This document shows, in pieces, positions 1 to 64,000 of a DNA stretch of 64,000 nucleotides. Positions within the stretch are counted from its first letter, which is position 1, and every line of letters begins with the position of its first letter. This DNA comes from Synechococcus sp. RedBA-s (lineage in GTDB: Bacteria; Cyanobacteriota; Cyanobacteriia; PCC-6307; Cyanobiaceae): NCBI RefSeq assembly GCF_024345495.1, contig NZ_JAGQBF010000007.1, positions 38,155-102,154 on the forward strand. The letters run 5' to 3'. Made by a program: the position numbers and the translations under genes. The notes under the pieces were generated by a model. The model saw nothing but the letters and a program-made list of their open reading frames with translations, was not told the DNA's origin and did no database searches.

Positions 1-405
1 CATACTGATTTCTATGCCCGTTTCGCCAGCCCCGGCATCGTGCTCGCAGGCTATGACCCGGATCCCGAATCCTATGACCACGAGATTACGAAGCGGCATC
101 TGGAGATTCTCCGGGCTGCCGCAGATGCAGGCGGCCGCAAACTGGAGGTCATCGTTCTCGAAGGGCCGACGACCATCCGCGAGGCCTACGCAACAGACGA
201 GTTCGCGGCTGGCTACATCGGCTTTTATGTGTGCAATGCGGCCGTCATCATGCAGGAGTTCGGCGACGCGCAAGCCGACCTTGCCGCCAAGAAAGCCTTG
301 GAGAAGGCGTTCCCCGACCGGGTAATTGAACAGGTTGCCATTGACGGCATCGCTGCGGGTGGAGGTAGCATTCACTGTGCTACGCAACAAGAGCCGGCGG
401 CCTAA
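1..405 (+). CDS. Agmatine deiminase family protein, 3' end only
   Basis: The reading frame is open from base 1, so the 5' part lies outside the window; 134 C-terminal residues are visible. The segment around YICNAAVIM-like text (seen as GFYVCNAAVIMQEFGD), the PDR segment and the final GGGSIHC motif match the C-terminal catalytic region of agmatine deiminase / peptidylarginine-deiminase-like guanidino-hydrolases, where this last cysteine is the nucleophile. These enzymes convert agmatine to N-carbamoylputrescine in the cytosol. The stop codon lies inside the start of an attC-like site, which is usual for integron cassette genes. The ATG at position 40 is internal, not the start. Confidence 0.8.
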   Translation, partial: HTDFYARFASPGIVLAGYDPDPESYDHEITKRHLEILRAAADAGGRKLEVIVLEGPTTIREAYATDEFAAGYIGFYVCNAAVIMQEFGDAQADLAAKKALEKAFPDRVIEQVAIDGIAAGGGSIHCATQQEPAA

Positions 406-459
406 CAAGAGCATGCAGCTGACTGCGCCTCACGCCGCAGCTGATGCTGGGCGTTGGAT
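400..459 (+). repeat. attC-like integron recombination site 1 (60 bp)
   Basis: The site opens with GCCTAAC (400-406), fitting the R'' consensus RYYYAAC, and closes with GTTGGAT (453-459), fitting R' GTTRRRY. Between them an 11-bp imperfect inverted repeat pairs AGCATGCAGCTG (410-421) with CAGCTGATGCT (438-448), leaving one unpaired G at 415. That is the extrahelical base expected of folded attC. The length equals the classical 59-base element, and the upstream gene ends inside it. Consensus and fold are seen directly; recombination activity is inferred. Confidence 0.85.
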
Positions 460-472
460 TGACGGAGAAGCT

Positions 473-1243
473 GTGGGATCGTGGAGTCCTGGCGAGTACA
501 TGCGCTTCGGCGACGAGCGAACCCGACCGTCGGTCGATCTCGCATCGCGCATCGCTGTCGAGCGTCCTGCGACCGTCATCGATCTGGGGTGCGGACCGGG
601 GAACAGCACGCGGGTGCTGCGGCAACGCTGGCCCGAGGCGCATGTGGTCGGGCTGGACAGCTCGCCTGAGATGATCGATGCCGCTCGCGCTGACGAGCCG
701 TTCGAAGAGTGGATCGTCTCGGGCATCGAGGACTGGGCCCCCTCGGCCGGCTTCGACGTCGTGTTCTCCAACGCGGCTCTCCAGTGGTTGCCTGATCACT
801 GCGCACTCGTCGAACGACTGTTCCGGGCCGTCGCGCCCGGCGGTGCGCTCGGCTTCCAGATCCCCAGCGCTGACTTCGCCGCCGTCCGCCACCTCATTCA
901 CGGCATCGCGCTCGACGGTCCGTGGACACCTCGGATGTCGGGGCCGCTCGGCGAGCTCACGATGGAGCCGCCGGGCCTGTACTACGACTGCCTCAGCCCG
1001 CACGCCCGTTCCGTCGACATCTGGGAGACGGAGTATTTCCACGTCATGGATTCGTCTGCGGCGATCGTGGACTGGATCGCGAGCACAGGCCTACGTCCGT
1101 TCCTGGCTGCTCTCGAGTCGGAGGATGAAACGCGGATGTTCGTGTCGCGTCTGAGCGAGATGGTGCGCCAGACGTATCCGCCGCAGAAGGACGGACGCGT
1201 GCTGTTTCCCTTCAAGCGGACGTTCGTGGTGGCATACCGCTAG
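473..1243 (+). CDS. SAM-dependent methyltransferase, Tam-like (cassette gene)
   Basis: A 256-aa class I methyltransferase. Motif I is VIDLGCGPGNST, followed by an acidic loop VVGLDSSPEMI and the FSNAALQWLPDH segment, all typical of trans-aconitate 2-methyltransferase (about 250 aa). These enzymes use S-adenosylmethionine; the substrate here is not proven. I chose the GTG at 473 because GGAGAAG lies six bases upstream and the following SWSPGEYMRFGDERTRP matches the family N-terminus. The open frame back to 326 runs through an attC site and is not coding. The gene nearly fills one cassette between attC-like sites 1 and 2. Confidence 0.82.
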   Translation: MGSWSPGEYMRFGDERTRPSVDLASRIAVERPATVIDLGCGPGNSTRVLRQRWPEAHVVGLDSSPEMIDAARADEPFEEWIVSGIEDWAPSAGFDVVFSNAALQWLPDHCALVERLFRAVAPGGALGFQIPSADFAAVRHLIHGIALDGPWTPRMSGPLGELTMEPPGLYYDCLSPHARSVDIWETEYFHVMDSSAAIVDWIASTGLRPFLAALESEDETRMFVSRLSEMVRQTYPPQKDGRVLFPFKRTFVVAYR

Positions 1244-1255
1244 CGCTTGCCCGCT

Positions 1256-1354
1256 GTCCAACAAGCGTATCAACCTGAAGAATCGGCGTGTGAGGTATTC
1301 TCGGGTCGCAACGCTGCGGGGCCGGATTTGCAGATTATACGGAACACGTTATAC
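1256..1354 (+). repeat. attC-like integron recombination site 2 (about 99 bp)
   Basis: R'' is GTCCAAC (1256-1262) and the best R' is GTTATAC (1348-1354), which has one mismatch to GTTRRRY. GCGTATCAACCTGAAGAATCGG after R'' pairs imperfectly, with bulges, with a segment at about 1322-1342 before R'. GTCCAAC also pairs 6 of 7 with GTTGGAT, the core bounding the other end of this cassette, as expected if the two joined in a circular cassette. The weak R' match makes this site less certain than site 1. Confidence 0.68.
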
Positions 1355-1423
1355 GGATCCAATCCAGACATCTGTGATTTTCTCTGATATACTTCCATCC
1401 CATGGTGACTCGGGGATTTATCC

Positions 1424-1822
1424 ATGGGCGCACGCGACATCATTGCTCATCCGGTGCATCTGGGTCTTGGCGCAACTGCCGAAGTTGAACCATTGTTCAC
1501 CGGTGCAATAAGTTGGTACGAGGAATACATAAGCCGGCATGCAGATGATGGCGCTGAGGGGCGTCTCGTGAGCATGCACAAATTCAACGTTTCGTGGGAT
1601 TCGTGGGAAATGCACCCGCATGGAAGCGAAGTCATTCTATGCACGTCCGGATCAATGATCCTCCATCAAGAGGATCCTGATGGTTCTCGTTCGGCCGTAA
1701 CATTGGGTCCTGGCCAGTACGCAGTCAATACTCCTGGCACCTGGCACACGGCTGACGTGGAGCACGAGGCATCAGCAGTGTTCATTACCGCAGGATTGGG
1801 CACTCAGCACCGTCTGCGATAA
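1424..1822 (+). CDS. Small cupin-domain protein (cassette gene)
   Basis: A 132-aa single-domain cupin. The region EMHPHGSEVILCTSGSM gives the metal-binding HxH...E motif, and PGQYAVNTPGTWHTAD gives the second cupin motif with its histidine. The predicted product is a soluble beta-barrel, probably metal-binding; enzymatic and non-enzymatic members cannot be told apart here. It starts with ATG 70 bases after attC-like site 2 and ends about 60 bases before site 3, so it is the only gene of its cassette. No operon partner is visible. Confidence 0.72.
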   Translation: MGARDIIAHPVHLGLGATAEVEPLFTGAISWYEEYISRHADDGAEGRLVSMHKFNVSWDSWEMHPHGSEVILCTSGSMILHQEDPDGSRSAVTLGPGQYAVNTPGTWHTADVEHEASAVFITAGLGTQHRLR

Positions 1823-1883
1823 GAAGGGTGTTTCACACGTGCGAGTCTTTCCCCATGGCCTAGTCTGGGGAGACATGAAGTAC

Positions 1884-1972
1884 CGTAAACATCAAGATAC
1901 ATCTGACACGCCCCCTAAAGAGCTTTGATGTCTACCAAGGATTCTTGCGTTCAAGTGATCTTGGCGTTAGGC
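1884..1972 (+). repeat. attC-like integron recombination site 3 (about 89 bp)
   Basis: The downstream core GCGTTAGGC (GTTAGGC at 1966-1972) is a perfect R' box. TCAAGATACATCTGA (1892-1906) pairs with TCAAGTGATCTTGG (1951-1964) with one bulged A at 1899. The AAC at 1888-1890 then pairs with GTT at 1966-1968 after equal two-base spacers on both arms. The remaining bases of the R'' box (CGTAAAC) fit RYYYAAC poorly, so the 5' border is approximate. Confidence 0.65.
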
Positions 1973-2000
1973 GTTGTTAGAGCACTCTTATGAGACACGT

Positions 2001-2243
2001 ATGCGGGTATTCGCTCTGTTACTCCTCTGCACGATGGCCGCTTGCAGTTCCAAGCCTCCGGAATCTACCTACATTATTAATGGCACTAGACTTGAACGCG
2101 TAGCTTCGATCTCAAAACTCCTCAGTAAGACTGCCCCCCTACCAAGTGCGCTGTTAAACGCCCACTTCGTAGAGGAGCAGACGGGCGATGGCCGAGTCGG
2201 TCCCTCGGACTTTGCGCCGCATGCGGACGCCTTCTGGCTATAA
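2001..2243 (+). CDS. Small predicted lipoprotein of unknown function (cassette gene)
   Basis: An 80-aa product with a short signal peptide, MRVFALLLLCTMAACSS, whose MAAC matches a lipobox; the mature protein would start at the cysteine and be lipid-anchored. I do not recognise the rest, which contains a Gly/Asp-rich GDGRVGPSDF stretch. An in-frame ATG at 1974 lies at the attC border; the one at 2001 fits the signal peptide better. Small exported proteins are common cargo of integron cassettes. No attC follows the gene before IS debris begins, so the cassette is probably truncated and the protein may have lost its natural C-terminus. Confidence 0.55.
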   Translation: MRVFALLLLCTMAACSSKPPESTYIINGTRLERVASISKLLSKTAPLPSALLNAHFVEEQTGDGRVGPSDFAPHADAFWL

Positions 2244-2276
2244 AACCATGACTATGATCACCACAATGACTTCAGC

Positions 2277-2858
2277 TCAACACAACTGATGGTCAGTGAT
2301 TCGGATCATCCCGGCGATCAGTCTCATCGCTTTCCCGCAAGACTGACAGAGAACCGGTGATCGTTGCAGGGTGAGTCGTTGCGACGGTATAGGAACCCTG
2401 AGCACAAGCTGCAACAGCTGAACCAGCCGCTTGCAGTTCGCATGCAGAAGGGCATAATCCCGCACGCGCCGAAACCGCCGTGGCAGCACGTGCCTCAGCA
2501 GTCGCCAGAGAAACTCGGCACCTGGCAACGTGCGGATCCGCTCTTGGCCCCGGTTGTCCTTGTAGCGGAAGCTGACCTCCCAGCGCTGTCAGCAATACTA
2601 TCCTTCTCTGTTAGAACGCCCCGATAGAGATAGCGACCCAGATAAACGAGGGCTTGTTCTCCGTGGCCGACATCCGTGCAGTCCACCACCCATTCATTCG
2701 GGAGCTGTTCATCGCAGCGTAAACCCGCCAGTCGTAGGGCCTCAAAGCATTTGGCGCGGAAGACCCTCGCCAGATTGTTGGCCCAGAAGAGAACCTTTCC
2801 CTTCTTCTCGCGCCACTCTCTGCTCTGCTGGTTGATTGCGCCTGCGGGCACAATCAGA
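2277..2858 (-). pseudogene. IS91-family transposase remnant, frameshifted and truncated
   Basis: On the minus strand one frame gives LIVPAGAINQQ, ALVYLGRYLYRGVL and related text, then loses homology near 2580. A second frame resumes with SFRYKDNRGQERIRTLPG, FLWRLLRHVLPRRFRRVRDY, CKRLVQLLQLVLRV and a CQSCG zinc knuckle. These are successive conserved blocks of IS91-type (HUH/Y1) transposases, so one frameshift separates them. The N-terminal half, including the expected HUH motif and catalytic tyrosines, is missing because the IS1595-like element begins at 2859. The gene cannot make an active transposase. Confidence 0.82.
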
Positions 2859-2880
2859 CTTGATTAGGTAGCAAGCTCCG
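2859..2880. repeat. Left terminal inverted repeat of the IS1595-like element
   Basis: This 22-bp repeat matches the inverse of 3623-3644 at 19 positions, with mismatches in the GGTAGCA / GCTAGCT part. It directly abuts the IS91 remnant. Confidence 0.75.
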
Positions 2881-2931
2881 TCAGCCGGCTTTGTCGCATA
2901 AGCTGGTACAGATGTACCATAAGTGCCTGCC

Positions 2932-3639
2932 ATGGCCATGAGTCGGATTCAGTTCCAGGCCGACCTGTCGCTGCCCAAGTTCATCTACCTCTCTCCACTC
3001 GCTCTGAGGCGCCATCTCGGCGTGAACTACCGCACGGCATGGCTGGTTCACAACAAGATCATGCAGGCGATGAAGGAGCGGGATGGGGCCTATGTCCTGC
3101 GGGGAAAGGTACAGGTGGATGCTGCCTGCCTTGGCGGAAAACGGTGTGGTGGCAAGCCTGGTCGTGGATCAGAGAACAAGGTGCCGATCGTCGCGGCCGT
3201 CTCTCTCGATGATGCGGGCCACCCCAGGCCCATGAAGCTTGCCACCGTGGCCACGTTCTCCTTTGCCGCCATCGCTGATTGGGCACAGGATTCACTGTCG
3301 ATAGGATGTGAGGTGATCTCCGATGGGCTGGCCTGCTTCCGCGCCGTGACAGAAGTCGGTTGCCTGCATCAAGCTGTGGTGGTGAAAGGGCGCCATCCCA
3401 ATGAACTGCCAGAATTCCGTTGGATCAACACGGTGCTGAGCAACTTGAAATCCAGCTTCAGTGGCACCTCCCATGCCCTGAAATTCGATAAGTACGCTGA
3501 TCGCTACCTGGGTGCCTTCAATTACCGCTTCAACCGGCGCTTCAACTTGGCAGCGATGACCGAGCGTGTGGTTCATGCCATCTGCAGCTGCGACGCACGG
3601 CCGGAACGCGTCCTGAACAGTGCGGAGCTAGCTAGCTAA
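2932..3639 (+). CDS. IS1595-family (ISXO2-like) transposase with internal deletion
   Basis: This 235-aa DDE transposase has the family blocks LRRHLGVNYRTAWLVHNKIM, VQVDAACLGG, GRGSENKVPIVAAVSL, EVISDGLACFRAV and LPEFRWINTVLSNLKSSF. Its N-terminus MAMSRIQFQADLSLPKF matches the start of full-length members, but the next residues jump straight to the helical block before the catalytic domain. About 80 residues containing the CxxC zinc ribbon and the first DNA-binding region are therefore missing without loss of frame. VDDAY, usual at the first catalytic aspartate, reads VDAAC. Probably inactive. ATG 2923 is an alternative start. Confidence 0.8.
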   Translation: MAMSRIQFQADLSLPKFIYLSPLALRRHLGVNYRTAWLVHNKIMQAMKERDGAYVLRGKVQVDAACLGGKRCGGKPGRGSENKVPIVAAVSLDDAGHPRPMKLATVATFSFAAIADWAQDSLSIGCEVISDGLACFRAVTEVGCLHQAVVVKGRHPNELPEFRWINTVLSNLKSSFSGTSHALKFDKYADRYLGAFNYRFNRRFNLAAMTERVVHAICSCDARPERVLNSAELAS

Positions 3640-3644
3640 TCAAG
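3623..3644. repeat. Right terminal inverted repeat of the IS1595-like element
   Basis: This 22-bp repeat, inverted relative to 2859-2880, contains the transposase stop codon (3637-3639). It ends 14 bp from the PhoH-like gene's stop codon. Confidence 0.75.
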
Positions 3645-3657
3645 AGGGTTGAAGCAC

Positions 3658-5043
3658 TCAGAGCAGATTGGCCGCCAGCTCCGCCAGGGGGGAGCGCTCC
3701 CCTTTGAGCAGGGTGACGTGGCCCGCCAGCCGTTGCCCCTTGAAACGCTCCACCAGCCAGGTGAGGCCGTTGCTGTCGGCATCCACGTAGGGGTTGTCGA
3801 TCTGATACGGATCGCCGGTGAAGACGATCTTGGTGCCCTCTCCCACGCGGGTCACGATCGTTTTCACCTCATGGGGCGTGAGGTTCTGGGCCTCATCCAC
3901 CACCATGTACTGGCGTGGGATCGAGCGGCCACGGATGTAGGTGATCGCCTCCACCTCCAGCAGGCCCATGCCCTTGAGGTCAGACCAGTTGCTGCGGGGA
4001 GCACGGCTGGTGCGCATGCTGCCCTGGGACGCATCCTCGCCACCGAGCAGGTAGTCGAGATTGTCGATGATCGGCTGCATCCAGGGGCCCATCTTCTCGC
4101 CCAGATCACCGGGCAGGAAGCCGATGTCCTTGCCCAGGGGAATCACCGGCCGGGTCACCAGCAGGCGGTCGTAGAGGTGATCGTCGGCCACCTGATGCAG
4201 CCCCGCGGCTAGGGCCAGCAGGGTCTTGCCGGTGCCGGCCTTGCCCACCAGGGTCACCAGGCTGATGGCCGGATCCAGCAGCAGATCCAGGGCGAAAGTC
4301 TGCTCCCGGTTGCGGGAGCTGACGCGGCCGAGCTTGATCCGGCTCGCCTTCTGCAGGGGCCGCAGTCCCCTGGCGGTGCCATCCGCCCGCGCCAGCAGGG
4401 TGTGCTGGGGTTGGCTGGCATCCACCAGGGTCACCCCTTCGTTGGCCAGGAGCGGCGGCTGGGGCGGCAGTCGCGGCGGCAGCTCATCGAGGTCGAGGGA
4501 TCCCTGGTGGTGCAGCTGATCGATCTGCGCCGCCGTGACCACCCACTCGCAGAAGCCCGGGTAGAGGTCGGCGATCGCCACCTTGTCGGTGCTGTAGTCC
4601 TGGGCGATCAGGCCCACCGCATCGGCCTTGATGCGCAGGTTGGTGTCCTTGGTCACCAGCACCACGGGGGGGTGGTTGCCCATCACGTCCTGGAGGCGCT
4701 GCTCCAGCGCCACCGCCAGGATGTTGTTGTCGCCATTGCCGGATTTCAGCTCCGGCGGCAGCTGGGCGAGGGTTTCGTTGCGGCAGAACACCACCTTGAG
4801 CAGGCCGTGGTGCTCCGCATTGATCTCCACCCCCTCGGAGAGATTGCCCTTGCCGCGAAGCTCATCGAGCAGGCGGGAGGTCTGGCGGGCATTGCGGCCC
4901 CTCTCGGAGGAATCACGCTTGAAACGGTCGATCTCCTCGACCACCTCGATCGGGATCACCACCGTGTTGTCTTCGAAGCGGGTGATCGCCAGGGGATCGT
5001 GCAGCAGCACGTTCGTATCGAGAACGAAGGTCTTCTTCATCAC
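3658..5043 (-). CDS. PIN-domain PhoH family ATPase (YlaK-type)
   Basis: A 461-aa fusion protein. Residues 1-150 form a PIN nuclease domain with FVLDTNVLLHDP and spaced acidic residues (VVEEIDRF). Residues about 230-461 are a PhoH P-loop ATPase with GKAGTGKT (Walker A), VVDEAQNLTPHE (Walker B region) and FTGDPYQIDNPY. PhoH2-type PIN-PhoH proteins are reported to be RNA helicase/ribonucleases. The ATG at 5043 is the start; ATG follows in the next codon. This is the first core gene right of the IS element. A large open frame on the opposite strand is only an antisense shadow. Confidence 0.88.
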   Translation of the reverse strand: MMKKTFVLDTNVLLHDPLAITRFEDNTVVIPIEVVEEIDRFKRDSSERGRNARQTSRLLDELRGKGNLSEGVEINAEHHGLLKVVFCRNETLAQLPPELKSGNGDNNILAVALEQRLQDVMGNHPPVVLVTKDTNLRIKADAVGLIAQDYSTDKVAIADLYPGFCEWVVTAAQIDQLHHQGSLDLDELPPRLPPQPPLLANEGVTLVDASQPQHTLLARADGTARGLRPLQKASRIKLGRVSSRNREQTFALDLLLDPAISLVTLVGKAGTGKTLLALAAGLHQVADDHLYDRLLVTRPVIPLGKDIGFLPGDLGEKMGPWMQPIIDNLDYLLGGEDASQGSMRTSRAPRSNWSDLKGMGLLEVEAITYIRGRSIPRQYMVVDEAQNLTPHEVKTIVTRVGEGTKIVFTGDPYQIDNPYVDADSNGLTWLVERFKGQRLAGHVTLLKGERSPLAELAANLL

Positions 5044-5151
5044 CCGCGCCGCAATGGCCAGAAGTTGAACCTAGGCCGCAGCGGTGTCCACCCCACCAGC
5101 GCCTGGCACCAGACACGATCTACGCTCCCGCAGACCCGGCGCCCCTGCCCC

Positions 5152-6375
5152 TTGCCGTCCCTGCCTCCATTGCTCTGCGCCCTGCTCTTGCTGGCGCTGC
5201 TCTTCGGCCTCACCCTGCTCTGGCTGGAACTGCGCCACCGCCTCAGGCCGGCCTCGCCCTTGCGCCTGAGCTCCGGCCCCTGGACCACCCGCTGGAACAA
5301 CAAGGGCGCGGTCACGCTGGAGGGCAGCTTCCGCATTGCCAACCCCCATGGCCGCATGGAGGTGATGGTGCCCGAGCTGCAGCTGCGCCCCACCGTGCTG
5401 GGTCGCCAGGACCTCTCCCGCCTGCAGGTGAGCGCAACGGTTGTGGCCGACCACCCCGACGAACCCTCTCGGCCCGATGGCTACTGGGCGGCTTACATCG
5501 TCAAGGGGCACAAGAGCACCCAGTTCAGGGCCACGGTGCACGTCAATCTGCCGGGCACAGGAGCCCATGGTCCGAGCCCCGAGGAGCGTCACACCCAGCT
5601 GCAGGAGCTGCTGGACACCCTCTGGCTGGAGGTGATCTGGATCAACTACGGGCCCTTCGGACGGCTGGAGCGCCGCGAGGGCTTCTTGGTGCCGGTGCGC
5701 CATCCTGCACCGCTGGATCCGGCCACCGCCGTCTGGCGCGAAGGCGATCGCTGCCGGGTGCTGCCGGTGCCCACCCACCTGCTGGGGGTGCTGGATGATC
5801 CCGCCGAGGTGCTCAGCCGCTATGCCGGGCCGGTGCTGCGTCCCGGTGACATTCTCACCATCGGTGAAACGCCCCTGGCGGTGATCCAGGGCCGCTACCA
5901 GCACCCCTCGATGGTTCAGCCCTCCTGCCTGGCCCGCCTGCTCTGCCGCGTGTTTCATCCCACCAGCAGCCTGGCCACGGCCTGTGGCCTCCAGACCCTG
6001 ATCGACGCCGTCGGGCCGGCGCGGGTGCTCTGCGCCTGGCTGGCCGGCAGCCTGATGAAACTGGTGGGCAGCAAGGGCGGCTTCTACCGCCTCGCCGGAG
6101 ACCAGGCCCGCCTGATCGATGACATCACCGGCACCACCCCCCCCTACGACCAGACGATCGTGCTCGGCCCCGATCAGCCCGAACGCAGCTGCCAGGAGCT
6201 GGCCCAGGCCCTGGGGGTGCCGGTGGCGGTGGTGGATGTGAACGATCTCGGGCGGGTCAAGGTGCTGGCCTCCAGCGCCGGCTGCGACGAGGACCTGCTG
6301 ATGCGTGCCCTGCGGCCCAACCCCGCCGGCAACGCCAACGAACGCACACCCCTTGTGCTGGTGCGACCCGCCTGA
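5152..6375 (+). CDS. Membrane-anchored F420-0:gamma-glutamyl-ligase-like protein (cyanobacterial)
   Basis: About 407 aa. An N-terminal membrane segment (LLCALLLLALLFGLTLLWL) is followed by a long soluble domain with RPGDILTIGETPLAVIQGRY and GGFYRLAGDQARLIDDITG, which resembles cyanobacterial proteins annotated after the CofE (F420-0:gamma-glutamyl ligase) fold. Cyanobacterial F420 use is uncertain, so the true substrate is unknown. No ATG or GTG sits near the homologous N-terminus, so a TTG at 5152 was chosen; TTG 5170 or an upstream TTG are alternatives. The frame is open to 4402 only because it runs antisense to the PhoH-like gene. Confidence 0.6.
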   Translation: MPSLPPLLCALLLLALLFGLTLLWLELRHRLRPASPLRLSSGPWTTRWNNKGAVTLEGSFRIANPHGRMEVMVPELQLRPTVLGRQDLSRLQVSATVVADHPDEPSRPDGYWAAYIVKGHKSTQFRATVHVNLPGTGAHGPSPEERHTQLQELLDTLWLEVIWINYGPFGRLERREGFLVPVRHPAPLDPATAVWREGDRCRVLPVPTHLLGVLDDPAEVLSRYAGPVLRPGDILTIGETPLAVIQGRYQHPSMVQPSCLARLLCRVFHPTSSLATACGLQTLIDAVGPARVLCAWLAGSLMKLVGSKGGFYRLAGDQARLIDDITGTTPPYDQTIVLGPDQPERSCQELAQALGVPVAVVDVNDLGRVKVLASSAGCDEDLLMRALRPNPAGNANERTPLVLVRPA

Positions 6376-6408
6376 ACGCCCAGGCGTCCTTGTCTCGCCC
6401 CGATAAAG

Positions 6409-7566
6409 TTGATCATCAGCGGTTCTTCCGTGCGTCACCCAACCCCAACCCGTTCTCCGGGAGGTGATTCACTCACCGGCCCAGGGGACGTGCAGGTCGA
6501 CCCCCTGCAGGGTTGGATGTTGCCGCATCTGCAGGATGCCGCCGTGCTGGATCTGCAGCCCCTGCTGCAGAAGGCCCTGTTGCTGCAGACCCCGGAGCGG
6601 CTGCTGAGCCGGCTGGTGCGCCGTCCGCCCCTGGCGCCTGAAGTGCTGGTGGCCCACAGCGGCGGCGTTGGTCTGCTGGGCCTCTGCGTGATGCGGCGAC
6701 TCAACCGCAGCGGCAGTTGCTGGGGAGTGGAGGAGTTGCGGCTCTGCCGCGGCGCCCTGAGTGAACCGGGTTCCCCCAGCTCCAGGCAGGTGGAAGGGGC
6801 CCTGCTGCGCGAGGCCCTGCACTGCTGTCCGGGGGCTTCCAGCTGGATCACCAGGGTGGCCGCGGGTCACCAGGACCGCCTGGCCCTGCTGCGGGAGCAG
6901 GGGTTCCAGCCCCTGCTCCAGGAGACCCTCTGGTACTGGGAACCGGATCCCGCCGGCGCCAGCCCGCCGGCAGCCGTGCCTCCCAGCGACGAGCTGCAGT
7001 TGCGGCCCCTCAACCACCGCAGCGCCCCCCTGCTCTGGCACCTGGAGCAGGCCACCTGCCCGGCCCAGTTGCGCCAGTTGCTGGATCGCCGCATCGAGGA
7101 CGTGCTCGATCAGAGCGAAGGCCGAGGCCTGCTCTGGGTCGACACCAGCCGCCAGCAGGCCGTGGCGGCGGTGCGGCGGCTGAAAAACCTCCGCCTCGGT
7201 CCAGCGGAGCTGGAGGTGAGCCTGCACCCCGGTTGGTCCCACCTACATGGCCCCGCGCTGGCGCGGCTTGCGCTGCAGCAGGCGGGCGGACTCTCGCCCC
7301 TGCGCCTGCGCAGCGACAGCGACGACCAAGATCGCGAACACTGGCTCAGTGAGCTCGGAGCGGTGGCGGAGGGGGAGGAGCTGCTGATGGCCCGCAGCGT
7401 CTGGCGGCGCCAAGAGGCGCGCCAGCTCAGCCGCCAGTCCTGGCGGCTCGACACCGTGCTCGACCCCTTCAAGCCCCGCCGGCGCCCCGTACCCACCCCG
7501 CTACAGCGGGGCGTGGCCGCCCACCACGGGGCCCAGCCCCACCAGGCCCTGGGCAGCGGCCGTTGA
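6409..7566 (+). CDS. Conserved cyanobacterial protein, possibly GNAT-type acetyltransferase
   Basis: A protein of up to 385 aa. The middle part (PEVLVAHSGGVGLLGLCVMR... VEGALLREAL... HQDRLALLREQGFQPL) has the spacing of a degenerate GNAT fold: a strand, a helix rich in Arg/Leu, and a late loop before a GF motif. The acetyl-CoA pyrophosphate loop is not clear, so activity is uncertain. The TTG at 6409 opens the frame; GTG 6430 is equally plausible. Its stop overlaps the start of ruvX by three bases, indicating co-transcription. Confidence 0.55.
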   Translation: MIISGSSVRHPTPTRSPGGDSLTGPGDVQVDPLQGWMLPHLQDAAVLDLQPLLQKALLLQTPERLLSRLVRRPPLAPEVLVAHSGGVGLLGLCVMRRLNRSGSCWGVEELRLCRGALSEPGSPSSRQVEGALLREALHCCPGASSWITRVAAGHQDRLALLREQGFQPLLQETLWYWEPDPAGASPPAAVPPSDELQLRPLNHRSAPLLWHLEQATCPAQLRQLLDRRIEDVLDQSEGRGLLWVDTSRQQAVAAVRRLKNLRLGPAELEVSLHPGWSHLHGPALARLALQQAGGLSPLRLRSDSDDQDREHWLSELGAVAEGEELLMARSVWRRQEARQLSRQSWRLDTVLDPFKPRRRPVPTPLQRGVAAHHGAQPHQALGSGR

Positions 7567-8048
7567 TCCGCCAGCCACCGCCGCCCCGCTCCGTGCTGGC
7601 CGTCGATGTGGGCCGCCGCAGGATCGGTCTGGCCGGCTGTGACCCGCTCGGTCTGACCATCACGCCACTGCCCCCCCTGGCCCGGGGGGCCTTCAGCGAC
7701 GATCTCCAGCGCCTGCGCCCCCTGGTGGCCCAGCGGCGCGTGCAGGCGCTGGTGGTGGGGCTGCCCCTTGATGCCAGCCAGCAGCCCACCGCCCAGGCCA
7801 GCCACTGCCGCCGCTACGGCCAGCGTCTGGCCCTGGCCCTGGAGCTGCCCCTGGCCTGGGTGGATGAACACGGCAGCAGCTGGGAAGCGGGCGAGCGCCA
7901 TGGACTGCATGGAGATCGCAGCGGCCAGCTCGACAGCGCCGCCGCGGCCCTGCTGCTGGAGCAGTGGCTGCGCCAGGGGCCCGAAGCCCTTCCGGTCAGC
8001 CCAGCGACACCGAAACTCGACCAGCCGGCAGGCGCTGAGACATTCTGA
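7563..8048 (+). CDS. ruvX: Holliday junction resolvase-like protein YqgF/RuvX
   Basis: A 161-aa RNase H-fold protein of the YqgF family. It has VLAVDVGRRRIGLAGCD (first catalytic acid), QALVVGLPLD, VDEHGSSWEA in place of the usual DER(L/F)ST motif, and a final LDSAAAALLLEQWL acidic helix. YqgF/RuvX proteins act on Holliday junctions or in 16S rRNA 5'-end processing. A TTG start overlaps the upstream stop. The altered DER motif is a point to check for activity. Confidence 0.8.
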   Translation: MIRQPPPPRSVLAVDVGRRRIGLAGCDPLGLTITPLPPLARGAFSDDLQRLRPLVAQRRVQALVVGLPLDASQQPTAQASHCRRYGQRLALALELPLAWVDEHGSSWEAGERHGLHGDRSGQLDSAAAALLLEQWLRQGPEALPVSPATPKLDQPAGAETF

Positions 8049-8067
8049 TGGGACCCGCTGATTCCCC

Positions 8068-8637
8068 ATGAGTGCCGAAGGACCGTCGATCAGTGGATCC
8101 GGTGACGTGCCCACGGTGCTTGTTCGTGATGGCCAGAACCGCCAGCTGCTCTGTTTTCTCGAGCAACTGATTCCGCTGGATGGCCACGACTACGCCCTGC
8201 TCACCCCGGTGGACACCCCGGTGTGCCTGGTGCGCATCGCCGAGGGCGACGACGAGGAGGACGAGGTGGTCGAGGAGGTGGATGCCGCCGAATCAATCCT
8301 GACCGTGGCCGATGTGGTGCTGCAGGAGCACGACCTCACCCTGGTGCGCTCGGCGGTGACCCTCACCGTGAGCGGGGAGTTGGAGGAACCCGACCCCGAC
8401 GACCTCGACGACGACCTCCAGGGCGATGGCGATGGCGACGACGAGACCGACCTCTACGAGATGTTGATCCAGTTCCGCGCCGAAGACCAGGAATACGGCC
8501 TCTACATCCCCCTTGATCCCTTCTTCGTGGTGGCCCGCATGGAGAACAGCGAGGCGGTGCTGGTGGAAGGGGAGGAATTCGAGCGGGTGCAGCCGCGCAT
8601 CGAGGCCGAGCTCGATGACCGGGAGCGCGTTGGGTGA
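8068..8637 (+). CDS. DUF3727 domain protein
   Basis: A 189-aa acidic protein with two similar halves. The first is a short beta-type block (LCFLEQLIPLDGHDYALLTP VDTPVCLVRI). A highly acidic linker with DDEEDEVVEEVD and DPDDLDDDLQGDGDGDDE leads to the second, YEMLIQFRAEDQEYGLYIPL DPFFVVARM. This matches the cyanobacterial/plastid DUF3727 family of unknown function. Its stop overlaps the GTG start of the YqeG-type phosphatase gene. Confidence 0.75.
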   Translation: MSAEGPSISGSGDVPTVLVRDGQNRQLLCFLEQLIPLDGHDYALLTPVDTPVCLVRIAEGDDEEDEVVEEVDAAESILTVADVVLQEHDLTLVRSAVTLTVSGELEEPDPDDLDDDLQGDGDGDDETDLYEMLIQFRAEDQEYGLYIPLDPFFVVARMENSEAVLVEGEEFERVQPRIEAELDDRERVG

Positions 8638-9149
8638 AGCTCCACCAGCTGTTGCGCCCCGACTGGGTGCTGAGCACCACCCTGGCCCAGATGCCCCTGG
8701 AGCGGCTGCTGGATCGCGGCATCCGCGCCCTGGTGCTGGATGTGGACCGCACGCTGCTGCCCCTGCGCCAGGCCGAGATGCCGCCGCTGATGGAGGCCTG
8801 GTTGCGCCAGGCCAAGCAACGGATGCGGCTGCATCTGTTCAGCAACAATCCCTCCAGGCGGCGCATCGGCGCGGTGGCCGAGCGCCTGGAGCTGCCCTTC
8901 ACCACCTCGGCGGCCAAACCCCGCCGCAGCGCCCTGCGCAGGGTGCTGGCAGATCTGGATCTTCCGCCCGAGCAGGTGGCCCTGGCCGGTGATCGTCTCT
9001 TCACCGACGTGCTGGTGGGCAACCGCCTCGGCCTGTTCACCGTCCTGGTGAAACCCCTGGGCCCGGAGGGTCGGCCCTGCCCGCAGGATCGCCTGCAGCG
9101 CCTGGAGATGCGGCTGGCGCGGCTGGTGGGCACCGAGTGGAGCCGATGA
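8634..9149 (+). CDS. YqeG-family HAD IIIA-type phosphatase
   Basis: A 171-aa HAD phosphatase. LVLDVDRTLLPL is motif I with the nucleophilic Asp and acid Asp, LFSNNPS is motif II, TTSAAKPRR carries the motif III lysine, and ALAGDRLFTDVLVGNRLGLF is motif IV. YqeG is related to mitochondrial GEP4-type phosphatidylglycerophosphatases, so a phosphatidylglycerophosphatase role is possible but not shown. The GTG start overlaps the previous stop and its TGA overlaps proB as ATGA. Confidence 0.82.
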   Translation: MKLHQLLRPDWVLSTTLAQMPLERLLDRGIRALVLDVDRTLLPLRQAEMPPLMEAWLRQAKQRMRLHLFSNNPSRRRIGAVAERLELPFTTSAAKPRRSALRRVLADLDLPPEQVALAGDRLFTDVLVGNRLGLFTVLVKPLGPEGRPCPQDRLQRLEMRLARLVGTEWSR

Positions 9150-10282
9150 CAGCACGGGACGCTCCCAAGCGCCGCGTGATCAAGGTGGGCACCAGCCTGC
9201 TGCGCGGCACGGGCCAGCGCGACACCGAAGCGGTGATCGCCGGCCTGGCCGCCAGCCTCAGCCGGCGGCGCCTGCTGGGGGAGGCCATCGCCCTGGTCAC
9301 CAGCGGTGCCGTGGGTCTGGGCTGCCATGCCCTCGGCTTCCAGCAGCGCCCTGAGGAGGTGGTGGCCCTGCAGGCCGCCGCGGCCGTGGGCCAGGGACGG
9401 CTGATGCGCCTCTACGAAACCGCCTTCGCCGAGCACGGCACCACCGTGGCCCAGGTGCTGCTCACCCGCGGCGACCTGGCCTCCCGCCGCCGCTACCAGA
9501 ACGCCTGCCGCACCCTCGAGCAGCTGCTGAGCTGGGGCGTGGTGCCCGTGGTCAACGAGAACGACACCCTCGCCACCGATGAACTGCGCTTCGGCGACAA
9601 CGACACCCTCTCGGCCCTTGTGGCGGTGGCGATCGGCGCCGATGAGCTGGTGCTGCTCACCGATGTGGATCGGCTCTATTCGGGCGATCCCCGCAGCGAT
9701 GCCAGTGCCCGGCCGATCGAGGTGGTGCGCGATCTGCTGGAGCTGGAGAGCCTCAGCGGCGTGGCCCAGGGCGGTGGCCGCTGGGGCACTGGCGGCATGA
9801 CCACCAAGCTGGCCGCGGCCCGCATCGCCACCTCCAGTGGCATTGCCGTGCGGCTGGCCGATGGCCGTGATCCAGCGGTGCTTGAAGCCCTGCTGGCCGG
9901 CGAAAGCCTCGGCACCCTCTTCCGTCCCAGCCCCAGCCCCCTGCCCGATCGCAAGGGCTGGCTGGCCCATGCCCTGCTGCCCAAGGGGGAGCTGCTGATC
10001 GACCCCGGCGCCGAGCGGGCCCTGATCGAGCGGGGCGCCTCCCTGCTGGCGGTGGGCATCCGCGCCGTCAAGGGCGAGTTCGAGCGGCGGGATGCCGTGC
10101 GCCTGCTGTCGCTGGAGGGGCAGGAGATCGGCCGCGGCCTCTGTGCCCTCAGCAGTGCCGAGGTGGCCCAGGTGCTGGGGCTGAGCAGCGAGGCGGCCGA
10201 GACCATCCTGGAGCACGGCGCCGGCGATGCGGTGGTCCACCGCGACCACCTGGTGCTCACCGCCGCGGTGGCCCGGGGCTGA
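9146..10282 (+). CDS. proB: Glutamate 5-kinase
   Basis: A 378-aa enzyme for the first step of proline synthesis (ATP + L-glutamate to glutamyl-5-phosphate). The amino-acid kinase domain has VIKVGTSLLRG, LVTSGAVGLG, PVVNENDTLATDELRFGDND and LLTDVDRLY. The substrate loop GGRWGTGGMTTKLAAARIA follows, and a C-terminal PUA-like domain runs from about residue 280. I chose the ATG that forms the ATGA overlap with the upstream phosphatase; GTG 9137 is an in-frame alternative. Confidence 0.93.
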   Translation: MTARDAPKRRVIKVGTSLLRGTGQRDTEAVIAGLAASLSRRRLLGEAIALVTSGAVGLGCHALGFQQRPEEVVALQAAAAVGQGRLMRLYETAFAEHGTTVAQVLLTRGDLASRRRYQNACRTLEQLLSWGVVPVVNENDTLATDELRFGDNDTLSALVAVAIGADELVLLTDVDRLYSGDPRSDASARPIEVVRDLLELESLSGVAQGGGRWGTGGMTTKLAAARIATSSGIAVRLADGRDPAVLEALLAGESLGTLFRPSPSPLPDRKGWLAHALLPKGELLIDPGAERALIERGASLLAVGIRAVKGEFERRDAVRLLSLEGQEIGRGLCALSSAEVAQVLGLSSEAAETILEHGAGDAVVHRDHLVLTAAVARG

Positions 10283-10339
10283 GGAGCCCGGGGCTCAGGG
10301 GCCGCCCTACGATCCGGCCGTCGGTCCGCGACCCCTGGA

Positions 10340-11368
10340 ATGCGCTTCAGCACCTTGCTCACCCACCTGAGCGAGCTGAGCGAGGCCAGCCCCAGAGACC
10401 TGGCCGCTGATCCCGAACTGAGCACAGCGGCGGCCGTCGACCAGGCCGGGGCGGCGGAGCTGGCCTTTCTCGAGCCCGGCCACAGCCTGGCGGCGGCTCT
10501 GACCAGCTGCACAGCCGGCGCGCTGCTGCTGCCGCCCGATGCCGCCCTGCAGGAGCTCGCCAGCGGCCGGGGCATCGCCTGGGTGGCCCTCAAAAACCCA
10601 CGTCTGGCCTTCGCCGAGGCCCTCGAAGCCCTTCATCCCCCCCGCCGCCTGCCGCCGGGCCTCCACCCCAGCGCCGTGATCGATCCGGGCGCCAGCCTGG
10701 GCCAGGAGGTACACATCGGCCCCCATGTGGTGGTGGGGGAAGGTTGCGTGATCGGCGCGGGCTGCACCCTCCACGCCGGTGCCGTCCTCTACGGCGACGT
10801 GCAGCTGGGCGAGGACTGCGAGATCCACTCCAACGCGGTGCTTCACCCCGGCAGCCGCCTGGCCCGTGGCTGTGTGATCCACTCCACGGCAGTGGTGGGC
10901 TCGGAGGGTTTCGGCTTCGTGCCCACCGCCAACGGCTGGAGAAAAATGCCCCAGACCGGCCTGGTGGTGCTTGAGGAGGGGGTGGAAGTGGGCTGCGGCA
11001 CCACCATCGATCGCCCCTCGGTGGGGGAAACCCGCATCGGCGCCGGCACCAAGATCGACAACCTGGTCCAGATCGGCCATGGGGTGGTCACTGGCCGCGG
11101 CTGCGCCCTGGCCTCCCAGGTGGGCATCGCCGGCGGCGCCATCCTCGGCGATGGCGTGATCCTGGCGGGCCAGGTGGGCGTGGCCAACCGGGCCAGGATC
11201 GGCGATCGCGCCATCGCCTCCTCCAAGTCAGGGATCCACGGCGAGGTGGCCGCCGGCGAGGTGGTGAGCGGCTACCCGGCCATCCCCAACCGCCTGTGGC
11301 TGCGCTGCTCCGCCGCGTTCAACAAACTGCCGGAGATGGCCAAGGCCCTGCGCCAGCTGCAGAAGTAG
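10340..11368 (+). CDS. lpxD: UDP-3-O-acylglucosamine N-acyltransferase
   Basis: A 342-aa enzyme of lipid A synthesis, adding a 3-hydroxyacyl chain to UDP-3-O-acyl-glucosamine. An N-terminal LpxD domain is followed by a left-handed parallel beta helix with many hexapeptide repeats (residues about 115-300). It contains [29 protein letters not shown] and the catalytic-region [13 protein letters not shown]. The final helix ([15 protein letters not shown]) fits LpxD trimers. Presence of lpxD agrees with a Gram-negative envelope. Confidence 0.93.
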
Positions 11369-11411
11369 CCTCGCGCCCAGCGCCTTCTCCACCTCCGCGG
11401 GCCTGCAGCCA

Positions 11412-12485
11412 ATGACCAGCTACCGCATCACCCTGCTCCCCGGCGACGGCATCGGACCGGAGATCACGGCCGTGGCGCGGCGCCTGCTCGATGCGGTGAG
11501 CGCCCGCCACCACTTCAGCCTCGACTACGACGAGCAGCCCATCGGTGGCGCCGCCATCGACCGCAGCGGTGTGCCCCTGCCGGAGAGCACCCTGGCGGCC
11601 TGCCGCGGCGCCGACGCCGTGCTGCTGGCGGCGATCGGCAGCCCCCGCTTCGATGCCCTGCCGCGGGAGCAGCGGCCCGAAACCGGCCTGCTGGGTCTGC
11701 GCTCGGGTCTGGGCCTGTTCGCCAACCTGCGGCCGGTGAAGATCATTCCGGCCCTGATCGACGCCAGCACCCTGCGGCCGGAGGTGATCACGGGCGTGGA
11801 TCTGCTGGTGGTGCGCGAGCTCACCGGCGGCATCTACTTCGGCACCCCCAAGGGGCGGGTGGAGGCGGAAGGCCGGGTGCGGGCCTTCAACACGATGGTC
11901 TACGCCGACGACGAGATCGACCGCATTGCCCGGGTGGCGTTTCAGCTGGCGAGCGAGCGGAGCGGCAGGCTCTGCAGCGTCGACAAGGCCAACGTGCTCG
12001 ATGTCAGCCAGCTCTGGCGCGACCGGGTTGAACTGATCGCCAGAGAATTTCCCCAGGTGGAGCTCAGCCACCTCTACGTCGACAACGCGGCGATGCAGCT
12101 GGTGCGCGCACCCCGCCAGTTCGATGTGCTGCTCACCGGCAACCTCTTCGGGGACATCCTCAGTGACGAGGCGGCGATGCTCACCGGCTCGATCGGCATG
12201 CTGCCCTCCGCTTCGCTGGGCTCCGCTGGCCCGGGGCTGTTCGAGCCGGTGCATGGCTCCGCCCCCGACATCGCCGGGGCCGACCTGGCCAATCCGATGG
12301 CGATGGTGCTCTCGGCCGCAATGATGCTGCGGGTGGGGCTGAAGCAGGAGGCGGCCGCCAGGGAGCTGGAGGCGGCCGTGGACCGGGTACTCACGGCGGG
12401 CTACCGCACAGGGGATCTGATGGCGGAGGGCTGCAGCCGGCTGGGCTGCGCGGCCATGGGCGAGAAACTGCTGGCGGAACTCTGA
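11412..12485 (+). CDS. leuB: 3-isopropylmalate dehydrogenase
   Basis: A 357-aa NAD-dependent decarboxylating dehydrogenase of leucine synthesis. It has [13 protein letters not shown] at the N-terminus, the substrate-binding segment [25 protein letters not shown], and the metal-binding aspartates in [12 protein letters not shown]. It ends with [20 protein letters not shown], the cofactor region. Full family length. It lies 43 bp after lpxD on the same strand. Confidence 0.95.
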
Positions 12486-12569
12486 GCGGAGCGGCTGCAG
12501 CGCTGAGGGGCAAGGACCCTGGACCGATGACCTGCCAAACTCGGTTCCGCCCTTTCTCCCCCTGCGCTG

Positions 12570-13472
12570 ATGTCCAAGCGTCATCCGGTTGTAGCGGTCA
12601 CCGGTTCCTCTGGCGCAGGGACCAGCACCGTCAAGCGTGCCTTCGAGCACATCTTCCAGCGGGAAGGAATCGTGCCGGCGGTGGTCGAAGGGGACAGCTT
12701 CCACCGCTTCGAGCGCGGCCCGATGAAGGAGCAGATGGCCCAGGCGCAGGCCGGCGGGGTCAACTTCTCCCACTTCGGCCCCGAAGCCAATCTGTTCGAC
12801 AAGCTGGCCGAGCAGTTTCAGTCGTACGGCGAAACCGGTGGCGGCCAGAAGCGCTACTACCTCCATTCCGTGGAGGAGGCCGCTGAGCACAATGCCCGCC
12901 TCGGCACCCAGCTGGAGCCCGGTCAGTTCACCCCCTGGGAGCCCATTCCCTCAGAGACCGACCTGCTCTTCTACGAAGGCCTGCACGGCGGTGTGGTGGG
13001 CGACGGCTATGACGTGGCCTCGCTGGTGGATCTGCTGATCGGTGTGGTGCCGATCGCCAACCTGGAGTGGATCCAGAAAATCAGCCGCGACAACGCCGAA
13101 CGCGGCTACTCGGCCGAGACGATCGTGGACACGATCCTGCGGCGCATGCCCGACTACATCAACCACATCTGCCCCCAGTTCAGCCTCACCGACATCAACT
13201 TCCAGCGGGTGCCCACGGTGGACACCTCCAACCCGTTCATCTGCCGCAACATCCCCAGCCCTGACGAGAGCTTCGTCATCATTCACTTCCGCAAGGGCGC
13301 CCGGGAGAAATGGGGGATCGATTTCTCCTATCTGCTGCGGATGATCAACGGCTCCTTCATGTCGAGCCCCACGAGCATCGTCGTCAACGGCGGCAAGATG
13401 GGCTTCGCCATGGAGCTGATCCTCACCCCGATCATTCACCGCATGATCGAGGATAAGAAGACCCTGTCCTGA
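12570..13472 (+). CDS. prk: Phosphoribulokinase
   Basis: A 300-aa Calvin-cycle kinase converting ribulose 5-phosphate to ribulose 1,5-bisphosphate. It has the P-loop VTGSSGAGTSTVKRAF, EGDSFHRFERGPMK, the catalytic/metal region LLFYEGLHGGVV, and the C-terminal GGKMGFAMELILTPIIHRMI. Its length and sequence are of the class I (proteobacterial) type used by alpha-cyanobacteria, not the roughly 330-aa type of beta-cyanobacteria. The cysteine pair of the thioredoxin-regulated plant-type enzyme is not evident. Confidence 0.95.
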   Translation: MSKRHPVVAVTGSSGAGTSTVKRAFEHIFQREGIVPAVVEGDSFHRFERGPMKEQMAQAQAGGVNFSHFGPEANLFDKLAEQFQSYGETGGGQKRYYLHSVEEAAEHNARLGTQLEPGQFTPWEPIPSETDLLFYEGLHGGVVGDGYDVASLVDLLIGVVPIANLEWIQKISRDNAERGYSAETIVDTILRRMPDYINHICPQFSLTDINFQRVPTVDTSNPFICRNIPSPDESFVIIHFRKGAREKWGIDFSYLLRMINGSFMSSPTSIVVNGGKMGFAMELILTPIIHRMIEDKKTLS

Positions 13473-13584
13473 GCGATTAGGCTGTTGGGGCCGATCGAAA
13501 TGGGTGAGGCCGATTACCTTCGCCACACCTCCATCATTCGACCCCACACCGCCGGCGGCTTCCACCGGTTCTGGAAGGGCGCCC

Positions 13585-13887
13585 ATGCCCTCCTTCGAGA
13601 TCCGCGGCGCCTCCAATCCCGGCAATCCGCCAGTGCGCTGGGATCAGATCAACAGTGGTGTGGTCCTCAAGCAGGCGCGCCGCGTCTACTTCCACTACGT
13701 GGAACAGTGCCCCGGGGGGGCTGAGCCGATCGGAATCGTGCTCGAGAATGGCAGCGGCGGCCAGGGTCGGGTGGTGTTTGAGGCACCCGTGCTCCTGCCC
13801 GATGAGCAGTTCGTGCCCCTGGAGCTGATCCGTGGCCGCAGCGCTGGCCGAGGAGGACGCACAATCCGCGGTCCCCAGCGGGGCTGA
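13585..13887 (+). CDS. Conserved small protein of unknown function
   Basis: A 100-aa protein starting MPSFEIRGASNPGNPPVRWD. I do not recognise a domain. The core (ARRVYFHYVEQCPGGAEPIGIVLENG, then GRVVFEAPVLLPDEQFVPLELIRG) looks like a small beta-rich fold. The frame is open up to a GTG at 13504, but the ATG at 13585 gives the better N-terminus. It lies downstream of prk and 32 bp before the prepilin peptidase gene. Confidence 0.5.
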   Translation: MPSFEIRGASNPGNPPVRWDQINSGVVLKQARRVYFHYVEQCPGGAEPIGIVLENGSGGQGRVVFEAPVLLPDEQFVPLELIRGRSAGRGGRTIRGPQRG

Positions 13888-13919
13888 GCGAACACCCCCC
13901 ACGCCCTGAGGCCAAGCCT

Positions 13920-14762
13920 GTGGAGCCCGACACAGCCACCCAGATCCTGATCTCCCTGCTGGCGGCCCTGCTGGGAGCCTGCGTCGGCAGCTTTCTCAAC
14001 GTGGTGGCCTGGAGGCTGCCGCGGCGGGAGTCGATCGTGCTGCCCGCCAGCCACTGTCCCCGCTGCGGAGTGACCCTGGCCTGGCAGCAGAATCTGCCGG
14101 TGCTGGGCTGGCTGCTGCTGCGCGGCCGCTGTGGACGCTGCCGCGGTCCGATCTCCCCCCGCTACCCCCTGGTGGAACTGCTCTGCGCCGGGCTATGGGT
14201 GGCTGTGCTTCAGGCCAGCCCCACCGCCATGGCCAGCTCGCCCGGCTGGCTGCAGATCGGCGCCGGCTGGCTGCTGGTCAGCTGGCTGCTGCCCCTGGTG
14301 CTGATCGACTGCGACCACCTCTGGCTGCCGGAGCCCCTCTGCCGCTGGGGCCTCCTGCTGGGCCTGGCCGTCACCCTTGCCGCCGGCCTCAGCCAGTCGG
14401 GGGAGGTGGCGCGGGCACTGATCTTCAACCATCTGCTCGCCGCCGTTCTGGGGCTGCTGGCTTTCGAAGGCCTCAGTGCCCTGGCCGAACGGCTGATGGG
14501 CCGGCCGGCCTTGGGGCTGGGCGACGCCAAACTCACCGCCCTGCTGGGGGCCTGGCTGGGGCTGACGGGCCTGGGCCTGGCGGTGGCCCTGGCGGTGTTC
14601 AGCGGAGCGGCTGTGGGCAGTGCGGGGCGGCTGAGCGGACGGCTGGGGCCAGCCGAACCCTTTCCCTTCGGGCCCTTCCTCGCCCTTGGTGGCGTGGCGG
14701 TCTGGCTGGTGGGGGAGAGCTGGTGGCTGCAGCAGTGGAGCCGGTGGGGCGCCGGCCTTTAA
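13920..14762 (+). CDS. pilD: Prepilin peptidase (type IV pilin leader peptidase, A24)
   Basis: A 280-aa polytopic membrane protease/methyltransferase that cleaves type IV prepilins. N-terminal GACVGSFLNVVAWRLPR is followed by the CPRCG...CGRC zinc site in the cytoplasmic loop. The two catalytic aspartates occur in LIDCDHLWLPE and GLGDAKLTALLGAWLG, the GxGD motif, and about eight hydrophobic segments follow the first. The GTG start agrees with the family N-terminus. Type IV pili in picocyanobacteria serve DNA uptake or buoyancy/adhesion; which applies here is unknown. Confidence 0.9.
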   Translation: MEPDTATQILISLLAALLGACVGSFLNVVAWRLPRRESIVLPASHCPRCGVTLAWQQNLPVLGWLLLRGRCGRCRGPISPRYPLVELLCAGLWVAVLQASPTAMASSPGWLQIGAGWLLVSWLLPLVLIDCDHLWLPEPLCRWGLLLGLAVTLAAGLSQSGEVARALIFNHLLAAVLGLLAFEGLSALAERLMGRPALGLGDAKLTALLGAWLGLTGLGLAVALAVFSGAAVGSAGRLSGRLGPAEPFPFGPFLALGGVAVWLVGESWWLQQWSRWGAGL

Positions 14763-14795
14763 TGGAGTCATCGATCCGTTGCCAGGTCCCATCCC

Positions 14796-15686
14796 GTGTC
14801 CCTGTTCGACTGGTTCGCCGATCGCCGCAAGGCCAATCCGGTCGTACGCGCCACCCAGGAGGTCGAAGACGGCGACGGGCTCTGGAGCAAATGCCCCGAG
14901 TGCGGGCTTGTGGTGTACCGCAAGGATCTGATCGCCAACGCCAGCGTCTGCAGCGGCTGCTTCTACCACCACCGCATCGACAGTGACGCCCGCATCCGGG
15001 TGATCGCCGATGAGGGCAGCTTCAGCGCCATCGACACCGAGCTGTCCCCCACCGATCCTCTCGCCTTCAAGGATCGCCGCAGCTACGCCGACCGCCTGCG
15101 CGACACCCAGGAGGCCACTGGCCTGCGCGATGCGGTGGTCACCGGCCACTGCCGCCTCGAGGGCCTGCCCCTCTCCCTGGGGGTGATGGATTTCCGCTTC
15201 ATGGGCGGCTCGATGGGCTCGGTGGTGGGCGAGAAGCTCACACGGCTGATCGAGCAGGCCACCGAGCGGCGCCAGCCCCTGGTGATCGTCTGCGCCTCCG
15301 GCGGCGCCCGCATGCAGGAGGGGATGCTCAGCCTGATGCAGATGGCCAAGATCTCCGGTGCCCTGCAGCGCCACCGCCAGCAGGAGCTGCTCTACATCCC
15401 CCTGCTCACCCACCCCACCACCGGCGGGGTGACGGCCAGCTTCGCCATGCTGGGAGACCTGATTCTCGCAGAGCCCAAGGCTCTGATCGGCTTCGCCGGC
15501 CGACGGGTGATCGAGCAGACCCTGCGCGAGAAGCTCCCCGAGGGCTTCCAGACCGCCGAGTACCTGCAGGAGCATGGCTTCGTGGATCTGATCGTGCCGC
15601 GCACCCGTCTGCGCAGCACCCTGGCCAGCCTGCTGCGGTTGCACGGCGTCACCACCAGCTCGGCGCCGGCCCCGGTGGCGGCATGA
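14796..15686 (+). CDS. accD: Acetyl-CoA carboxylase carboxyltransferase subunit beta
   Basis: A 296-aa subunit of the enzyme making malonyl-CoA for fatty acid synthesis. An N-terminal zinc ribbon ([13 protein letters not shown]... CSGC) precedes the crotonase-type carboxyltransferase fold with [36 protein letters not shown] and [19 protein letters not shown]. Full length. Its stop overlaps the next start by four bases, so the small secreted protein is likely co-expressed. Confidence 0.95.
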
Positions 15687-16084
15687 GCGGCCTGCACCGG
15701 CTGCTGAAGGCCGCTCTGCTGGCGACAGCGCTGCTGCTGATGGTGCTGGCGACTGGTCCCGGCCCCGCCAACGCCGGCCCGGTGAACTGGCAGGAGGTGC
15801 CCGAGAGCCCCGCCGGCCGCCAGTGGTGGGACACGGGCAGCCTGCGCCTCAGCCGTGGCGGTGAACTCTCGGTGCTCACCCGCTTCCAGCCGGTCTCCCC
15901 TGAGGATCGCGGCCAGCTCTATGTGATGGAGCTCGACTGCGGTCAGGAGCTTTACCGCGACACCTCCGTCAACGGCCTGCCCCGCTTCAAGGCCGAGTGG
16001 CAGCCCACCGGCGCAGACGACCTGATCAGCGCAGTGCTGGATGAGGCCTGCGCAGCCGGCTCCGAGCTGCAGTCGTCCCGTTGA
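15683..16084 (+). CDS. Predicted secreted protein of unknown function
   Basis: A 133-aa protein with a Sec signal peptide: basic start, hydrophobic [15 protein letters not shown], then an ANAG cleavage region near residue 32. The mature part ([33 protein letters not shown]...) has two cysteines and looks like a small periplasmic or thylakoid-lumen beta protein. Family not recognised. The start overlaps the accD stop as ATGA. Confidence 0.6.
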
Positions 16085-16106
16085 TCCGCTGAACCCCGGA
16101 GCTGCC

Positions 16107-17204
16107 ATGAGCCAACCCCTCCAGGTCGCCGTGGCCGGCCTCGGTTTCGGTGAGAAGGTGCACCTGAGCGCCCTGCGGGCCTGTCCGGGCACCGAGCCGG
16201 TGGCCCTCTGGCACCCCAGAGCCGATCGGTTGGAGGCGGCCTGCCGCTCCGCTGAGCTGCCGGGCCACAGTGATTTCGCGGCGCTGCTGGCCGAACCGGC
16301 GGTGGAGGCAGTGGTGATCGCCACCCCGCCAGCCCCCCGCTTCGAGCTGGCGCGCGCGGCCCTCGAGGCCGGCAAACACCTGCTGCTGGAGAAGCCCGTG
16401 GCCCTGGAGGTGGCCCAGGTGCGGGAGCTGAGGCGCCTGGCGATCGAGCGGGGCCTGAGCGTGGCGGTGGATTTCGAGTACCGGGCGGTGCCGGTGTTCC
16501 AGCAGCTCAAGCAGCTGCTCAGCAGGGGGGTACTGGGGGAGCCCTGGCTGGTGCGCTTCGACTGGTTGATGAGCAGCCGCGCCGATCCCAGCAGGCCGTT
16601 CAGCTGGGCCTCGCAGCGCGCCCAGGGGGGCGGTGTACTCGGTTCCCTCGGCACCCATGCCTTCGACAGCCTGGAATGGCTGCTGGGTCCAGTGCGCCAG
16701 CTGAGCGCCAGCCTCTCCACCGCGATTCCCCAGCGCCCCCTGGCCGGCAGCCCAGATCGTTGTGCTGCCGTCGATGCCGACGATGTGGCCCTGCTGCAGC
16801 TGCAGCTGGAGGCCCCCTCAGGGGCGGCGGTGCCGGCCCAGCTCAGCCTCTCTTCGGTGACCCGCGCCGGCCGGGGCTGCTGGCTGGAGTTCCACGGCAG
16901 CGAGGCCAGCCTGATTCTGGGCAGCGAGAACCAGACCGACTACGTGCACGGCTTCCACCTCTGGCTGGCCCGGCCGGGGGAGCCGCCCCAACTGGTGCCG
17001 CCCGATCCCGCCCTGGCCTTCGGCCGCACCTGGGCCGACGGCCGCATCGCCCCGGTGGCGCGGCTGCAGGGCTGGTGGAGCGAGAGCGTGCGCGAGGGCC
17101 GGCCGATGCTGCCGGGCCTGGCCGAAGGGGAGCGCAGCCAGCTCTGCTGCGACCTGGCGCTCGAATCCGCGGCCAGCGGCCTGCGCCAAAGCCTTCGCCG
17201 CTGA
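16107..17204 (+). CDS. Gfo/Idh/MocA family oxidoreductase
   Basis: A 365-aa NAD(P)-dependent oxidoreductase. The Rossmann fold starts VAVAGLGFGEKVHLSAL; AVVIATPPAPRFELARAALE and GKHLLLEKPVAL carry the conserved EKP signature, and SLGTHAFDSLEWLLG contains the conserved catalytic-region histidine. The substrate is probably a sugar or sugar derivative but cannot be named. The ATG at 16107 fits the family start better than the open frame upstream. Confidence 0.85.
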   Translation: MSQPLQVAVAGLGFGEKVHLSALRACPGTEPVALWHPRADRLEAACRSAELPGHSDFAALLAEPAVEAVVIATPPAPRFELARAALEAGKHLLLEKPVALEVAQVRELRRLAIERGLSVAVDFEYRAVPVFQQLKQLLSRGVLGEPWLVRFDWLMSSRADPSRPFSWASQRAQGGGVLGSLGTHAFDSLEWLLGPVRQLSASLSTAIPQRPLAGSPDRCAAVDADDVALLQLQLEAPSGAAVPAQLSLSSVTRAGRGCWLEFHGSEASLILGSENQTDYVHGFHLWLARPGEPPQLVPPDPALAFGRTWADGRIAPVARLQGWWSESVREGRPMLPGLAEGERSQLCCDLALESAASGLRQSLRR

Positions 17205-17370
17205 GGGCTGACCGCTGAAGCAGATCGTTGAAGCAGGCGGCTGAGACCCGAATCCCAGGGGATGAACTAAACTCGCGGCCAGCCTGCGTCAAGGTCCCGA
17301 CGCCGGTGATCCGGCCCCCCGGGGCCGGCCCTAGACGCATCACCCATCCCAACCTCCAGAGGTTTTTCCC

Positions 17371-18444
17371 ATGGCCCTCGTTCCGCTTCGGCTGCTCCTC
17401 GACCACGCCGCTGAGAACGGCTATGGCATCCCGGCCTTCAACGTCAACAACCTGGAGCAGGTCCAGTCGATCATGGAGGCGGCCTACGAAACCGACAGCC
17501 CCGTGATCCTGCAGGCCTCCCGTGGCGCCCGTCAGTACGCCGGTGAGATCTTCCTGCGTCACCTGATCATTGCTGCCACCGAAACCTATCCAGACATCCC
17601 GGTGGTGATGCACCAGGACCACGGCAACAGCCCCGCCACCTGCTTCGGCGCCGCCGCCAACGGCTTCACCTCGGTGATGATGGATGGCTCGCTGGAGGCG
17701 GACGCCAAGACCCCGGCCAGCTACGACTACAACGTGGCCGTCACCAAGGAAGTGGTGGACGTGGCCCACGCCATCGGCGTCAGCGTTGAGGGCGAACTGG
17801 GTTGCCTGGGCTCCTTGGAGACCGGCAAGGGTGAGGCCGAGGACGGCCACGGCTTCGAGGGTGCCCTCTCCCGCGAGCAGCTGCTCACCGATCCCGCCGA
17901 AGCGGCCGACTTCGTGGCCAAAACCAAGGTGGATGCCCTGGCGATCGCCATCGGCACCAGCCACGGCGCCTACAAGTTCACCCGCAAGCCCACCGGCGAA
18001 GTGCTGGCCATCTCGCGCATCGCCGAGATCCACAAGGCCATCCCCAACACCCACTTGGTGATGCACGGCTCCAGCTCCGTGCCCAAGGAGTGGCTCGACA
18101 TGATCAACAAGTTCGGTGGCTCCATCCCCGAAACCTATGGCGTGCCGGTGGAAGAGATTCAGAACGGCATCAAGAATGGCGTGCGCAAGGTGAACATCGA
18201 CACCGACAACCGTCTGGCCTTCACCGCCGCCGTTCGTGAAGCCGCCTTCAAGGATCCAGCCAACTTCGACCCCCGCCACTTCAACAAGCCGGCCCGGGCC
18301 TACATGAAGAAGGTGTGCCTCGATCGCTACCAGCAGTTCTGGTGCGCCGGCCAGGCCAGCAAGATCAAGCAGCAGAACATCAACTATTACGCTGCCCTCT
18401 ATGCCAAGGGTGCCCTCGACCCCAAGACCGCCGTCGCCGCCTGA
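17371..18444 (+). CDS. fba: Fructose-bisphosphate aldolase class II
   Basis: A 357-aa zinc-dependent aldolase of the Calvin cycle and glycolysis/gluconeogenesis. It has [12 protein letters not shown] (zinc/active-site His-Asp), [43 protein letters not shown] and [16 protein letters not shown]. Full length. A 166-bp upstream gap leaves room for its own promoter, and a strong terminator follows. Confidence 0.95.
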
Positions 18445-18485
18445 GTCTTTCTTCGACTCAACCCAGACCCCTTCTCGGTCTGTTC

Positions 18486-18509
18486 AGGGAGCCCCAGGCT
18501 CCCTTTTTT
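18486..18509 (+). terminator. Intrinsic terminator after fba
   Basis: A perfect 8-bp stem, AGGGAGCC / GGCTCCCT, with a three-base loop is followed by six T. It sits 42 bp after the fba stop and just before the convergent UPF0182 gene. Confidence 0.85.
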
Positions 18510-18518
18510 CATGCCTGC

Positions 18519-21410
18519 TCAGGGAGCCGGCGGGAACGGGGGCAGGCCAGGGAGACCCAGGGGACCCGGCACACCGAGCCCGATGCCACCTGCCGGCACA
18601 CCCTCAGAGCTCCCCCGACCGGAGACCAGCTTCTCCAGTGCCGTGGCGAGATCCTGCTCCATCACGAACCGACGGCCGTCGGTGACCACCACCCTCACCA
18701 GGGTGGGCAGATCGTTGCTTTTCGACTGCAGGTAGATCGGCTCCACGTAGAGAAGCCCCTTGCCCACAGGCAGCACCAGCAGATTGCCGCGAACCAGCTG
18801 GGAGCCCGTACGATTCCAGAGACCAAACTGAAAGCTGATCAGCGGATCCTGCTCGATCAGGGCCGAAATCTGTTGCGGACCCAGCAGCAGCCGCTGCTGC
18901 GGGAAGCGCACCAGCACCAGTTCGCCGTAGTGGGGTGGATCATTGCGCGCCGCCAGCCAGCCCACCAAGTTGGTGCGGCGCACGGGCGAGAACGGCAGCA
19001 GCAGGACAAATTCCGGCCGCTTCTCTCCGGGAAGCTGCAAGGTTGCGTGATAAGGCGCCACAGGCACGTTGCTGGAGCCGTAGACCTCGAGTGGGATCGA
19101 CCAGACGTCATCGCCGTTATAGAAAGTGCGGACGTCGGTGACGTGGTAACGCAGCAGCCGCTCCGACTGGATCGCGAACTGGCTGAGTGGCACGCGGATG
19201 TGGCTGAGCAGGGCGGCCGGCATCTCCTGCAGCGGGCGGAACAGCTCAGGAAACGCCCGCTGCCAGGTGCGCAGTACCGGATCGGTGGGATCGTTCACAT
19301 AGAGCCAAAGGCGCCCGTCGTGGGCATCCACGACCGCCTTCACGGGGTTGCGGAAATAGCGGATGCCCTTGGCATTGGCATCGCTGTAGGGATAGCTGCG
19401 ACTGGTGGTGAACCCGTCGAGCATCCAGTACTGATGCTGGGAGGGCTCGAAGCCAGGCGAGCCCTCTACCTGCGCCGTCACCAGATAGGGCTCGGTCTCG
19501 AAGTGCAGGAACGGAGCCAGGGCCTCGAGCCGTTCGTTCACCTGCCTGCGGATCAGCAGGAGCGAGTCGGGCGTGAACGAACCGCTGAACAGCATCCGCG
19601 GCTCCATCAGATAAACCGCAACCTTGAATCGCTGCCACGCGTTGTCGAGCCGGATTCCGAGCCGCCCCGTGAAATGGGTGTAGACATTCAGCTCCCCGTC
19701 GGGGAAGTCGAACTCCTGCACCCGGGTGGGAGCGATCACGTAGGGAGCCCGCGCCGAGGCGTAGTAGAGGCGTGGTTGCCCCAACGGCAGGGACTTCACC
19801 GCCGCAGCATCACTGATGCCGAGCTTGGGAATGCCCTGCACCCGGCCGCTGCGGCCGAGATCCTTGACGAAGAACAGCGGCAGGCCGTCAGGGCCGAAGA
19901 CGTTCACCGGCGAAACGGTGAAGCCGAAACCGTGGGTGAAGACGAGATGACGGTTGAGCCAGGTGCGCGAGCCTGCCGGCAGGGCGCCGCTGTCGAGTTC
20001 CCGTGCCGCGATCAACACCTGCTGCGAGCCGCTGCGGAGGGGATCCCCCAGCAGTGGATAGCGATCCACTGCCGCGGAGGGGAAGGTGTAGTAGAGCCTT
20101 AACTGCTGCAGCTGCCTGTTGGCGGCCAGCAGGGGGCGGCTGTCCCACAGGCGGGTGTTGGCCAGGGTTCCCGGCGCCGCTTCCAGATCGCCAGCGGTGA
20201 GCTTCTGCTCTGGATTGAGGACGCCCTCTTGGATCGCCCCCAGCCCGAAGGCCTGGCGAGTGCCACGGATGCTGCGCTCGATGTAGGGCGCCTCCATCAC
20301 CAGCTCCCGAGGCTGCACCACAAAGCGCTGCACCAGAGGAGCCACCAGGAACTCGGTGATCGGCACCAGCGCCACCGTGGCCAGCAGGGGAACCAGGACC
20401 AGGCTCCGCAGCCAGTGACGACGCACGGAGGCCAGCAGACCCGTGGCGGTGAGCACCAACAGGGCGGCGAGCAGAAGCCGCAACGGCAGACGCACGTGCA
20501 GATCGACGAAACCGGCGCCGGAAGCCACGCCGCTGCCCTGCACCATCAGATCGAAGGGGGCAAGGGCGGAGCTGGAAGCCGCCATCAGGCAGAGGACCGC
20601 AAGCTGGGGCTTGAGCACTGCCTGCTGGGCACGGCTCAGTCCCACGAAGCGCAGATCACTCAGACTGGATCCTTCGGTGAAGGTGAGCCAGAGGCAGGCG
20701 GCGAACCCCACGATCCCCTGGGCCAGAAGAATGCTCAGCAGCAAATGGAGCGCCGGCAGGCGCAGCACCGTGAAGCTGATGTCGAAGCCCGTGAGCGGAT
20801 CCCCCTCGCCGAACGGCACCGCCAGCAGGGCCGGCAACCAGAGACTCCAACCCCGCGCCAGGGCGGTGGCTGATCCGGCCAGGGCAGCCACCAGCACCAG
20901 CTGCAGGGTCGGCAGGGGCTTGGTCAGCAGCGGCAGCAGCAGTCCGGCGGCCATGGCGAGCAGCAGCGGCAGCGGCAGGTCGGCCAGCACACGGAAGCCA
21001 CTGAAGATCTCGCCACTGAAGGGGGCACTGATCAGTCCCCAAGCCTGGACGATCAAGTAGGTGAGTCCGGTGGCCAGGGACAGCTCCAAGCCCGCCAACA
21101 CCAGCACCATCGGCAGGGGCTCCAGCCGCAGCAAGGTCAGGCGCGGCATCGCCTTGGTGGCACTGGCGCTGCGCAGGCGCCAGCAGCGCTGCAGCTGCTG
21201 CAACTGCAGCGGAACTCCAAGTCCCATTACCAACAGGAACGCCCCGATCTGAAGCCACCAGCGGCGCCTCAGCACTGATTCGAAGCCGAACTGGGCGAAC
21301 CAGTCGAGCTCGAGGCCCAGCCGGGAAATCAGTACCAGCGCCAGGGGGACGAACGCCAGCACTGCCAGGGCCGCAGGCAGCGACAGCAGGCGCGGGAAAC
21401 GGGAGGCCAC
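18519..21410 (-). CDS. UPF0182 family membrane protein
   Basis: A 963-aa protein. The N-terminal third has about seven to eight hydrophobic segments (for example LPAALAVLAFVPLALVLI, LLAALLVLTATGLLASV). The C-terminal two thirds are soluble with TRQAFGLGAIQEG, TLANTRLWDSRPLL, FTHGFGFTVSPVNVFGPDGL and YVEPIYLQSK, a layout specific to UPF0182. The function of the family is unknown. It starts with GTG and is convergent with fba across the terminator. Confidence 0.9.
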   Translation of the reverse strand: MASRFPRLLSLPAALAVLAFVPLALVLISRLGLELDWFAQFGFESVLRRRWWLQIGAFLLVMGLGVPLQLQQLQRCWRLRSASATKAMPRLTLLRLEPLPMVLVLAGLELSLATGLTYLIVQAWGLISAPFSGEIFSGFRVLADLPLPLLLAMAAGLLLPLLTKPLPTLQLVLVAALAGSATALARGWSLWLPALLAVPFGEGDPLTGFDISFTVLRLPALHLLLSILLAQGIVGFAACLWLTFTEGSSLSDLRFVGLSRAQQAVLKPQLAVLCLMAASSSALAPFDLMVQGSGVASGAGFVDLHVRLPLRLLLAALLVLTATGLLASVRRHWLRSLVLVPLLATVALVPITEFLVAPLVQRFVVQPRELVMEAPYIERSIRGTRQAFGLGAIQEGVLNPEQKLTAGDLEAAPGTLANTRLWDSRPLLAANRQLQQLRLYYTFPSAAVDRYPLLGDPLRSGSQQVLIAARELDSGALPAGSRTWLNRHLVFTHGFGFTVSPVNVFGPDGLPLFFVKDLGRSGRVQGIPKLGISDAAAVKSLPLGQPRLYYASARAPYVIAPTRVQEFDFPDGELNVYTHFTGRLGIRLDNAWQRFKVAVYLMEPRMLFSGSFTPDSLLLIRRQVNERLEALAPFLHFETEPYLVTAQVEGSPGFEPSQHQYWMLDGFTTSRSYPYSDANAKGIRYFRNPVKAVVDAHDGRLWLYVNDPTDPVLRTWQRAFPELFRPLQEMPAALLSHIRVPLSQFAIQSERLLRYHVTDVRTFYNGDDVWSIPLEVYGSSNVPVAPYHATLQLPGEKRPEFVLLLPFSPVRRTNLVGWLAARNDPPHYGELVLVRFPQQRLLLGPQQISALIEQDPLISFQFGLWNRTGSQLVRGNLLVLPVGKGLLYVEPIYLQSKSNDLPTLVRVVVTDGRRFVMEQDLATALEKLVSGRGSSEGVPAGGIGLGVPGPLGLPGLPPFPPAP

Positions 21411-21562
21411 GGCATGAGGCTAGACAGCGGCGGGGCACCTCGCCCGCTTCGCTCCTGAAGACGCCTTCCATGAACTGATTCTGATACCCGACCTCGTAGG
21501 TCGGGCTTAATGGAGCGTTGTTGCCGGCGCTGCTAGTTTGCCGTGACAGCTGTTTTCGGGCC

Positions 21563-22849
21563 GTGACCGCCACCCTTTCTCGCTCCACCTTCACGGGCCT
21601 GCGCTGCAAGGAATGCGGTCACCCCTATGAAGCGAGCGCCCGCCACGTCTGTGAAGACGTCTGCTTCGGCCCGCTTGAGGTTGTCTACGACTACGACGCC
21701 ATCCGCGCCCGGGTCAGCCGGGCCTCGATCGAAGCCGGCCCCACCTCCATCTGGCGCTACCGCGAGTTCCTGCCGATCGAAGGCGATCCGATCGATGTGG
21801 GCACCGGCTTCACCCCTCTGCTCAAGGCCAACCGCCTGGCCCGCCGCCTGGGGCTGAAGAACCTCTACATCAAGAATGACGGGGTCAACATGCCAACCCT
21901 CTCCTTCAAGGACCGGGTGGTGTCGGTGGCGCTCACCCGGGCCCGCGAACTGGGCTTCACCACCGTGAGCTGCGCCTCCACCGGCAACCTGGCCAACTCC
22001 ACCGCCGCCATCGCCGCCCACGCCGGCATGGAGTGCTGCGTCTTCATCCCCAGCGACCTGGAGATGGGCAAGGTGCTGGGCACCTTGATCTACAACCCCA
22101 CCCTGATGGCGGTGAAGGGCAACTACGACCAGGTGAACCGCCTCTGCTCCGAAGTGGCCAACACCTACGGCTGGGGCTTCGTCAACATCAACCTGCGCCC
22201 TTACTACTCCGAAGGCTCCAAAACCCTCGGCTACGAGGTGATCGAGCAGCTGGGCTGGCAGCTTCCGGATCACATCGTGGCGCCCCTGGCCTCCGGCTCG
22301 CTGTTCACCAAGATCCGCAAGGGCTTCGACGAGTTCATCAAGGTGGGCCTCGTCGACGAGAAGCCCGTGCGCTTCAGCGGCGCCCAAGCCGAGGGCTGCT
22401 CCCCCATCGCCCAGGCCTTCGCCGAAGGCCGCGACTTCATCACCCCGGTGAAGCCCAACACCATCGCCAAGTCGATCGCCATCGGCAACCCCGCCGACGG
22501 CCCCTACGCCATCGACCTGGCCCGGCGCACCAACGGCTCCATTGCCGCCGTCAGCGACCAGGAGATCATCGACGGCATCAAGTTGCTGGCTGAAACCGAG
22601 GGTGTATTCACCGAAACCGCCGGCGGCACCACCATCGCCGTGCTCAAGAAGCTGGTGGAGGAGGGCAAGATCGATCCGGGCGAAACCACCGTGGCTTACA
22701 TCACCGGCAACGGCCTGAAAACCACCGAAGCCGTGGCCTCCTCCGTGGGTGAACCGTACACAATCGAGCCCCAGCTCGCCAGCTTCAATGCCGCCTGGGA
22801 GCGGGCCCAGTCGCTGCACCGCGCCAGCTGGGAACCGATCAGCGTCTGA
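21563..22849 (+). CDS. thrC: Threonine synthase
   Basis: A 428-aa PLP enzyme converting O-phosphohomoserine to threonine. An N-terminal zinc-ribbon-like piece ([23 protein letters not shown]) is followed by [14 protein letters not shown] with the PLP lysine, [19 protein letters not shown] for phosphate binding, and NGLKTTEAV near the end. The GTG at 21563 gives the usual start; the frame is open further upstream. It lies divergently from the UPF0182 gene and 152 bp before a MoaD/ThiS-like gene. Confidence 0.92.
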
Positions 22850-23001
22850 GGCCGGCACTTCGGCATCAGCTCGGTTTCACTTCGGCACCCAAATCCACCC
22901 ATGCCGTGCCCACCGAGCTCCACAGGTCCACAACTCCAAAGCTCCAGGCCACTCCTCCCACCATCCTTTGCCGGCGGCTGCTGCCGCCTTCCACTTCCGT
23001 C

Positions 23002-23277
23002 ATGGCGATTCAGGTTCTGATCCCCACCCCCCTGCAGAAATTCACGTCGGATCAATCCAGCGTCGAGCTGGAGGCCACCAACGTCGATGGGCTGCTGCAG
23101 GCCATGGAGGGCCGCTTCCCCGGCATCCTCGCCAGGCTCACCGATGAGAACGGCAAGCTGCGGCGTTTCCTCAACGTGTACGTCAACAGCGAGGACATCC
23201 GCTTCCTCGACAACCAGGCCACGGCCCTCGCCGACGGCGATGAGGTGAGCATCGTGCCCGCCGTGGCCGGCGGCTGA
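23002..23277 (+). CDS. MoaD/ThiS-like ubiquitin-fold sulfur carrier
   Basis: A 91-aa protein ending in VPAVAGG; a C-terminal Gly-Gly is the site activated as a thiocarboxylate in sulfur carriers. The body has [32 protein letters not shown], typical of MoaD/ThiS/CysO proteins, and [12 protein letters not shown]. Its neighbour is threonine synthase, not moaE or thi genes, so it is more likely a CysO-like or general sulfur carrier than a molybdopterin subunit. That is inference from context. Confidence 0.75.
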
Positions 23278-23387
23278 TCAGGCAGCGCGACCGATGGCTT
23301 TCCCAGCCCAGGTGTGCGTGCGAGCACCCAATCGGGCTGGGATCGTCCATAGGCTCAGCGCATTACATGTTGTGCGCGGCTGGATCC

Positions 23388-24368
23388 ATGACCCAAGCTC
23401 CCGAAGCCCCCGTGGCCCTACGGCAGGATCAGAGCGTCGCCCTGTCGATGGCCGCGGCGGGCAAGGCCCAGCTCTTTGATTACCGCCAGGCCGCCAACCC
23501 GGTGCGGCGGGGCCTGACCGAACCGATCCCGGAGGGGCGCTGGGGGCCTGAACTGCACGCCAGCGGCCCCAGCGCCATCCTTCCCCTCGATCTCAGCGAC
23601 GAGCTGGACTGCCGGGGTCCAGCCACCAGCCCGGCCCTGAGCGCCAATTTCATCCGCATCCTGGCGGGTGAAACGATCAGCGCCGGGGCCAACGCCACCA
23701 GCTTCCTTTTTTATGTCTGGCGCGGTGCAGGCCGTTGCCGGAGGCCGGCGGGCGCCCTCGGCGGCCCGGTGGATCAGCCCTGGAGCCAGGGGGATCTCTT
23801 CGTGCTCCCCTGCGGTGAACCGGCCCAGCTGGAGGCCCACGAGGAAAGCGTCCTCTACTGGGTCCACGACGAACCCTTGCTCAATCACCTGGGGGTGAGC
23901 GCCGATCGGCCCCGCTTCGAGGCCACCCACTACCCGGGGGAGTGGCTGCGGCGGGAGCTGGCGGCCCTGGCGGCCGACCCCAGCAGCGCCCGCAGCAACC
24001 GCCTCAGCCTGCTGCTGGCCAACAGCGATCTGCCCAGGAGCCGCACCGTCACCCACACCCTCTGGGCCATGTACGGGCTGGTGCCGGCCGGAGCCATCCA
24101 GGCCCCCCACCGGCACCAGTCGGTGGCCCTCGATCTGGTGATCGCCTGCGCCCCGGGCTGCGCCACCCTCTCGGGGCCCGAGCTCAATGCCGATGGCACG
24201 ATCCGCAATCCCCTGCGCATGGAGTGGGAACCGGGGGCGGCCTTCGTGACCCCGCCGGGCCACTGGCACGGTCATGTCAACGAGAGCGGCGAAGACGCGC
24301 TGCTGCTGCCGATCCAGGACGCCGCCCTGCACACCTACCTGCGCAGCCTCGACATCCGCTTCAGCTGA
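23388..24368 (+). CDS. Bicupin-domain protein (gentisate dioxygenase-like fold)
   Basis: A 326-aa two-domain cupin. The N-terminal cupin is degenerate (SFLFYVWRGAGRCRRP, SQGDLFVLPCGEP). The C-terminal one keeps metal-binding residues in PHRHQSVALDLVIA and TPPGHWHGHVNE. The layout resembles gentisate 1,2-dioxygenase-like bicupins, but no ring-cleavage pathway genes are nearby, so the substrate is unknown. The ATG at 23388 was chosen over upstream in-frame positions. Confidence 0.65.
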   Translation: MTQAPEAPVALRQDQSVALSMAAAGKAQLFDYRQAANPVRRGLTEPIPEGRWGPELHASGPSAILPLDLSDELDCRGPATSPALSANFIRILAGETISAGANATSFLFYVWRGAGRCRRPAGALGGPVDQPWSQGDLFVLPCGEPAQLEAHEESVLYWVHDEPLLNHLGVSADRPRFEATHYPGEWLRRELAALAADPSSARSNRLSLLLANSDLPRSRTVTHTLWAMYGLVPAGAIQAPHRHQSVALDLVIACAPGCATLSGPELNADGTIRNPLRMEWEPGAAFVTPPGHWHGHVNESGEDALLLPIQDAALHTYLRSLDIRFS

Positions 24369-24377
24369 GCCTGAGCT

Positions 24378-24409
24378 TGAGCCTGATCTGGCCCAGCTGA
24401 TCAGGCTCA
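24378..24409. terminator. Inverted repeat between convergent bicupin and ftsH genes
   Basis: A perfect 10-bp stem, TGAGCCTGAT / ATCAGGCTCA, with a 12-base loop lies between the two converging stops and overlaps the ftsH stop. There is no T run, so it may be a bidirectional hairpin aiding 3'-end formation and not a full intrinsic terminator. Confidence 0.5.
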
Positions 24410-26347
24410 GGCGTGGCCCGCCACCGGCAGGGCCTCAGAGGAAGCGGAGCCGGATGGCAGGGCGCCACTGGCCTCGAAGCGATCAACGATGACGCGGAAC
24501 TCCTCGCCGCCGAGGGTTTCCTGCTCGATCAGCCGCTCCACCAGTTCATCCATCAGCACGCGCCTGGGGCGCAGCAGGGTGAGCGCCTGGTCGAGGGCCT
24601 GCTGGGAGAGCTGACGCACCTGAAGATCGATCTGCCGGCCGGTGGTTTCGGCGTAGCTGGGACGGGTGTGCAGCAGATTACGGCCGAGGAAGACCTCGTG
24701 GCCGTCGCCCTCCAGGGCCACCTGGCCGAGGGGAGAGAAGCCGTAGCGGGTGACCATCTCGCGGCTGATGCGGGTGGCCATCTGCAGGTCACCGGAGGCG
24801 CCCTGGGTGATCTCGCTCGGGCCAAAGACCACCTGCTCGGCGGCGCGACCGCCCATGACCACCACCAGCCGGGCCTGCAGGTAGGCCTTGCTGATCAGCC
24901 CTGAATCGAGGATCTCCTCATCGGGCATGGTGCGGGCAAAACCGCCGACACCGCCGGAGCGTGGCAGCAGGGTCACCTTGTCAAGCTTGTCGGCATGGGG
25001 CACCAGCGAACTGAGCAGGGCGTGGCCGATCTCGTGGTAAGCGATCAGGCGTTTCTTGGCACTGTCCTGCAGGGGGGCCACCGCCAGACCCATGGTGATG
25101 CGTTCAAGGGCATCACTGAGGGACTGGTCGTCGATGCTGCTGCGCTGGTGGCGGGCGGTGAGGATGGCCGCCTCATTGAGCAGGTTGGCCAGATCGGCAC
25201 CGGAGAAGCCCGGGGTGCGCGCCGCCCAGGTGCCCAGCGACACCGAGGGATCGAGGGGGCGACTGCGGGCGTGCACCGCCAGGATCGCTTCGCGGCCAAG
25301 GCGGTCGGGCAGGTCCACCTGGATCTGGCGATCGAACCGCCCCGGCCGGGTGAGGGCCACATCGAGCACATCAGGGCGGTTGGTGGCCGCGATCAGGATC
25401 ACGCCCGAGTTCTGCTCGAAGCCGTCCATCTCCGTGAGCAGCTGGTTAAGGGTCTGCTCCCGCTCGTCGTTGCCGCCGCCGATGCCAGCGCCGCGCTGGC
25501 GGCCCACCGCGTCCACCTCGTCGATGAAAATGATGCAAGGAGCCTTCTCCTTGGCCCGCTTGAACAGGTCACGCACCCGGCTGGCGCCCACCCCCACGAA
25601 CATCTCGACGAATTCCGAGGCGGCCATCGAGAAGAAGGGCACCCCCGCCTCACCGGCGATGGCCTTGGCCAGCAGTGTCTTGCCAGTGCCGGGAGGTCCC
25701 ACCAGCAGCACACCACGGGGGATCTTGGCGCCAAGGGCGGTGAAGCGCTCCGGCTGACGCAGGAAACTCACCACCTCCTGCAGTTCGGTCTTGGCCTCAT
25801 TGATGCCCGCCACGTCCTCGAAGCGGACGGCCACCGTGCCCTCCGGCTGCAGGCGCGGCTGACTGCGGCCGAAGCCCATCGCCTTGCTGGCCACCTGGGA
25901 GGAGCGCCGCAGCAACAGGGTGAGCCCACCCAGCAGCAACACCACCAGCAGCACGTTCACCAGCAGGCCGGCGGTGGACTCGTCCTGGCGGTCGTCACGC
26001 ACCGTGAGCGGAACGCGGCTCTGCTCCGCCGTGCGCAGCAGCAGCGAATCGTTGGCGAAGACCGGGACCCGGGTGCTGCTGCCGTCCTTGAACTGCACCT
26101 GAACCTCCCGCTGGCGAGGGGAGAGCTCCAGCTCCTTGATCGTGCCGCCCTGCATCAGCTTCAGCAGCTCGCTGTAGGAGGGCGGCGGCTCAGTGGGGCG
26201 CCCCAGACGGCCCAGCAGACCGCCCTCCCGTGAGGGAGTGGCTGGTGGGGTTGGTGAGGGGGTGGCCTCCGGCTGGGCCGGTGCCGCCGCCAGAAGTGAG
26301 CGGGCTCCCTCCGGCCAAAGAGGGAGCACCGGACGCGGGCTGCTCAC
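24407..26347 (-). CDS. ftsH: ATP-dependent zinc metalloprotease FtsH
   Basis: About 646 aa from a GTG at 26347. The AAA+ domain has [34 protein letters not shown] and [20 protein letters not shown]. The protease domain has [12 protein letters not shown], an HExxH zinc site. FtsH hexamers degrade damaged membrane proteins, including photosystem II D1 in cyanobacteria. One clear membrane helix is seen ([19 protein letters not shown]); the usual first helix is weak. The open frame to 26488 would overlap rpmF head to head and its hydrophobic start is the antisense of lysine codons, so I reject it. Confidence 0.88.
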
Positions 26348-26431
26348 AGGGTTCTGCTTCTCAAACGAGCTTAGCGATTTGACGAAAGGCCTCACGACAG
26401 CGGAAGATCGTTGTTTGGCTGGTCGGGCGGG

Positions 26432-26611
26432 ATGGCTGTTCCCAAGAAGAAAACCTCCAAGGGCAAGCGCAATCAGCGCCATGCCCATTGGAAGGCAAAG
26501 GCAACCGTGGCGGCTCGAAAAGCGATGTCGCTGGGTAAGGCCGTTTTGAGTGGACGGGCTCAGGGCTTCGTCTATCCCATTGATGAATCCGCCGAAGAAA
26601 GCGAGAGCTGA
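26432..26611 (+). CDS. rpmF: 50S ribosomal protein L32
   Basis: A 59-aa basic protein beginning [19 protein letters not shown] after the initiator methionine, the universal start of bacterial L32. The usual C-terminal zinc cysteines are absent, as in cyanobacterial and plastid L32. It is divergent from ftsH with about 84 bp between the chosen starts. Confidence 0.95.
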
Positions 26612-26629
26612 TCAACAGCTCATCGCTAG

Positions 26630-27646
26630 TCACGGTGCCTCCTTGGCCGGGCCGCTCCAGATGCAGCGGCGCTGGCCATCGAGCTTGATCAGAGCCGTGG
26701 CCGCAGACGACGAGCCAAGCGCTGATGTCGCCAGGGGATCCTGATAAAGCTCAGGGGGCAGCGAGGCCAATGTGGCTTTTGCCATGGCAATCACCTCCGG
26801 GGCCTGGAGTGCCTGGCCAGAGCAGCGGCGCTGGCGGGCTTCGGCCTGAAGGCGCCAGCGCAGGGGCAGGCTCCAGCGGCAGGGCCTGAGCAACCACAGC
26901 CCCTCAAGCTGATCCCAGAGCGACTGGTAGGCCTGCAACTCCCGGTCCCAGCGCGGTAACCAGGCCAGTTCTGCAGAGCTGAGGGGGCAACTCCACGGCT
27001 GCATCGGCTCGGCCATGGCCGCCGAGAGGGCGCTCTCCCCCAGGGCCCGGCAGCCCACCAGCCAGCCCTCCAGCACCAGCACATCCACAGCCTCGAAGCG
27101 GCGCCAGCCGGCCCGATCACCCACACCGGCGCGTAGGCGCTTGTCGAAGCGAGGCAGCTGCCATGGCTCCCCCGAGCGCCAGCGCCGCAGGCACTCCAGC
27201 AGCAGCGGCAGATCGTGGCTGCCGGGCGGAACGCGGCTGACGCCGAAGGGATTGCCCGCCAGCCTCTGCAGTCGCTGCTGGTAGGGCAGATAGGCGTCAT
27301 CGATCGAGACCACCGCCAGGCGGAGGCCGAAGCTGGGCGCCAGGCGCTCCAGCGCTCGTCCCAGGGTGGTCTTGCCGGCCCCCACCGGCCCATTGAGCCC
27401 GATCAGCAACGGGGAGCTGCCACTGCCGCTGCCACCGCTGAGCCTGGAATGGCAGCCGCTGAGCAGCGGCAACACCAGACCCCAGAGCAGGCTGGGATGG
27501 GGCGGGCCCTCCCAGTCCCCGAGGCGCTGGGACCACAGCTGGGCCCAGCCGAGCGGATCGCTGACGCCACAGCGGGCCAGGAGCAACCGGTGGGGCTCCG
27601 GCGGGAAGGACCAGGGCCAGGGCCAGGGCAAAGGGACAGTGCTCAC
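26630..27646 (-). CDS. D-glycerate 3-kinase (P-loop kinase, GLYK-type)
   Basis: A 338-aa P-loop kinase with LLIGLNGPVGAGKTTLGRAL, VVSIDDAYLPYQQRL, RVPPGSHDLPLLLE, LPRFDKRLRAG and VLVLEGWLVGCRAL, the pattern of glycerate 3-kinases that finish photorespiration (glycerate to 3-phosphoglycerate). The GTG at 27646 gives a GTGA overlap with the upstream Ycf20-like gene. It is last in an operon with that gene and a CbbY-like phosphatase, consistent with a carbon-metabolism role. Confidence 0.8.
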   Translation of the reverse strand: MSTVPLPWPWPWSFPPEPHRLLLARCGVSDPLGWAQLWSQRLGDWEGPPHPSLLWGLVLPLLSGCHSRLSGGSGSGSSPLLIGLNGPVGAGKTTLGRALERLAPSFGLRLAVVSIDDAYLPYQQRLQRLAGNPFGVSRVPPGSHDLPLLLECLRRWRSGEPWQLPRFDKRLRAGVGDRAGWRRFEAVDVLVLEGWLVGCRALGESALSAAMAEPMQPWSCPLSSAELAWLPRWDRELQAYQSLWDQLEGLWLLRPCRWSLPLRWRLQAEARQRRCSGQALQAPEVIAMAKATLASLPPELYQDPLATSALGSSSAATALIKLDGQRRCIWSGPAKEAP

Positions 27647-27987
27647 GAGCCGAGCTTGAACCCCTCCAGCACCACGGCATAGACCACCCCGAGCCGCAGG
27701 TTGTCGCAGAGCACCCAGCCCAGGGAGGGCTCCCCCCGCACCCAGTGGCTGCGCAGGCGAGCCAGCAGCTCCACCAGCAGCACCAGCAGCAGCACCACCA
27801 GCGGACGCGGCCCCAACTGATACAGCACGAAGGAGGTGACGTTGTTGCCAGCGAACAGGCCCAGCAGCAGGGCCAGCAGCGCCAGGCTGCGGTGGCGCCA
27901 GTTCCCCCGCCATCCGGAGAGAGCCGTGCGGCCGCCGCTCTCCAGGGCCTGCTGCAGGCGGGTGGATTGCACGGGCAACGGACTCAT
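27643..27987 (-). CDS. Ycf20-like (DUF565) membrane protein
   Basis: A 114-aa protein with two or three hydrophobic helices (LALLALLLGLFAGNNVTSFVL, PLVVLLLVLLVELLARL) and a C-terminal NLRLGVVYAVVLEGFKLGS. This matches the DUF565/Ycf20 family found in cyanobacteria and plastids, whose plant members have been linked to photoprotection. The ATG at 27987 overlaps the upstream stop as ATGA and the downstream gene starts within its stop. Confidence 0.75.
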   Translation of the reverse strand: MSPLPVQSTRLQQALESGGRTALSGWRGNWRHRSLALLALLLGLFAGNNVTSFVLYQLGPRPLVVLLLVLLVELLARLRSHWVRGEPSLGWVLCDNLRLGVVYAVVLEGFKLGS

Positions 27988-28748
27988 GGCATGGCTGGCA
28001 ACTGCTCCAGGTAGGAGAGCGTGATCTGGCCGCCGGCACAAGCCGGGCCCCGCAGCACCCTGGTGGGCTCCAGGCCATCGGTGAGGCTGGAGGCGGCGCT
28101 GAAGCGCGTGGTTGGCAACTTGATTGTGGCGGCACTGAGGGTCACCAGGCAGCGCAGACCGGCCGACGTGGCCGCCGCCAGGCCCGCCGGGGAATCCTCC
28201 AGGGCCACAGCTTCACCAGGCTCCAGCCCCAGGCGCTGCAGGGCCAGGCGGTAGGCCTCGGGATCGGGTTTCTTGGCGGCCACGTCCTCGGCACAGATCC
28301 GCAACGGCAGCAGCTGACTCAGCTCCCTGAGCTGGTTCTCCAGCAGGGCGGCCACCGCCTCACGGCCGCTGGTGGTCACGATCGCCTGCTGCAGGCCGGC
28401 CGCCGCCGCCGCCTCGATCAGGCGGCGCACGCCAGCTCGCAGCTGAACCTCACCGGCCACCACCAGCTGGCGGTAATGCAGCTGTTTGGCCTGGTGCAAC
28501 GCCTCCAGCAGCGAGGCCTTGGGCTCCCCTCCCTGCTGCCGCTGAAGAAACCCGCGCAGCCGCTCACGGCCACCACTGATCGCCAACAGTTCGATGTAGG
28601 TGGCTCGGTCCCACTGCCAAGGCAGGCCGAGCTGGTCAAAGGCCCTGTTGAAGGCCACCCGGTGACCGTCCAGTTCGGTTTCAGCCAGGGTGCCGTCCAC
28701 GTCCCAGAGCAGGGCGCGCAGGGAACCCTGAGCGGCAAGGGCTTGCAT
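27984..28748 (-). CDS. CbbY-like HAD-superfamily sugar phosphatase
   Basis: A 254-aa HAD subfamily IA hydrolase with ALLWDVDGTLAETELDGHRVAFN (nucleophile and acid Asp plus the CbbY-type EtxxHR-like segment), AIVTTSGREAVAALL, AEDVAAKKPDPEAYRLAL and VALEDSPAGLAAATSAGL. CbbY removes xylulose 1,5-bisphosphate, a RuBisCO inhibitor. That role fits an autotroph and the glycerate-kinase neighbour, but substrate specificity is inferred. Confidence 0.8.
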   Translation of the reverse strand: MQALAAQGSLRALLWDVDGTLAETELDGHRVAFNRAFDQLGLPWQWDRATYIELLAISGGRERLRGFLQRQQGGEPKASLLEALHQAKQLHYRQLVVAGEVQLRAGVRRLIEAAAAAGLQQAIVTTSGREAVAALLENQLRELSQLLPLRICAEDVAAKKPDPEAYRLALQRLGLEPGEAVALEDSPAGLAAATSAGLRCLVTLSAATIKLPTTRFSAASSLTDGLEPTRVLRGPACAGGQITLSYLEQLPAMP

Positions 28749-28770
28749 CCAGCGACGCTAGGAGCTGGAG

Positions 28771-30699
28771 GTGAGCCGATCAGAATGGCCCCACTGCCCC
28801 GAGGATCCCCTGCCCTTCACACCGCCTGAGCAGCGCTGGCAACTGCCCGCACCCCTGCCCCCCAGCCTTGACGGGGCCCAGGCCAGCGGAATGGCGGCCC
28901 TGGGGCTGCCGCCGGAGTTGCTGGCGGTGCTGCACCGGCGGGGCTTCGACAGCCCCGAGGCGATCCAGGAGTTGCTGGATCCCCCCGCCGCCCCCGACCC
29001 GCGCGAGCACTTCGCCGATCTGGCGGTGGCGGTGGAGCGGCTCGTGCGGGCCTGCGCCGCGGCGGAGGCGGTGGCGATCTGCGGCGATTACGACGCCGAC
29101 GGCATGACCAGCACGGCCCTGCTGGTGGGGGTGCTGCAGCGGCTGGGGGCCCGTCCCCAGGCCGCCATCCCCAGCCGGCAGGAGGAGGGCTACGGCCTCA
29201 ATGCCGGCATGGTGGAGCGGCTCCGGGGCGAGGGGGTGCGCCTGCTGGTCACCGTCGACAACGGCATCTCCGCCCGGGAGGCCCTGGAGCGGGCCAGGGA
29301 TCTGGGGGTGGAGGTGATTCTCACCGACCACCACACGCTCCCCGCCGAGCACCCGCCCTATCTGGCCCTGCTCCATCCGGCCTGCACCCCCGAGGGTTCC
29401 CCCTACCGGGGTCTGGCGGGGGTGGGGCTGGCCTATCTGCTGGCGATGGTGCTCGCCAGCCAGCTGGGCCGAGCCGATGCCACCGCCATGGCCCTGGATC
29501 TGTTCTGCATCGGCACCGTGGCCGACATGGCCCCCCTGCTGGGGGTGAACCGGCGCTGGTTGCGCGATGGCCTCAGGCGGCTGCACGCCTCACCCCTGCC
29601 GGGCCTGCAGGCGCTGCAGCGGCTGGCGGGGCTGGGGGAGGAGCCCCTCGATGCCACGGCGGTGGCCTTCAAGCTGGCACCGCGCATCAACGCCGTGGGA
29701 CGACTGGGCGATCCGGCCCTGGTGGTGGATCTGCTCACCACCGACGACCGAGACCGCGCCATGGCCCTGGCCCAGGACTGCGAGGCCCTCAACCGGCAGC
29801 GGCGGGAACTCTGTGAGGCGATCGAAGCGGAAGCGGTGGCCCTGGTGGAGGCCGATGGCCCCGAGCCCAGCCCCTTTGTGCTGCTCGCCCAGACCCACTG
29901 GCATCACGGCGTGATCGGCATCGTGGCCGCCAGGCTGGTGGAGCGCTATGGCCTGCCCGTGGCCCTGCTGGCCGGAGAGGGGGGCGGCCGGCTGCGGGCG
30001 TCGGTGCGGGCACCGAGGGGATTTGCGGTGGATCAGGCCCTGACCCACTGCGGCGCCCTGCTGGAGCGCTACGGCGGCCATCCCGCCGCCGGCGGCTTCA
30101 GCGTGAGGGCGGAGCGGCTGGCGGACCTGCATGAGCAGCTCAACGGGCTGGCGGCCAGCTGGCTGGGCGATCGCGGCAGCGGCTCGCCGGTGGAGCCGGA
30201 GGCCTGCCTGGAGCTGGAGCGCATCGGCCGGGGCTTCTGGCGCGACCTGCAGCGGCTCGAACCCCTGGGGGCGGGGTTCGCGGCGCCGATGTTCTGGAGC
30301 AAGTCCTGCCGGGTGATCAGCCAGCGGCTGCTGCGTGGTGGCCACCTGCAGCTGGAGCTGGAGCAGGGGGACTGCCGGCTGCGGGCGATCGCCTGGCGCT
30401 GGCAGGGGGAGGGCACAGTGCCGGAGCTAGTGGATGTGGCCTACCGCCTGCGCAGCGACAGCTGGCAGGGGGAGGAGCGCCTGCAACTGGAACTGGTGGG
30501 CCTGCGCGACAGTGGCGGCGGAACCGTGCTGCTCAGGCGGCGACAGCGCTCTTACTGGTGCCGACGCCAGGGGGATGGGGTGCTGATCCGCAACGAGGAA
30601 GGCCGGGAACTCCATGTGGAGCTCCCAGCGCTTGATCAGCCGGCTTACCTGCGCGGCCTGATCGACGAGGCCGCCCTGGCCTTGGGCCTTCAAGTCTGA
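28771..30699 (+). CDS. recJ: Single-stranded-DNA-specific exonuclease RecJ
   Basis: A 642-aa DHH-family 5'-3' exonuclease with AICGDYDADGMTSTALLVGV (motif I), LLVTVDNGISAREAL, EVILTDHHTLPAEHP (DHH motif III), FCIGTVADMAPLLGVNR, and the DHHA1 part GGRLRASVRAPRGFAV with the GGHPAAGGFS motif. A C-terminal OB-like domain follows. It starts with GTG and lies divergent from the CbbY-like gene. Used in recombination and mismatch repair. Confidence 0.92.
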   Translation: MSRSEWPHCPEDPLPFTPPEQRWQLPAPLPPSLDGAQASGMAALGLPPELLAVLHRRGFDSPEAIQELLDPPAAPDPREHFADLAVAVERLVRACAAAEAVAICGDYDADGMTSTALLVGVLQRLGARPQAAIPSRQEEGYGLNAGMVERLRGEGVRLLVTVDNGISAREALERARDLGVEVILTDHHTLPAEHPPYLALLHPACTPEGSPYRGLAGVGLAYLLAMVLASQLGRADATAMALDLFCIGTVADMAPLLGVNRRWLRDGLRRLHASPLPGLQALQRLAGLGEEPLDATAVAFKLAPRINAVGRLGDPALVVDLLTTDDRDRAMALAQDCEALNRQRRELCEAIEAEAVALVEADGPEPSPFVLLAQTHWHHGVIGIVAARLVERYGLPVALLAGEGGGRLRASVRAPRGFAVDQALTHCGALLERYGGHPAAGGFSVRAERLADLHEQLNGLAASWLGDRGSGSPVEPEACLELERIGRGFWRDLQRLEPLGAGFAAPMFWSKSCRVISQRLLRGGHLQLELEQGDCRLRAIAWRWQGEGTVPELVDVAYRLRSDSWQGEERLQLELVGLRDSGGGTVLLRRRQRSYWCRRQGDGVLIRNEEGRELHVELPALDQPAYLRGLIDEAALALGLQV

Positions 30700-30706
30700 G
30701 CCCGGT

Positions 30707-30814
30707 TCAGAGGGCGCCGCGCCTGTAAAAGAGGATGAAGATCACAGCTGGGCCCGCCAGGGTGATCAGGGCCAGCGCCATGAAGTTGGCGATCAGATGG
30801 AAATCAATTCCCAT
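30707..30814 (-). CDS. psb30: Photosystem II protein Psb30 (Ycf12)
   Basis: A 35-aa single-helix protein reading [20 protein letters not shown] then [15 protein letters not shown]. One membrane helix ends in GPxVIF and a short basic tail, which is the signature of Psb30/Ycf12, a low-mass subunit at the periphery of the PSII core. It is convergent with recJ, only seven bases after its stop. Confidence 0.72.
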
Positions 30815-30930
30815 GGATGCGGCGCTCGGATAAGGACTGTCCAGGAGTCAGCCTAAGGGCCGCCTGGGCCGCAGGTCCCGGTGCTCCCATGCCACTGTGA
30901 CGCCTTGTCACAGCCGTTGGAGGCGATTGG

Positions 30931-31335
30931 ATGGGCGCCGGACCCCACTGGAGTTGCATCAGCGGCTGCGGCGCCTGCTGCCGTCTGGACCCGGAGCAGC
31001 GCAGCGAAGCCCTCGAGGCCCTCAGTGAGCAGCAGCGCCAGCTCTACCTCTCAATGGTGGGAGCCGATGGCTGGTGCCGTCACTTCAACACGGGCTCCAG
31101 AAGCTGCCGCATCTACGCCGATCGGCCCGAGTTCTGCCGGGTCGGTGCCCTCGCCCAGTTGTTCGCCGTCCCTGAGGATCAGGAGGAAGCCTTTGCGATC
31201 GGCTGCTGCCGCCAGCAGATCCGCGAGGAATATGGGGGGCGCTCGGTGGTGATGCGTCGCTTCGAGCGGGCCACCCGGTTGACGGGTGGCCCATTTGCGT
31301 CCCCTGGCCCCAGCGAGCACCAGACCCAGCCATGA
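30931..31335 (+). CDS. YkgJ-family cysteine-cluster protein (zinc/iron-chelating)
   Basis: A 134-aa protein with CISGCGACCRL (CxxxCxxCC) near the N-terminus and further conserved cysteines in GWCRHFNTGSRSCRIYADRPEFCRV and IGCCRQQIREEYG. This is the YkgJ/UPF0153-type metal-chelating cluster; the bound metal and function are unproven. Its stop overlaps the next transporter gene's start, so a link to metal handling is plausible. Confidence 0.8.
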   Translation: MGAGPHWSCISGCGACCRLDPEQRSEALEALSEQQRQLYLSMVGADGWCRHFNTGSRSCRIYADRPEFCRVGALAQLFAVPEDQEEAFAIGCCRQQIREEYGGRSVVMRRFERATRLTGGPFASPGPSEHQTQP

Positions 31336-31718
31336 GCGAGCCCGTCGATTCCGATCTCAGCCCCAGCCCCGAAGCCAGCACCGAGAGCGCCAGCGCGGGC
31401 TCGTCGGATTTTGTGGCGGTGGCCGCCACCACTTTCACCACAGTGTTTCTGGCTGAGCTGGGCGACAAGACCCAACTGGCTGCGCTGCTGCTCTCCGCTG
31501 AATCCGGACGGCCCGGGGTGGTTTTCGCCGGCGCCGCCCTGGCCCTGATCTGCTCCAGCCTGGTGGGTGTGCTGCTGGGGCGCTGGCTGGCGGCGGTGCT
31601 GCCCGCCCAGCGCCTGGAGCGCATCTCCGGGATCCTGATGGTGTCCCTCGGCCTCTTTCTGGGGGGGCAGGCCAGCCTCCGCCTGCTCCAGCCCGTCCTC
31701 GATCTCCCCAATCCCTGA
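31332..31718 (+). CDS. GDT1/UPF0016 half-transporter A (putative Mn exporter subunit)
   Basis: A 128-aa protein with three hydrophobic helices and one copy of the family motif ExGDK(S/T), seen in VFLAELGDKTQLAALLLS. Full-length TMEM165/GDT1 proteins, such as cyanobacterial Mnx that exports manganese, carry two copies. The Ser/Glu-rich first 30 residues are probably disordered. The gene overlaps the YkgJ-like stop and precedes the second half by 15 bp. Confidence 0.82.
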   Translation: MSEPVDSDLSPSPEASTESASAGSSDFVAVAATTFTTVFLAELGDKTQLAALLLSAESGRPGVVFAGAALALICSSLVGVLLGRWLAAVLPAQRLERISGILMVSLGLFLGGQASLRLLQPVLDLPNP

Positions 31719-31733
31719 GCCTCCGGCGCCGCG

Positions 31734-32018
31734 ATGCAGCTCCCCCTCCTAGCCTCCACATTCCTCACTGTGTTCGTGGCCGAGCTGGGCGACAAGACCC
31801 AGCTCACGATCGTGACCATCAGCGGCACCTCCAGCAACACCCTGGCGGTGTTCCTCGGCAGCGCAGGCGCTCTGGTGCTCGCCAGCCTGCTGGGGGCCCT
31901 CGCGGGCGGCTCACTCTCCAGCGTGATTCCCCCCGATGCCCTGCAGCTGGCGGCCTCCCTGGGCTTCCTGGTGATCGGCCTGCGGCTGATCCTGCTCTCC
32001 GGAACCGACGCTCCGTAA
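31734..32018 (+). CDS. GDT1/UPF0016 half-transporter B (putative Mn exporter subunit)
   Basis: A 94-aa protein with three helices and a single VFVAELGDKTQLTIVTIS motif. Together with the gene just upstream it would form a two-chain version of the normal two-repeat GDT1 cation/H+ exchanger in the thylakoid or plasma membrane. The heteromer is inferred from the tandem arrangement. Confidence 0.82.
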   Translation: MQLPLLASTFLTVFVAELGDKTQLTIVTISGTSSNTLAVFLGSAGALVLASLLGALAGGSLSSVIPPDALQLAASLGFLVIGLRLILLSGTDAP

Positions 32019-32115
32019 AGTTGGAGTCGGAGACATCGATGCCCCGGGGCTTCGCTGCACGCCCCTGCCGGCATCATGCCGCGCGCCTCAACTCCAACTT
32101 CGCCCTGTCGTTTCG

Positions 32116-34395
32116 ATGAAGTTCACGGTCGCCCACCTGCTCGAGCAGCTCCCCGCCGCCGACGCCCTGCCGGTGGCCAAGCTGGAGAAAGCGCTGGGAC
32201 TGAGTCTCAAGCCTGATAAGTCTCAGCTGCGCATCGCCCTGGAGGGCCTGAGCCGGCTGGGGGTGCTGGTGGAAACAGAGGACGGCATCCAGCGTCGCCA
32301 GGACGACACCTTGATCGAGGCGCGCCTGCGCTGCTCCAGCAAGGGCTTCTGCTTCGCCCTGCGCGAGGACGGCGGTGAGGACATCTACATCCGCGACCAC
32401 CAGCTCAACCACGCCTGGAACGGCGATCGGGTGCTGGTGCGCATCACCCGCGAGGGCGGCCGCCGCCGCTCACCGGAGGGAGGGGTTCAGTGCATCCTCG
32501 AGCGGGCCACCACCCACTTGCTGGCCCAGGTGGAACAACAGGACGACCGGCTGCTGGCGGTGCCCCTCGACGACCGGCTGCTGACCTCGGTGGAGCTGCC
32601 GGGCTCCGACGCCAGCTACCTCGATACCGAGAAGCAGTCGGTGGTGGAGGTACTGCTGGACCGCTATCCAGTGGCGCAGTTCCCGCCCCTGGGCCACGTG
32701 GAGCGGCGCCTGCCGATCAACGGCGGCGAGGAGGCCGATCTGGATCTGCTGCTCACCAAGCACGGCCTGCGCCAGCGGCCGGCGGCGCCACGCTCCAGCC
32801 TCAAGGCCCCCAGCGACAAAGCGCGCGCTGACCTGACGGCCCTGCCCACCCTGCTGCTCAATGGCTGGAGTGGCAGCGACGCCCCGATCCTGCCCGCCTT
32901 CTCCCTGGAGGAGGGCGATGGCGGCCTGCGCCTATGGATCCACGTGCCGGCACTGGCGGAACGCTTCAGCCCCGGCGGCAGCCTCGATCTCTGGCTGCGG
33001 GAGCAGGGGGAATCGATCTGCCTGGGTCGTCGCTGGCTGCCGCTGCTCAGCCCGGCCCTGAGCAAGGCCGCTGCGTTCAAGCCCGGTGAAGCCAATGCCG
33101 CCGTTTCGGTGGGCCTGAGCTGCAACGAGCAGGGGGAGCTGAGCGACTACCGCTTTGCCCTCACCACCATCCAGGTGGACGCGGTGGTGGAGGCCAGCGC
33201 CCTGCAGGCCCTGGCGGAGCACAAGCCCAAGGCCCGCACGATCCCGGCGGCGCTCAAGCCGATCAAGGATCAGCTGCCCCAGCTGGAGCGGCTGCTGGAG
33301 ATCACCGCCCTGCTGCGTCAGCGGCGTCTTGAGAGCGGCTCCCTGGAGCTGGATCTGCCCCGCCCCAGCCTCGAATCCCTCGGCGATCTCTGCGTCCCCT
33401 CGCCTGAGGAGCGCCGTTCGGGCTGGATGGTGCAGTTGCCCGAGCACCAGCCCACAGCCCTGATGCGGGAACTGCTGATCCTTGCCAGCCGCGCCCTCGG
33501 CGCCCACCTCTGTGCCCTCGGGCTGCCGGCCCTCTATGCGGTCAATCCGCCGGCCGACGGCAGTGAGATCAACGAAGTGGCCAAGGCGGCCCTCGGCCTC
33601 GACATCCCCGTGGAGCTCAGCGAGGACGGCAATGCCCCCGCCCCGAGGGACCTGGCGGCCACCTTCGCGGCCACCGATCGCAGCCGGGTGCTGCAACGTC
33701 AGCTCAGTGAAGTGATCCCGCCGATCCAGCTCAGCGCCAGCCCAGGCGCCCATGGCCTGGGCGCCGAATCGGCGGCCTACGCCCCTTGGTGCCTGCCCTC
33801 GCTGCACTACGCCGATCTCTGGAACCAGCAGCTCCTGGTGCTGCTGCTCACCGAGGGCAAGGACCGCCCCAGTGTCCGCCACAAGACCCGGGTGGATCTG
33901 GCCAGCGCCAGCTGCCACGGCACGATCGACTGGCCCCTGCTCACCCCCACCCAGATGAGCGAGCTGCAGCAGGGGCGCAGCGAGTCGATGCTGCAGCGGT
34001 TGAACGGCCGGGGGCGCTTCACCGCCGAGGTGGAGGCCGACCTGCTGGCCATGGCCCAGGCCCGGGCGGCGGAACCCCTGGTGGGTCAGACCCTCACCGG
34101 TGTGATCAGCGGCGTGCAGAGCTACGGCTTTTTCGTCGAGATTCCTCCCTCCCAGGTGGAGGGGCTGGTGCACGTCAGTTCCCTCAAGGACGACTGGTAC
34201 GAATACCGCTCCCGCCAGAACCGTCTGGTGGGCCGCAAGAACCGCCGCACCTACATGCTCGGCGACCAGGTGGAGGTGCAGATCCAGAACGTGGATGCCC
34301 TGCGCCATCAGATCGATCTGGCCGTGCTGCTGCCGGAGGGCGACGACGAAGGCGGCGCAGAAGCTGATCCAGCCAGCGACGACGGGGAGGACTGA
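32116..34395 (+). CDS. zam: Zam-like RNB/S1 protein with degenerate RNase II active site
   Basis: A 759-aa protein laid out as RNase II/R: N-terminal winged-helix and cold-shock-like regions (FCFALREDGGEDIYIRDHQL, NGDRVLVRITREGG), a central RNB domain and a C-terminal S1 domain (GQTLTGVISGVQSYGFFVEI). At the RNB active site the canonical Asp-rich DxxDFDDA block is replaced by WSGSDAPILPAFSLEEGDGG, so the metal-binding DxDD acids are missing. Cyanobacterial homologues are named Zam (acetazolamide resistance). The protein is probably RNA-binding and not an active exonuclease. Followed at once by ubiX. Confidence 0.72.
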   Translation: MKFTVAHLLEQLPAADALPVAKLEKALGLSLKPDKSQLRIALEGLSRLGVLVETEDGIQRRQDDTLIEARLRCSSKGFCFALREDGGEDIYIRDHQLNHAWNGDRVLVRITREGGRRRSPEGGVQCILERATTHLLAQVEQQDDRLLAVPLDDRLLTSVELPGSDASYLDTEKQSVVEVLLDRYPVAQFPPLGHVERRLPINGGEEADLDLLLTKHGLRQRPAAPRSSLKAPSDKARADLTALPTLLLNGWSGSDAPILPAFSLEEGDGGLRLWIHVPALAERFSPGGSLDLWLREQGESICLGRRWLPLLSPALSKAAAFKPGEANAAVSVGLSCNEQGELSDYRFALTTIQVDAVVEASALQALAEHKPKARTIPAALKPIKDQLPQLERLLEITALLRQRRLESGSLELDLPRPSLESLGDLCVPSPEERRSGWMVQLPEHQPTALMRELLILASRALGAHLCALGLPALYAVNPPADGSEINEVAKAALGLDIPVELSEDGNAPAPRDLAATFAATDRSRVLQRQLSEVIPPIQLSASPGAHGLGAESAAYAPWCLPSLHYADLWNQQLLVLLLTEGKDRPSVRHKTRVDLASASCHGTIDWPLLTPTQMSELQQGRSESMLQRLNGRGRFTAEVEADLLAMAQARAAEPLVGQTLTGVISGVQSYGFFVEIPPSQVEGLVHVSSLKDDWYEYRSRQNRLVGRKNRRTYMLGDQVEVQIQNVDALRHQIDLAVLLPEGDDEGGAEADPASDDGED

Positions 34396-34399
34396 GCGG

Positions 34400-35023
34400 A
34401 TGGATCCGGTGGTCCTGGCGGTCACGGGTGCCTCCGCCATGCCGCTGGCTGAGCGGGGTCTGCAGTTGCTGCTGGAGGCCGGCGAGACGGTGGAGCTGGT
34501 GGCCAGCCGCGGGGCCATCGGGGTCTGGCTGGCGGAGCAGGGGGTGCGCATTCCCTCTGAACCGGATCTGCAGGCCCGCTTCTGGCGGGAGCGCACGGGC
34601 GTGACCACGGGCCAGTTGCGCTGTCACCGCTGGAACGATCAGGCGGCAGCGATCGCCAGTGGCAGCTTCCGCACGCGAGGCATGGTGATCCTGCCGGCGA
34701 GCATGGGCACGGTGGGGCGGATCGCCAGTGGCGTGGCCCTCGACCTGGTGGAGCGGGTGGCCGATGTGCACCTCAAGGAGGGGCGGCCCCTGGTGATCGC
34801 CCCCCGCGAAATGCCGTGGAGCCTGGTGCACCTGCGCAACCTCACGACCCTGGCGGAGGCGGGTGCGCGCATCGCCCCGCCGATTCCCGCCTGGTATCAC
34901 CGTCCCACCAGCCTGGAGGAAATGGTCGATTTTCTGGTGATTCGGGTGTTCGATGGACTGGGCTACGACCTCGGCTCCCTGCGCCGCTGGGATGGTCCGG
35001 TGGCCGCCGCCGCCAGTCTCTGA
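34400..35023 (+). CDS. ubiX: UbiX-family flavin prenyltransferase
   Basis: A 207-aa flavoprotein with VVLAVTGASAMPLAERGLQLL, the GSFRTRGMVILPASMGTVGRIASG core, PLVIAPREMPWSLVHLRNL and a final DFLVIRVFDGLGYD, as in UbiX/Pad1. UbiX makes prenylated FMN for UbiD decarboxylases, here probably in plastoquinone synthesis. It starts five bases after the zam stop. Confidence 0.9.
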   Translation: MDPVVLAVTGASAMPLAERGLQLLLEAGETVELVASRGAIGVWLAEQGVRIPSEPDLQARFWRERTGVTTGQLRCHRWNDQAAAIASGSFRTRGMVILPASMGTVGRIASGVALDLVERVADVHLKEGRPLVIAPREMPWSLVHLRNLTTLAEAGARIAPPIPAWYHRPTSLEEMVDFLVIRVFDGLGYDLGSLRRWDGPVAAAASL

Positions 35024-35061
35024 GTCCTGCCCACCGGTCTGATCTCCGGACTGTTCCCTCC

Positions 35062-35586
35062 GTGCTCTACCGCCTCCTGCTCCTGCCTCTGCTGGCCCCG
35101 CTGCTGGCGGTGCTGCTGGTGGCGGCCCTGAATCCCAGCCCCTCCAGCCGCCTGCGGCTGCTGATCTGGACCTCCCCGGCCCTGCCGATCGGGGTCTGGA
35201 TGGCCCTGGCGGCCAGCGGCGGCGGCGCCCTCAGCGCCGGCCTCACGGCCCTGGCCCTGCAGCAACCGGGCGATCAGCCCCTGCGGCGGCGAGCGGTTCA
35301 GGCCTCCGGCAGCGAGCGGCGCCAACCGGAGCCCTGGGATGAGCAGCCTGAAGCACGGGCCAGGCCAGGGCGGCAGGAGCGGCAGGACCCGCCCGCTGCC
35401 TACGCTGGTCCAGAGCGAGGCCCGCAGGACCCGCCCCCCACCCTCTCGGTGCCTTTCCGCATCCTGCGCAAGGGCAGCGGCCCAGGCGTCAGCGCCCAAC
35501 CAGCTGCAGCCGCAGCCACCACAACAGCTGGCGCTGGCCATGGCGACGCCGAGGGCTGGGACACGCCCCCAAGCGACGACTGGTGA
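35062..35586 (+). CDS. Hypothetical membrane protein with disordered tail
   Basis: A 174-aa protein with two N-terminal hydrophobic helices (LLLLPLLAPLLAVLLVAAL and SPALPIGVWMALAASGGGALS). A long Pro/Gln/Arg/Ala-rich tail, likely disordered, ends in an acidic DAEGWDTPPSDDW. No family recognised. The GTG at 35062 gives a start directly before the first helix. Its stop overlaps the open frame of the next gene. Confidence 0.55.
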   Translation: MLYRLLLLPLLAPLLAVLLVAALNPSPSSRLRLLIWTSPALPIGVWMALAASGGGALSAGLTALALQQPGDQPLRRRAVQASGSERRQPEPWDEQPEARARPGRQERQDPPAAYAGPERGPQDPPPTLSVPFRILRKGSGPGVSAQPAAAAATTTAGAGHGDAEGWDTPPSDDW

Positions 35587-35681
35587 AGTGGGGCTGCACT
35601 GGCGAGCCGATGTCCAGCAACAAATTTGGCCGCCAGGGATGCCTAAAGTTGGCGCAGTGTTTTGAGCTGAGGCTCCAGCCC

Positions 35682-36092
35682 GTGAGCGATTCCGCCAGCC
35701 CCGCACCGACACCCGCCAAGGTCAAGCCACCGGCTCCGGAAGACAAGCCCTTCGCGGAATTCATCCCTGAGCTGTTCCTGCCGGCCCTGCTCAAGGAAAT
35801 CGAGGCCTTCGGCGGAGCCGCACCGCAGTTGAGTTTCGAGCAGGGGGCCATGCCGGTGGTGGGCAGCCCCTGCTGGCAGGTGATGGGCAGCTTCCCCGGC
35901 GAGAAGCGCTTCTGGCTCTGCTTCACCGAGGCCAGCATCAGCTCCGCCAAGACCATCGCCCTGGCGGAGTCGGGCAGCGAACCCAGCCTGCTGGAGTCGT
36001 TCCTGATCGACGAGAAGAAAATCACCCTGGCCCTACTGATCTCACGGGTGGTGTCACGGCTCAACAGCCAGAAGTGGCTGGGCCCCAACTGA
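35682..36092 (+). CDS. DUF2996 family protein
   Basis: A 136-aa soluble protein. After a Pro/Ala-rich start it has FAEFIPELFLPALLKEIEAF, CWQVMGSFPGEKRFWLCFTE and a closing KITLALLISRVVSRLNSQKW, matching the cyanobacterial DUF2996 family of unknown function. The GTG at 35682 was chosen; the frame is open to 35583 without homology. Confidence 0.7.
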   Translation: MSDSASPAPTPAKVKPPAPEDKPFAEFIPELFLPALLKEIEAFGGAAPQLSFEQGAMPVVGSPCWQVMGSFPGEKRFWLCFTEASISSAKTIALAESGSEPSLLESFLIDEKKITLALLISRVVSRLNSQKWLGPN

Positions 36093-36164
36093 GCGCTTCA
36101 CATCCGGGCCAGCTGAGCGGAAAGCCCACCTACGATGGGCGGCACACTCCACTGTTCCGCCCGC

Positions 36165-37256
36165 ATGGTGCCCCCCGTCGCTGCGCCCTCCGCCACCCGT
36201 GGCACCAACGCCGCTGAGGCCAAGACCTTCAAAGAGCCGGTGAAGGACACGATCCTCACGCCCCGCTTCTACACCACGGATTTCGAGGCGATGGCCGCCA
36301 TGGATCTGCGGCCCAACGAGCAGGAGCTCGAAGCGATCTGCGAGGAGTTCCGCAAGGACTACAACCGCCATCACTTCGTGCGCAACGAGGAGTTCGAGGG
36401 CGCTGCCGACAAGCTCGATCCCGAAACCCGCAAGGTGTTCGTGGAATTTCTCGAGCAGAGCTGCACCTCCGAGTTCTCCGGCTTCCTGCTCTACAAGGAG
36501 CTCAGCCGCAGGATCAAGGACAAGAACCCGCTGCTGGCAGAGTGCTTTGCCCACATGGCACGCGATGAGGCCCGCCATGCCGGCTTCCTGAACAAGTCGA
36601 TGGGTGATTTCGGCCTGCAGCTGGATCTGGGCTTCCTGACGGCCAACAAGTCTTATACGTTCTTCAAGCCGAAATTCATCTTCTACGCCACCTACCTCTC
36701 CGAGAAGATCGGCTACTGGCGCTATATCGCCATCTACCGCCACCTGCAGAAGCACCCCGAGAGCAAGATCTTCCCGATCTTCAACTTCTTCGAGAACTGG
36801 TGCCAAGACGAAAACCGCCATGGCGACTTCTTCGATGCCCTGATGAAGGCCCAGCCCGACACCGTCCGCGGTCTGCAGTCCAGGCTGTGGTGCCGCTTCT
36901 TCCTGCTGGCGGTGTTCGCCACCATGTATGTGCGCGATGTGGCTCGCAAGGAGTTCTACGAGGCGCTGGGCCTCGATGCTCGCGAGTACGACAAGATGGT
37001 GATCGCCAAAACCAACGAAACGTCGGCCCGGGTGTTCCCCGTGGTGCTCAATGTGGAGCATCCTAAGTTCTACACGCGCCTGGAGCGAATCGTCACCAAC
37101 AACGCCGCCCTCAGCGAGGCTGACGCCAAGGGTGGCCCGGCTCCGGTCAGGGCCCTGCGCAAGCTGCCCCATTGGATGGCCAATGGTCTGGAGATGGCCA
37201 AGCTGTTCCTGATGGCACCGATCCGCAGCGAGGAGTTCCAGCCCGCCGTGCGTTGA
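36165..37256 (+). CDS. acsF: Mg-protoporphyrin IX monomethyl ester oxidative cyclase (AcsF/ChlE)
   Basis: A 363-aa diiron oxygenase that forms the fifth ring of chlorophyll using O2. The two iron-binding helices are visible as [17 protein letters not shown]... [11 protein letters not shown] and [18 protein letters not shown]. It also has [17 protein letters not shown] and [20 protein letters not shown]. The ATG at 36165 matches the family start. Aerobic cyclase fits an oxygenic phototroph. Confidence 0.95.
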
Positions 37257-37296
37257 GGCCTCGCCTGGTTAGCCTGGCGGCCCTCTCTGAACCGTC

Positions 37297-38742
37297 TTGC
37301 TAGCCACTCCCTCTCCCTCACTCACGGGTGCCCACGCGGGCGACAGCCTTGATCTGCGCTGGCGTGAGCGGCTTGAAACCGTGCTGGCTGCGGGTGCCGC
37401 AGCCGGTGCCAGCCTGGTGGAGGTGTTCCTTGAGAGCACCGATCACATCGGGCTGCTGGCCGAGCAGGAGAGGATCACCAATGTCAGCCCGGCCTTCGGA
37501 CGCGGGGCGGGTCTGCGCGTGTTCCTCGGCGACCGCGATGGCTTTGTCTCCACCAATGATCTGAGTGAGGCCGGCCTGCTGCAGGCCCTGGATCAGGCCC
37601 TGGGGATGCTGGGCCTCAGCCGCAGCAGCCTCGGCAGCCACGCCTTTGCCGGCCTGGCGTCGATGCGCGACCACGGGGCCAGCAAGGAGAGCTGGCTGCA
37701 GCACTGCCCTGGCCTGGATGAATCCACGGCTCGGCTGCTGAAGGCCACCGCCCTGCTGGATCGCCACGGAGATCATCTCCAGGCCCGCCGCGGCAGCTAC
37801 GCCCGCGACTGGCAGGAGGTGCTGGTGGCCGCCAGCGATGGCACCTTCGCCCGCGACATCCGCCTGCACCAGTCGGTGGGGATCAACGCCCTGGCGGCCG
37901 ACGGCGATCACCGCGCCAGCCTGGGGCGCCGCTACGGCAGCTCCGGCCGCCCCGATGACCTGCGCCACTGGGATGCGGAAGCCTCGGCGATCGATCTCTG
38001 CAGCAGCGCTCGCTCGATGCTCTATGCCGACTACGTGGAGGCCGGTAACTATCCGGTGGTGCTGGCCAACCGCTTCGGTGGGGTGATCTTCCACGAAGCC
38101 TGCGGCCACCTGCTGGAAACCACCCAGGTGGAGCGCGGCACCACCCCCTTCGCCGATCAGGTGGGCGAGACCATCGCCCATGAGGCGGTCACCGCCGTGG
38201 ATGAAGGGCTCAGTGACGGCGCCTTCGGCAGCCTCTCCATGGATGATGAGGGCATGGAGCCCCAGCGCACGGTGCTGATCGAGAACGGTGTGCTGCAGCG
38301 CTTCATCTCCGACCGTGCAGGCGAACTGCGCACCGGCCATGCCCGCACCGGCAGCGGCCGCCGCCAGAGCCACAACTTCGCCGCCGCCAGCCGCATGCGC
38401 AACACCTTCATCGCCGCCGGTCCCCACAGCCCCGAGCAGCTGATCGGCTCGGTGGATCGGGGCCTCTACTGCAAGTCGATGGGGGGAGGCAGTGTGGGTC
38501 CCACCGGTCAGTTCAACTTCGCCGTGGAGGAGGGGTACCTGATCGAAGACGGCAAGCTGGGCAAGCCGGTGAAGGGGGCCACGCTGATCGGTGAGGCCAA
38601 AGAAGTGATGCCACGAATCTCCATGTGCGCCAACGATCTGGAACTGGCCGCCGGCTTCTGCGGCTCGGTGAGCGGCAGCATCTTCGTGACCGTGGGCCAG
38701 CCCCACATCAAGGTCGACAGCATCACCGTGGGGGGCCGCTGA
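37297..38742 (+). CDS. tldD: TldD-family metalloprotease subunit
   Basis: A 481-aa protein with [20 protein letters not shown], the HExxxH metalloprotease motif of TldD, and [13 protein letters not shown] and [20 protein letters not shown] blocks. TldD/TldE complexes cleave peptides, for example during microcin maturation. The TTG at 37297 is the first start; internal ones are possible. Its partner begins two bases after its stop. Confidence 0.9.
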
Positions 38743-38744
38743 TC

Positions 38745-40118
38745 ATGACCAGCTCCACCAACCTTCAAGCCAGCGATCTGGCCGGGCAGCTGCAAGCGCT
38801 GGCCACGCAACTGGGCGTGAGCCGCTGGGACCTGGGTGCCTCCTGCAGCACTGACACCTCCGTTCAGGTGGACCGGGGTGAGGCCAAGCAGCTCAAGGGT
38901 GCCCAGCGCAGCTCGATCACCGTGCGGGCCTGGAACAGCGACGGCCTGGTGGGCATCACCAGCACCTCCGATCTCTCCTCCGCAGGCCTGGCCCGCGCCC
39001 TGGCCGGCGCCGGTGAGGCCAGCCGCTACGGCAACCCCGACGACACCCCCGGCTTCTCGCCCCTGGCCACGGCACCGCTGGCCCAGCTGGAGCAACCGAT
39101 CAGTGAACCCAGGGGCATCCTCGAGCTGCTGGGCACCCTCAAGCTGGCTGAGGCCGAGCTGCTGAGCTGTCACCCCGCCATCAGCACCGTTCCTTACAAC
39201 GGTCTGGCGCAGCGCAACAGCCAGCGCCTCTACCTCAACAGCGAGGGGGCCTGCCGGGAGCAGCAGCTGAGCACCGCCAGCCTTTACCTCTACGCCCTCG
39301 CCGAGGAAGCGGGCCGCAAGCCCCGCAGCAGCGGTGCCGTGCGCCTGGCCTACGGCGCCGAACAGCTGGATGTGGCCGGCTGCGTCGAGGAGGCGGCGGA
39401 GCGCACGATCAAGCATCTCGATTACGCCCCGATCACCACGGGCCGCTACACCTGCGTGTTCAGCCCGGAGGCGTTCCTCGATCTGATCGGCGCCTTCAGC
39501 GGCCTGTTCAATGCCCGGGCGGTGCTCGATGGCGTCAGCCTCAGCCAGCGTGACTCCCTCGGCAGCCAGCTGGCGGTGCCCTTCCTCTCGATCCACGACA
39601 ACGGCCTGCACCCCGGCAACATCGGTGCCGCCAGCTTTGATGGCGAGGGCACACCGGTGGCCCGGCTGCCGCTGCTGGAGGGCGGCATTCTGCGCCACTT
39701 CCTGCATTCAGAGGCCACGGCCCGCGCCTTCGGCGTGGCGCCCACCGGTCATGCCGGCCTGGGGGCGAAGGTATCGGTGGGGCCCCACTGGTTCGAGATC
39801 GGTCCGGCCGGCAGCTCCGATGAGCAGACCGGTGCCCGGGGCCTCGATCGCTTCAGCCAGGAGGGGATCGTCTGGATCGATTCACTCTCGGCGCTCCATG
39901 CCGGCGTGAAGGCCAGCCAGGGATCGTTCTCCCTGCCCTTCGATGGCTGGTTGATCCAGGGCGGTGAAGCCCGCTCAATCGAAGCCGCGACCGTGGCCGG
40001 CGACATCCGCGCCGTGCTCAAGGGTCTGGTGGGCTTCGAGGGCGAAGCCAAGGTCACCCCCGATGGCGTCTGCCCGCTGGTGTGGGTGGATGGGCTCTCG
40101 ATCACCGGCAACGCCTGA
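38745..40118 (+). CDS. pmbA: PmbA/TldE-family protein
   Basis: A 457-aa partner of TldD. It contains TSVQVDRGEAKQLKGAQRSS, FSPEAFLDLIGAFSGLFNARAVL and SVGPHWFEIGPAGSSDEQTG but no HExxxH motif, as expected of the non-catalytic TldE/PmbA subunit. The gene is immediately downstream of tldD, so a heterodimer is likely. It ends 24 bp before fmt. Confidence 0.88.
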   Translation: MTSSTNLQASDLAGQLQALATQLGVSRWDLGASCSTDTSVQVDRGEAKQLKGAQRSSITVRAWNSDGLVGITSTSDLSSAGLARALAGAGEASRYGNPDDTPGFSPLATAPLAQLEQPISEPRGILELLGTLKLAEAELLSCHPAISTVPYNGLAQRNSQRLYLNSEGACREQQLSTASLYLYALAEEAGRKPRSSGAVRLAYGAEQLDVAGCVEEAAERTIKHLDYAPITTGRYTCVFSPEAFLDLIGAFSGLFNARAVLDGVSLSQRDSLGSQLAVPFLSIHDNGLHPGNIGAASFDGEGTPVARLPLLEGGILRHFLHSEATARAFGVAPTGHAGLGAKVSVGPHWFEIGPAGSSDEQTGARGLDRFSQEGIVWIDSLSALHAGVKASQGSFSLPFDGWLIQGGEARSIEAATVAGDIRAVLKGLVGFEGEAKVTPDGVCPLVWVDGLSITGNA

Positions 40119-40142
40119 GGCTCGCTAAACAAGGAGCCGGCG

Positions 40143-41183
40143 ATGAAGATCCTGTTCTGGGGCACCCCGGCCTACGCGGTGCCCAGCCTTGAGGCGCTGG
40201 TGGAGGCTGGCCATGAGCTGGTGGGGGTGGTGAGCCAGCCCGATCGTCGCCGCGGACGGGGTTCGGCCCTCATGGCCTCGGCCGTGAAGGCCCGGGCGCT
40301 GGAGCTGGAGCTGCCGGTGTTCACCCCCAGCCGCATCCGCCGTGAGCCGGAGCTGCAGGCGCAGCTGGCGGCGCTGGGGGCGGAGGCGTCGGTGGTGGTG
40401 GCCTTCGGGCAGCTACTGCCGACGGAGGTGCTGGCCCAGCCGCCGCTGGGCTGCTGGAACGGCCACGGTTCGCTGCTGCCCCGCTGGCGTGGTGCCGCCC
40501 CGATCCAGTGGTGCCTGATCGAAGGCGACGCAGAAACCGGCGTGGGGATCATGGCCATGGAGGAGGGCCTCGACACGGGACCGGTGCTGCTGGAACGGCG
40601 CCTGTCGATCGGCCTGCTGGAGAACGCCAGCCAGCTGGGGGCGCGTCTGAGCCAGCTCAGCGCCGAGCTGCTGGTGGAGGCGATGCCACGGATTGCCGCC
40701 GCAGGGCCGGGCCCCGAGGCCGAGCGCCGGCGGCGGCTGGCCCTTAGACCCCAGGCCGAGGACGGCCTCTGCCACGCTCGGCTGCTGCAGAAGCAAGATG
40801 CCCAGATCGACTGGAGCGCTTCGGCGCTGGCGATCCACCGCCGCGTGATGGGTCTGCATCCCGGAACCCAGTGCACCTGGGGCCAACAGCGGCTGAAGCT
40901 GCTGGCCAGCGAACCCCTGGTACAACGCCTGAGCGATCAGCTCACGCCCGCCGCCGCCCAGCTGGCACAACGCTGGGGCGAGCCGGAGTCGAAAGGGTTG
41001 GCGACTGCCCACGCGGCTGAACCCGGCGAGGTGCTGGAGCTGGTGCGCGGCGTGGGCCTGGTGGTGGCCACGGGCGGCTGCCCCGTGCTGATCAGCGAGG
41101 CCCAGCTGGAGGGCAAGCGTGCCGCGGCGGGCGAGGCCCTGATCCAGCAGCTGGGGGCGGCGATGGGGGAGCGGCTGGGGTGA
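40143..41183 (+). CDS. fmt: Methionyl-tRNA formyltransferase
   Basis: A 346-aa enzyme that formylates initiator Met-tRNA. It has ILFWGTPAYAVPSLEAL, VVSQPDRRRGRGSAL, the formyl-THF site GCWNGHGSLLPRWRGAAPIQ (with His and Asn) and GDAETGVGIMAMEEGLDTGP, plus a C-terminal OB domain (CTWGQQRLKLLASEP). In the usual N-H-G-SLLP motif it reads NGHGSLLP. Full length. Confidence 0.93.
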   Translation: MKILFWGTPAYAVPSLEALVEAGHELVGVVSQPDRRRGRGSALMASAVKARALELELPVFTPSRIRREPELQAQLAALGAEASVVVAFGQLLPTEVLAQPPLGCWNGHGSLLPRWRGAAPIQWCLIEGDAETGVGIMAMEEGLDTGPVLLERRLSIGLLENASQLGARLSQLSAELLVEAMPRIAAAGPGPEAERRRRLALRPQAEDGLCHARLLQKQDAQIDWSASALAIHRRVMGLHPGTQCTWGQQRLKLLASEPLVQRLSDQLTPAAAQLAQRWGEPESKGLATAHAAEPGEVLELVRGVGLVVATGGCPVLISEAQLEGKRAAAGEALIQQLGAAMGERLG

Positions 41184-41216
41184 TCATGGGCCGTGGCGAA
41201 ACCAGCGATCCCAGCT

Positions 41217-41474
41217 ATGGCCATCCAGCTCAGCAAGGAGGCGAAGAAGGAAGCCCTGGCCTCGATCATCCGCTTCTTTGCAGAACACAGAGATGAGGAG
41301 ATCGGGCTGATTGCCGCCGGCGCCCTGCTGGAGTTCATCCTCAGCGACATCGCCCCAAGCGTTTACAACAAAGCCATCGCTGAGGCCCTTGAGCGCCTGA
41401 GCGTTCAACTCGCTGAGCTGGACATCGACCTGCACGAGGAGGAGTTTCCCAATCGGCTGATCCAGCCGGAGTAA
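41217..41474 (+). CDS. DUF2164 family small protein
   Basis: An 85-aa helical protein (IQLSKEAKKEALASIIRFFA, EEIGLIAAGALLEFILSDIA, YNKAIAEALERLS) that matches DUF2164, function unknown. The ATG at 41217 fits the family start; GTG 41193 is an in-frame alternative. It is convergent with the helicase gene. Confidence 0.75.
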   Translation: MAIQLSKEAKKEALASIIRFFAEHRDEEIGLIAAGALLEFILSDIAPSVYNKAIAEALERLSVQLAELDIDLHEEEFPNRLIQPE

Positions 41475-41516
41475 GCCTGATCACCCACGGCCTGGGTATG
41501 AACCCACTCTGGCTGC

Positions 41517-42893
<1,377 letters not shown>

Positions 42894-42972
42894 AGGACGC
42901 CTACCCTAAGAGAACGGGGCTGGGGCGATGGGGCCCGTGGCCAGGCCCTGGGATCCATGTCTTGATGCGGCG

Positions 42973-43377
42973 ATGATTCCCAACTTCTCCAGCCGAGGTC
43001 GTCCGGGCAGTGCGGAGGCGGTCTATTGGCGCTGGCATTCGCCCACCACCTGGAAAGCCAGCCAGGCCCTGCTGCTGGAGAAAAACGTCGCTCAGCCGCA
43101 GGCGGAGCTGCCGCAAGCGCCGGCCGAATGCGAGGCGCTACCTGCTTCTATCGCAACTGCAACGGTTCAGGCCGCCGCCGCGTCCTCCCAGGCAGGTTGG
43201 CTGCCGCTGCTGGTGTGGGCGCTGGTGGTGGTGATCGATGGGGGCCTGGCCCTCAGGGAGCTGGTGGGGCCCTCAGTGGCGCTCTGGCAGAAGAAAGCCC
43301 CCTGGAGCCGCCGGGAGCGGCGGAGCCAGAGGGCGATCAGAGGGGGGTGGCCGGCACCCGTGGCCAGCCTGCACTGA
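42973..43377 (+). CDS. Hypothetical protein with one membrane segment
   Basis: A 134-aa protein with an N-terminal YWRWHSPTTWKASQALLLEK stretch, an Ala/Pro-rich linker, one hydrophobic helix (WLPLLVWALVVVIDGGLAL) and a basic tail. Unrecognised. It is divergent from the helicase gene and convergent with pntB. The ATG at 42973 was preferred to 42928. Confidence 0.45.
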   Translation: MIPNFSSRGRPGSAEAVYWRWHSPTTWKASQALLLEKNVAQPQAELPQAPAECEALPASIATATVQAAAASSQAGWLPLLVWALVVVIDGGLALRELVGPSVALWQKKAPWSRRERRSQRAIRGGWPAPVASLH

Positions 43378-43401
43378 GCGGGGAGGCGGCTGGCCTCTGG
43401 C

Positions 43402-44814
43402 TCAGCGGGTGCTGCCTGCTCCGGCTGTCACCTTGCCCACACCCAGGGAGCGCAGCTCCTGCAGGAGGCTCTGCAGCACCTGCTTGGCGTCGCCGAACAC
43501 CATCGAGGTCTGGGGCAACTCGAAGAGATCGTTGCGGATGCCGGCGTAGCCCGAGCCCAGGCTGCGCTTGACGACGAACACCGAGCGAGCCTGATCCACC
43601 TCCAGCACGGGCATGCCGTAGAGGGGGCTCGCCGAATCGCTCTTGGCGCGCGGGTTGACCACGTCGTTGGCCCCCAGCACGATCACCACATCGGTGCGGG
43701 GGAAGTCGGGGTTGATGTCATCCATCTCCACCAGCTGGTCATAGGGCACATCGGCCTCCGCCAGCAGCACATTCATGTGGCCGGGCATGCGGCCGGCCAC
43801 AGGGTGGATGGCGTAGCGCACCTCGATGCCGTGCTGCTCCAGCAGGCGGGCGAGCTCCTTGAGACTGTGCTGGGCCTGGGCCACGGCCAGGCCGTAGCCC
43901 GGCACGAAGATCACCCTCTCGGCCGCCTCCAGGGTGAGGGCACATTCCTCAGGGCTGCAGGACGTGACATTGGTGTACTCCTCACGGCCGCCGGCATCAC
44001 CGGCCTCGCTCGATGCAGCACCCAAGGCACCGCCGAACAGCACCGAGGTGAGCGAGCGGTTCATGGCCGTGCACATCACCTGGGTGAGGATCAGACCGGC
44101 GGCTCCCACCATGGCTCCAGCCACGATCAGCAGCTCGCTGCCGACGACGAAACCGGCGGCGGCCGCGGCCACCCCCGAATAGGAGTTCAGCAGCGAAATC
44201 ACCACCGGCATGTCGGCGCCCCCCACGGGCAGGGTCAGGCCAACGCCCAGTAGCAGCGACAGCACTGTGAGAGGAACCAGTGCCACGGCCATGCCCTTGA
44301 GCACCAGCGCGCAGCAGGCCAGGCAGGCCAGAGCCAGAACGATGTTCACGGCATGGCGCTGGGGCCGCAGGGTCCAGCCGGGGGTTCCCAGCCACTCCTG
44401 CAACTTGCCCATCGCCACCAGCGAGCCGCTGAAGGTGATCGCGCCCACCAGCACCGACACCAGCACCGACACCTGGCCCACGAGGTTCAGCGGAGTGGGC
44501 AGCTGTACCGCACCGATCGCCACCAGCAGCGACGACATGCCGCCGCAGCCGTTGAACAGCGCAACCGTTTCGGGCATGGAGGTCATCGCCACCCGCAGGG
44601 CGAGCACGGCCCCGAGGCCACCGCCTATGCCCAGCCCAAGCAACATCCAGGGCCAGCCACCCAGGCCCTGCTGCAGCAGCAGGCCCACCACAGCCAGCAC
44701 CAGCGCCAGGGCGGCGAGGCCATTGGCGCTGCGGGCGGTGCGGATCTTGGCCAGGCCCTTGAGACCGAAGGCCAGCAGCAGCACCGAGCCCAGTTCAATT
44801 GAAAGTTCAACCAT
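43402..44814 (-). CDS. pntB: NAD(P) transhydrogenase subunit beta
   Basis: A 470-aa subunit with about nine membrane helices in the N-terminal two thirds. The NADP(H)-binding domain III follows with VPGYGLAVAQAQHSLKELAR, HPVAGRMPGHMNVLLAEA, VIVLGANDVVNP and VFVVKRSLGSGYAG. The proton-pumping transhydrogenase links NADH/NADP+ exchange to the proton gradient. Its start overlaps the pntA2 stop by one base, forming a three-gene operon. Confidence 0.94.
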   Translation of the reverse strand: MVELSIELGSVLLLAFGLKGLAKIRTARSANGLAALALVLAVVGLLLQQGLGGWPWMLLGLGIGGGLGAVLALRVAMTSMPETVALFNGCGGMSSLLVAIGAVQLPTPLNLVGQVSVLVSVLVGAITFSGSLVAMGKLQEWLGTPGWTLRPQRHAVNIVLALACLACCALVLKGMAVALVPLTVLSLLLGVGLTLPVGGADMPVVISLLNSYSGVAAAAAGFVVGSELLIVAGAMVGAAGLILTQVMCTAMNRSLTSVLFGGALGAASSEAGDAGGREEYTNVTSCSPEECALTLEAAERVIFVPGYGLAVAQAQHSLKELARLLEQHGIEVRYAIHPVAGRMPGHMNVLLAEADVPYDQLVEMDDINPDFPRTDVVIVLGANDVVNPRAKSDSASPLYGMPVLEVDQARSVFVVKRSLGSGYAGIRNDLFELPQTSMVFGDAKQVLQSLLQELRSLGVGKVTAGAGSTR

Positions 44815-45110
44815 CAGTTCGCCTCCCTGCGACGGAACATCGCCAGCATCCGATCCGTCACAAGAAATCCGCCCACCACGTTGAAGAGCGCAAAACCCAG
44901 GGCCACAGCACCGATCAGCTTCAGGGCTGGGGTGGGGGCCTCACCGATCAGAGCCAGGGCCGCCAGCAGGGTGATGCCGCTGATGGCATTCGCCCCCGAC
45001 ATCAACGGAGTGTGCAGGGTGGGGGGCACCTTGCCGATCAGTTCCAACCCCAGCAGGCTGCCGAGCACCAGCACCCAGAGGGCGGCTGTGCCACTGAGAT
45101 GACCGCTCAT
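44814..45110 (-). CDS. pntA2: NAD(P) transhydrogenase subunit alpha, part 2 (membrane)
   Basis: A 98-aa protein with three hydrophobic helices and the conserved TPLMSGANAISGITLLAALA block. It is the membrane part of the alpha subunit, encoded separately in the three-subunit form of the enzyme. It overlaps pntA1 (ATGA) and pntB. Confidence 0.92.
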   Translation of the reverse strand: MSGHLSGTAALWVLVLGSLLGLELIGKVPPTLHTPLMSGANAISGITLLAALALIGEAPTPALKLIGAVALGFALFNVVGGFLVTDRMLAMFRRREAN

Positions 45111-46270
45111 GCCGTCACCTCCTCAAGGCTGGGCCAAAGTTCGGGGCGCCGGCAGGCGCCCTGGTGGGAAATCAGACAGGGGTCGAGCAAGGGGTCCTCG
45201 GGGTTGAGTTGCAGGCCGTCGTCGCTGAAGAGGGGCTCAAGGAAGGCCGCCAGATTGCGCGCGTAGAGGGAGCTGGCGTGGTGGGGCACCGAAGCCGGCA
45301 GGTTGGAGGAGCCAATGATGCGCACCCCGCCGATCTCCACGGTGCGATCGGGCTGGCTGCCGGCGCAGTTGCCGCCGGTCGACACCGCCAGATCCACCAC
45401 CACCGAGCCCGGCCGCAACGCTTTGAGCATCTCCTCGGTGATCAGCAGCGGCGCCGGCCGCCCAGGCACCTGGGCGGTGGTGATCACCGCATCGGCTTCT
45501 GCCAGATGGATGGTGAGCTGCTGGCGCTGGGCCTCCAGGAAGGCTGCACCGGCCTCCCGGGCATAGCCACCGGCTTCACCCGGTGCCTCACGGCTGGGGG
45601 GATCGATGAAGCGGGCGCCCAAGGATTCCACCTGTTCCTTGGCGGCCGGCCGCACGTCACTCACCTTCACCACCGCACCGAGGCGGCGGGCGGTGGCCAC
45701 CGCCTGCAGACCAGCCACGCCAGCGCCGAGCACCAGCACCTTGGCGGGCTGCACCGTGCCGGCGGCGGTCATCAGCATCGGGAAGAAGCGATCCAGCTCG
45801 GCGGCCGCCAGCAGCACCGCCTTGTAGCCGGCGATGTTGGCCTGGGACGAGAGCACATCCATCGACTGGGCGCGGCTGATGCGCGGCAGCAGCTCCATCG
45901 CCAGGGTCGAAAGGCCACGGCTGTTGAGCCGCTCGAGCAGGGACTGGTTCAGGTAGGGATCCAGCAGACCCACCAGCAAGGAGCCAGAGGCCAGGCGCTC
46001 AAGCCCGCCGCTGCCGCCCTCACTGTCCTGAACGGGCGGCTGCACGCAGATCACCAGCTCAGCGGCACTCCAGGTGTCGGGGCAACCCCTGGCCACGATC
46101 GAGGCGCCGGCCTCGATGAAGGCCTGATCGCTGAAACCGGCCTCCAAGCCGGCCCCCGACTCGATGAACACCTCAGATTTCTTCGCCACCAGCCTGCGCA
46201 CCGTTTCTGGTGTGGCGGCCACTCGCCGCTCCCCCTCCCGGCTTTCGGCGGGAACCAAGACCCTGACCAC
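45107..46270 (-). CDS. pntA1: NAD(P) transhydrogenase subunit alpha, part 1 (NAD-binding)
   Basis: A 387-aa domain I protein related to alanine dehydrogenase. It has VLVPAESREGERRVAATPET, VLVLGAGVAGLQAVATARRL for NAD binding, and ADAVITTAQVPGRPAPLLIT with VDLAVSTGGNCAGSQ. The GTG start lies 21 bp from a perfect 22-bp palindrome (46292-46313). First gene of pntA1-pntA2-pntB, divergent from petF. Confidence 0.93.
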   Translation of the reverse strand: MVRVLVPAESREGERRVAATPETVRRLVAKKSEVFIESGAGLEAGFSDQAFIEAGASIVARGCPDTWSAAELVICVQPPVQDSEGGSGGLERLASGSLLVGLLDPYLNQSLLERLNSRGLSTLAMELLPRISRAQSMDVLSSQANIAGYKAVLLAAAELDRFFPMLMTAAGTVQPAKVLVLGAGVAGLQAVATARRLGAVVKVSDVRPAAKEQVESLGARFIDPPSREAPGEAGGYAREAGAAFLEAQRQQLTIHLAEADAVITTAQVPGRPAPLLITEEMLKALRPGSVVVDLAVSTGGNCAGSQPDRTVEIGGVRIIGSSNLPASVPHHASSLYARNLAAFLEPLFSDDGLQLNPEDPLLDPCLISHQGACRRPELWPSLEEVTA

Positions 46271-46291
46271 AGACGACTCCAGCGGTACTCA

Positions 46292-46313
46292 CTATGTCCA
46301 TTGATGGACATAG
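46292..46313. promoter_or_regulatory. Perfect 22-bp palindrome upstream of pntA1 (candidate operator)
   Basis: CTATGTCCAT-TG-ATGGACATAG has 10-bp arms without mismatch. It lies in the divergent region between pntA1 (start 46270) and petF (start 46479), close enough to pntA1 to cover its promoter or leader. It is AT-richer than its surroundings. The cognate regulator is unknown; a hairpin in the pntA leader RNA is an alternative reading. Confidence 0.55.
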
Positions 46314-46478
46314 CGTTGGAGGGACGCAAGTCAGAGTTGAACGTTGTGTTCAAGCCACCACACAGGCCCCGGCTCCAGCCCGTCTGCCATGGCGATGGCG
46401 CCCCACTGTCACGAGGGCTACCCCAAACCACTCTGGCGTTGCCTAGGACGTGTGAGAAACCCTGAGCTGTCAGCGGCC

Positions 46479-46760
46479 ATGGCCTCGTTCACGATCACGC
46501 TGGAAGGCGGCAAGTCATTCAGTTGCCCCGACGACCAGTACATCCTTGATGCCGCCGAGGAGCAGGGCATCGACCTGCCCTACTCCTGCCGCGCCGGGGC
46601 CTGCAGCACCTGCGCCGGCAAGATCCTCTCCGGCAGCGTTGACCAGTCGGACCAGAGCTTCCTCGACGACGATCAGATCGGCGAGGGCTTTGCCCTGCTC
46701 TGCGTCAGCTACCCCCTCGCCGACTGCACGATCAAGCCCAACGTCGAAGACGACCTCTAA
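46479..46760 (+). CDS. petF: Plant-type [2Fe-2S] ferredoxin
   Basis: A 93-aa ferredoxin with cluster cysteines C37, C42, C45 and C75 ([16 protein letters not shown] and [11 protein letters not shown]). This is the photosynthetic-type ferredoxin that accepts electrons from photosystem I; more than one paralogue usually exists per genome. The ATG at 46479 gives the standard N-terminus. Its stop overlaps the end of the convergent malic enzyme gene by four bases. Confidence 0.93.
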
Positions 46761-48418
46761 AGCTCCCGGTAAGCCGCCGTCCAGGTGGCCTGATCGAGCC
46801 GCTCCAACGCTTTTTCGGCGCTGGCGGCTCTGCTGGCCAGGCCCTCCTGGACCGCCCTCAGGGCCACCGCTTCCGCCACCGCTCGCGACACCGCCTGCAC
46901 CTCGCTGAGCTCGGGCATCAGCGGCGCCTCTGGATCGCTGGAAGCCGGAATGTGGGCGGCCAAGGCATCGAGCCCCGCATCGATCATCCCCTCACTCACC
47001 TGGGTGGCTCCCACCGCCACGCTGGCGAACCCCAGGCCAGGGAAGAGAAAACAGTTGTTGCACTGCCCGATCCGGCGCAGACCTCCCTGCCAGTTCACCG
47101 GCTCGAATGGGCTGCCACTGGCCACCAGGGCCCGTCCGTCCGTCCAGGCGTAGAGATCGGCGGGGGTGGCCTCCGCCAGCCGGGTGGGGTTGGAGAGGGG
47201 CAGGATGATCGGCCGCTCCACCGCCGCCGCCATCGTCTCCACCAGTTCACGGCTGAAGGCCCCAGCCACGGTGGAGGTGCCGATCAGCACGGTGGGCTTC
47301 ACTGCCCTCACCACCTCCAACAGGCCGATCCGGCCCTGGGCATCGACGCCAAAAGCGGAGCCCTCGGAAGGATCGCGGGCCAGGGCCTGGGCCATGGGGG
47401 AGAGCCCCGGCTGATCGGCCAGCACCAGGCCCTCCCGGTCGATTGCCCAGATGCGGCTGCGCGCCTCAAGCTCCCCCAGCCCGGCCCGGATGAGCAGCCG
47501 CACCAGGCCCTCGGCGATGCCACAGCCCGCCGTACCCGCGCCGAACACCACGATGCGGTGATCCTCCAAGGGCAGACCGGCTCCGTGGGAGGCCGCCTTC
47601 ACCACCGCGCAGGCCACGCCGCGGGTGCCCTGGATGTCGTCGTTGAAGCTGGGCACCTGCTGTCGGTACCGCTCCAGCAACTGGTGTGCATGGCCGGTGC
47701 CGAAGTCTTCCCAGTGCAGCAGTGCCCCCGGGAACTGACGCTGCAGGGCCTCCACGGTGCGAGCCAGAAAGCGGTCGTAGTCGGGGCCATCGAGGCGCGG
47801 GTGTCGCCAACCGGGGTAGAGGGGGTTCTCCAGAAGCTCGACGCGATCAGTGCCCACATCCAGCACCAGGGGCAGCACCCGGGCGGGATCCAGACCGGCG
47901 CAGAGGGTGTACACCGCCAACTTGCCCAGGCAGATCTCGATGCCGCCGATGCCCTGGTCGCCGATGCCGAGAATGCCCTGGGAATCCGTGATCAGGATGA
48001 GATCCACCGGCCCGGGCGCCACCTGGGCCAGCACCGCCTCGATCCGCTCCTGATCGGGCGCCGCCAGAAACACACCGCCGCTGGGGGTGCGGTAATCGAG
48101 GCTGAAGCGCTGGATCGCCGCCCCCACCGTGGGGGTGTACACGATCGGCATCACATCCTCGATGTGATCGGCCAGAAAGCGGTGGAACAGGGTGAGGTTC
48201 GACTCACGCAGGGCCACCGCGAAGCGGAACCGCTCCAGGTCGCTGCCCAGGCTGAGGAAGGCCTGCCACTGGCGCTCCACCTGGGTCTCCAGGCTCTCAA
48301 CGGCATGGGGCAGCAGGCCATCGAGCCCGAAGGCCTCGCGTTCCGCGCGGCTGAAAGCCGTTCCCTTGTTGACGCGGGGATCAGCGAGAAGTGCGCGGCC
48401 CCACAGGTGGGCGCTCAG
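46757..48418 (-). CDS. Malic enzyme (NAD(P)-dependent, oxaloacetate-decarboxylating)
   Basis: A large malic enzyme converting malate to pyruvate and CO2. It has [12 protein letters not shown] with the catalytic Tyr, [15 protein letters not shown] with the Lys, [40 protein letters not shown] for cofactor binding, and [14 protein letters not shown]. The first ATG/GTG/TTG is GTG 48280, but the conserved N-terminal text [20 protein letters not shown] lies upstream of it in the same frame. That frame stays open to 48445 with no canonical start; CTG 48418 or 48439 are possible. The true start is unsettled. Confidence 0.88.
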
Positions 48419-48479
48419 GGGTGGCGTAGGGCGGGCCAGGAGGATTCAGCAACCTGGGGGCGCAGCGTAGGCCAGGGGG

Positions 48480-48872
48480 TCAGAGCAGGCGCATCACACA
48501 ACCCACCAGCGCCATCACCAGCAGCACCGTCGAGGCCAGGAAACTGATGGCGAATCCAGGCGCCCGCCGCTCCGGCGCCCGCAGATACCCCACGGCATAG
48601 AACACACGGCCCAGCACCCAGAGCGCGCCCAGCAGCGAAGCCGCACCGGCATTGGAGAGCAGCACCGCCAACCAGAAGGCCGGCAGGAACACCACCAGCT
48701 GCTCCAAGGTGTTCTGCTGCACCCGCACGGCCCGCTCAAAGGCCGGTGGACCCGTCATCTGCGGCGGCTTCACCCCATGACGCAGGCGGGCCTGGCCCAC
48801 TTGCATGGCGGTGGCCTGGAAGGTGATCACGGCCAGCAGGGTGATGAGCCCGGGAAGGGGGGACATTGTCAT
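48480..48872 (-). CDS. MAPEG family membrane protein
   Basis: A 130-aa four-helix protein with QATAMQVGQARLRHGVKPPQ, AFERAVRVQQNTLEQLVVFL and GRVFYAVGYLRAPERRAPGF, the conserved loops of MAPEG proteins (microsomal glutathione transferase-like). A glutathione-dependent detoxifying role is possible but untested. Confidence 0.85.
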   Translation of the reverse strand: MTMSPLPGLITLLAVITFQATAMQVGQARLRHGVKPPQMTGPPAFERAVRVQQNTLEQLVVFLPAFWLAVLLSNAGAASLLGALWVLGRVFYAVGYLRAPERRAPGFAISFLASTVLLVMALVGCVMRLL

Positions 48873-48877
48873 GGAGC

Positions 48878-49057
48878 TCAGCCCAGCGGCCCACTGTGAC
48901 CCATGGCGGCCACTCCAGCCAGGACAGCCACCATCACCACCATGGCGATGGCGGCCCAGGAGACATGACTGCGGGCTTCCATCGCAGGTTCACTGCCCTG
49001 AATCGGCATTTCCTCGGCATAGAGATTGTCGTGGTTTTCAAGATCGTGGGTATGCAT
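48878..49057 (-). CDS. Small single-helix membrane protein, unrecognised
   Basis: A 59-aa protein with a polar, acidic N-terminus (MHTHDLENHDNLYAEEMP) and a C-terminal helix (SWAAIAMVVMVAVLAGVAAMG). It lies six bases upstream of the MAPEG gene on the same strand, so co-expression is likely. An in-frame ATG at 49093 exists. No family recognised. Confidence 0.5.
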   Translation of the reverse strand: MHTHDLENHDNLYAEEMPIQGSEPAMEARSHVSWAAIAMVVMVAVLAGVAAMGHSGPLG

Positions 49058-49227
49058 GAGGGGATCTATCAGCTGCCTCCAGCTTGGCCGCAACTGGTGG
49101 GTCAGACCTCAGGAAGCAGGGAGTTGTGACAGAGCTTCGTCGATGTTGACGTGCCGCACATCAACAGCAAAAACAGCGAATGAAGTGGGAGCGATCAACC
49201 AGGGTGATCGCTGCGCCGGGCGTGGCC

Positions 49228-49437
49228 TCAGCGCAGGGTGTTGATCAGCCCGCGACGCCGCAGTTCCCTGGCGAATTCACCGGAGAGCCGGTCTCTCGCC
49301 AGAACAGCACGCCAGCGGCCGTACCAACCGAGGCAACGGAACAGCACCCAGGTGAGGAACAGAACCTGCAGGAAGGGTTTCAGGGTCACAGGACCGGGCT
49401 CTGGTTTGAATTTAGGCAACCCCGGGGGCGCTGTCAT
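49228..49437 (-). CDS. Small hypothetical protein
   Basis: A 69-aa protein with one hydrophobic aromatic segment (FLQVLFLTWVLFRCLGWYG) followed by a basic helix (RDRLSGEFARELRRRGLI). The ATG at 49437 lies inside the 3' end of the upstream gene (26-bp overlap), suggesting translational coupling. Unrecognised. The 170 bp between this gene's stop and 49057 hold no gene I can support. Confidence 0.5.
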   Translation of the reverse strand: MTAPPGLPKFKPEPGPVTLKPFLQVLFLTWVLFRCLGWYGRWRAVLARDRLSGEFARELRRRGLINTLR

Positions 49438-49951
49438 CAGCCCCATCGAGGCTCCAGAGCGCCAGGCCACCGCCCCGGCCCCGGGCCGCCAGCCAGCCCA
49501 GCTGCGCCCCGCCACCGATCATGGCGAAGAAGGGCAGCACCCCGGCCCGTTGCTGCTCGAACGGCAGGGGCTGGGGCAAGGGGCGATCGAGGGGCAACCA
49601 GGGGCCCAGCGCCAGCCGCAGGCGCTCGAAGCGGAACAGCAACAGGGGTCGCTTGCCCTCCAGCCGTGCCTGGCCCACGAACGTGAGCTGCAGCCCCCCC
49701 AGCTGGACGCTGTTGCGGATTGTCAGCCCATGGCCGGGGCCGGAGGGCTCGATCACCAGCCTGGCCCCGAAGGCCCGCAGCAGTCCGCTGGCCAGATCCG
49801 CCGGCCGCTCGGATCCCCGCGGCCAGGTGCGCTGCAGGCGCCAGCTGCCGATCAGCTGGGTGGGCTCAACGGCGCCCCCCCGTCGGCGGCTGATGGCCTC
49901 CAGCCGCAGCAGCTCCGCCGCGTCAGGGGTGACGGCGCGTGTGGGGTCCAT
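49412..49951 (-). CDS. Conserved cyanobacterial protein, possibly fibrillin/PAP-like
   Basis: A 179-aa protein. VEPTQLIGSWRLQRTW, RIEPSG-type strands, LTFVGQARLEGKRPLLLFRF, the PFFAMIGGGAQLGWLAARGRG end and a GGGLALWSL motif resemble the lipocalin-like barrel of plastid-lipid-associated (fibrillin) proteins. The match is loose. It lies 18 bp after the PfkB kinase gene on the same strand. Confidence 0.5.
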   Translation of the reverse strand: MDPTRAVTPDAAELLRLEAISRRRGGAVEPTQLIGSWRLQRTWPRGSERPADLASGLLRAFGARLVIEPSGPGHGLTIRNSVQLGGLQLTFVGQARLEGKRPLLLFRFERLRLALGPWLPLDRPLPQPLPFEQQRAGVLPFFAMIGGGAQLGWLAARGRGGGLALWSLDGADDSAPGVA

Positions 49952-49969
49952 GGCGTGGCGGCGGGCGTA

Positions 49970-50851
49970 TCAGCTCCAGCCTGGGGCCGCGCGCCACTGG
50001 CTGGCATAGGCGCCGCGGCCATCGAGGGCGGCGGCGCCACAGCGGCAGGCCAGGGCCAGGGCCTCTGAGCGGCCCCAGCCGGCCGCCAGGCCGGTGGTGA
50101 AGCCGGCCGCAAAGCTGTCGCCGGCGCCGTAGGTGTCCAGTGAAGGCTGGCGGCGCGCGATCGCGCTGAAGCGCCCCCCGGGCAGCGTGAAGCCACCCTG
50201 CTCAGCTTCGGTGGCCACATAGATCCGGGGGGCGGGGCTGAGGTCGCCGGGCTGGTAGCGCTCGCCGGGATCGAGGGCACTGCCGATCAAGGCATCGAGC
50301 CCCACGGCGGCCTCCTGCAGCAGCGGCAAGCGCACCCGGGGGGTGGCCGCCAGCACCCGCGCCCGCCGGGCCAGCCGCAGGGCGGCCCCATCGGCGGCGG
50401 TCACGAAGACGCCGTCGCAGGCCGCCAGCTCCGCCCAGGGCAGGGGATCGCTGGCGGCAGGGGCAAGCCGCTGGCCGATCACAGTGATGCTGCGTTCACC
50501 GCTGGCCTCCACAAAGGTGACCGCCCGACGGGTGGGGACATCCCGCCAGGCCACATGCAGCTGCAGCCCCATGGCCCGCAGCTCAGCCGCAGCCCGCTCG
50601 CCAAGGGCATCGCGGCCCAGTGCGGTGAAAAAAGCCACCGGCTGGGGGCTGAGCCGGGCGAACTGGGCAGCCACCACCGCGCCACCGCCGGCGGGCTGCT
50701 CCAGCATCTCGAGCGCGTGCTGGATCTGACCCGCCACGGGCAGGCGCTCCACCACCACGAAGCTGACCCACTCCACATGGCCCACCACCGCCAGCCGCAG
50801 CGACGGCAGGGGCGGAAGATCAGGCGGCAGATCTGGGGAGGTGCCGGACAT
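49970..50851 (-). CDS. PfkB-family carbohydrate kinase
   Basis: A 293-aa ribokinase-type enzyme with AGGGAVVAAQFARL near the substrate site, FFTALGRDALGERAAAELRA, and the ATP/anion-hole signature DTYGAGDSFAAGFTTGLAAG, containing the catalytic Asp in GAGDSF. Substrate is not identifiable from sequence. Divergent from the small gene at 50905. Confidence 0.85.
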   Translation of the reverse strand: MSGTSPDLPPDLPPLPSLRLAVVGHVEWVSFVVVERLPVAGQIQHALEMLEQPAGGGAVVAAQFARLSPQPVAFFTALGRDALGERAAAELRAMGLQLHVAWRDVPTRRAVTFVEASGERSITVIGQRLAPAASDPLPWAELAACDGVFVTAADGAALRLARRARVLAATPRVRLPLLQEAAVGLDALIGSALDPGERYQPGDLSPAPRIYVATEAEQGGFTLPGGRFSAIARRQPSLDTYGAGDSFAAGFTTGLAAGWGRSEALALACRCGAAALDGRGAYASQWRAAPGWS

Positions 50852-50904
50852 CCAGGCTCAGCGGGTGCTTCAGGATGACGACTCACTCCGGCTGCGCCGC
50901 TGCC

Positions 50905-51036
50905 ATGGCCCCCAAGGAACGGTCCGCCACCACCGTGAAACTGCAGATTGCCGGTGCGGTGTTTCTGCCGCTGCTGCTGCTGGGCCTGTGGCTGAATTCC
51001 CTGGGCTTCTTCAGTGCGCCGCTGCCGGGAGGCTGA
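50905..51036 (+). CDS. Small single-helix membrane protein, unrecognised
   Basis: A 43-aa ORF: a basic start (MAPKERSATTVKLQIAG) is followed by a helix (AVFLPLLLLGLWLNSLGFF) and a short tail. Size and topology resemble small cyanobacterial membrane subunits but I cannot assign it. It could be a chance ORF. Confidence 0.4.
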   Translation: MAPKERSATTVKLQIAGAVFLPLLLLGLWLNSLGFFSAPLPGG

Positions 51037-51058
51037 TCAGCCTCGGGACTGAGCGGCC

Positions 51059-51232
51059 TCAGCTGGCGTCATCAGAGTCTGAGGTGTCATCGGCGTCATC
51101 GAGGGAGGCGAGATAACGCTTGCGCTGGCCCGACGCCCAGGGTTCCTCGCAGCGAGGACGGGGTATGCCGGGCAGGGGGCTGGCTTCTTTCGGTCGTTCG
51201 GAGAGCTCGGGAAAGGGATGAGGGTCGGGCAT
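51059..51232 (-). CDS. Small acidic hypothetical protein
   Basis: A 57-aa ORF: MPDPHPFPELSERPKEASPL at the start, a central RPRCEEPWASGQRKRYLASL and an acidic tail (DDADDTSDSDDAS). It is convergent with the gene at 50905 and divergent from the YqhA gene. Unrecognised; coding is judged from composition and layout only. Confidence 0.4.
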   Translation of the reverse strand: MPDPHPFPELSERPKEASPLPGIPRPRCEEPWASGQRKRYLASLDDADDTSDSDDAS

Positions 51233-51314
51233 GGCCGAAGCGTAGATGTGCAGTCAGCACAGCCGACTGCAGTCATTGCCCGTAGGTTCTGCTCGAGTCC
51301 ATCGCCATCCCTTC

Positions 51315-51911
51315 GTGAGCACCTCCCGCCCGGGTCCCCTCAAGCGCTGGGAGCGACGGTTCGAGCGGCTGCTGTGGAAGCTGCGGCTGGTGGCGATCCT
51401 GCCGGTGATCATGAGCCTGGTGAGCACGGTGGTCACATTCACCCTGGGCACGATGGAGATCGCCAACTCCATCGTGCAGTTGCTGGCGGGCAGCAGCAGC
51501 AAGGGATTCATCCCCCAGCTGCTGGGGGGAGTCGTCTCCGGCATCGACCTCTATCTGATCGGCATCGCCCTGCTGATCTTTGGCTACGGCGTCTATGAGT
51601 TGCTGATCTCGCCGATCGATGCGGCCCGGGTGGACGACCGCAGCGGTCATGGCCTGCTCGACATCCGCGATCTGGATCAGCTCAAGGAGAAGCTGGTGAA
51701 AGTGCTGGTGGTGGCCCTGATCGTGGCCGCCTTCAAGTCGATGCTCACCCTGCCGATCACCGACGGCGCCTCCCTGGCCTTGTTCTGCCTCAGTGTGCTG
51801 CTGCTGGCCCTCAGCGGTTACCTGGTGGCGGGCCATGGCGGCAATGGCCGCTGGCAGCAGTCGCCAATGGCATCAGTTGATGAAGCCGGCCGCAAATCCA
51901 CGGAGGGTTGA
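51315..51911 (+). CDS. YqhA/UPF0114 family membrane protein
   Basis: A 198-aa protein with about four hydrophobic helices. LVAILPVIMSLVSTVVTFTL, SGIDLYLIGIALLIFGYGVYEL, SPIDAAR and DLDQLKEKLVKVLVVALIV are the conserved blocks of UPF0114 (E. coli YqhA), whose function is poorly known. The GTG at 51315 is the likely start. Confidence 0.85.
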   Translation: MSTSRPGPLKRWERRFERLLWKLRLVAILPVIMSLVSTVVTFTLGTMEIANSIVQLLAGSSSKGFIPQLLGGVVSGIDLYLIGIALLIFGYGVYELLISPIDAARVDDRSGHGLLDIRDLDQLKEKLVKVLVVALIVAAFKSMLTLPITDGASLALFCLSVLLLALSGYLVAGHGGNGRWQQSPMASVDEAGRKSTEG

Positions 51912-51935
51912 TAGCAACTCCGCTGGTACGTTGAA

Positions 51936-52489
51936 ATGAGAAAACACGTCCGCTCCATGTCACTACGCCAGATTTTGTCGAGCGGCCTGTTGCGGGGCTC
52001 TCTGTTGCGGGGATGTCTGTTGCGCGGAGGCCTCGCCGCAGCGGCAGTCACCTCAACGCTGATCCTGAGTGCAGGCGAGGGGAAAAGCCAGGTTCTCTAC
52101 ACCCTCACCACCCAGTGCAGCCTCAAGGGCGCACCCGCCAAAGCCTGCATTGTCGAAGCGGTCAACGAGGGTGAATCCACCCTCTACCGCCACAAGATCA
52201 GCGGGGAGGTGCTGACGGTCCGGGTGCGTGATCAACCCGTGCGCATGGATCTCTGGTCCAATGACTCCAAGTCGTGGGCCAGCCTGACGCGGGCCGAAGC
52301 CCGTTTCTCCACCAACACGGTTTGCTTCAACGGCACGGATCTCTGTGTTGTCAATCCCAACTACCTCAACAGCGTCCTCCAGAACCGTGCTGCTGTGATG
52401 AAGAACCGTGATCACGTGATGGTCCACTTCGGCAACGACGGCCGGATTGATGCCACCTGCTACGACGACGGCTGCGACGTGGTGCGCAA

Positions 52490-52493
<4 letters not shown>
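51936..52493 (+). CDS. Predicted exported protein with repeated N-terminal motif
   Basis: A 185-aa protein. Its N-terminus carries LLRGSLLRGCLLRGGLAAAA, three copies of a 15-bp unit, before a hydrophobic segment and a likely signal cleavage near residue 50. The mature part has six cysteines in pairs (TQCSLKGAPAKACI, NTVCFNGTDLCVV, DATCYDDGCDVV), suggesting three disulfides. Family unknown. Its stop overlaps the start of the next gene (ATGA). Confidence 0.6.
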
Positions 52494-53557
<1,064 letters not shown>

Positions 53558-53604
53558 GCCCACCACGCAGCACAGGGCTGAACGGCAGATGCTGCCCAGG
53601 CTGA

Positions 53605-53814
53605 TCAGGCCTCGGCAGCTGGCAGGGAGGCCTCGATCTGCTGCGCCAGCAGCAGGCAGGCATCCATCTCGGCCCAGAGCAGTTCCCTTCTCTGGGCATC
53701 CACCACGTAAGACCGCTGGTGCAGGTCGCGGCCCATATAGAGCAGGGCGTCACGAATCCGGCGCCAGTCGTCGGCTGTGCACTCGGGTGACGCGCAGGGG
53801 AGCTCGTCATCCAT
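53605..53814 (-). CDS. Small hypothetical protein
   Basis: A 69-aa protein, MDDELPCASPECTADDWRRI then RDALLYMGRDLHQRSYVVDA, ending in a helical EMDACLLLAQQIEASL. Probably soluble and helical. Convergent with the secreted low-complexity protein gene. Unrecognised. Confidence 0.45.
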   Translation of the reverse strand: MDDELPCASPECTADDWRRIRDALLYMGRDLHQRSYVVDAQRRELLWAEMDACLLLAQQIEASLPAAEA

Positions 53815-53902
53815 GGGACCGATTGCGCAAAGGGTTCAGCCATTGGATCACGTCCGGATGCCCTTCCTCACTTCTTCCCGCTACCGCGTCACCCCCCCTG
53901 CA

Positions 53903-54334
53903 TCAGGAAAGAAGTCCGCTCGGTCTGACCCATCCCAGCCACTGCTTGTAGTGACCCGAACTGATGGATAGGGGCGATGGCCGTTTGCTGGTTGTTCGGT
54001 GGAGGCAGGGCGAACCAGGTCTCGGGCCATGCTCCGCCGGCCCTCCGGACCGGCGGAGCTGACCACAGCGCAGTGGCTGCCCAGGCCGAGGGCGAGCTTC
54101 CATCATTCCTGCCAGGCCGACCAGAGCGGAGGCCGCCCCCCAGAGCGCCAGAACGACGAGGAGCGAGAGGAGGCAGTCAAGGGGTGGCTTGACGCTGCAG
54201 TACAGGAGCGCCCACAACGTGGTGGGTCCCAGGGTCACAACAGTCGCCAATCCCCCCGCCAGAGCCACCCCGAAGAGCAGGATGCGCAACAGTCTGCGGC
54301 CGGATCGTTTGGCGCTGCCTGGACTTTGGATCAT
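53903..54334 (-). CDS. Hypothetical membrane protein
   Basis: A 143-aa ORF with two strong hydrophobic segments (LLRILLFGVALAGGLATVV and CLLSLLVVLALWGAASALVG) in the first 80 residues and a polar tail whose composition looks less protein-like. The real gene may be shorter. No family recognised. Confidence 0.4.
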   Translation of the reverse strand: MIQSPGSAKRSGRRLLRILLFGVALAGGLATVVTLGPTTLWALLYCSVKPPLDCLLSLLVVLALWGAASALVGLAGMMEARPRPGQPLRCGQLRRSGGPAEHGPRPGSPCLHRTTSKRPSPLSISSGHYKQWLGWVRPSGLLS

Positions 54335-54727
54335 TCCGATGCTCCCTGCCAGTCACCCCGGCAGGCGGCTTGGTATTGACAATCCTGCATCGTCGTGAAG
54401 CCCACGCCAGAGCGGGCACGAGCAGGAGGTGCTGCTGCGTGGGGTCGCAATGCTAATTGAAGCGATAACAGAAGACCGCCACTACCGATCCTGCCCCTCA
54501 CATGGCTTCGACCCAGGATTATACCAACTATCCTCGATCGCTGAGTTGCAAATTCAGCGATCAGGATTCATAGTGAATCAACAGAGCCGCGCAATCAGCT
54601 CCGCACCAGTCAGCCTCTGACTGCCCTCTTCACCCTCCAGAAAGGGTCACAGAACCTCCTGAGTTACACCACTCGGAGGGGCGCTACCTCTGGTTGTTGC
54701 AGTTGGTCTCTCCTAAGTTGCTCGTTC
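54335..54727. other. Non-coding stretch of about 390 bp
   Basis: I see no convincing gene here; short open frames lack start context and codon bias. The stretch is less GC-rich than its surroundings and contains one perfect inverted repeat (54536-54562). Confidence 0.5.
54536..54562. repeat. Perfect inverted repeat with GCGATC arms
   Basis: GATCGCTGA / TCAGCGATC, 9-bp arms with a 9-base loop. The arms include GATCGC/GCGATC, part of the cyanobacterial HIP1 octamer. It could be a hairpin or an operator; no T run follows. Confidence 0.45.
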
Positions 54728-55168
54728 ATGCGGTTCCCGTATGATTCAAAAGTGGCACTAAGTAGCCCTGCTGCAGCTATCAACTCTTTGCTGGCCTTGT
54801 GCAAAATGAAACTTATGTCTCATCTGCTATCTGTGGTCGCAATGCCCCTGCTTGCCAATGAGATAGTCGGGTCTCAGATTAGCATTGTCAATGCAACCAG
54901 TGAGACTATGGTTGGCCTTACGTTGGTCACCACTACAAGTTCGAGCCCTTCAGCGAAAAGCTCCAGCACCGCAGCGCTTGGCAACATCGCGCCAGGCCAG
55001 CGAATCGAGCGACGACTGGCCACTGGAGACGTGATTGAGCAGTTTCAAGTGCAATATCAGATGGGTGAATCTGAGCACACCAACAGTTGCGGCCCTGTCC
55101 AATCTGGAGATCGTGTCACTTTGACGATCTCTTCCATGGAAACGTCTTGCGATTTCGAGGCTCTTTAG
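54728..55168 (+). CDS. Hypothetical protein, lower GC than neighbours
   Basis: A 146-aa ORF. An internal ATG at about 54815 would give a signal-like start, MSHLLSVVAMPLLANEIVGS. The rest is Ser/Thr-rich with two cysteines (NSCGPVQSG, ETSCDFEAL) that could form a disulfide. Its composition and codon use differ from the core genes, suggesting acquired DNA. Confidence 0.4.
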   Translation: MRFPYDSKVALSSPAAAINSLLALCKMKLMSHLLSVVAMPLLANEIVGSQISIVNATSETMVGLTLVTTTSSSPSAKSSSTAALGNIAPGQRIERRLATGDVIEQFQVQYQMGESEHTNSCGPVQSGDRVTLTISSMETSCDFEAL

Positions 55169-55226
55169 TTGGACAGATTTCGCCCGTGACATCGTTACCC
55201 CTGGGCGGGTGAAGTGGCCAGTGCTG

Positions 55227-55910
55227 TCACTGACGGGCAGGCTTGCTCCCTTTCTTCGGCTTTGCCTCGGCCATCACGCGCCACCAGACCGACCCGCCAT
55301 CCTTGCGGCGCTCCAGCTCGAAGCCAGGCCGTGGCCGGTGGCCGCTGCTCCAGCCGCGAACCGTGCCCGAAGACGCCCCCAGCAATCGGGCCAGCTCTGT
55401 AGTGCTCAGCCAGTGGCCGGCATCAACAGCGCGGGCCAGACCCTCGGGCACAGCTAGCGGATCAGCCAGAGAGGCAGCGGGCGCCATCGCCGCGGCCAGC
55501 TGGGCCAAGGCAGCAATGGCATCACTGCCGGCAGTCAGTGCCATCACTGGCGACCGCTTGACCCTGTCACTGCTGGCAGCTGGTGCCATCACTGATGCCT
55601 CCCCAGTCCCGTCACTGCCGGCAGAGGCTGGCGTCACTGACAGGGGGAAGTTGGCCAGGGTGCCTTGGTTCCTCAGGTGCGCGGCCAGCTTATCGCCCAG
55701 GGAAACGTGCTCAGCAGGCCAGACCGTACGGGTGCTCGATTCCCGGCGCAGCTGCACCCCCAAGGCCTTGGCGCGGACCTTAATCGCGTTGTTGCTCTTC
55801 ACCGCCCAGTGCTCACAGCACTCGGCCAGGGTCAGATCCGGGAGGGCACCAAGAGCAGTTACTTGCAGTAGTTGGAACGGATAGGCAGCTGCTTCTACAG
55901 CTTGGCTCAA
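55227..55910 (-). CDS. Putative HTH DNA-binding protein with repeated linker
   Basis: A 227-aa protein. The N-terminal part (LPDLTLAECCEHWAVKSNNA IKVRAKALG) and the C-terminal part (WLSTTELARLLGASSGTVRG WSSGHRPRPGFELERRKDGG) both look like helix-turn-helix or excisionase-like DNA-binding modules. Between them a Ser/Ala/Asp-rich linker is built from about three copies of a 45-bp (15-residue) tandem repeat. Context is an accessory region, so a phage or plasmid origin is possible. Confidence 0.5.
   Translation of the reverse strand: MSQAVEAAAYPFQLLQVTALGALPDLTLAECCEHWAVKSNNAIKVRAKALGVQLRRESSTRTVWPAEHVSLGDKLAAHLRNQGTLANFPLSVTPASAGSDGTGEASVMAPAASSDRVKRSPVMALTAGSDAIAALAQLAAAMAPAASLADPLAVPEGLARAVDAGHWLSTTELARLLGASSGTVRGWSSGHRPRPGFELERRKDGGSVWWRVMAEAKPKKGSKPARQ
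55519..55645. repeat. 45-bp tandem repeat inside the putative HTH gene
   Basis: TCACTGCCGGCAG-like blocks begin at 55522, 55567 and 55612, exactly 45 bp apart, and a second block (TCACTG) recurs at the same spacing. The unit keeps frame and encodes a 15-residue repeat ending in (A/S)GSD or SSD. Confidence 0.7.
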
Positions 55911-56110
55911 CCCACCGGGGTACTGCTACATGCCGTGCCTGGTTCTGACTTCATGCTCCTGACCTCCGTATGACCTCAATGAGCTGGCAGGCCGACTTGA
56001 TTACCGCTGTTGCAGGTTCACTCCGACCAGGCTGGTCGTTCCACTCTTACCCCTCGCTCCTGATCAGCATTCAATCGATCAAGAGCTGTGGCACCTAATT
56101 CAGCTCTTGC

Positions 56111-56629
56111 TTAGATTCCACCATCACGGATGACAGCAAGTACGATATTTGCGCATGCCTCGGCATCAGAAAGAGCATCATGGTGGTTGAGGCTGAGATT
56201 TAGATATCGACAGACATCTGGTAATTTTGTTGGTCGGATGTTCCAAGTCTTCCGGGCTAGCTGCACAGTGCACAGATAGGGCTGGAGAGGCGGCGGCATA
56301 GAGGCGTTATGACAGCAGGCCCGCATGACATGCTCGTCGAAACTGGCGTTATGGGCTGCGATGAAACGTGCACCAAACAAGTAAGGCTCGAGCTCAGGCC
56401 AGAGGTCCCTGAATAACGGGGCTTCTGCTACCTGTGGCCAGCTGATTCCGTGTATGTGAGTGAAAAGAAAGTTCCGTCGAGGCGGGCGAATCAGCCGTTG
56501 CACGCGATGAACGATTGAGTGCCCTTCCACCCGCACCAGCGCGATCGAACAAGCGCTGTCTCTGCCCTGATCTGCGATCTCGAAGTCTAGCGCCACGAAA
56601 CAGTCGGTTTCTAGACCAGAATTACTCAA
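56111..56629 (-). CDS. DEDDh 3'-5' exonuclease (DnaQ/epsilon-like)
   Basis: A 172-aa exonuclease-domain protein. VALDFEIADQG carries the DxE motif (Exo I), IHGISWPQVAEAP matches the H-G-I segment, FIAAHNASFDEHVM is Exo II, and NHHDALSDAEACANIVLAVI is Exo III with HxAxxDA. Such stand-alone nucleases trim DNA or RNA ends. Its start overlaps the upstream small gene (ATGA), so the two form a pair. Lower GC than core genes. Confidence 0.85.
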   Translation of the reverse strand: MSNSGLETDCFVALDFEIADQGRDSACSIALVRVEGHSIVHRVQRLIRPPRRNFLFTHIHGISWPQVAEAPLFRDLWPELEPYLFGARFIAAHNASFDEHVMRACCHNASMPPPLQPYLCTVQLARKTWNIRPTKLPDVCRYLNLSLNHHDALSDAEACANIVLAVIRDGGI

Positions 56630-56913
56630 CTTGGTCGATCGGACAGGAGGCCGCTTTGCGGTAAGACGAGCAGGAAAAAATCCGAGCGATGCTTGGGAGT
56701 GTCAAGAGCCACCTTCCCGAAGGAGCTCTTGCTTGAAAGGCGCTTAGCCAGCGCTTCATCAGCCCTACGCAGGAACTCCCTCTCATCCGACTCTATGCAG
56801 ATGGCGCCCCAGCGTCGGCGATATTCCCAAAGTTCTTCATAGCGATCCACGTCCTTGGCCGACCAGCGAAGGGCTCTGAGTTCATCGCCTCGGGATGTGT
56901 CGTCCATGAGCAT
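56626..56913 (-). CDS. Hypothetical protein paired with the exonuclease
   Basis: A 95-aa charged, helical protein (LRALRWSAKDVDRYEELWEY RRRWGAICIESDEREFLRRA). No domain recognised. Its stop overlaps the exonuclease start, so translation is probably coupled. An ATG two codons downstream (56907) is an alternative start. Confidence 0.5.
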   Translation of the reverse strand: MLMDDTSRGDELRALRWSAKDVDRYEELWEYRRRWGAICIESDEREFLRRADEALAKRLSSKSSFGKVALDTPKHRSDFFLLVLPQSGLLSDRPS

Positions 56914-57240
56914 GTCAGAAAGTTGTCACTGATAAACATTTACGGCGATCACGCACTACAAGCCAATGACTAACCGCTTAGCAATTGTTTTCACGGAGAC
57001 TGTGACTACAAGGTAGTGATCTTTTCGTGCTGTCTTTCTGAGCTTTGACTTGGAGGTGGTTAGTACCTATAGAGTGCCAAAGACTTTGGTCCGGCCAAGT
57101 GGGTTGACTTGCGAAAGGTGGGCCTCACAGCCGTGATCGCACCAGCACCGGCTCGTGGGCCCACCGTACGTCGCCCCGGATCGTCACCCCGAATGCTGAG
57201 AGCAGCGGGTCGTACACCGACACCCGGACATGCAGGGTTG

Positions 57241-57733
57241 ATCGCCAAGCCTGAACCTGAACGCCTCGCTGCTGCTGAAGCCGTGCTCACTGGCTGGGCG
57301 GTTCCTGTTTCCTATGGAGGGGAGCGTGCCTGTTACTTCCCTCAGCTTGATCGCATCCAGCTGCCCGAGCGCCAGGCATTCCATTCAGCTTCCGGCTTCT
57401 ATGCCACCTGGGCCCATGAAGCCATTCACTCCACTGGCCATCCCAGCCGCCTCAAGCGGCACCTGAGCGGTCGCATGGGATCGATGACCTATGCCCGCGA
57501 GGAGCTTGGTGGCTGAGATGGGGGCGGTGCTGCTGGGGGATCAGCTGGAGATCGGTAGTGCGATGGAGAACCATGCCGCGTACCTGGGGCACTGGATCGA
57601 GCTGCTCAAGGAACACCCGCAGGTGCTGTTCCAGGTGCTGGGGGAGGCCAGGCAGGCGGTCGAATTGATCGCCCCACAGGCGCTGGGAAGTGATGAATCG
57701 GCTCTGGGAGAACGTCAAACCCCGCCCCGATGA
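57241..57733 (+). pseudogene. ArdC-like antirestriction / zincin domain remnant, frameshifted
   Basis: The first frame gives VPVSYGGERACYFPQLDRIQ LPERQAF and FYATWAHEAIHSTGHPSRLK, including the HExxH zinc motif, and runs to a stop at 57516. Homology then continues in the +2 frame with LVAEMGAVLLGDQLEIGSAM ENHAAYLGHWIELLKEHPQ. This is the C-terminal metallopeptidase-like domain of ArdC/DUF1738 proteins carried by plasmids. The N-terminal ssDNA-binding domain is absent, so the gene is broken by a frameshift and a 5' truncation. Confidence 0.78.
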
Positions 57734-57967
57734 TCCACCGACACCCCACCAGCCCCTCGTTGTTCTCGGGGGGTGGGATCGGTGTGGGACAGCTGGACCA
57801 CTCACCCCTTGCCCGGGCCGGGCTGTCAGCGTTTGTCAGTACTGACAGAAAAGCTCGTCAATGGGCCCCAACGACCTGCAACCTGCCTCAACTTCCGTGA
57901 GCCTGGCTCTTCGCCAAGTTCCTGGCCGCGCACGGAGTTTCAGCCGAAGAAGAAGGTGAAAACGGAA

Positions 57968-58039
57968 TGGGTCGCCTGAGATTCGAACTCAGGACCAATC
58001 GGTTAAAAGCCGAGTGCTCTACCGCTGAGCTAGCGACCC
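57968..58039 (-). tRNA. tRNA-Lys (UUU)
   Basis: The minus strand folds as a tRNA: acceptor stem GGGTCGC / GCGACCC, D arm GCTCAGCGGTAGAGC, anticodon loop CTTTTAA with anticodon TTT, and T arm CTGAGTTCGAATCTCAG. CCA is not encoded. tRNA-Lys genes are common integration targets, and decayed mobile DNA lies directly beside its 3' end. Confidence 0.93.
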
Positions 58040-58157
58040 GCCCTGATGGGCTGCCCTCGCGGGCACCTCTGGAACGTATCACCCAGGGGGCACCTCTTCC
58101 AAGGGAGCATGGACGGGTCATCAGGGGGCGCTGATCCCCCGGTTGCCCTGCACCGCC

Positions 58158-58661
58158 ATGTCCTCTGCACCCTGGCCCGATCCCAGCGTTCACCCCGAGG
58201 CCTGGGTGGCCCCCTCGGCGGTGGTCATCGGTGATGTGAGTCTCGGCGCCGGAGCGAGCCTCTGGCCGATGGCGGTGGCCCGAGGCGACCTCTGCAGCAT
58301 CCGCATCGGGGCCAACAGCAACGTCCAGGACGGCGCGGTGCTGCACGGCGATCCAGGCCAGCCGGTGCTGATTGGCGTGGGGGTGACCATCGGCCACCGG
58401 GCCGTGGTCCATGGCGCCACCCTCGGCGACGGCTGCCTGATCGGCATCGGCGCCATCGTTCTCAATGGGGTGCGTGTCGGTGAGGGGGCCCTGGTGGCCG
58501 CCGGGGCGGTGGTGACCCGCGACGTGCCCCCTCGCACCCTGGTGGCGGGCATCCCGGCACAGGCTCGGCGCAGCCTGAGTGAAGAGGAGGTTGCCGAGCA
58601 GTTCCAGCACGCCCTGCGCTACAGCCAGCTGGCCGCCGTCCATGCCGGTCGCGGAGCCTGA
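58158..58661 (+). CDS. Gamma-class carbonic anhydrase-like protein
   Basis: A 167-aa left-handed beta-helix protein. Zinc-ligand histidines appear in [13 protein letters not shown] and [21 protein letters not shown], in the expected spacing for gamma-CA/YrdA-type proteins. These either hydrate CO2 or act as scaffolds. It is not the CcmM carboxysome protein, as it has no RbcS-like repeats. The ATG at 58158 is the likely start. Confidence 0.85.
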
Positions 58662-58747
58662 TTGCTGAGATTTGGATCAACAGCCCAGCTGCCCTTCGGG
58701 AGCGGCGGCTGCGGTCCGTAAGATCTGGATACCAAGACTCCCTGACG

Positions 58748-58870
58748 ATGGACGTACGGCTGCTGCTGGTTACCGCCCCGATCCTGCTCGCCGTGGCCTG
58801 GGCTGTGTTCAACATCGGCCGTGCGGCCGTCGGTCAGCTGCAACTGATGCTCAAGCGTTCCCGGGCCTGA
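58748..58870 (+). CDS. psbY: Photosystem II protein PsbY
   Basis: A 40-aa single-helix protein: [20 protein letters not shown] then [15 protein letters not shown] and a basic end. The W-A-x-FNIGRAA motif is diagnostic of PsbY, a low-mass PSII subunit near cytochrome b559. Its stop codon shares a base with the trmFO start. Confidence 0.88.
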
Positions 58871-60231
58871 TGGTGCTAGTGATCGGTGCCGGCCTCGCCG
58901 GCACCGAAGCGGCCTGGCAGATCGCCCAGGCGGGCCTGCCGGTGCGGCTGGTGGAGATGCGCCCAGTGCGGCGCTCCCCCGCCCACCACAGCGCCGAATT
59001 TGCCGAGCTGGTGTGCAGCAACAGCTTCGGCGCCCTCTCCAGTGATCGGGCCGCTGGATTGCTGCAGGAGGAACTGCGCCAGCTGGGTTCGCTGGTGATC
59101 GGCACCGCCGACGGCCACGCCGTTCCCGCCGGTGGTGCGCTGGCGGTGGATCGCGGTCGCTTCAGTGCCGATCTCACCCGCATTCTTGAAACCCATCCCC
59201 TGATCCAGGTGGAGCGTGCCGAGCAGTTGCAGCTGCCGGGGGCGGAAGAGATCTCCGTGCTGGCCACCGGCCCGCTCACCAGCGATGACCTGGCCGAGGA
59301 TCTGCGCCGTTTCACCGGCCGCGGCGACTGTCATTTCTTCGACGCCGCCAGCCCGATCGTGGCGGGCGAGAGCATCGATCTGGAGGTGGCCTTCCGCGCC
59401 AGCCGCTACGACAAGGGCGACGCCGACTACATCAACTGCCCGATGGACCGGGAGCAGTACGAGCGGTTCCGACAGGCCCTGCTGGAGGCCGAGCAGGCCG
59501 AACTCAAGGATTTCGAACAGGAGAGCGCCAGCTTCTTTGAGGGCTGCCTGCCGATTGAGGAGCTGGCCCGCCGCGGCGACGAGACCATGCGCTACGGCCC
59601 GCTCAAACCGATCGGCCTCTGGGATCCACGCTGGGGCGACCTCCACGACCGCGAGCTGCGCCGCGCCAAGCGGGCCCATGCCGTGGTGCAGCTGCGTCAG
59701 GAAGACCGCGACGGACGCCTCTGGAACCTGGTGGGCTTCCAGACCAACCTGAAGTGGGGCGAACAGAAACGGGTGCTGCGGCTGATTCCAGGCCTGGAGA
59801 ACGCCGAGTTCGTGCGCTTCGGGGTGATGCACCGCAACACCTTCCTCGAATCTCCCCAGCTGCTGGATCCCACCCTGCAGTTCCGGCAGCGGCCCACCCT
59901 GCTGGCAGCCGGACAGATCACCGGCACCGAGGGCTATGCCGCCGCGGTGGCCGGCGGCTGGCTGGCTGGCACAAACGCCGCCCGCCTCGCCCATGGCCAG
60001 AGCCCGATCGCCCTGCCGCCCACCACCATGATCGGCGCCCTCACCCACTTCATCGCCGAAGCCCCCAGCGCCAGGTTCCAGCCGATGCCCCCCAACTTCG
60101 GCCTGATGCCCGAGCTGAGTGTTCGGGTGCGGGAGAAGCGGGCCCGCTATGGCGCCTACCGCGACCGGGCCCTGGCTGATCTGGCGCCGTTCAGGCCCGC
60201 AGCTCACAGTGCTGCGCTGACCTTTGCCTAG
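58870..60231 (+). CDS. trmFO: Methylenetetrahydrofolate-tRNA-(uracil-54-C5)-methyltransferase
   Basis: A 453-aa FAD enzyme that methylates U54 in tRNA. It has [20 protein letters not shown] (FAD), [45 protein letters not shown] with the catalytic cysteine region, and [20 protein letters not shown]. Full length. The ATG overlaps the psbY stop. Confidence 0.94.
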
Positions 60232-60259
60232 GGTCGAGCCTGCCAGCCGGCCCAGCCCC

Positions 60260-61825
60260 GTGAGCGTCCTCTCCAGCCCCGACAGCGCCGCCATCACCAG
60301 CCCGGCAGCCCCCGAAATCTGGGACGCCGTGGTGATCGGCTCCGGCATCGGCGGCCTGGTGACGGCCACCCAGTTGGCAGCCAAGGGCGCCCGGGTGCTG
60401 GTGCTGGAGCGCTACTTGATCCCCGGCGGCAGCGGCGGCAGCTTCGAGCGTCAGGGCTACACCTTCGATGTGGGCGCCTCGATGATCTTCGGCTTCGGTG
60501 AGAAGGGGCACACCAACCTGCTCACCCGCGCCTTGGCCGATGTGGGCGAGCGCCAGGACACTATCCCCGACCCAGCCCAGCTCGAGTACCACCTTCCTGG
60601 CGGGCTGCACGTGGCGGTGGATCGCGACTACGACACCTTCATCGACCGGCTTTCGGCTCTGTTCCCCCATGAAGCCACCGGCATCCGCCGCTTCTACGAC
60701 GCCTGCTGGAGCGTGTTCCGCTGCCTCGATGCGATGCCGCTGCTCTCGCTCGAGGATCCGGCCTACCTGGCGAAGGTGTTCGTGCGGGCGCCGCTGGCCT
60801 GCCTCGGGCTGGCCCGCTGGCTGCCGGTGAATGTGGGCGATGTGGCCCGGCGGCACATCAAGGATCCGGCGCTGCTCAAGTTCATCGACATCGAGTGCTT
60901 CTGCTGGTCGGTGATGCCGGCTGATCGCACACCGATGATCAACGCCGGCATGGTCTTCTCCGACCGCCATGCCGGTGGGATCAACTATCCCCGCGGCGGC
61001 GTGGGCTCGATCGCCCGCCACCTGGTGCGGGGCCTGGAGCGCCATGGCGGCGCGATCCGCTACCGCTCCCGCGTCACCCGCGTCCTGATTGAGGCCGGTA
61101 AGGCCGTGGGGGTGGAGCTGGCGGGCGGGGAAACGATCCGGGCCCGGCGGGTGATCTCCAACGCCACCCGCTGGGACACCTTCGGGGGTCTGGTGGAGGA
61201 GGCCCAGGTGCCGGCCGCCGAGCACACCTGGCGGCGGCGCTACAAGGCTTCGCCCTCGTTCCTCTCCCTGCATCTGGGGGTGAACGCTGAAGTGATTCCT
61301 GCCGGCAGCCACTGCCACCACCTCGTGCTGGAGGAGTGGAGCGCCATGGAGGCGGAACAGGGCACGATCTTTCTCTCGATTCCCACCCTGCTGGATCCGG
61401 CCCTGGCGCCGGAGGGGAGGCACATCGTCCATGCCTTCACCCCCTCAAGCCTGGAGGCCTGGCAGGGGCTCTCCCCCAGCGACTACCGCGCCGAGAAGCA
61501 AGCGGCGGCCGATCGGCTGATCCAGCGCCTGGAGCCGATCCTGCCGGGCCTGGGGGCCGCCATCAGCCATCGGGAGGTGGGCACCCCCCGGAGCCACCGC
61601 CGTTTCCTCGGCCGCCACCAGGGCAGCTACGGACCGGTGCCGGCCCTGCGCCTGCCGGGGCTGCTGCCGATGCCCTTCAACCGCAGCGGCATCCCCGGCC
61701 TCTACCTGGTGGGGGATTCCTGCTTCCCCGGCCAGGGGCTCAATGCGGTGGCCTTCAGCGGTTTTGCCTGCGCCCACCGCGTCGGCGCCGACCTGGGCCT
61801 CAACCCCTGGGCGCTGCCTGAGTGA
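60260..61825 (+). CDS. crtH: Carotenoid isomerase CrtH-like
   Basis: A 521-aa phytoene-desaturase-fold flavoprotein. VVIGSGIGGLVTATQLAAKG, VLERYLIPGGSGGSFERQGY TFDVGASMIFG and the C-terminal LVGDSCFPGQGLNAVAFSGF match CrtH/CRTISO, which isomerises poly-cis lycopene to all-trans. The GTG at 60260 was chosen; the frame is open a little further upstream. Confidence 0.9.
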   Translation: MSVLSSPDSAAITSPAAPEIWDAVVIGSGIGGLVTATQLAAKGARVLVLERYLIPGGSGGSFERQGYTFDVGASMIFGFGEKGHTNLLTRALADVGERQDTIPDPAQLEYHLPGGLHVAVDRDYDTFIDRLSALFPHEATGIRRFYDACWSVFRCLDAMPLLSLEDPAYLAKVFVRAPLACLGLARWLPVNVGDVARRHIKDPALLKFIDIECFCWSVMPADRTPMINAGMVFSDRHAGGINYPRGGVGSIARHLVRGLERHGGAIRYRSRVTRVLIEAGKAVGVELAGGETIRARRVISNATRWDTFGGLVEEAQVPAAEHTWRRRYKASPSFLSLHLGVNAEVIPAGSHCHHLVLEEWSAMEAEQGTIFLSIPTLLDPALAPEGRHIVHAFTPSSLEAWQGLSPSDYRAEKQAAADRLIQRLEPILPGLGAAISHREVGTPRSHRRFLGRHQGSYGPVPALRLPGLLPMPFNRSGIPGLYLVGDSCFPGQGLNAVAFSGFACAHRVGADLGLNPWALPE

Positions 61826-61889
61826 GCGGCCATCACGGCCAGGCCACGCTCGCGTCCATCGTTCCCGCTCCATAGGGTGAGCACCATTG

Positions 61890-62138
61890 ATGGTCATCTC
61901 CCCCATGGGCTCCGCTCCCGCCCCCAGCCACGAGGATCTCGCCCGCTACCTGGAGCAGAACGGCGCCCTCACCAAGCCCTGGCTGATGCTGCAACTGCGC
62001 CTGAGCCGGCTCAAAAAGGAAAAGGACTCCATGGGTGCCGACGAATACCTGCGCCGGGTGCAGGATGCCCACACCGATCTGATGCGGCTGGGCAGCTTCT
62101 GGCGCGGCCGCGAAGCCGAACTGTTCGGCCACAGCTGA
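61890..62138 (+). CDS. Small conserved cyanobacterial protein
   Basis: An 82-aa soluble helical protein (HEDLARYLEQNGALTKPWLM LQLRLSRLKKEKDSMGADEY LRRVQDAHTDLMRLG). Unknown function. The preceding TTG is an in-frame alternative start. It is five bases upstream of the membrane protein gene on the same strand. Confidence 0.6.
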   Translation: MVISPMGSAPAPSHEDLARYLEQNGALTKPWLMLQLRLSRLKKEKDSMGADEYLRRVQDAHTDLMRLGSFWRGREAELFGHS

Positions 62139-62143
62139 GCGCC

Positions 62144-62692
62144 ATGGCCTCGAACCCACCAGGAGCGCCACCGGATCAGCCCCAGACCTACCCGGTGGCT
62201 CCGCTGATTCGCTTCACCCTGCTGGGGCTATATCTGGCCTTGGTGCTGCCCCTGCCGCTGCTGGCCCCCCCCACCCTGCGGCCCTGGCTCACGGCCGCCC
62301 TGCCGCTGGGACTGGTTCTGGTGGCCGCCCTGCTCAGCGAGCGAGTGAGGCTGGATCAGGAGGGCATCACGGTGGGCCATCCTCGCTGGTGTGCCTGGCT
62401 GCTGCGCCGGGGCTGGCAGCTGCCCTGGCAGCAGCTGGAGGATCTCACCAGCGTTGGCACCAGCCAAGGTGGACGGGTCTATTACCTGCGAGCCCAGGAC
62501 GGCCGCCGGCTGCTGCTGCCCCAGCGGGTGGCCCGCTTCCCAGCTTTCCTGCTGCAGGTGCAACGCGCCAGCGGCTTGGACCTTTCTGCAGTGGGACGCC
62601 TCTCACCCCCCTGGACCTACTGGGCGCTGGCGGGTCTCACTGGGGCCATGCTGCTGGGGGAGCTGGCAGCTCAGCTGCTGCTGGCGGCCTGA
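62144..62692 (+). CDS. Hypothetical membrane protein (PH-domain-like core)
   Basis: A 182-aa protein with two N-terminal helices (FTLLGLYLALVLPLPLLAPP, LPLGLVLVAALLSERV) and one C-terminal helix (YWALAGLTGAMLLGELAAQL). Between them a beta-rich stretch reads ITVGHPRWCAWLLRRGWQLP WQQLEDLTSV, suggesting a small bacterial PH-like domain. Unrecognised beyond that. Its 3' end overlaps the convergent regulator gene by 22 bp. Confidence 0.55.
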   Translation: MASNPPGAPPDQPQTYPVAPLIRFTLLGLYLALVLPLPLLAPPTLRPWLTAALPLGLVLVAALLSERVRLDQEGITVGHPRWCAWLLRRGWQLPWQQLEDLTSVGTSQGGRVYYLRAQDGRRLLLPQRVARFPAFLLQVQRASGLDLSAVGRLSPPWTYWALAGLTGAMLLGELAAQLLLAA

Positions 62693-63489
62693 GATCGCAC
62701 AGCGGCGGCCGGGCTGAGCGAAGGTTCTGGGGCTTCGGGAAGGGTTTCAAGGCTGAACCGGTAGCCCTGCTGGCGCACAGTTTCGATGCCGCCGCCTTCG
62801 CCGAGGCCGGCCAGCTCCAGCTTGCGGCGCAGGGTGAGCACCTGGGTGTCGACGGAGCGAGGTCCGCCACTGAAGGGAGGCCAGGCCATGCGCAGCAACT
62901 CCTGACGGCTGCGAACCATGCCCGGTGGCATCAGCAGGGCACAGAGCAGGGCAAACTCCCGCGGACTCAGCTCCACCGGTTGATCGCGCAGGGTGACCTG
63001 GCGCAGCAGCAGATGCACCTCCAGCGGCCCAACGCAGACCCGCTCCTGCAGGCCGGTGCCGCTGCGGCGCAAGAGGCTGCGGCAGCGGGCCGCCAGCTCC
63101 TCGAGGCCGAAGGGTTTGCGCAGCACGTCGTCGGCACCGGCATCCAGCAGGGCCACCACCGGATCAGCACCGCTGCGGGCCGTGAGCACCATCACCGGCG
63201 AGCGCAGATGGGCCGCCAGGCGCAGGGCTGAACCCTCTTCCAGCAGTTCGGCGCTCACCAGCAGATCGGGAGTCTGGTCGTCGCAGAGCTGCAGAGCTTC
63301 GGCGGCTGTGGCCACAGCCGCCGCGAGATAGCCGTCCTGACGCAGCCGCTGGGCCAGCACCGTACGCAGGGTGGGATGGGGATCGACCACCAGCACCCGC
63401 TTCAACAAGACGGCGCCGCCGGAACGGCGCTCCAGCGTCAGCTTGAGGGGCGTTGAATCTCTGGAATCAGGCGGTGGTGTGAGCTCCAC
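62671..63489 (-). CDS. OmpR-family response regulator with degenerate receiver
   Basis: A 272-aa protein. The receiver (residues about 29-145) has VLVVDPHPTLRTVL where a D-D acid pair is usual, and PDLLVSAELLEEG where the phospho-acceptor Asp should lie; Ala occupies that place. The Thr (VLTARSG) and Lys (LRKPFGLEEL) remain. A winged helix follows (ELSPREFALLCALLMPPG, RSVDTQVLTLRRKLE, GIETVRQQGYRFSLE). It is probably a phosphorylation-independent DNA-binding regulator. Divergent from the DUF6761-like gene. Confidence 0.82.
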   Translation of the reverse strand: MELTPPPDSRDSTPLKLTLERRSGGAVLLKRVLVVDPHPTLRTVLAQRLRQDGYLAAAVATAAEALQLCDDQTPDLLVSAELLEEGSALRLAAHLRSPVMVLTARSGADPVVALLDAGADDVLRKPFGLEELAARCRSLLRRSGTGLQERVCVGPLEVHLLLRQVTLRDQPVELSPREFALLCALLMPPGMVRSRQELLRMAWPPFSGGPRSVDTQVLTLRRKLELAGLGEGGGIETVRQQGYRFSLETLPEAPEPSLSPAAAVRSQAASSS

Positions 63490-63583
63490 ACGCGGTCACG
63501 GGTGAGTCCCTAGGCTACTCGATACACTCCGGGAGCAGTCGGTATCCATCGATGCCACCCCCGCCCAGACAGCCTGTGCCCCA

Positions 63584-63850
63584 ATGACCGCGCTGCAGAA
63601 TCCCGACTCCATTCGTCACTTTCAGTCCCTCTGTGACGCCTGCCAGGATCTGGCCAGCCGTTACCACAGCCCATCAGAACTCAGGCTCTACGCCGATGGC
63701 TATCTGCACGCCCTGCGCCGCGGTTCCGTGCTGCAACCTCTGGATCAACGCCGGCTCGAAGACCTGATCGACCGCTGGATCATGGATCCCTCCAGCTTCA
63801 TCGGCCCCGACGGCAACCTCAGCACCCTGTTCGAGAACAGCCGGAACTGA
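63584..63850 (+). CDS. DUF6761-like small cyanobacterial protein
   Basis: An 88-aa protein with SIRHFQSLCDACQDLASRYH and SELRLYADGYLHALRRGSVL QPLDQRRLEDLI, typical of a small helical cyanobacterial family of unknown function. The ATG at 63584 follows a 94-bp gap shared with the divergent regulator. Confidence 0.65.
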   Translation: MTALQNPDSIRHFQSLCDACQDLASRYHSPSELRLYADGYLHALRRGSVLQPLDQRRLEDLIDRWIMDPSSFIGPDGNLSTLFENSRN

Positions 63851-63902
63851 GGTCTGTGGCCTAGGGAAACTCTGATCAAGGCCACTTAACCCAATAAGCC
63901 TA

Positions 63903-63924
63903 GTCTCATTCTCGTCAATGAGAC
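63903..63924. repeat. Inverted repeat near the right edge
   Basis: GTCTCATT / AATGAGAC, 8-bp arms with a 6-base loop, about 50 bp after the DUF6761-like stop. It may terminate that transcript, but there is no T run. The last 150 bp show no gene and are AT-richer, possibly the edge of another element. Confidence 0.4.
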
Positions 63925-64000
63925 GATAATGAGCTGATTTAGCCCTTATTTTGCTCACTGCAGTCCGCCCAAAGACGTTCAGGCTGTTTTCGCCATGCTT

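What the first reader, a model, noticed from the sequence alone, without database searches (positions are those of the whole stretch)
1..2243. Integron-type gene cassette array in a cyanobacterial chromosome
Three attC-like structures (400-459, 1256-1354, 1884-1972) lie just after stop codons of four same-strand, unrelated small genes. Each has a GTTRRRY-type 3' core, a paired inverted repeat and unpaired bases on one arm; site 1 meets every consensus position. This explains the odd gene mix. The cargo (agmatine deiminase, Tam-like methyltransferase, cupin, lipoprotein) is metabolic, not resistance. No IntI is in view, so it may be a CALIN or the distal end of a complete integron. Cassettes in picocyanobacterial genomes are, as far as I know, sparsely described.
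Basis: partly seen in the sequence, partly recalled or inferred. Interest (0 to 1): 0.85.

Follow-up and report, generated by a model that had tools for sequence, protein, structure and literature searches.

The report
Orphaned integron cassette array in picocyanobacterium
This picocyanobacterial chromosome holds a row of gene cassettes downstream of a cut-off stump of an integron integrase gene, at a site where a sister species has the whole integrase; the row was likely built by that integrase and orphaned when the gene was truncated, showing how bacteria outside the clinic likely pick up, keep and strand foreign genes.

Summary
Sites 400-459 and 1885-1972 score genome-wide E 6.5e-8 and 7.6e-8 with an attC covariance model built without them. 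Site 1256-1354 scores weakly, but in four of eight relatives with the cupin gene homology starts at exactly its GTT: a real cassette boundary. A fourth attC lies 0.7 kb upstream of the window.

The integrase is out of view, not absent: 3.9 kb before the window lies an intI stump (about 80 codons, one TAA inside), 89% identical to an intact IntI at the same fumC-phoH locus of a sister species, 70% to this genome's intact IntI on contig 45. The array is most likely the leftover of a truncated chromosomal integron: three whole cassettes, two cut ones, an IS91 remnant and an IS1595 transposase gene behind.

Cassettes obey the circular-closure rule (54 cassettes, 3.59 of 4 variable bases; 2.11 by permutation), which also maps attI 140-183 bp behind intI in 14 of 18 loci. 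The genome holds three IntI paralogues, one intact. IntI is over cut-off in 68 of 400 sampled family genomes. Cyanobacterial integrons are known; this is a new member.

The parts
1..405 (+). 3' part of agmatine deiminase-family gene (PF04371; whole gene C59:37453-38559, 368 aa, twin-arginine-like start by eye); cargo of the cassette that ends at site 1
   Evidence: no close relative in 399 other sampled family genomes (six at 36-38% identity)
400..459 (+). attC site 1: R'' GCCTAAC, R' GTTGGAT (453-459); crossover between G453 and T454
   Evidence: 39.6 bits, E 6.5e-8 genome-wide with R1, which did not contain it
454..1348 (+). whole methyltransferase cassette (from TT of site 1 to G of site 2)
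   Evidence: closure 3 of 4 variable bases: 5' GTTGGAT against own R'' GTCCAAC
473..1243 (+). trans-aconitate 2-methyltransferase-like gene (start GTG read by eye)
   Evidence: NF002463 273 bits, under its cut-off 297; at E<=1e-30 found in 1 of 400 family genomes, this one
1256..1354 (+). attC site 2, degenerate: R'' GTCCAAC, R' GTTATAC (1348-1354)
   Evidence: R1 8.1 bits, R2 16.0 bits; homology to the cupin cassettes of L193, L195, L196, L197 starts exactly at this GTT
1349..1966 (+). whole cupin cassette
   Evidence: same unit in relatives, with an attC at the same distance behind the gene in 6 of 8
1424..1822 (+). small cupin gene
   Evidence: Cupin_2 25.2 bits, just under cut-off 27.2; 9 of 400 family genomes including this one, others 78-90% identical
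1885..1972 (+). attC site 3: R'' GTAAAC (one base shorter than the relatives' GTATAAC), R' GTTAGGC (1966-1972)
   Evidence: 39.3 bits, E 7.6e-8 genome-wide with R1, which did not contain it
1967..2276 (+). cut last cassette: small lipoprotein-like ORF (2001-2243), no attC found behind it
   Evidence: no hit of E<=1 between 1973 and 4000; no Pfam or NCBIfam match
2277..2851 (-). broken IS91-type (Y2) transposase remnant behind the array
   Evidence: PF04986 in two frames, 44.1 and 28.8 bits
2923..3639 (+). IS1595-family transposase gene
   Evidence: NF033547 145 bits over cut-off 75
3658..5043 (-). PhoH-like protein gene, conserved right flank of the integron locus (left flank fumC at C59:32353-33747, outside the window)
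   Evidence: 9 of 9 genus genomes; fumC on the far side in 7 of 7 where the contig reaches

Best explanation
The window begins inside an integron cassette array; 3.9 kb upstream lies an integron integrase gene cut to about its first 80 codons, which likely assembled the array before it was truncated. Likely mechanism: IntI recombined the folded bottom strand of each circular cassette's attC with attI, cutting between G and TT of the R' box, so each new cassette entered between attI and the previous one, on the same strand as intI (in this lineage the array lies 3' of intI). Shown here: the attC folds and their covariation, exact cassette ends by homology, the closure rule, attI cores mapped by that rule behind intact intI genes, an orthologous intact integrase at the same place in a sister species, and the stump. 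Inferred: the recombination itself, the order of events, and that loss of the 3' part of intI and of attI, with IS91 and IS1595 at the other end, orphaned the array. Predicted, untested: the intact IntI paralogue of contig 45 could still move these cassettes in trans, sites 2 and 3 poorly.
For: attC: 92.7% of cells paired in the seeds, covariation 0.545 against 0.167 +/- 0.025 in shuffles; sites 1 and 3 held out of R1 and found. Specificity: of 52 R1 hits (E<=1) in 21 loci with intact intI, 51 lie on the intI strand and 3' of it (8 of the 52 were seeds). Boundaries. Closure: 54 cassettes (neighbours within 3 kb, the 82 hits outside this array plus the four C59 sites) 3.59 of 4, permuted mean 2.11, 0 of 20000 permutations as high, 39 of 54 perfect. 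attI: 14 of 18. Stump; the tree joins it to the two phoH-locus IntI, 100/98. Same locus in G157: intact intI and three attC, one weak; in G076: intI with one TAA, and attC hits.
Against: Site 2 is weak by model. No 5' boundary of the CPBP cassette was found, and 2.2 kb of other DNA lies between stump and first cassette gene. Four of seven genus genomes that span the locus (G102, G035, G182, G142) show neither intI nor an attC hit of E<=1 between fumC and phoH, so gain and loss of the integron there cannot be told apart. The cupin cassette here scores 0 of 4 for closure when site 3 is read from 1884, 3 of 4 when read from the model's start 1885 (sequences); its R'' has an indel. E-values come from a shortened calibration, and the stump fills only 24% of the tree's columns.
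Confidence: 0.92

Rival explanations
1. A CALIN in the narrow sense: the cassettes were dropped here in trans by another IntI (such as that of contig 45), and this locus never had its own working integron.
For: An intact IntI exists elsewhere in the genome, and attC hits lie on several contigs where no integrase match was listed.
Against: The stump is closest to the integrases at the same fumC-phoH place in G157 and G076, and stump and cassettes keep the lineage's same-strand layout.
Confidence: 0.05
2. The array is not orphaned but still active, worked in trans by the intact IntI of contig 45.
For: Contig 45 IntI is full length, 462 bits; the upstream attC and sites 1 and 3 keep the fold.
Against: No attI core was found at the locus (for the R' that the first attC predicts); sites 2 and 3 have altered R boxes; no population data.
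Confidence: 0.25
3. Chance inverted repeats between unrelated genes; no integron.
For: DNA folding of sites 2 and 3 is no better than shuffles.
Against: Held-out model hits, closure rule, exact cassette ends, orthologous integrase.
Confidence: 0.01

Closest known systems
Sedentary chromosomal integrons of Cyanobacteria (taxon-specific attC model in PMC8352920; intI in Cyanobacteria in PMC2426708; passages seen)
   Same: Integron-type IntI, attC arrays, chromosomal; no resistance cargo recognised here.
   Different: This locus has lost most of its integrase and its attI; the genome carries three IntI paralogues at separate loci (whether that holds for the published cases I did not see).
Integrons of Treponema with intI transcribed toward attI (PMC3607928, passages seen), in a tree that also holds a Synechococcus sp. 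IntI
   Same: intI and cassettes on one strand, array behind the 3' end of intI.
   Different: Different host phylum and IntI clade.
CALIN (cluster of attC sites lacking an integrase; IntegronFinder term, definition recalled)
   Same: Several attC sites, no complete integrase nearby.
   Different: A recognisable integrase stump and an orthologous intact locus in a sister species show where it likely came from.

Membership tests
Chromosomal integron (complete) | Integron-type tyrosine recombinase IntI | tested here: not met
   At this locus only about 80 N-terminal codons with one TAA. Met elsewhere in the genome: contig 45, 462 bits over cut-off 265.
Chromosomal integron (complete) | attI beside intI | tested here: not met
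   The R' predicted by the first attC (GTTAGGC) has no exact copy between stump and CPBP gene; attI cores found in 14 of 18 loci with intact intI, 140-183 bp behind it.
Chromosomal integron (complete) | Cassette promoter Pc | not tested
   No promoter analysis was made.
Integron gene cassette array / CALIN | attC sites with paired R and L boxes and extrahelical bases | tested here: met
   Upstream attC, sites 1 and 3; site 2 weak.
Integron gene cassette array / CALIN | Cassette ends at G^TT, and R'' of a cassette complementary to R' at its own 5' end | tested here: met
   at this locus 4 of 4, 3 of 4, and for the cupin cassette 0 or 3 of 4 by register (indel).
Integron gene cassette array / CALIN | No complete integrase nearby | tested here: met
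   TIGR02249 over the whole genome: on contig 59 only the stump is listed.
Integron gene cassette array / CALIN | Recombination of these attC by an IntI | not testable with these tools
   Needs a bench assay.

The most novel reading that the evidence does not exclude
Picocyanobacteria of this group inherit several paralogous integrons from a single IntI acquisition, each at a fixed chromosomal address; species lose different copies, and the surviving IntI keeps working the orphaned arrays in trans, so that one shared cassette pool circulates over several docking sites per genome.
Probability: 0.4. Interest if true: 0.7.

Novelty: new member of a known kind. Interest (0 to 1): 0.5.

Why it matters
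Picocyanobacteria are major primary producers, and as far as I know integrons outside Proteobacteria are little studied. Intact, stop-bearing and truncated integrase copies at one address (fumC-phoH) in one genus make integron decay directly readable; the cupin cassette shows one unit in three genera with unrelated upstream DNA; and the closure rule gives a simple, model-free way to find attI and cassette ends where attC has decayed.

Tried and rejected
Single-strand folding of the three sites was a poor test. A strict R''/R' pairing scan missed most sites, because R'' and R' of one site belong to different cassettes; the covariance model replaced it. A first seed script found nothing through an indexing slip and was corrected (8 seeds, 0 in a shuffled control). 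Rfam at its curated thresholds gave only a tRNA in the window. Chance repeats and a never-integrase CALIN were considered and set aside (see rivals). Searches for prior print on (pico)cyanobacterial integrons; I saw listings only, except passages of PMC2426708, PMC8352920, PMC8618304, PMC3108266 and PMC3607928. I saw there no study of integrons in Cyanobiaceae; most subscription papers are not held. Limits: the genome-wide attC searches scored only 150 of 3531 and 150 of 2587 first-look candidates, so counts are lower bounds; a 39.6-bit R1 hit at C2:30130-30187 is not in the R2 list. Rows dropped: the hit list typed for one search left out L057:15011-15097 (E 0.34, 5' of intI); one search left out single-site loci and some two- to four-site ones, so repeats it with all hits; the tree was not given L096-L103 and kept only rows covering 250 or more query residues, apart from the stump and the contig 19/50 row. 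attI was not sought in the four intact-intI loci without an attC hit.

Full report
What was checked. The window is C59:38155-102154 of a 2.72 Mb, 61-contig genome. Named relatives of its contig 45 integrase are Synechococcus sp. BSA11S (98% identical), Synechococcus sp. 1G10 (87%), Synechococcus sp. CS-1329 (72%), Vulcanococcus limneticus (72%) and Cyanobium (70-71%). So the host is a picocyanobacterium close to Synechococcus sp. BSA11S.

attC sites. Twelve attC seeds (six from this genome outside the three reported sites, six from relatives) share a 25-pair fold, drawn by me, with two extrahelical positions and an unpaired spacer; 92.7% of cells pair, and covariation is 0.545 against 0.167 in shuffles. 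The model R1 finds window 400-459 and 1885-1972 at E 6.5e-8 and 7.6e-8 over the genome. Site 1256-1354 is weak: 8.1 bits with R1, 16.0 bits and E 0.0018 in 4 kb with R2 (R2 was trained on the 64 hits, which include sites 1 and 3 but not 2). With default filters the rest of the window has no hit at E<=1 with R1 or E<=10 with R2. Over the genome R2 lists 29 attC at E<1e-3, a lower bound because only 150 first-look candidates were scored. In 21 loci with intact intI, 51 of 52 R1 hits lie on the intI strand and 3' of intI (8 of the 52 were seeds); 17 of 21 loci have at least one.

Why site 2 is real. The cupin gene between sites 2 and 3 occurs in 9 of 400 family genomes including this one; in G142 it is on another contig than phoH, for the others the place relative to phoH was not tested. 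In L193, L195, L196 and L197 homology to this genome begins exactly at the GTTATAC of site 2, 75-76 bases before the ATG, with 22-25 of 30 bases alike from the GTT on and 7-11 of 30 before it; L194 shows GTTAAAC there in the alignment; L191, L192 and L198 do not show the boundary. Behind the gene an attC lies at the same distance in 6 of 8 relatives, each with R'' GTATAAC, the complement of GTTATAC; here one base is missing. Site 2's odd R' is therefore the cupin cassette's own 5' end.

Closure rule. If cassettes are inserted as circles cut between G and TT, R' at a cassette's 5' end should match R'' of its own attC better than R'' and R' of one site match each other. Over all hits (the C59 array entered once, with its four sites), neighbours within 3 kb give 54 cassettes: 3.59 of 4 variable bases, against 2.28 within sites and 2.11 by permutation; 46 better, 2 worse, 6 equal; 39 perfect; 0 of 20000 permutations as high (without the spacing limit 57 cassettes, 3.53, 48 better, 3 worse). 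At this locus: deiminase cassette 4 of 4, methyltransferase 3 of 4, cupin 0 of 4 read from 1884 or 3 of 4 read from 1885 (sequences). The same rule, applied to the first attC behind intI, finds one exact R' 140-183 bp behind the intI end in 14 of 18 loci, in 11 of the 14 (by eye) next to a GGACCCGCC-like stretch: attI. In the other four the nearest attC is 2.3-3.4 kb away, and the exact R' is absent (two) or far off, at 1562 and 2644 bp (two).

The missing integrase. TIGR02249 over the genome gives an intact IntI on contig 45, a copy split over contigs 19 and 50, a stump on contig 59 before the window, and decayed scraps on contigs 6 and 10. The aligned stump (C59:33959-34234, of which about 80 codons follow the likely start) is 89% identical over 92 residues to the frame of the intact IntI between fumC and phoH in G157, and 70% over 73 to contig 45 IntI. 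PhoH is in 9 of 9 genus genomes; fumC is on the far side in 7 of 7 where the contig reaches. Between them: this genome, stump plus array, about 8.1 kb; G157, intact intI and three attC (one weak); G076, intI with one TAA and two attC hits, one on the other strand; G102, G035, G182 and G142, no intI and no attC hit of E<=1. None of the five cassette genes of this locus was found beside phoH in the eight others.

Paralogues. A tree of 110 IntI puts the picocyanobacterial rows in one clade of 44 (100/100), apart from the filamentous cyanobacteria. Five of the 44 (Vulcanococcus, Cyanobium, SynAce01, an uncultured cyanobacterium) carried no family label, so the tool's label count reads 5 changes, not 1. 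This genome's three copies fall in three subclades, each with genus members: contig 45 with G182, G076, G124, G170 (and G023 of another genus); contigs 19/50 with G102; the stump with the phoH-locus copies of G157 and G076 (100/98; the stump fills 24% of the columns). The contig 19/50 copy is syntenic with G102, has lost its N-terminal part and is broken by an insertion whose ends are inverted repeats with a 9-base duplication.

Distribution and cargo. IntI over cut-off: 68 of 400 family genomes drawn from a larger group, among them 9 of 9 of the genus, and 116 of 358 in the class; weaker matches include other recombinases, as the controls show. All 9 genus genomes have attC at E<=0.001, 7 to 29 each. 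At E<=1e-30 the methyltransferase was found in 1 of 400 family genomes and the deiminase in 7, six of them at 36-38% identity. That suggests outside origin (inferred). Cargo functions are predicted from families only.

Reading. Integron features met and not met are in the membership table. It works like, and likely descends from, a same-strand-layout chromosomal integron; it is not a complete one. Such a layout is described for Treponema (PMC3607928, passages), and PMC8352920 (passages) mentions an inverted IntI sub-clade. Cyanobacterial integrons are in print, so novelty is a new member of a known kind; a set of paralogous integrons per genome in this family I did not see in print (searches).

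Noticed in passing
window 2277-2851 (-): Broken IS91-type Y2 transposase, in two frames, right behind the last cut cassette.
   Followed up: partly
L009:1-654 and L008:8834-9241 (contigs 19 and 50): Second integrase paralogue with N-terminal loss and an insertion with matching inverted-repeat ends and a 9-base duplication; eight attC lie on contig 50.
   Followed up: partly
L178:4593-4684: In G076 an attC-like hit on the strand opposite to intI, where attI would be expected.
   Followed up: no
L005:15236-17473: 2.2 kb between integrase stump and first cassette gene; its 3' part is about 70% like places in six genus genomes, one inside the G157 contig 39 array region.
   Followed up: partly
L186:366-851 and L184:5405-5574 (contigs 6 and 10): Strongly decayed integrase scraps; contig 10 has two attC behind its scrap, and the cassette between them closes perfectly.
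   Followed up: partly
L088:1501-1558 (C2:30130-30187): A short attC-like site (39.6 bits with R1), about as long as site 1; not in the R2 list.
   Followed up: no
family survey: The 68 genomes with an over-cut-off IntI match have 2.1-4.1 Mb; none of the listed 1.6-1.7 Mb genomes is among them (read from the table, not tested).
   Followed up: no
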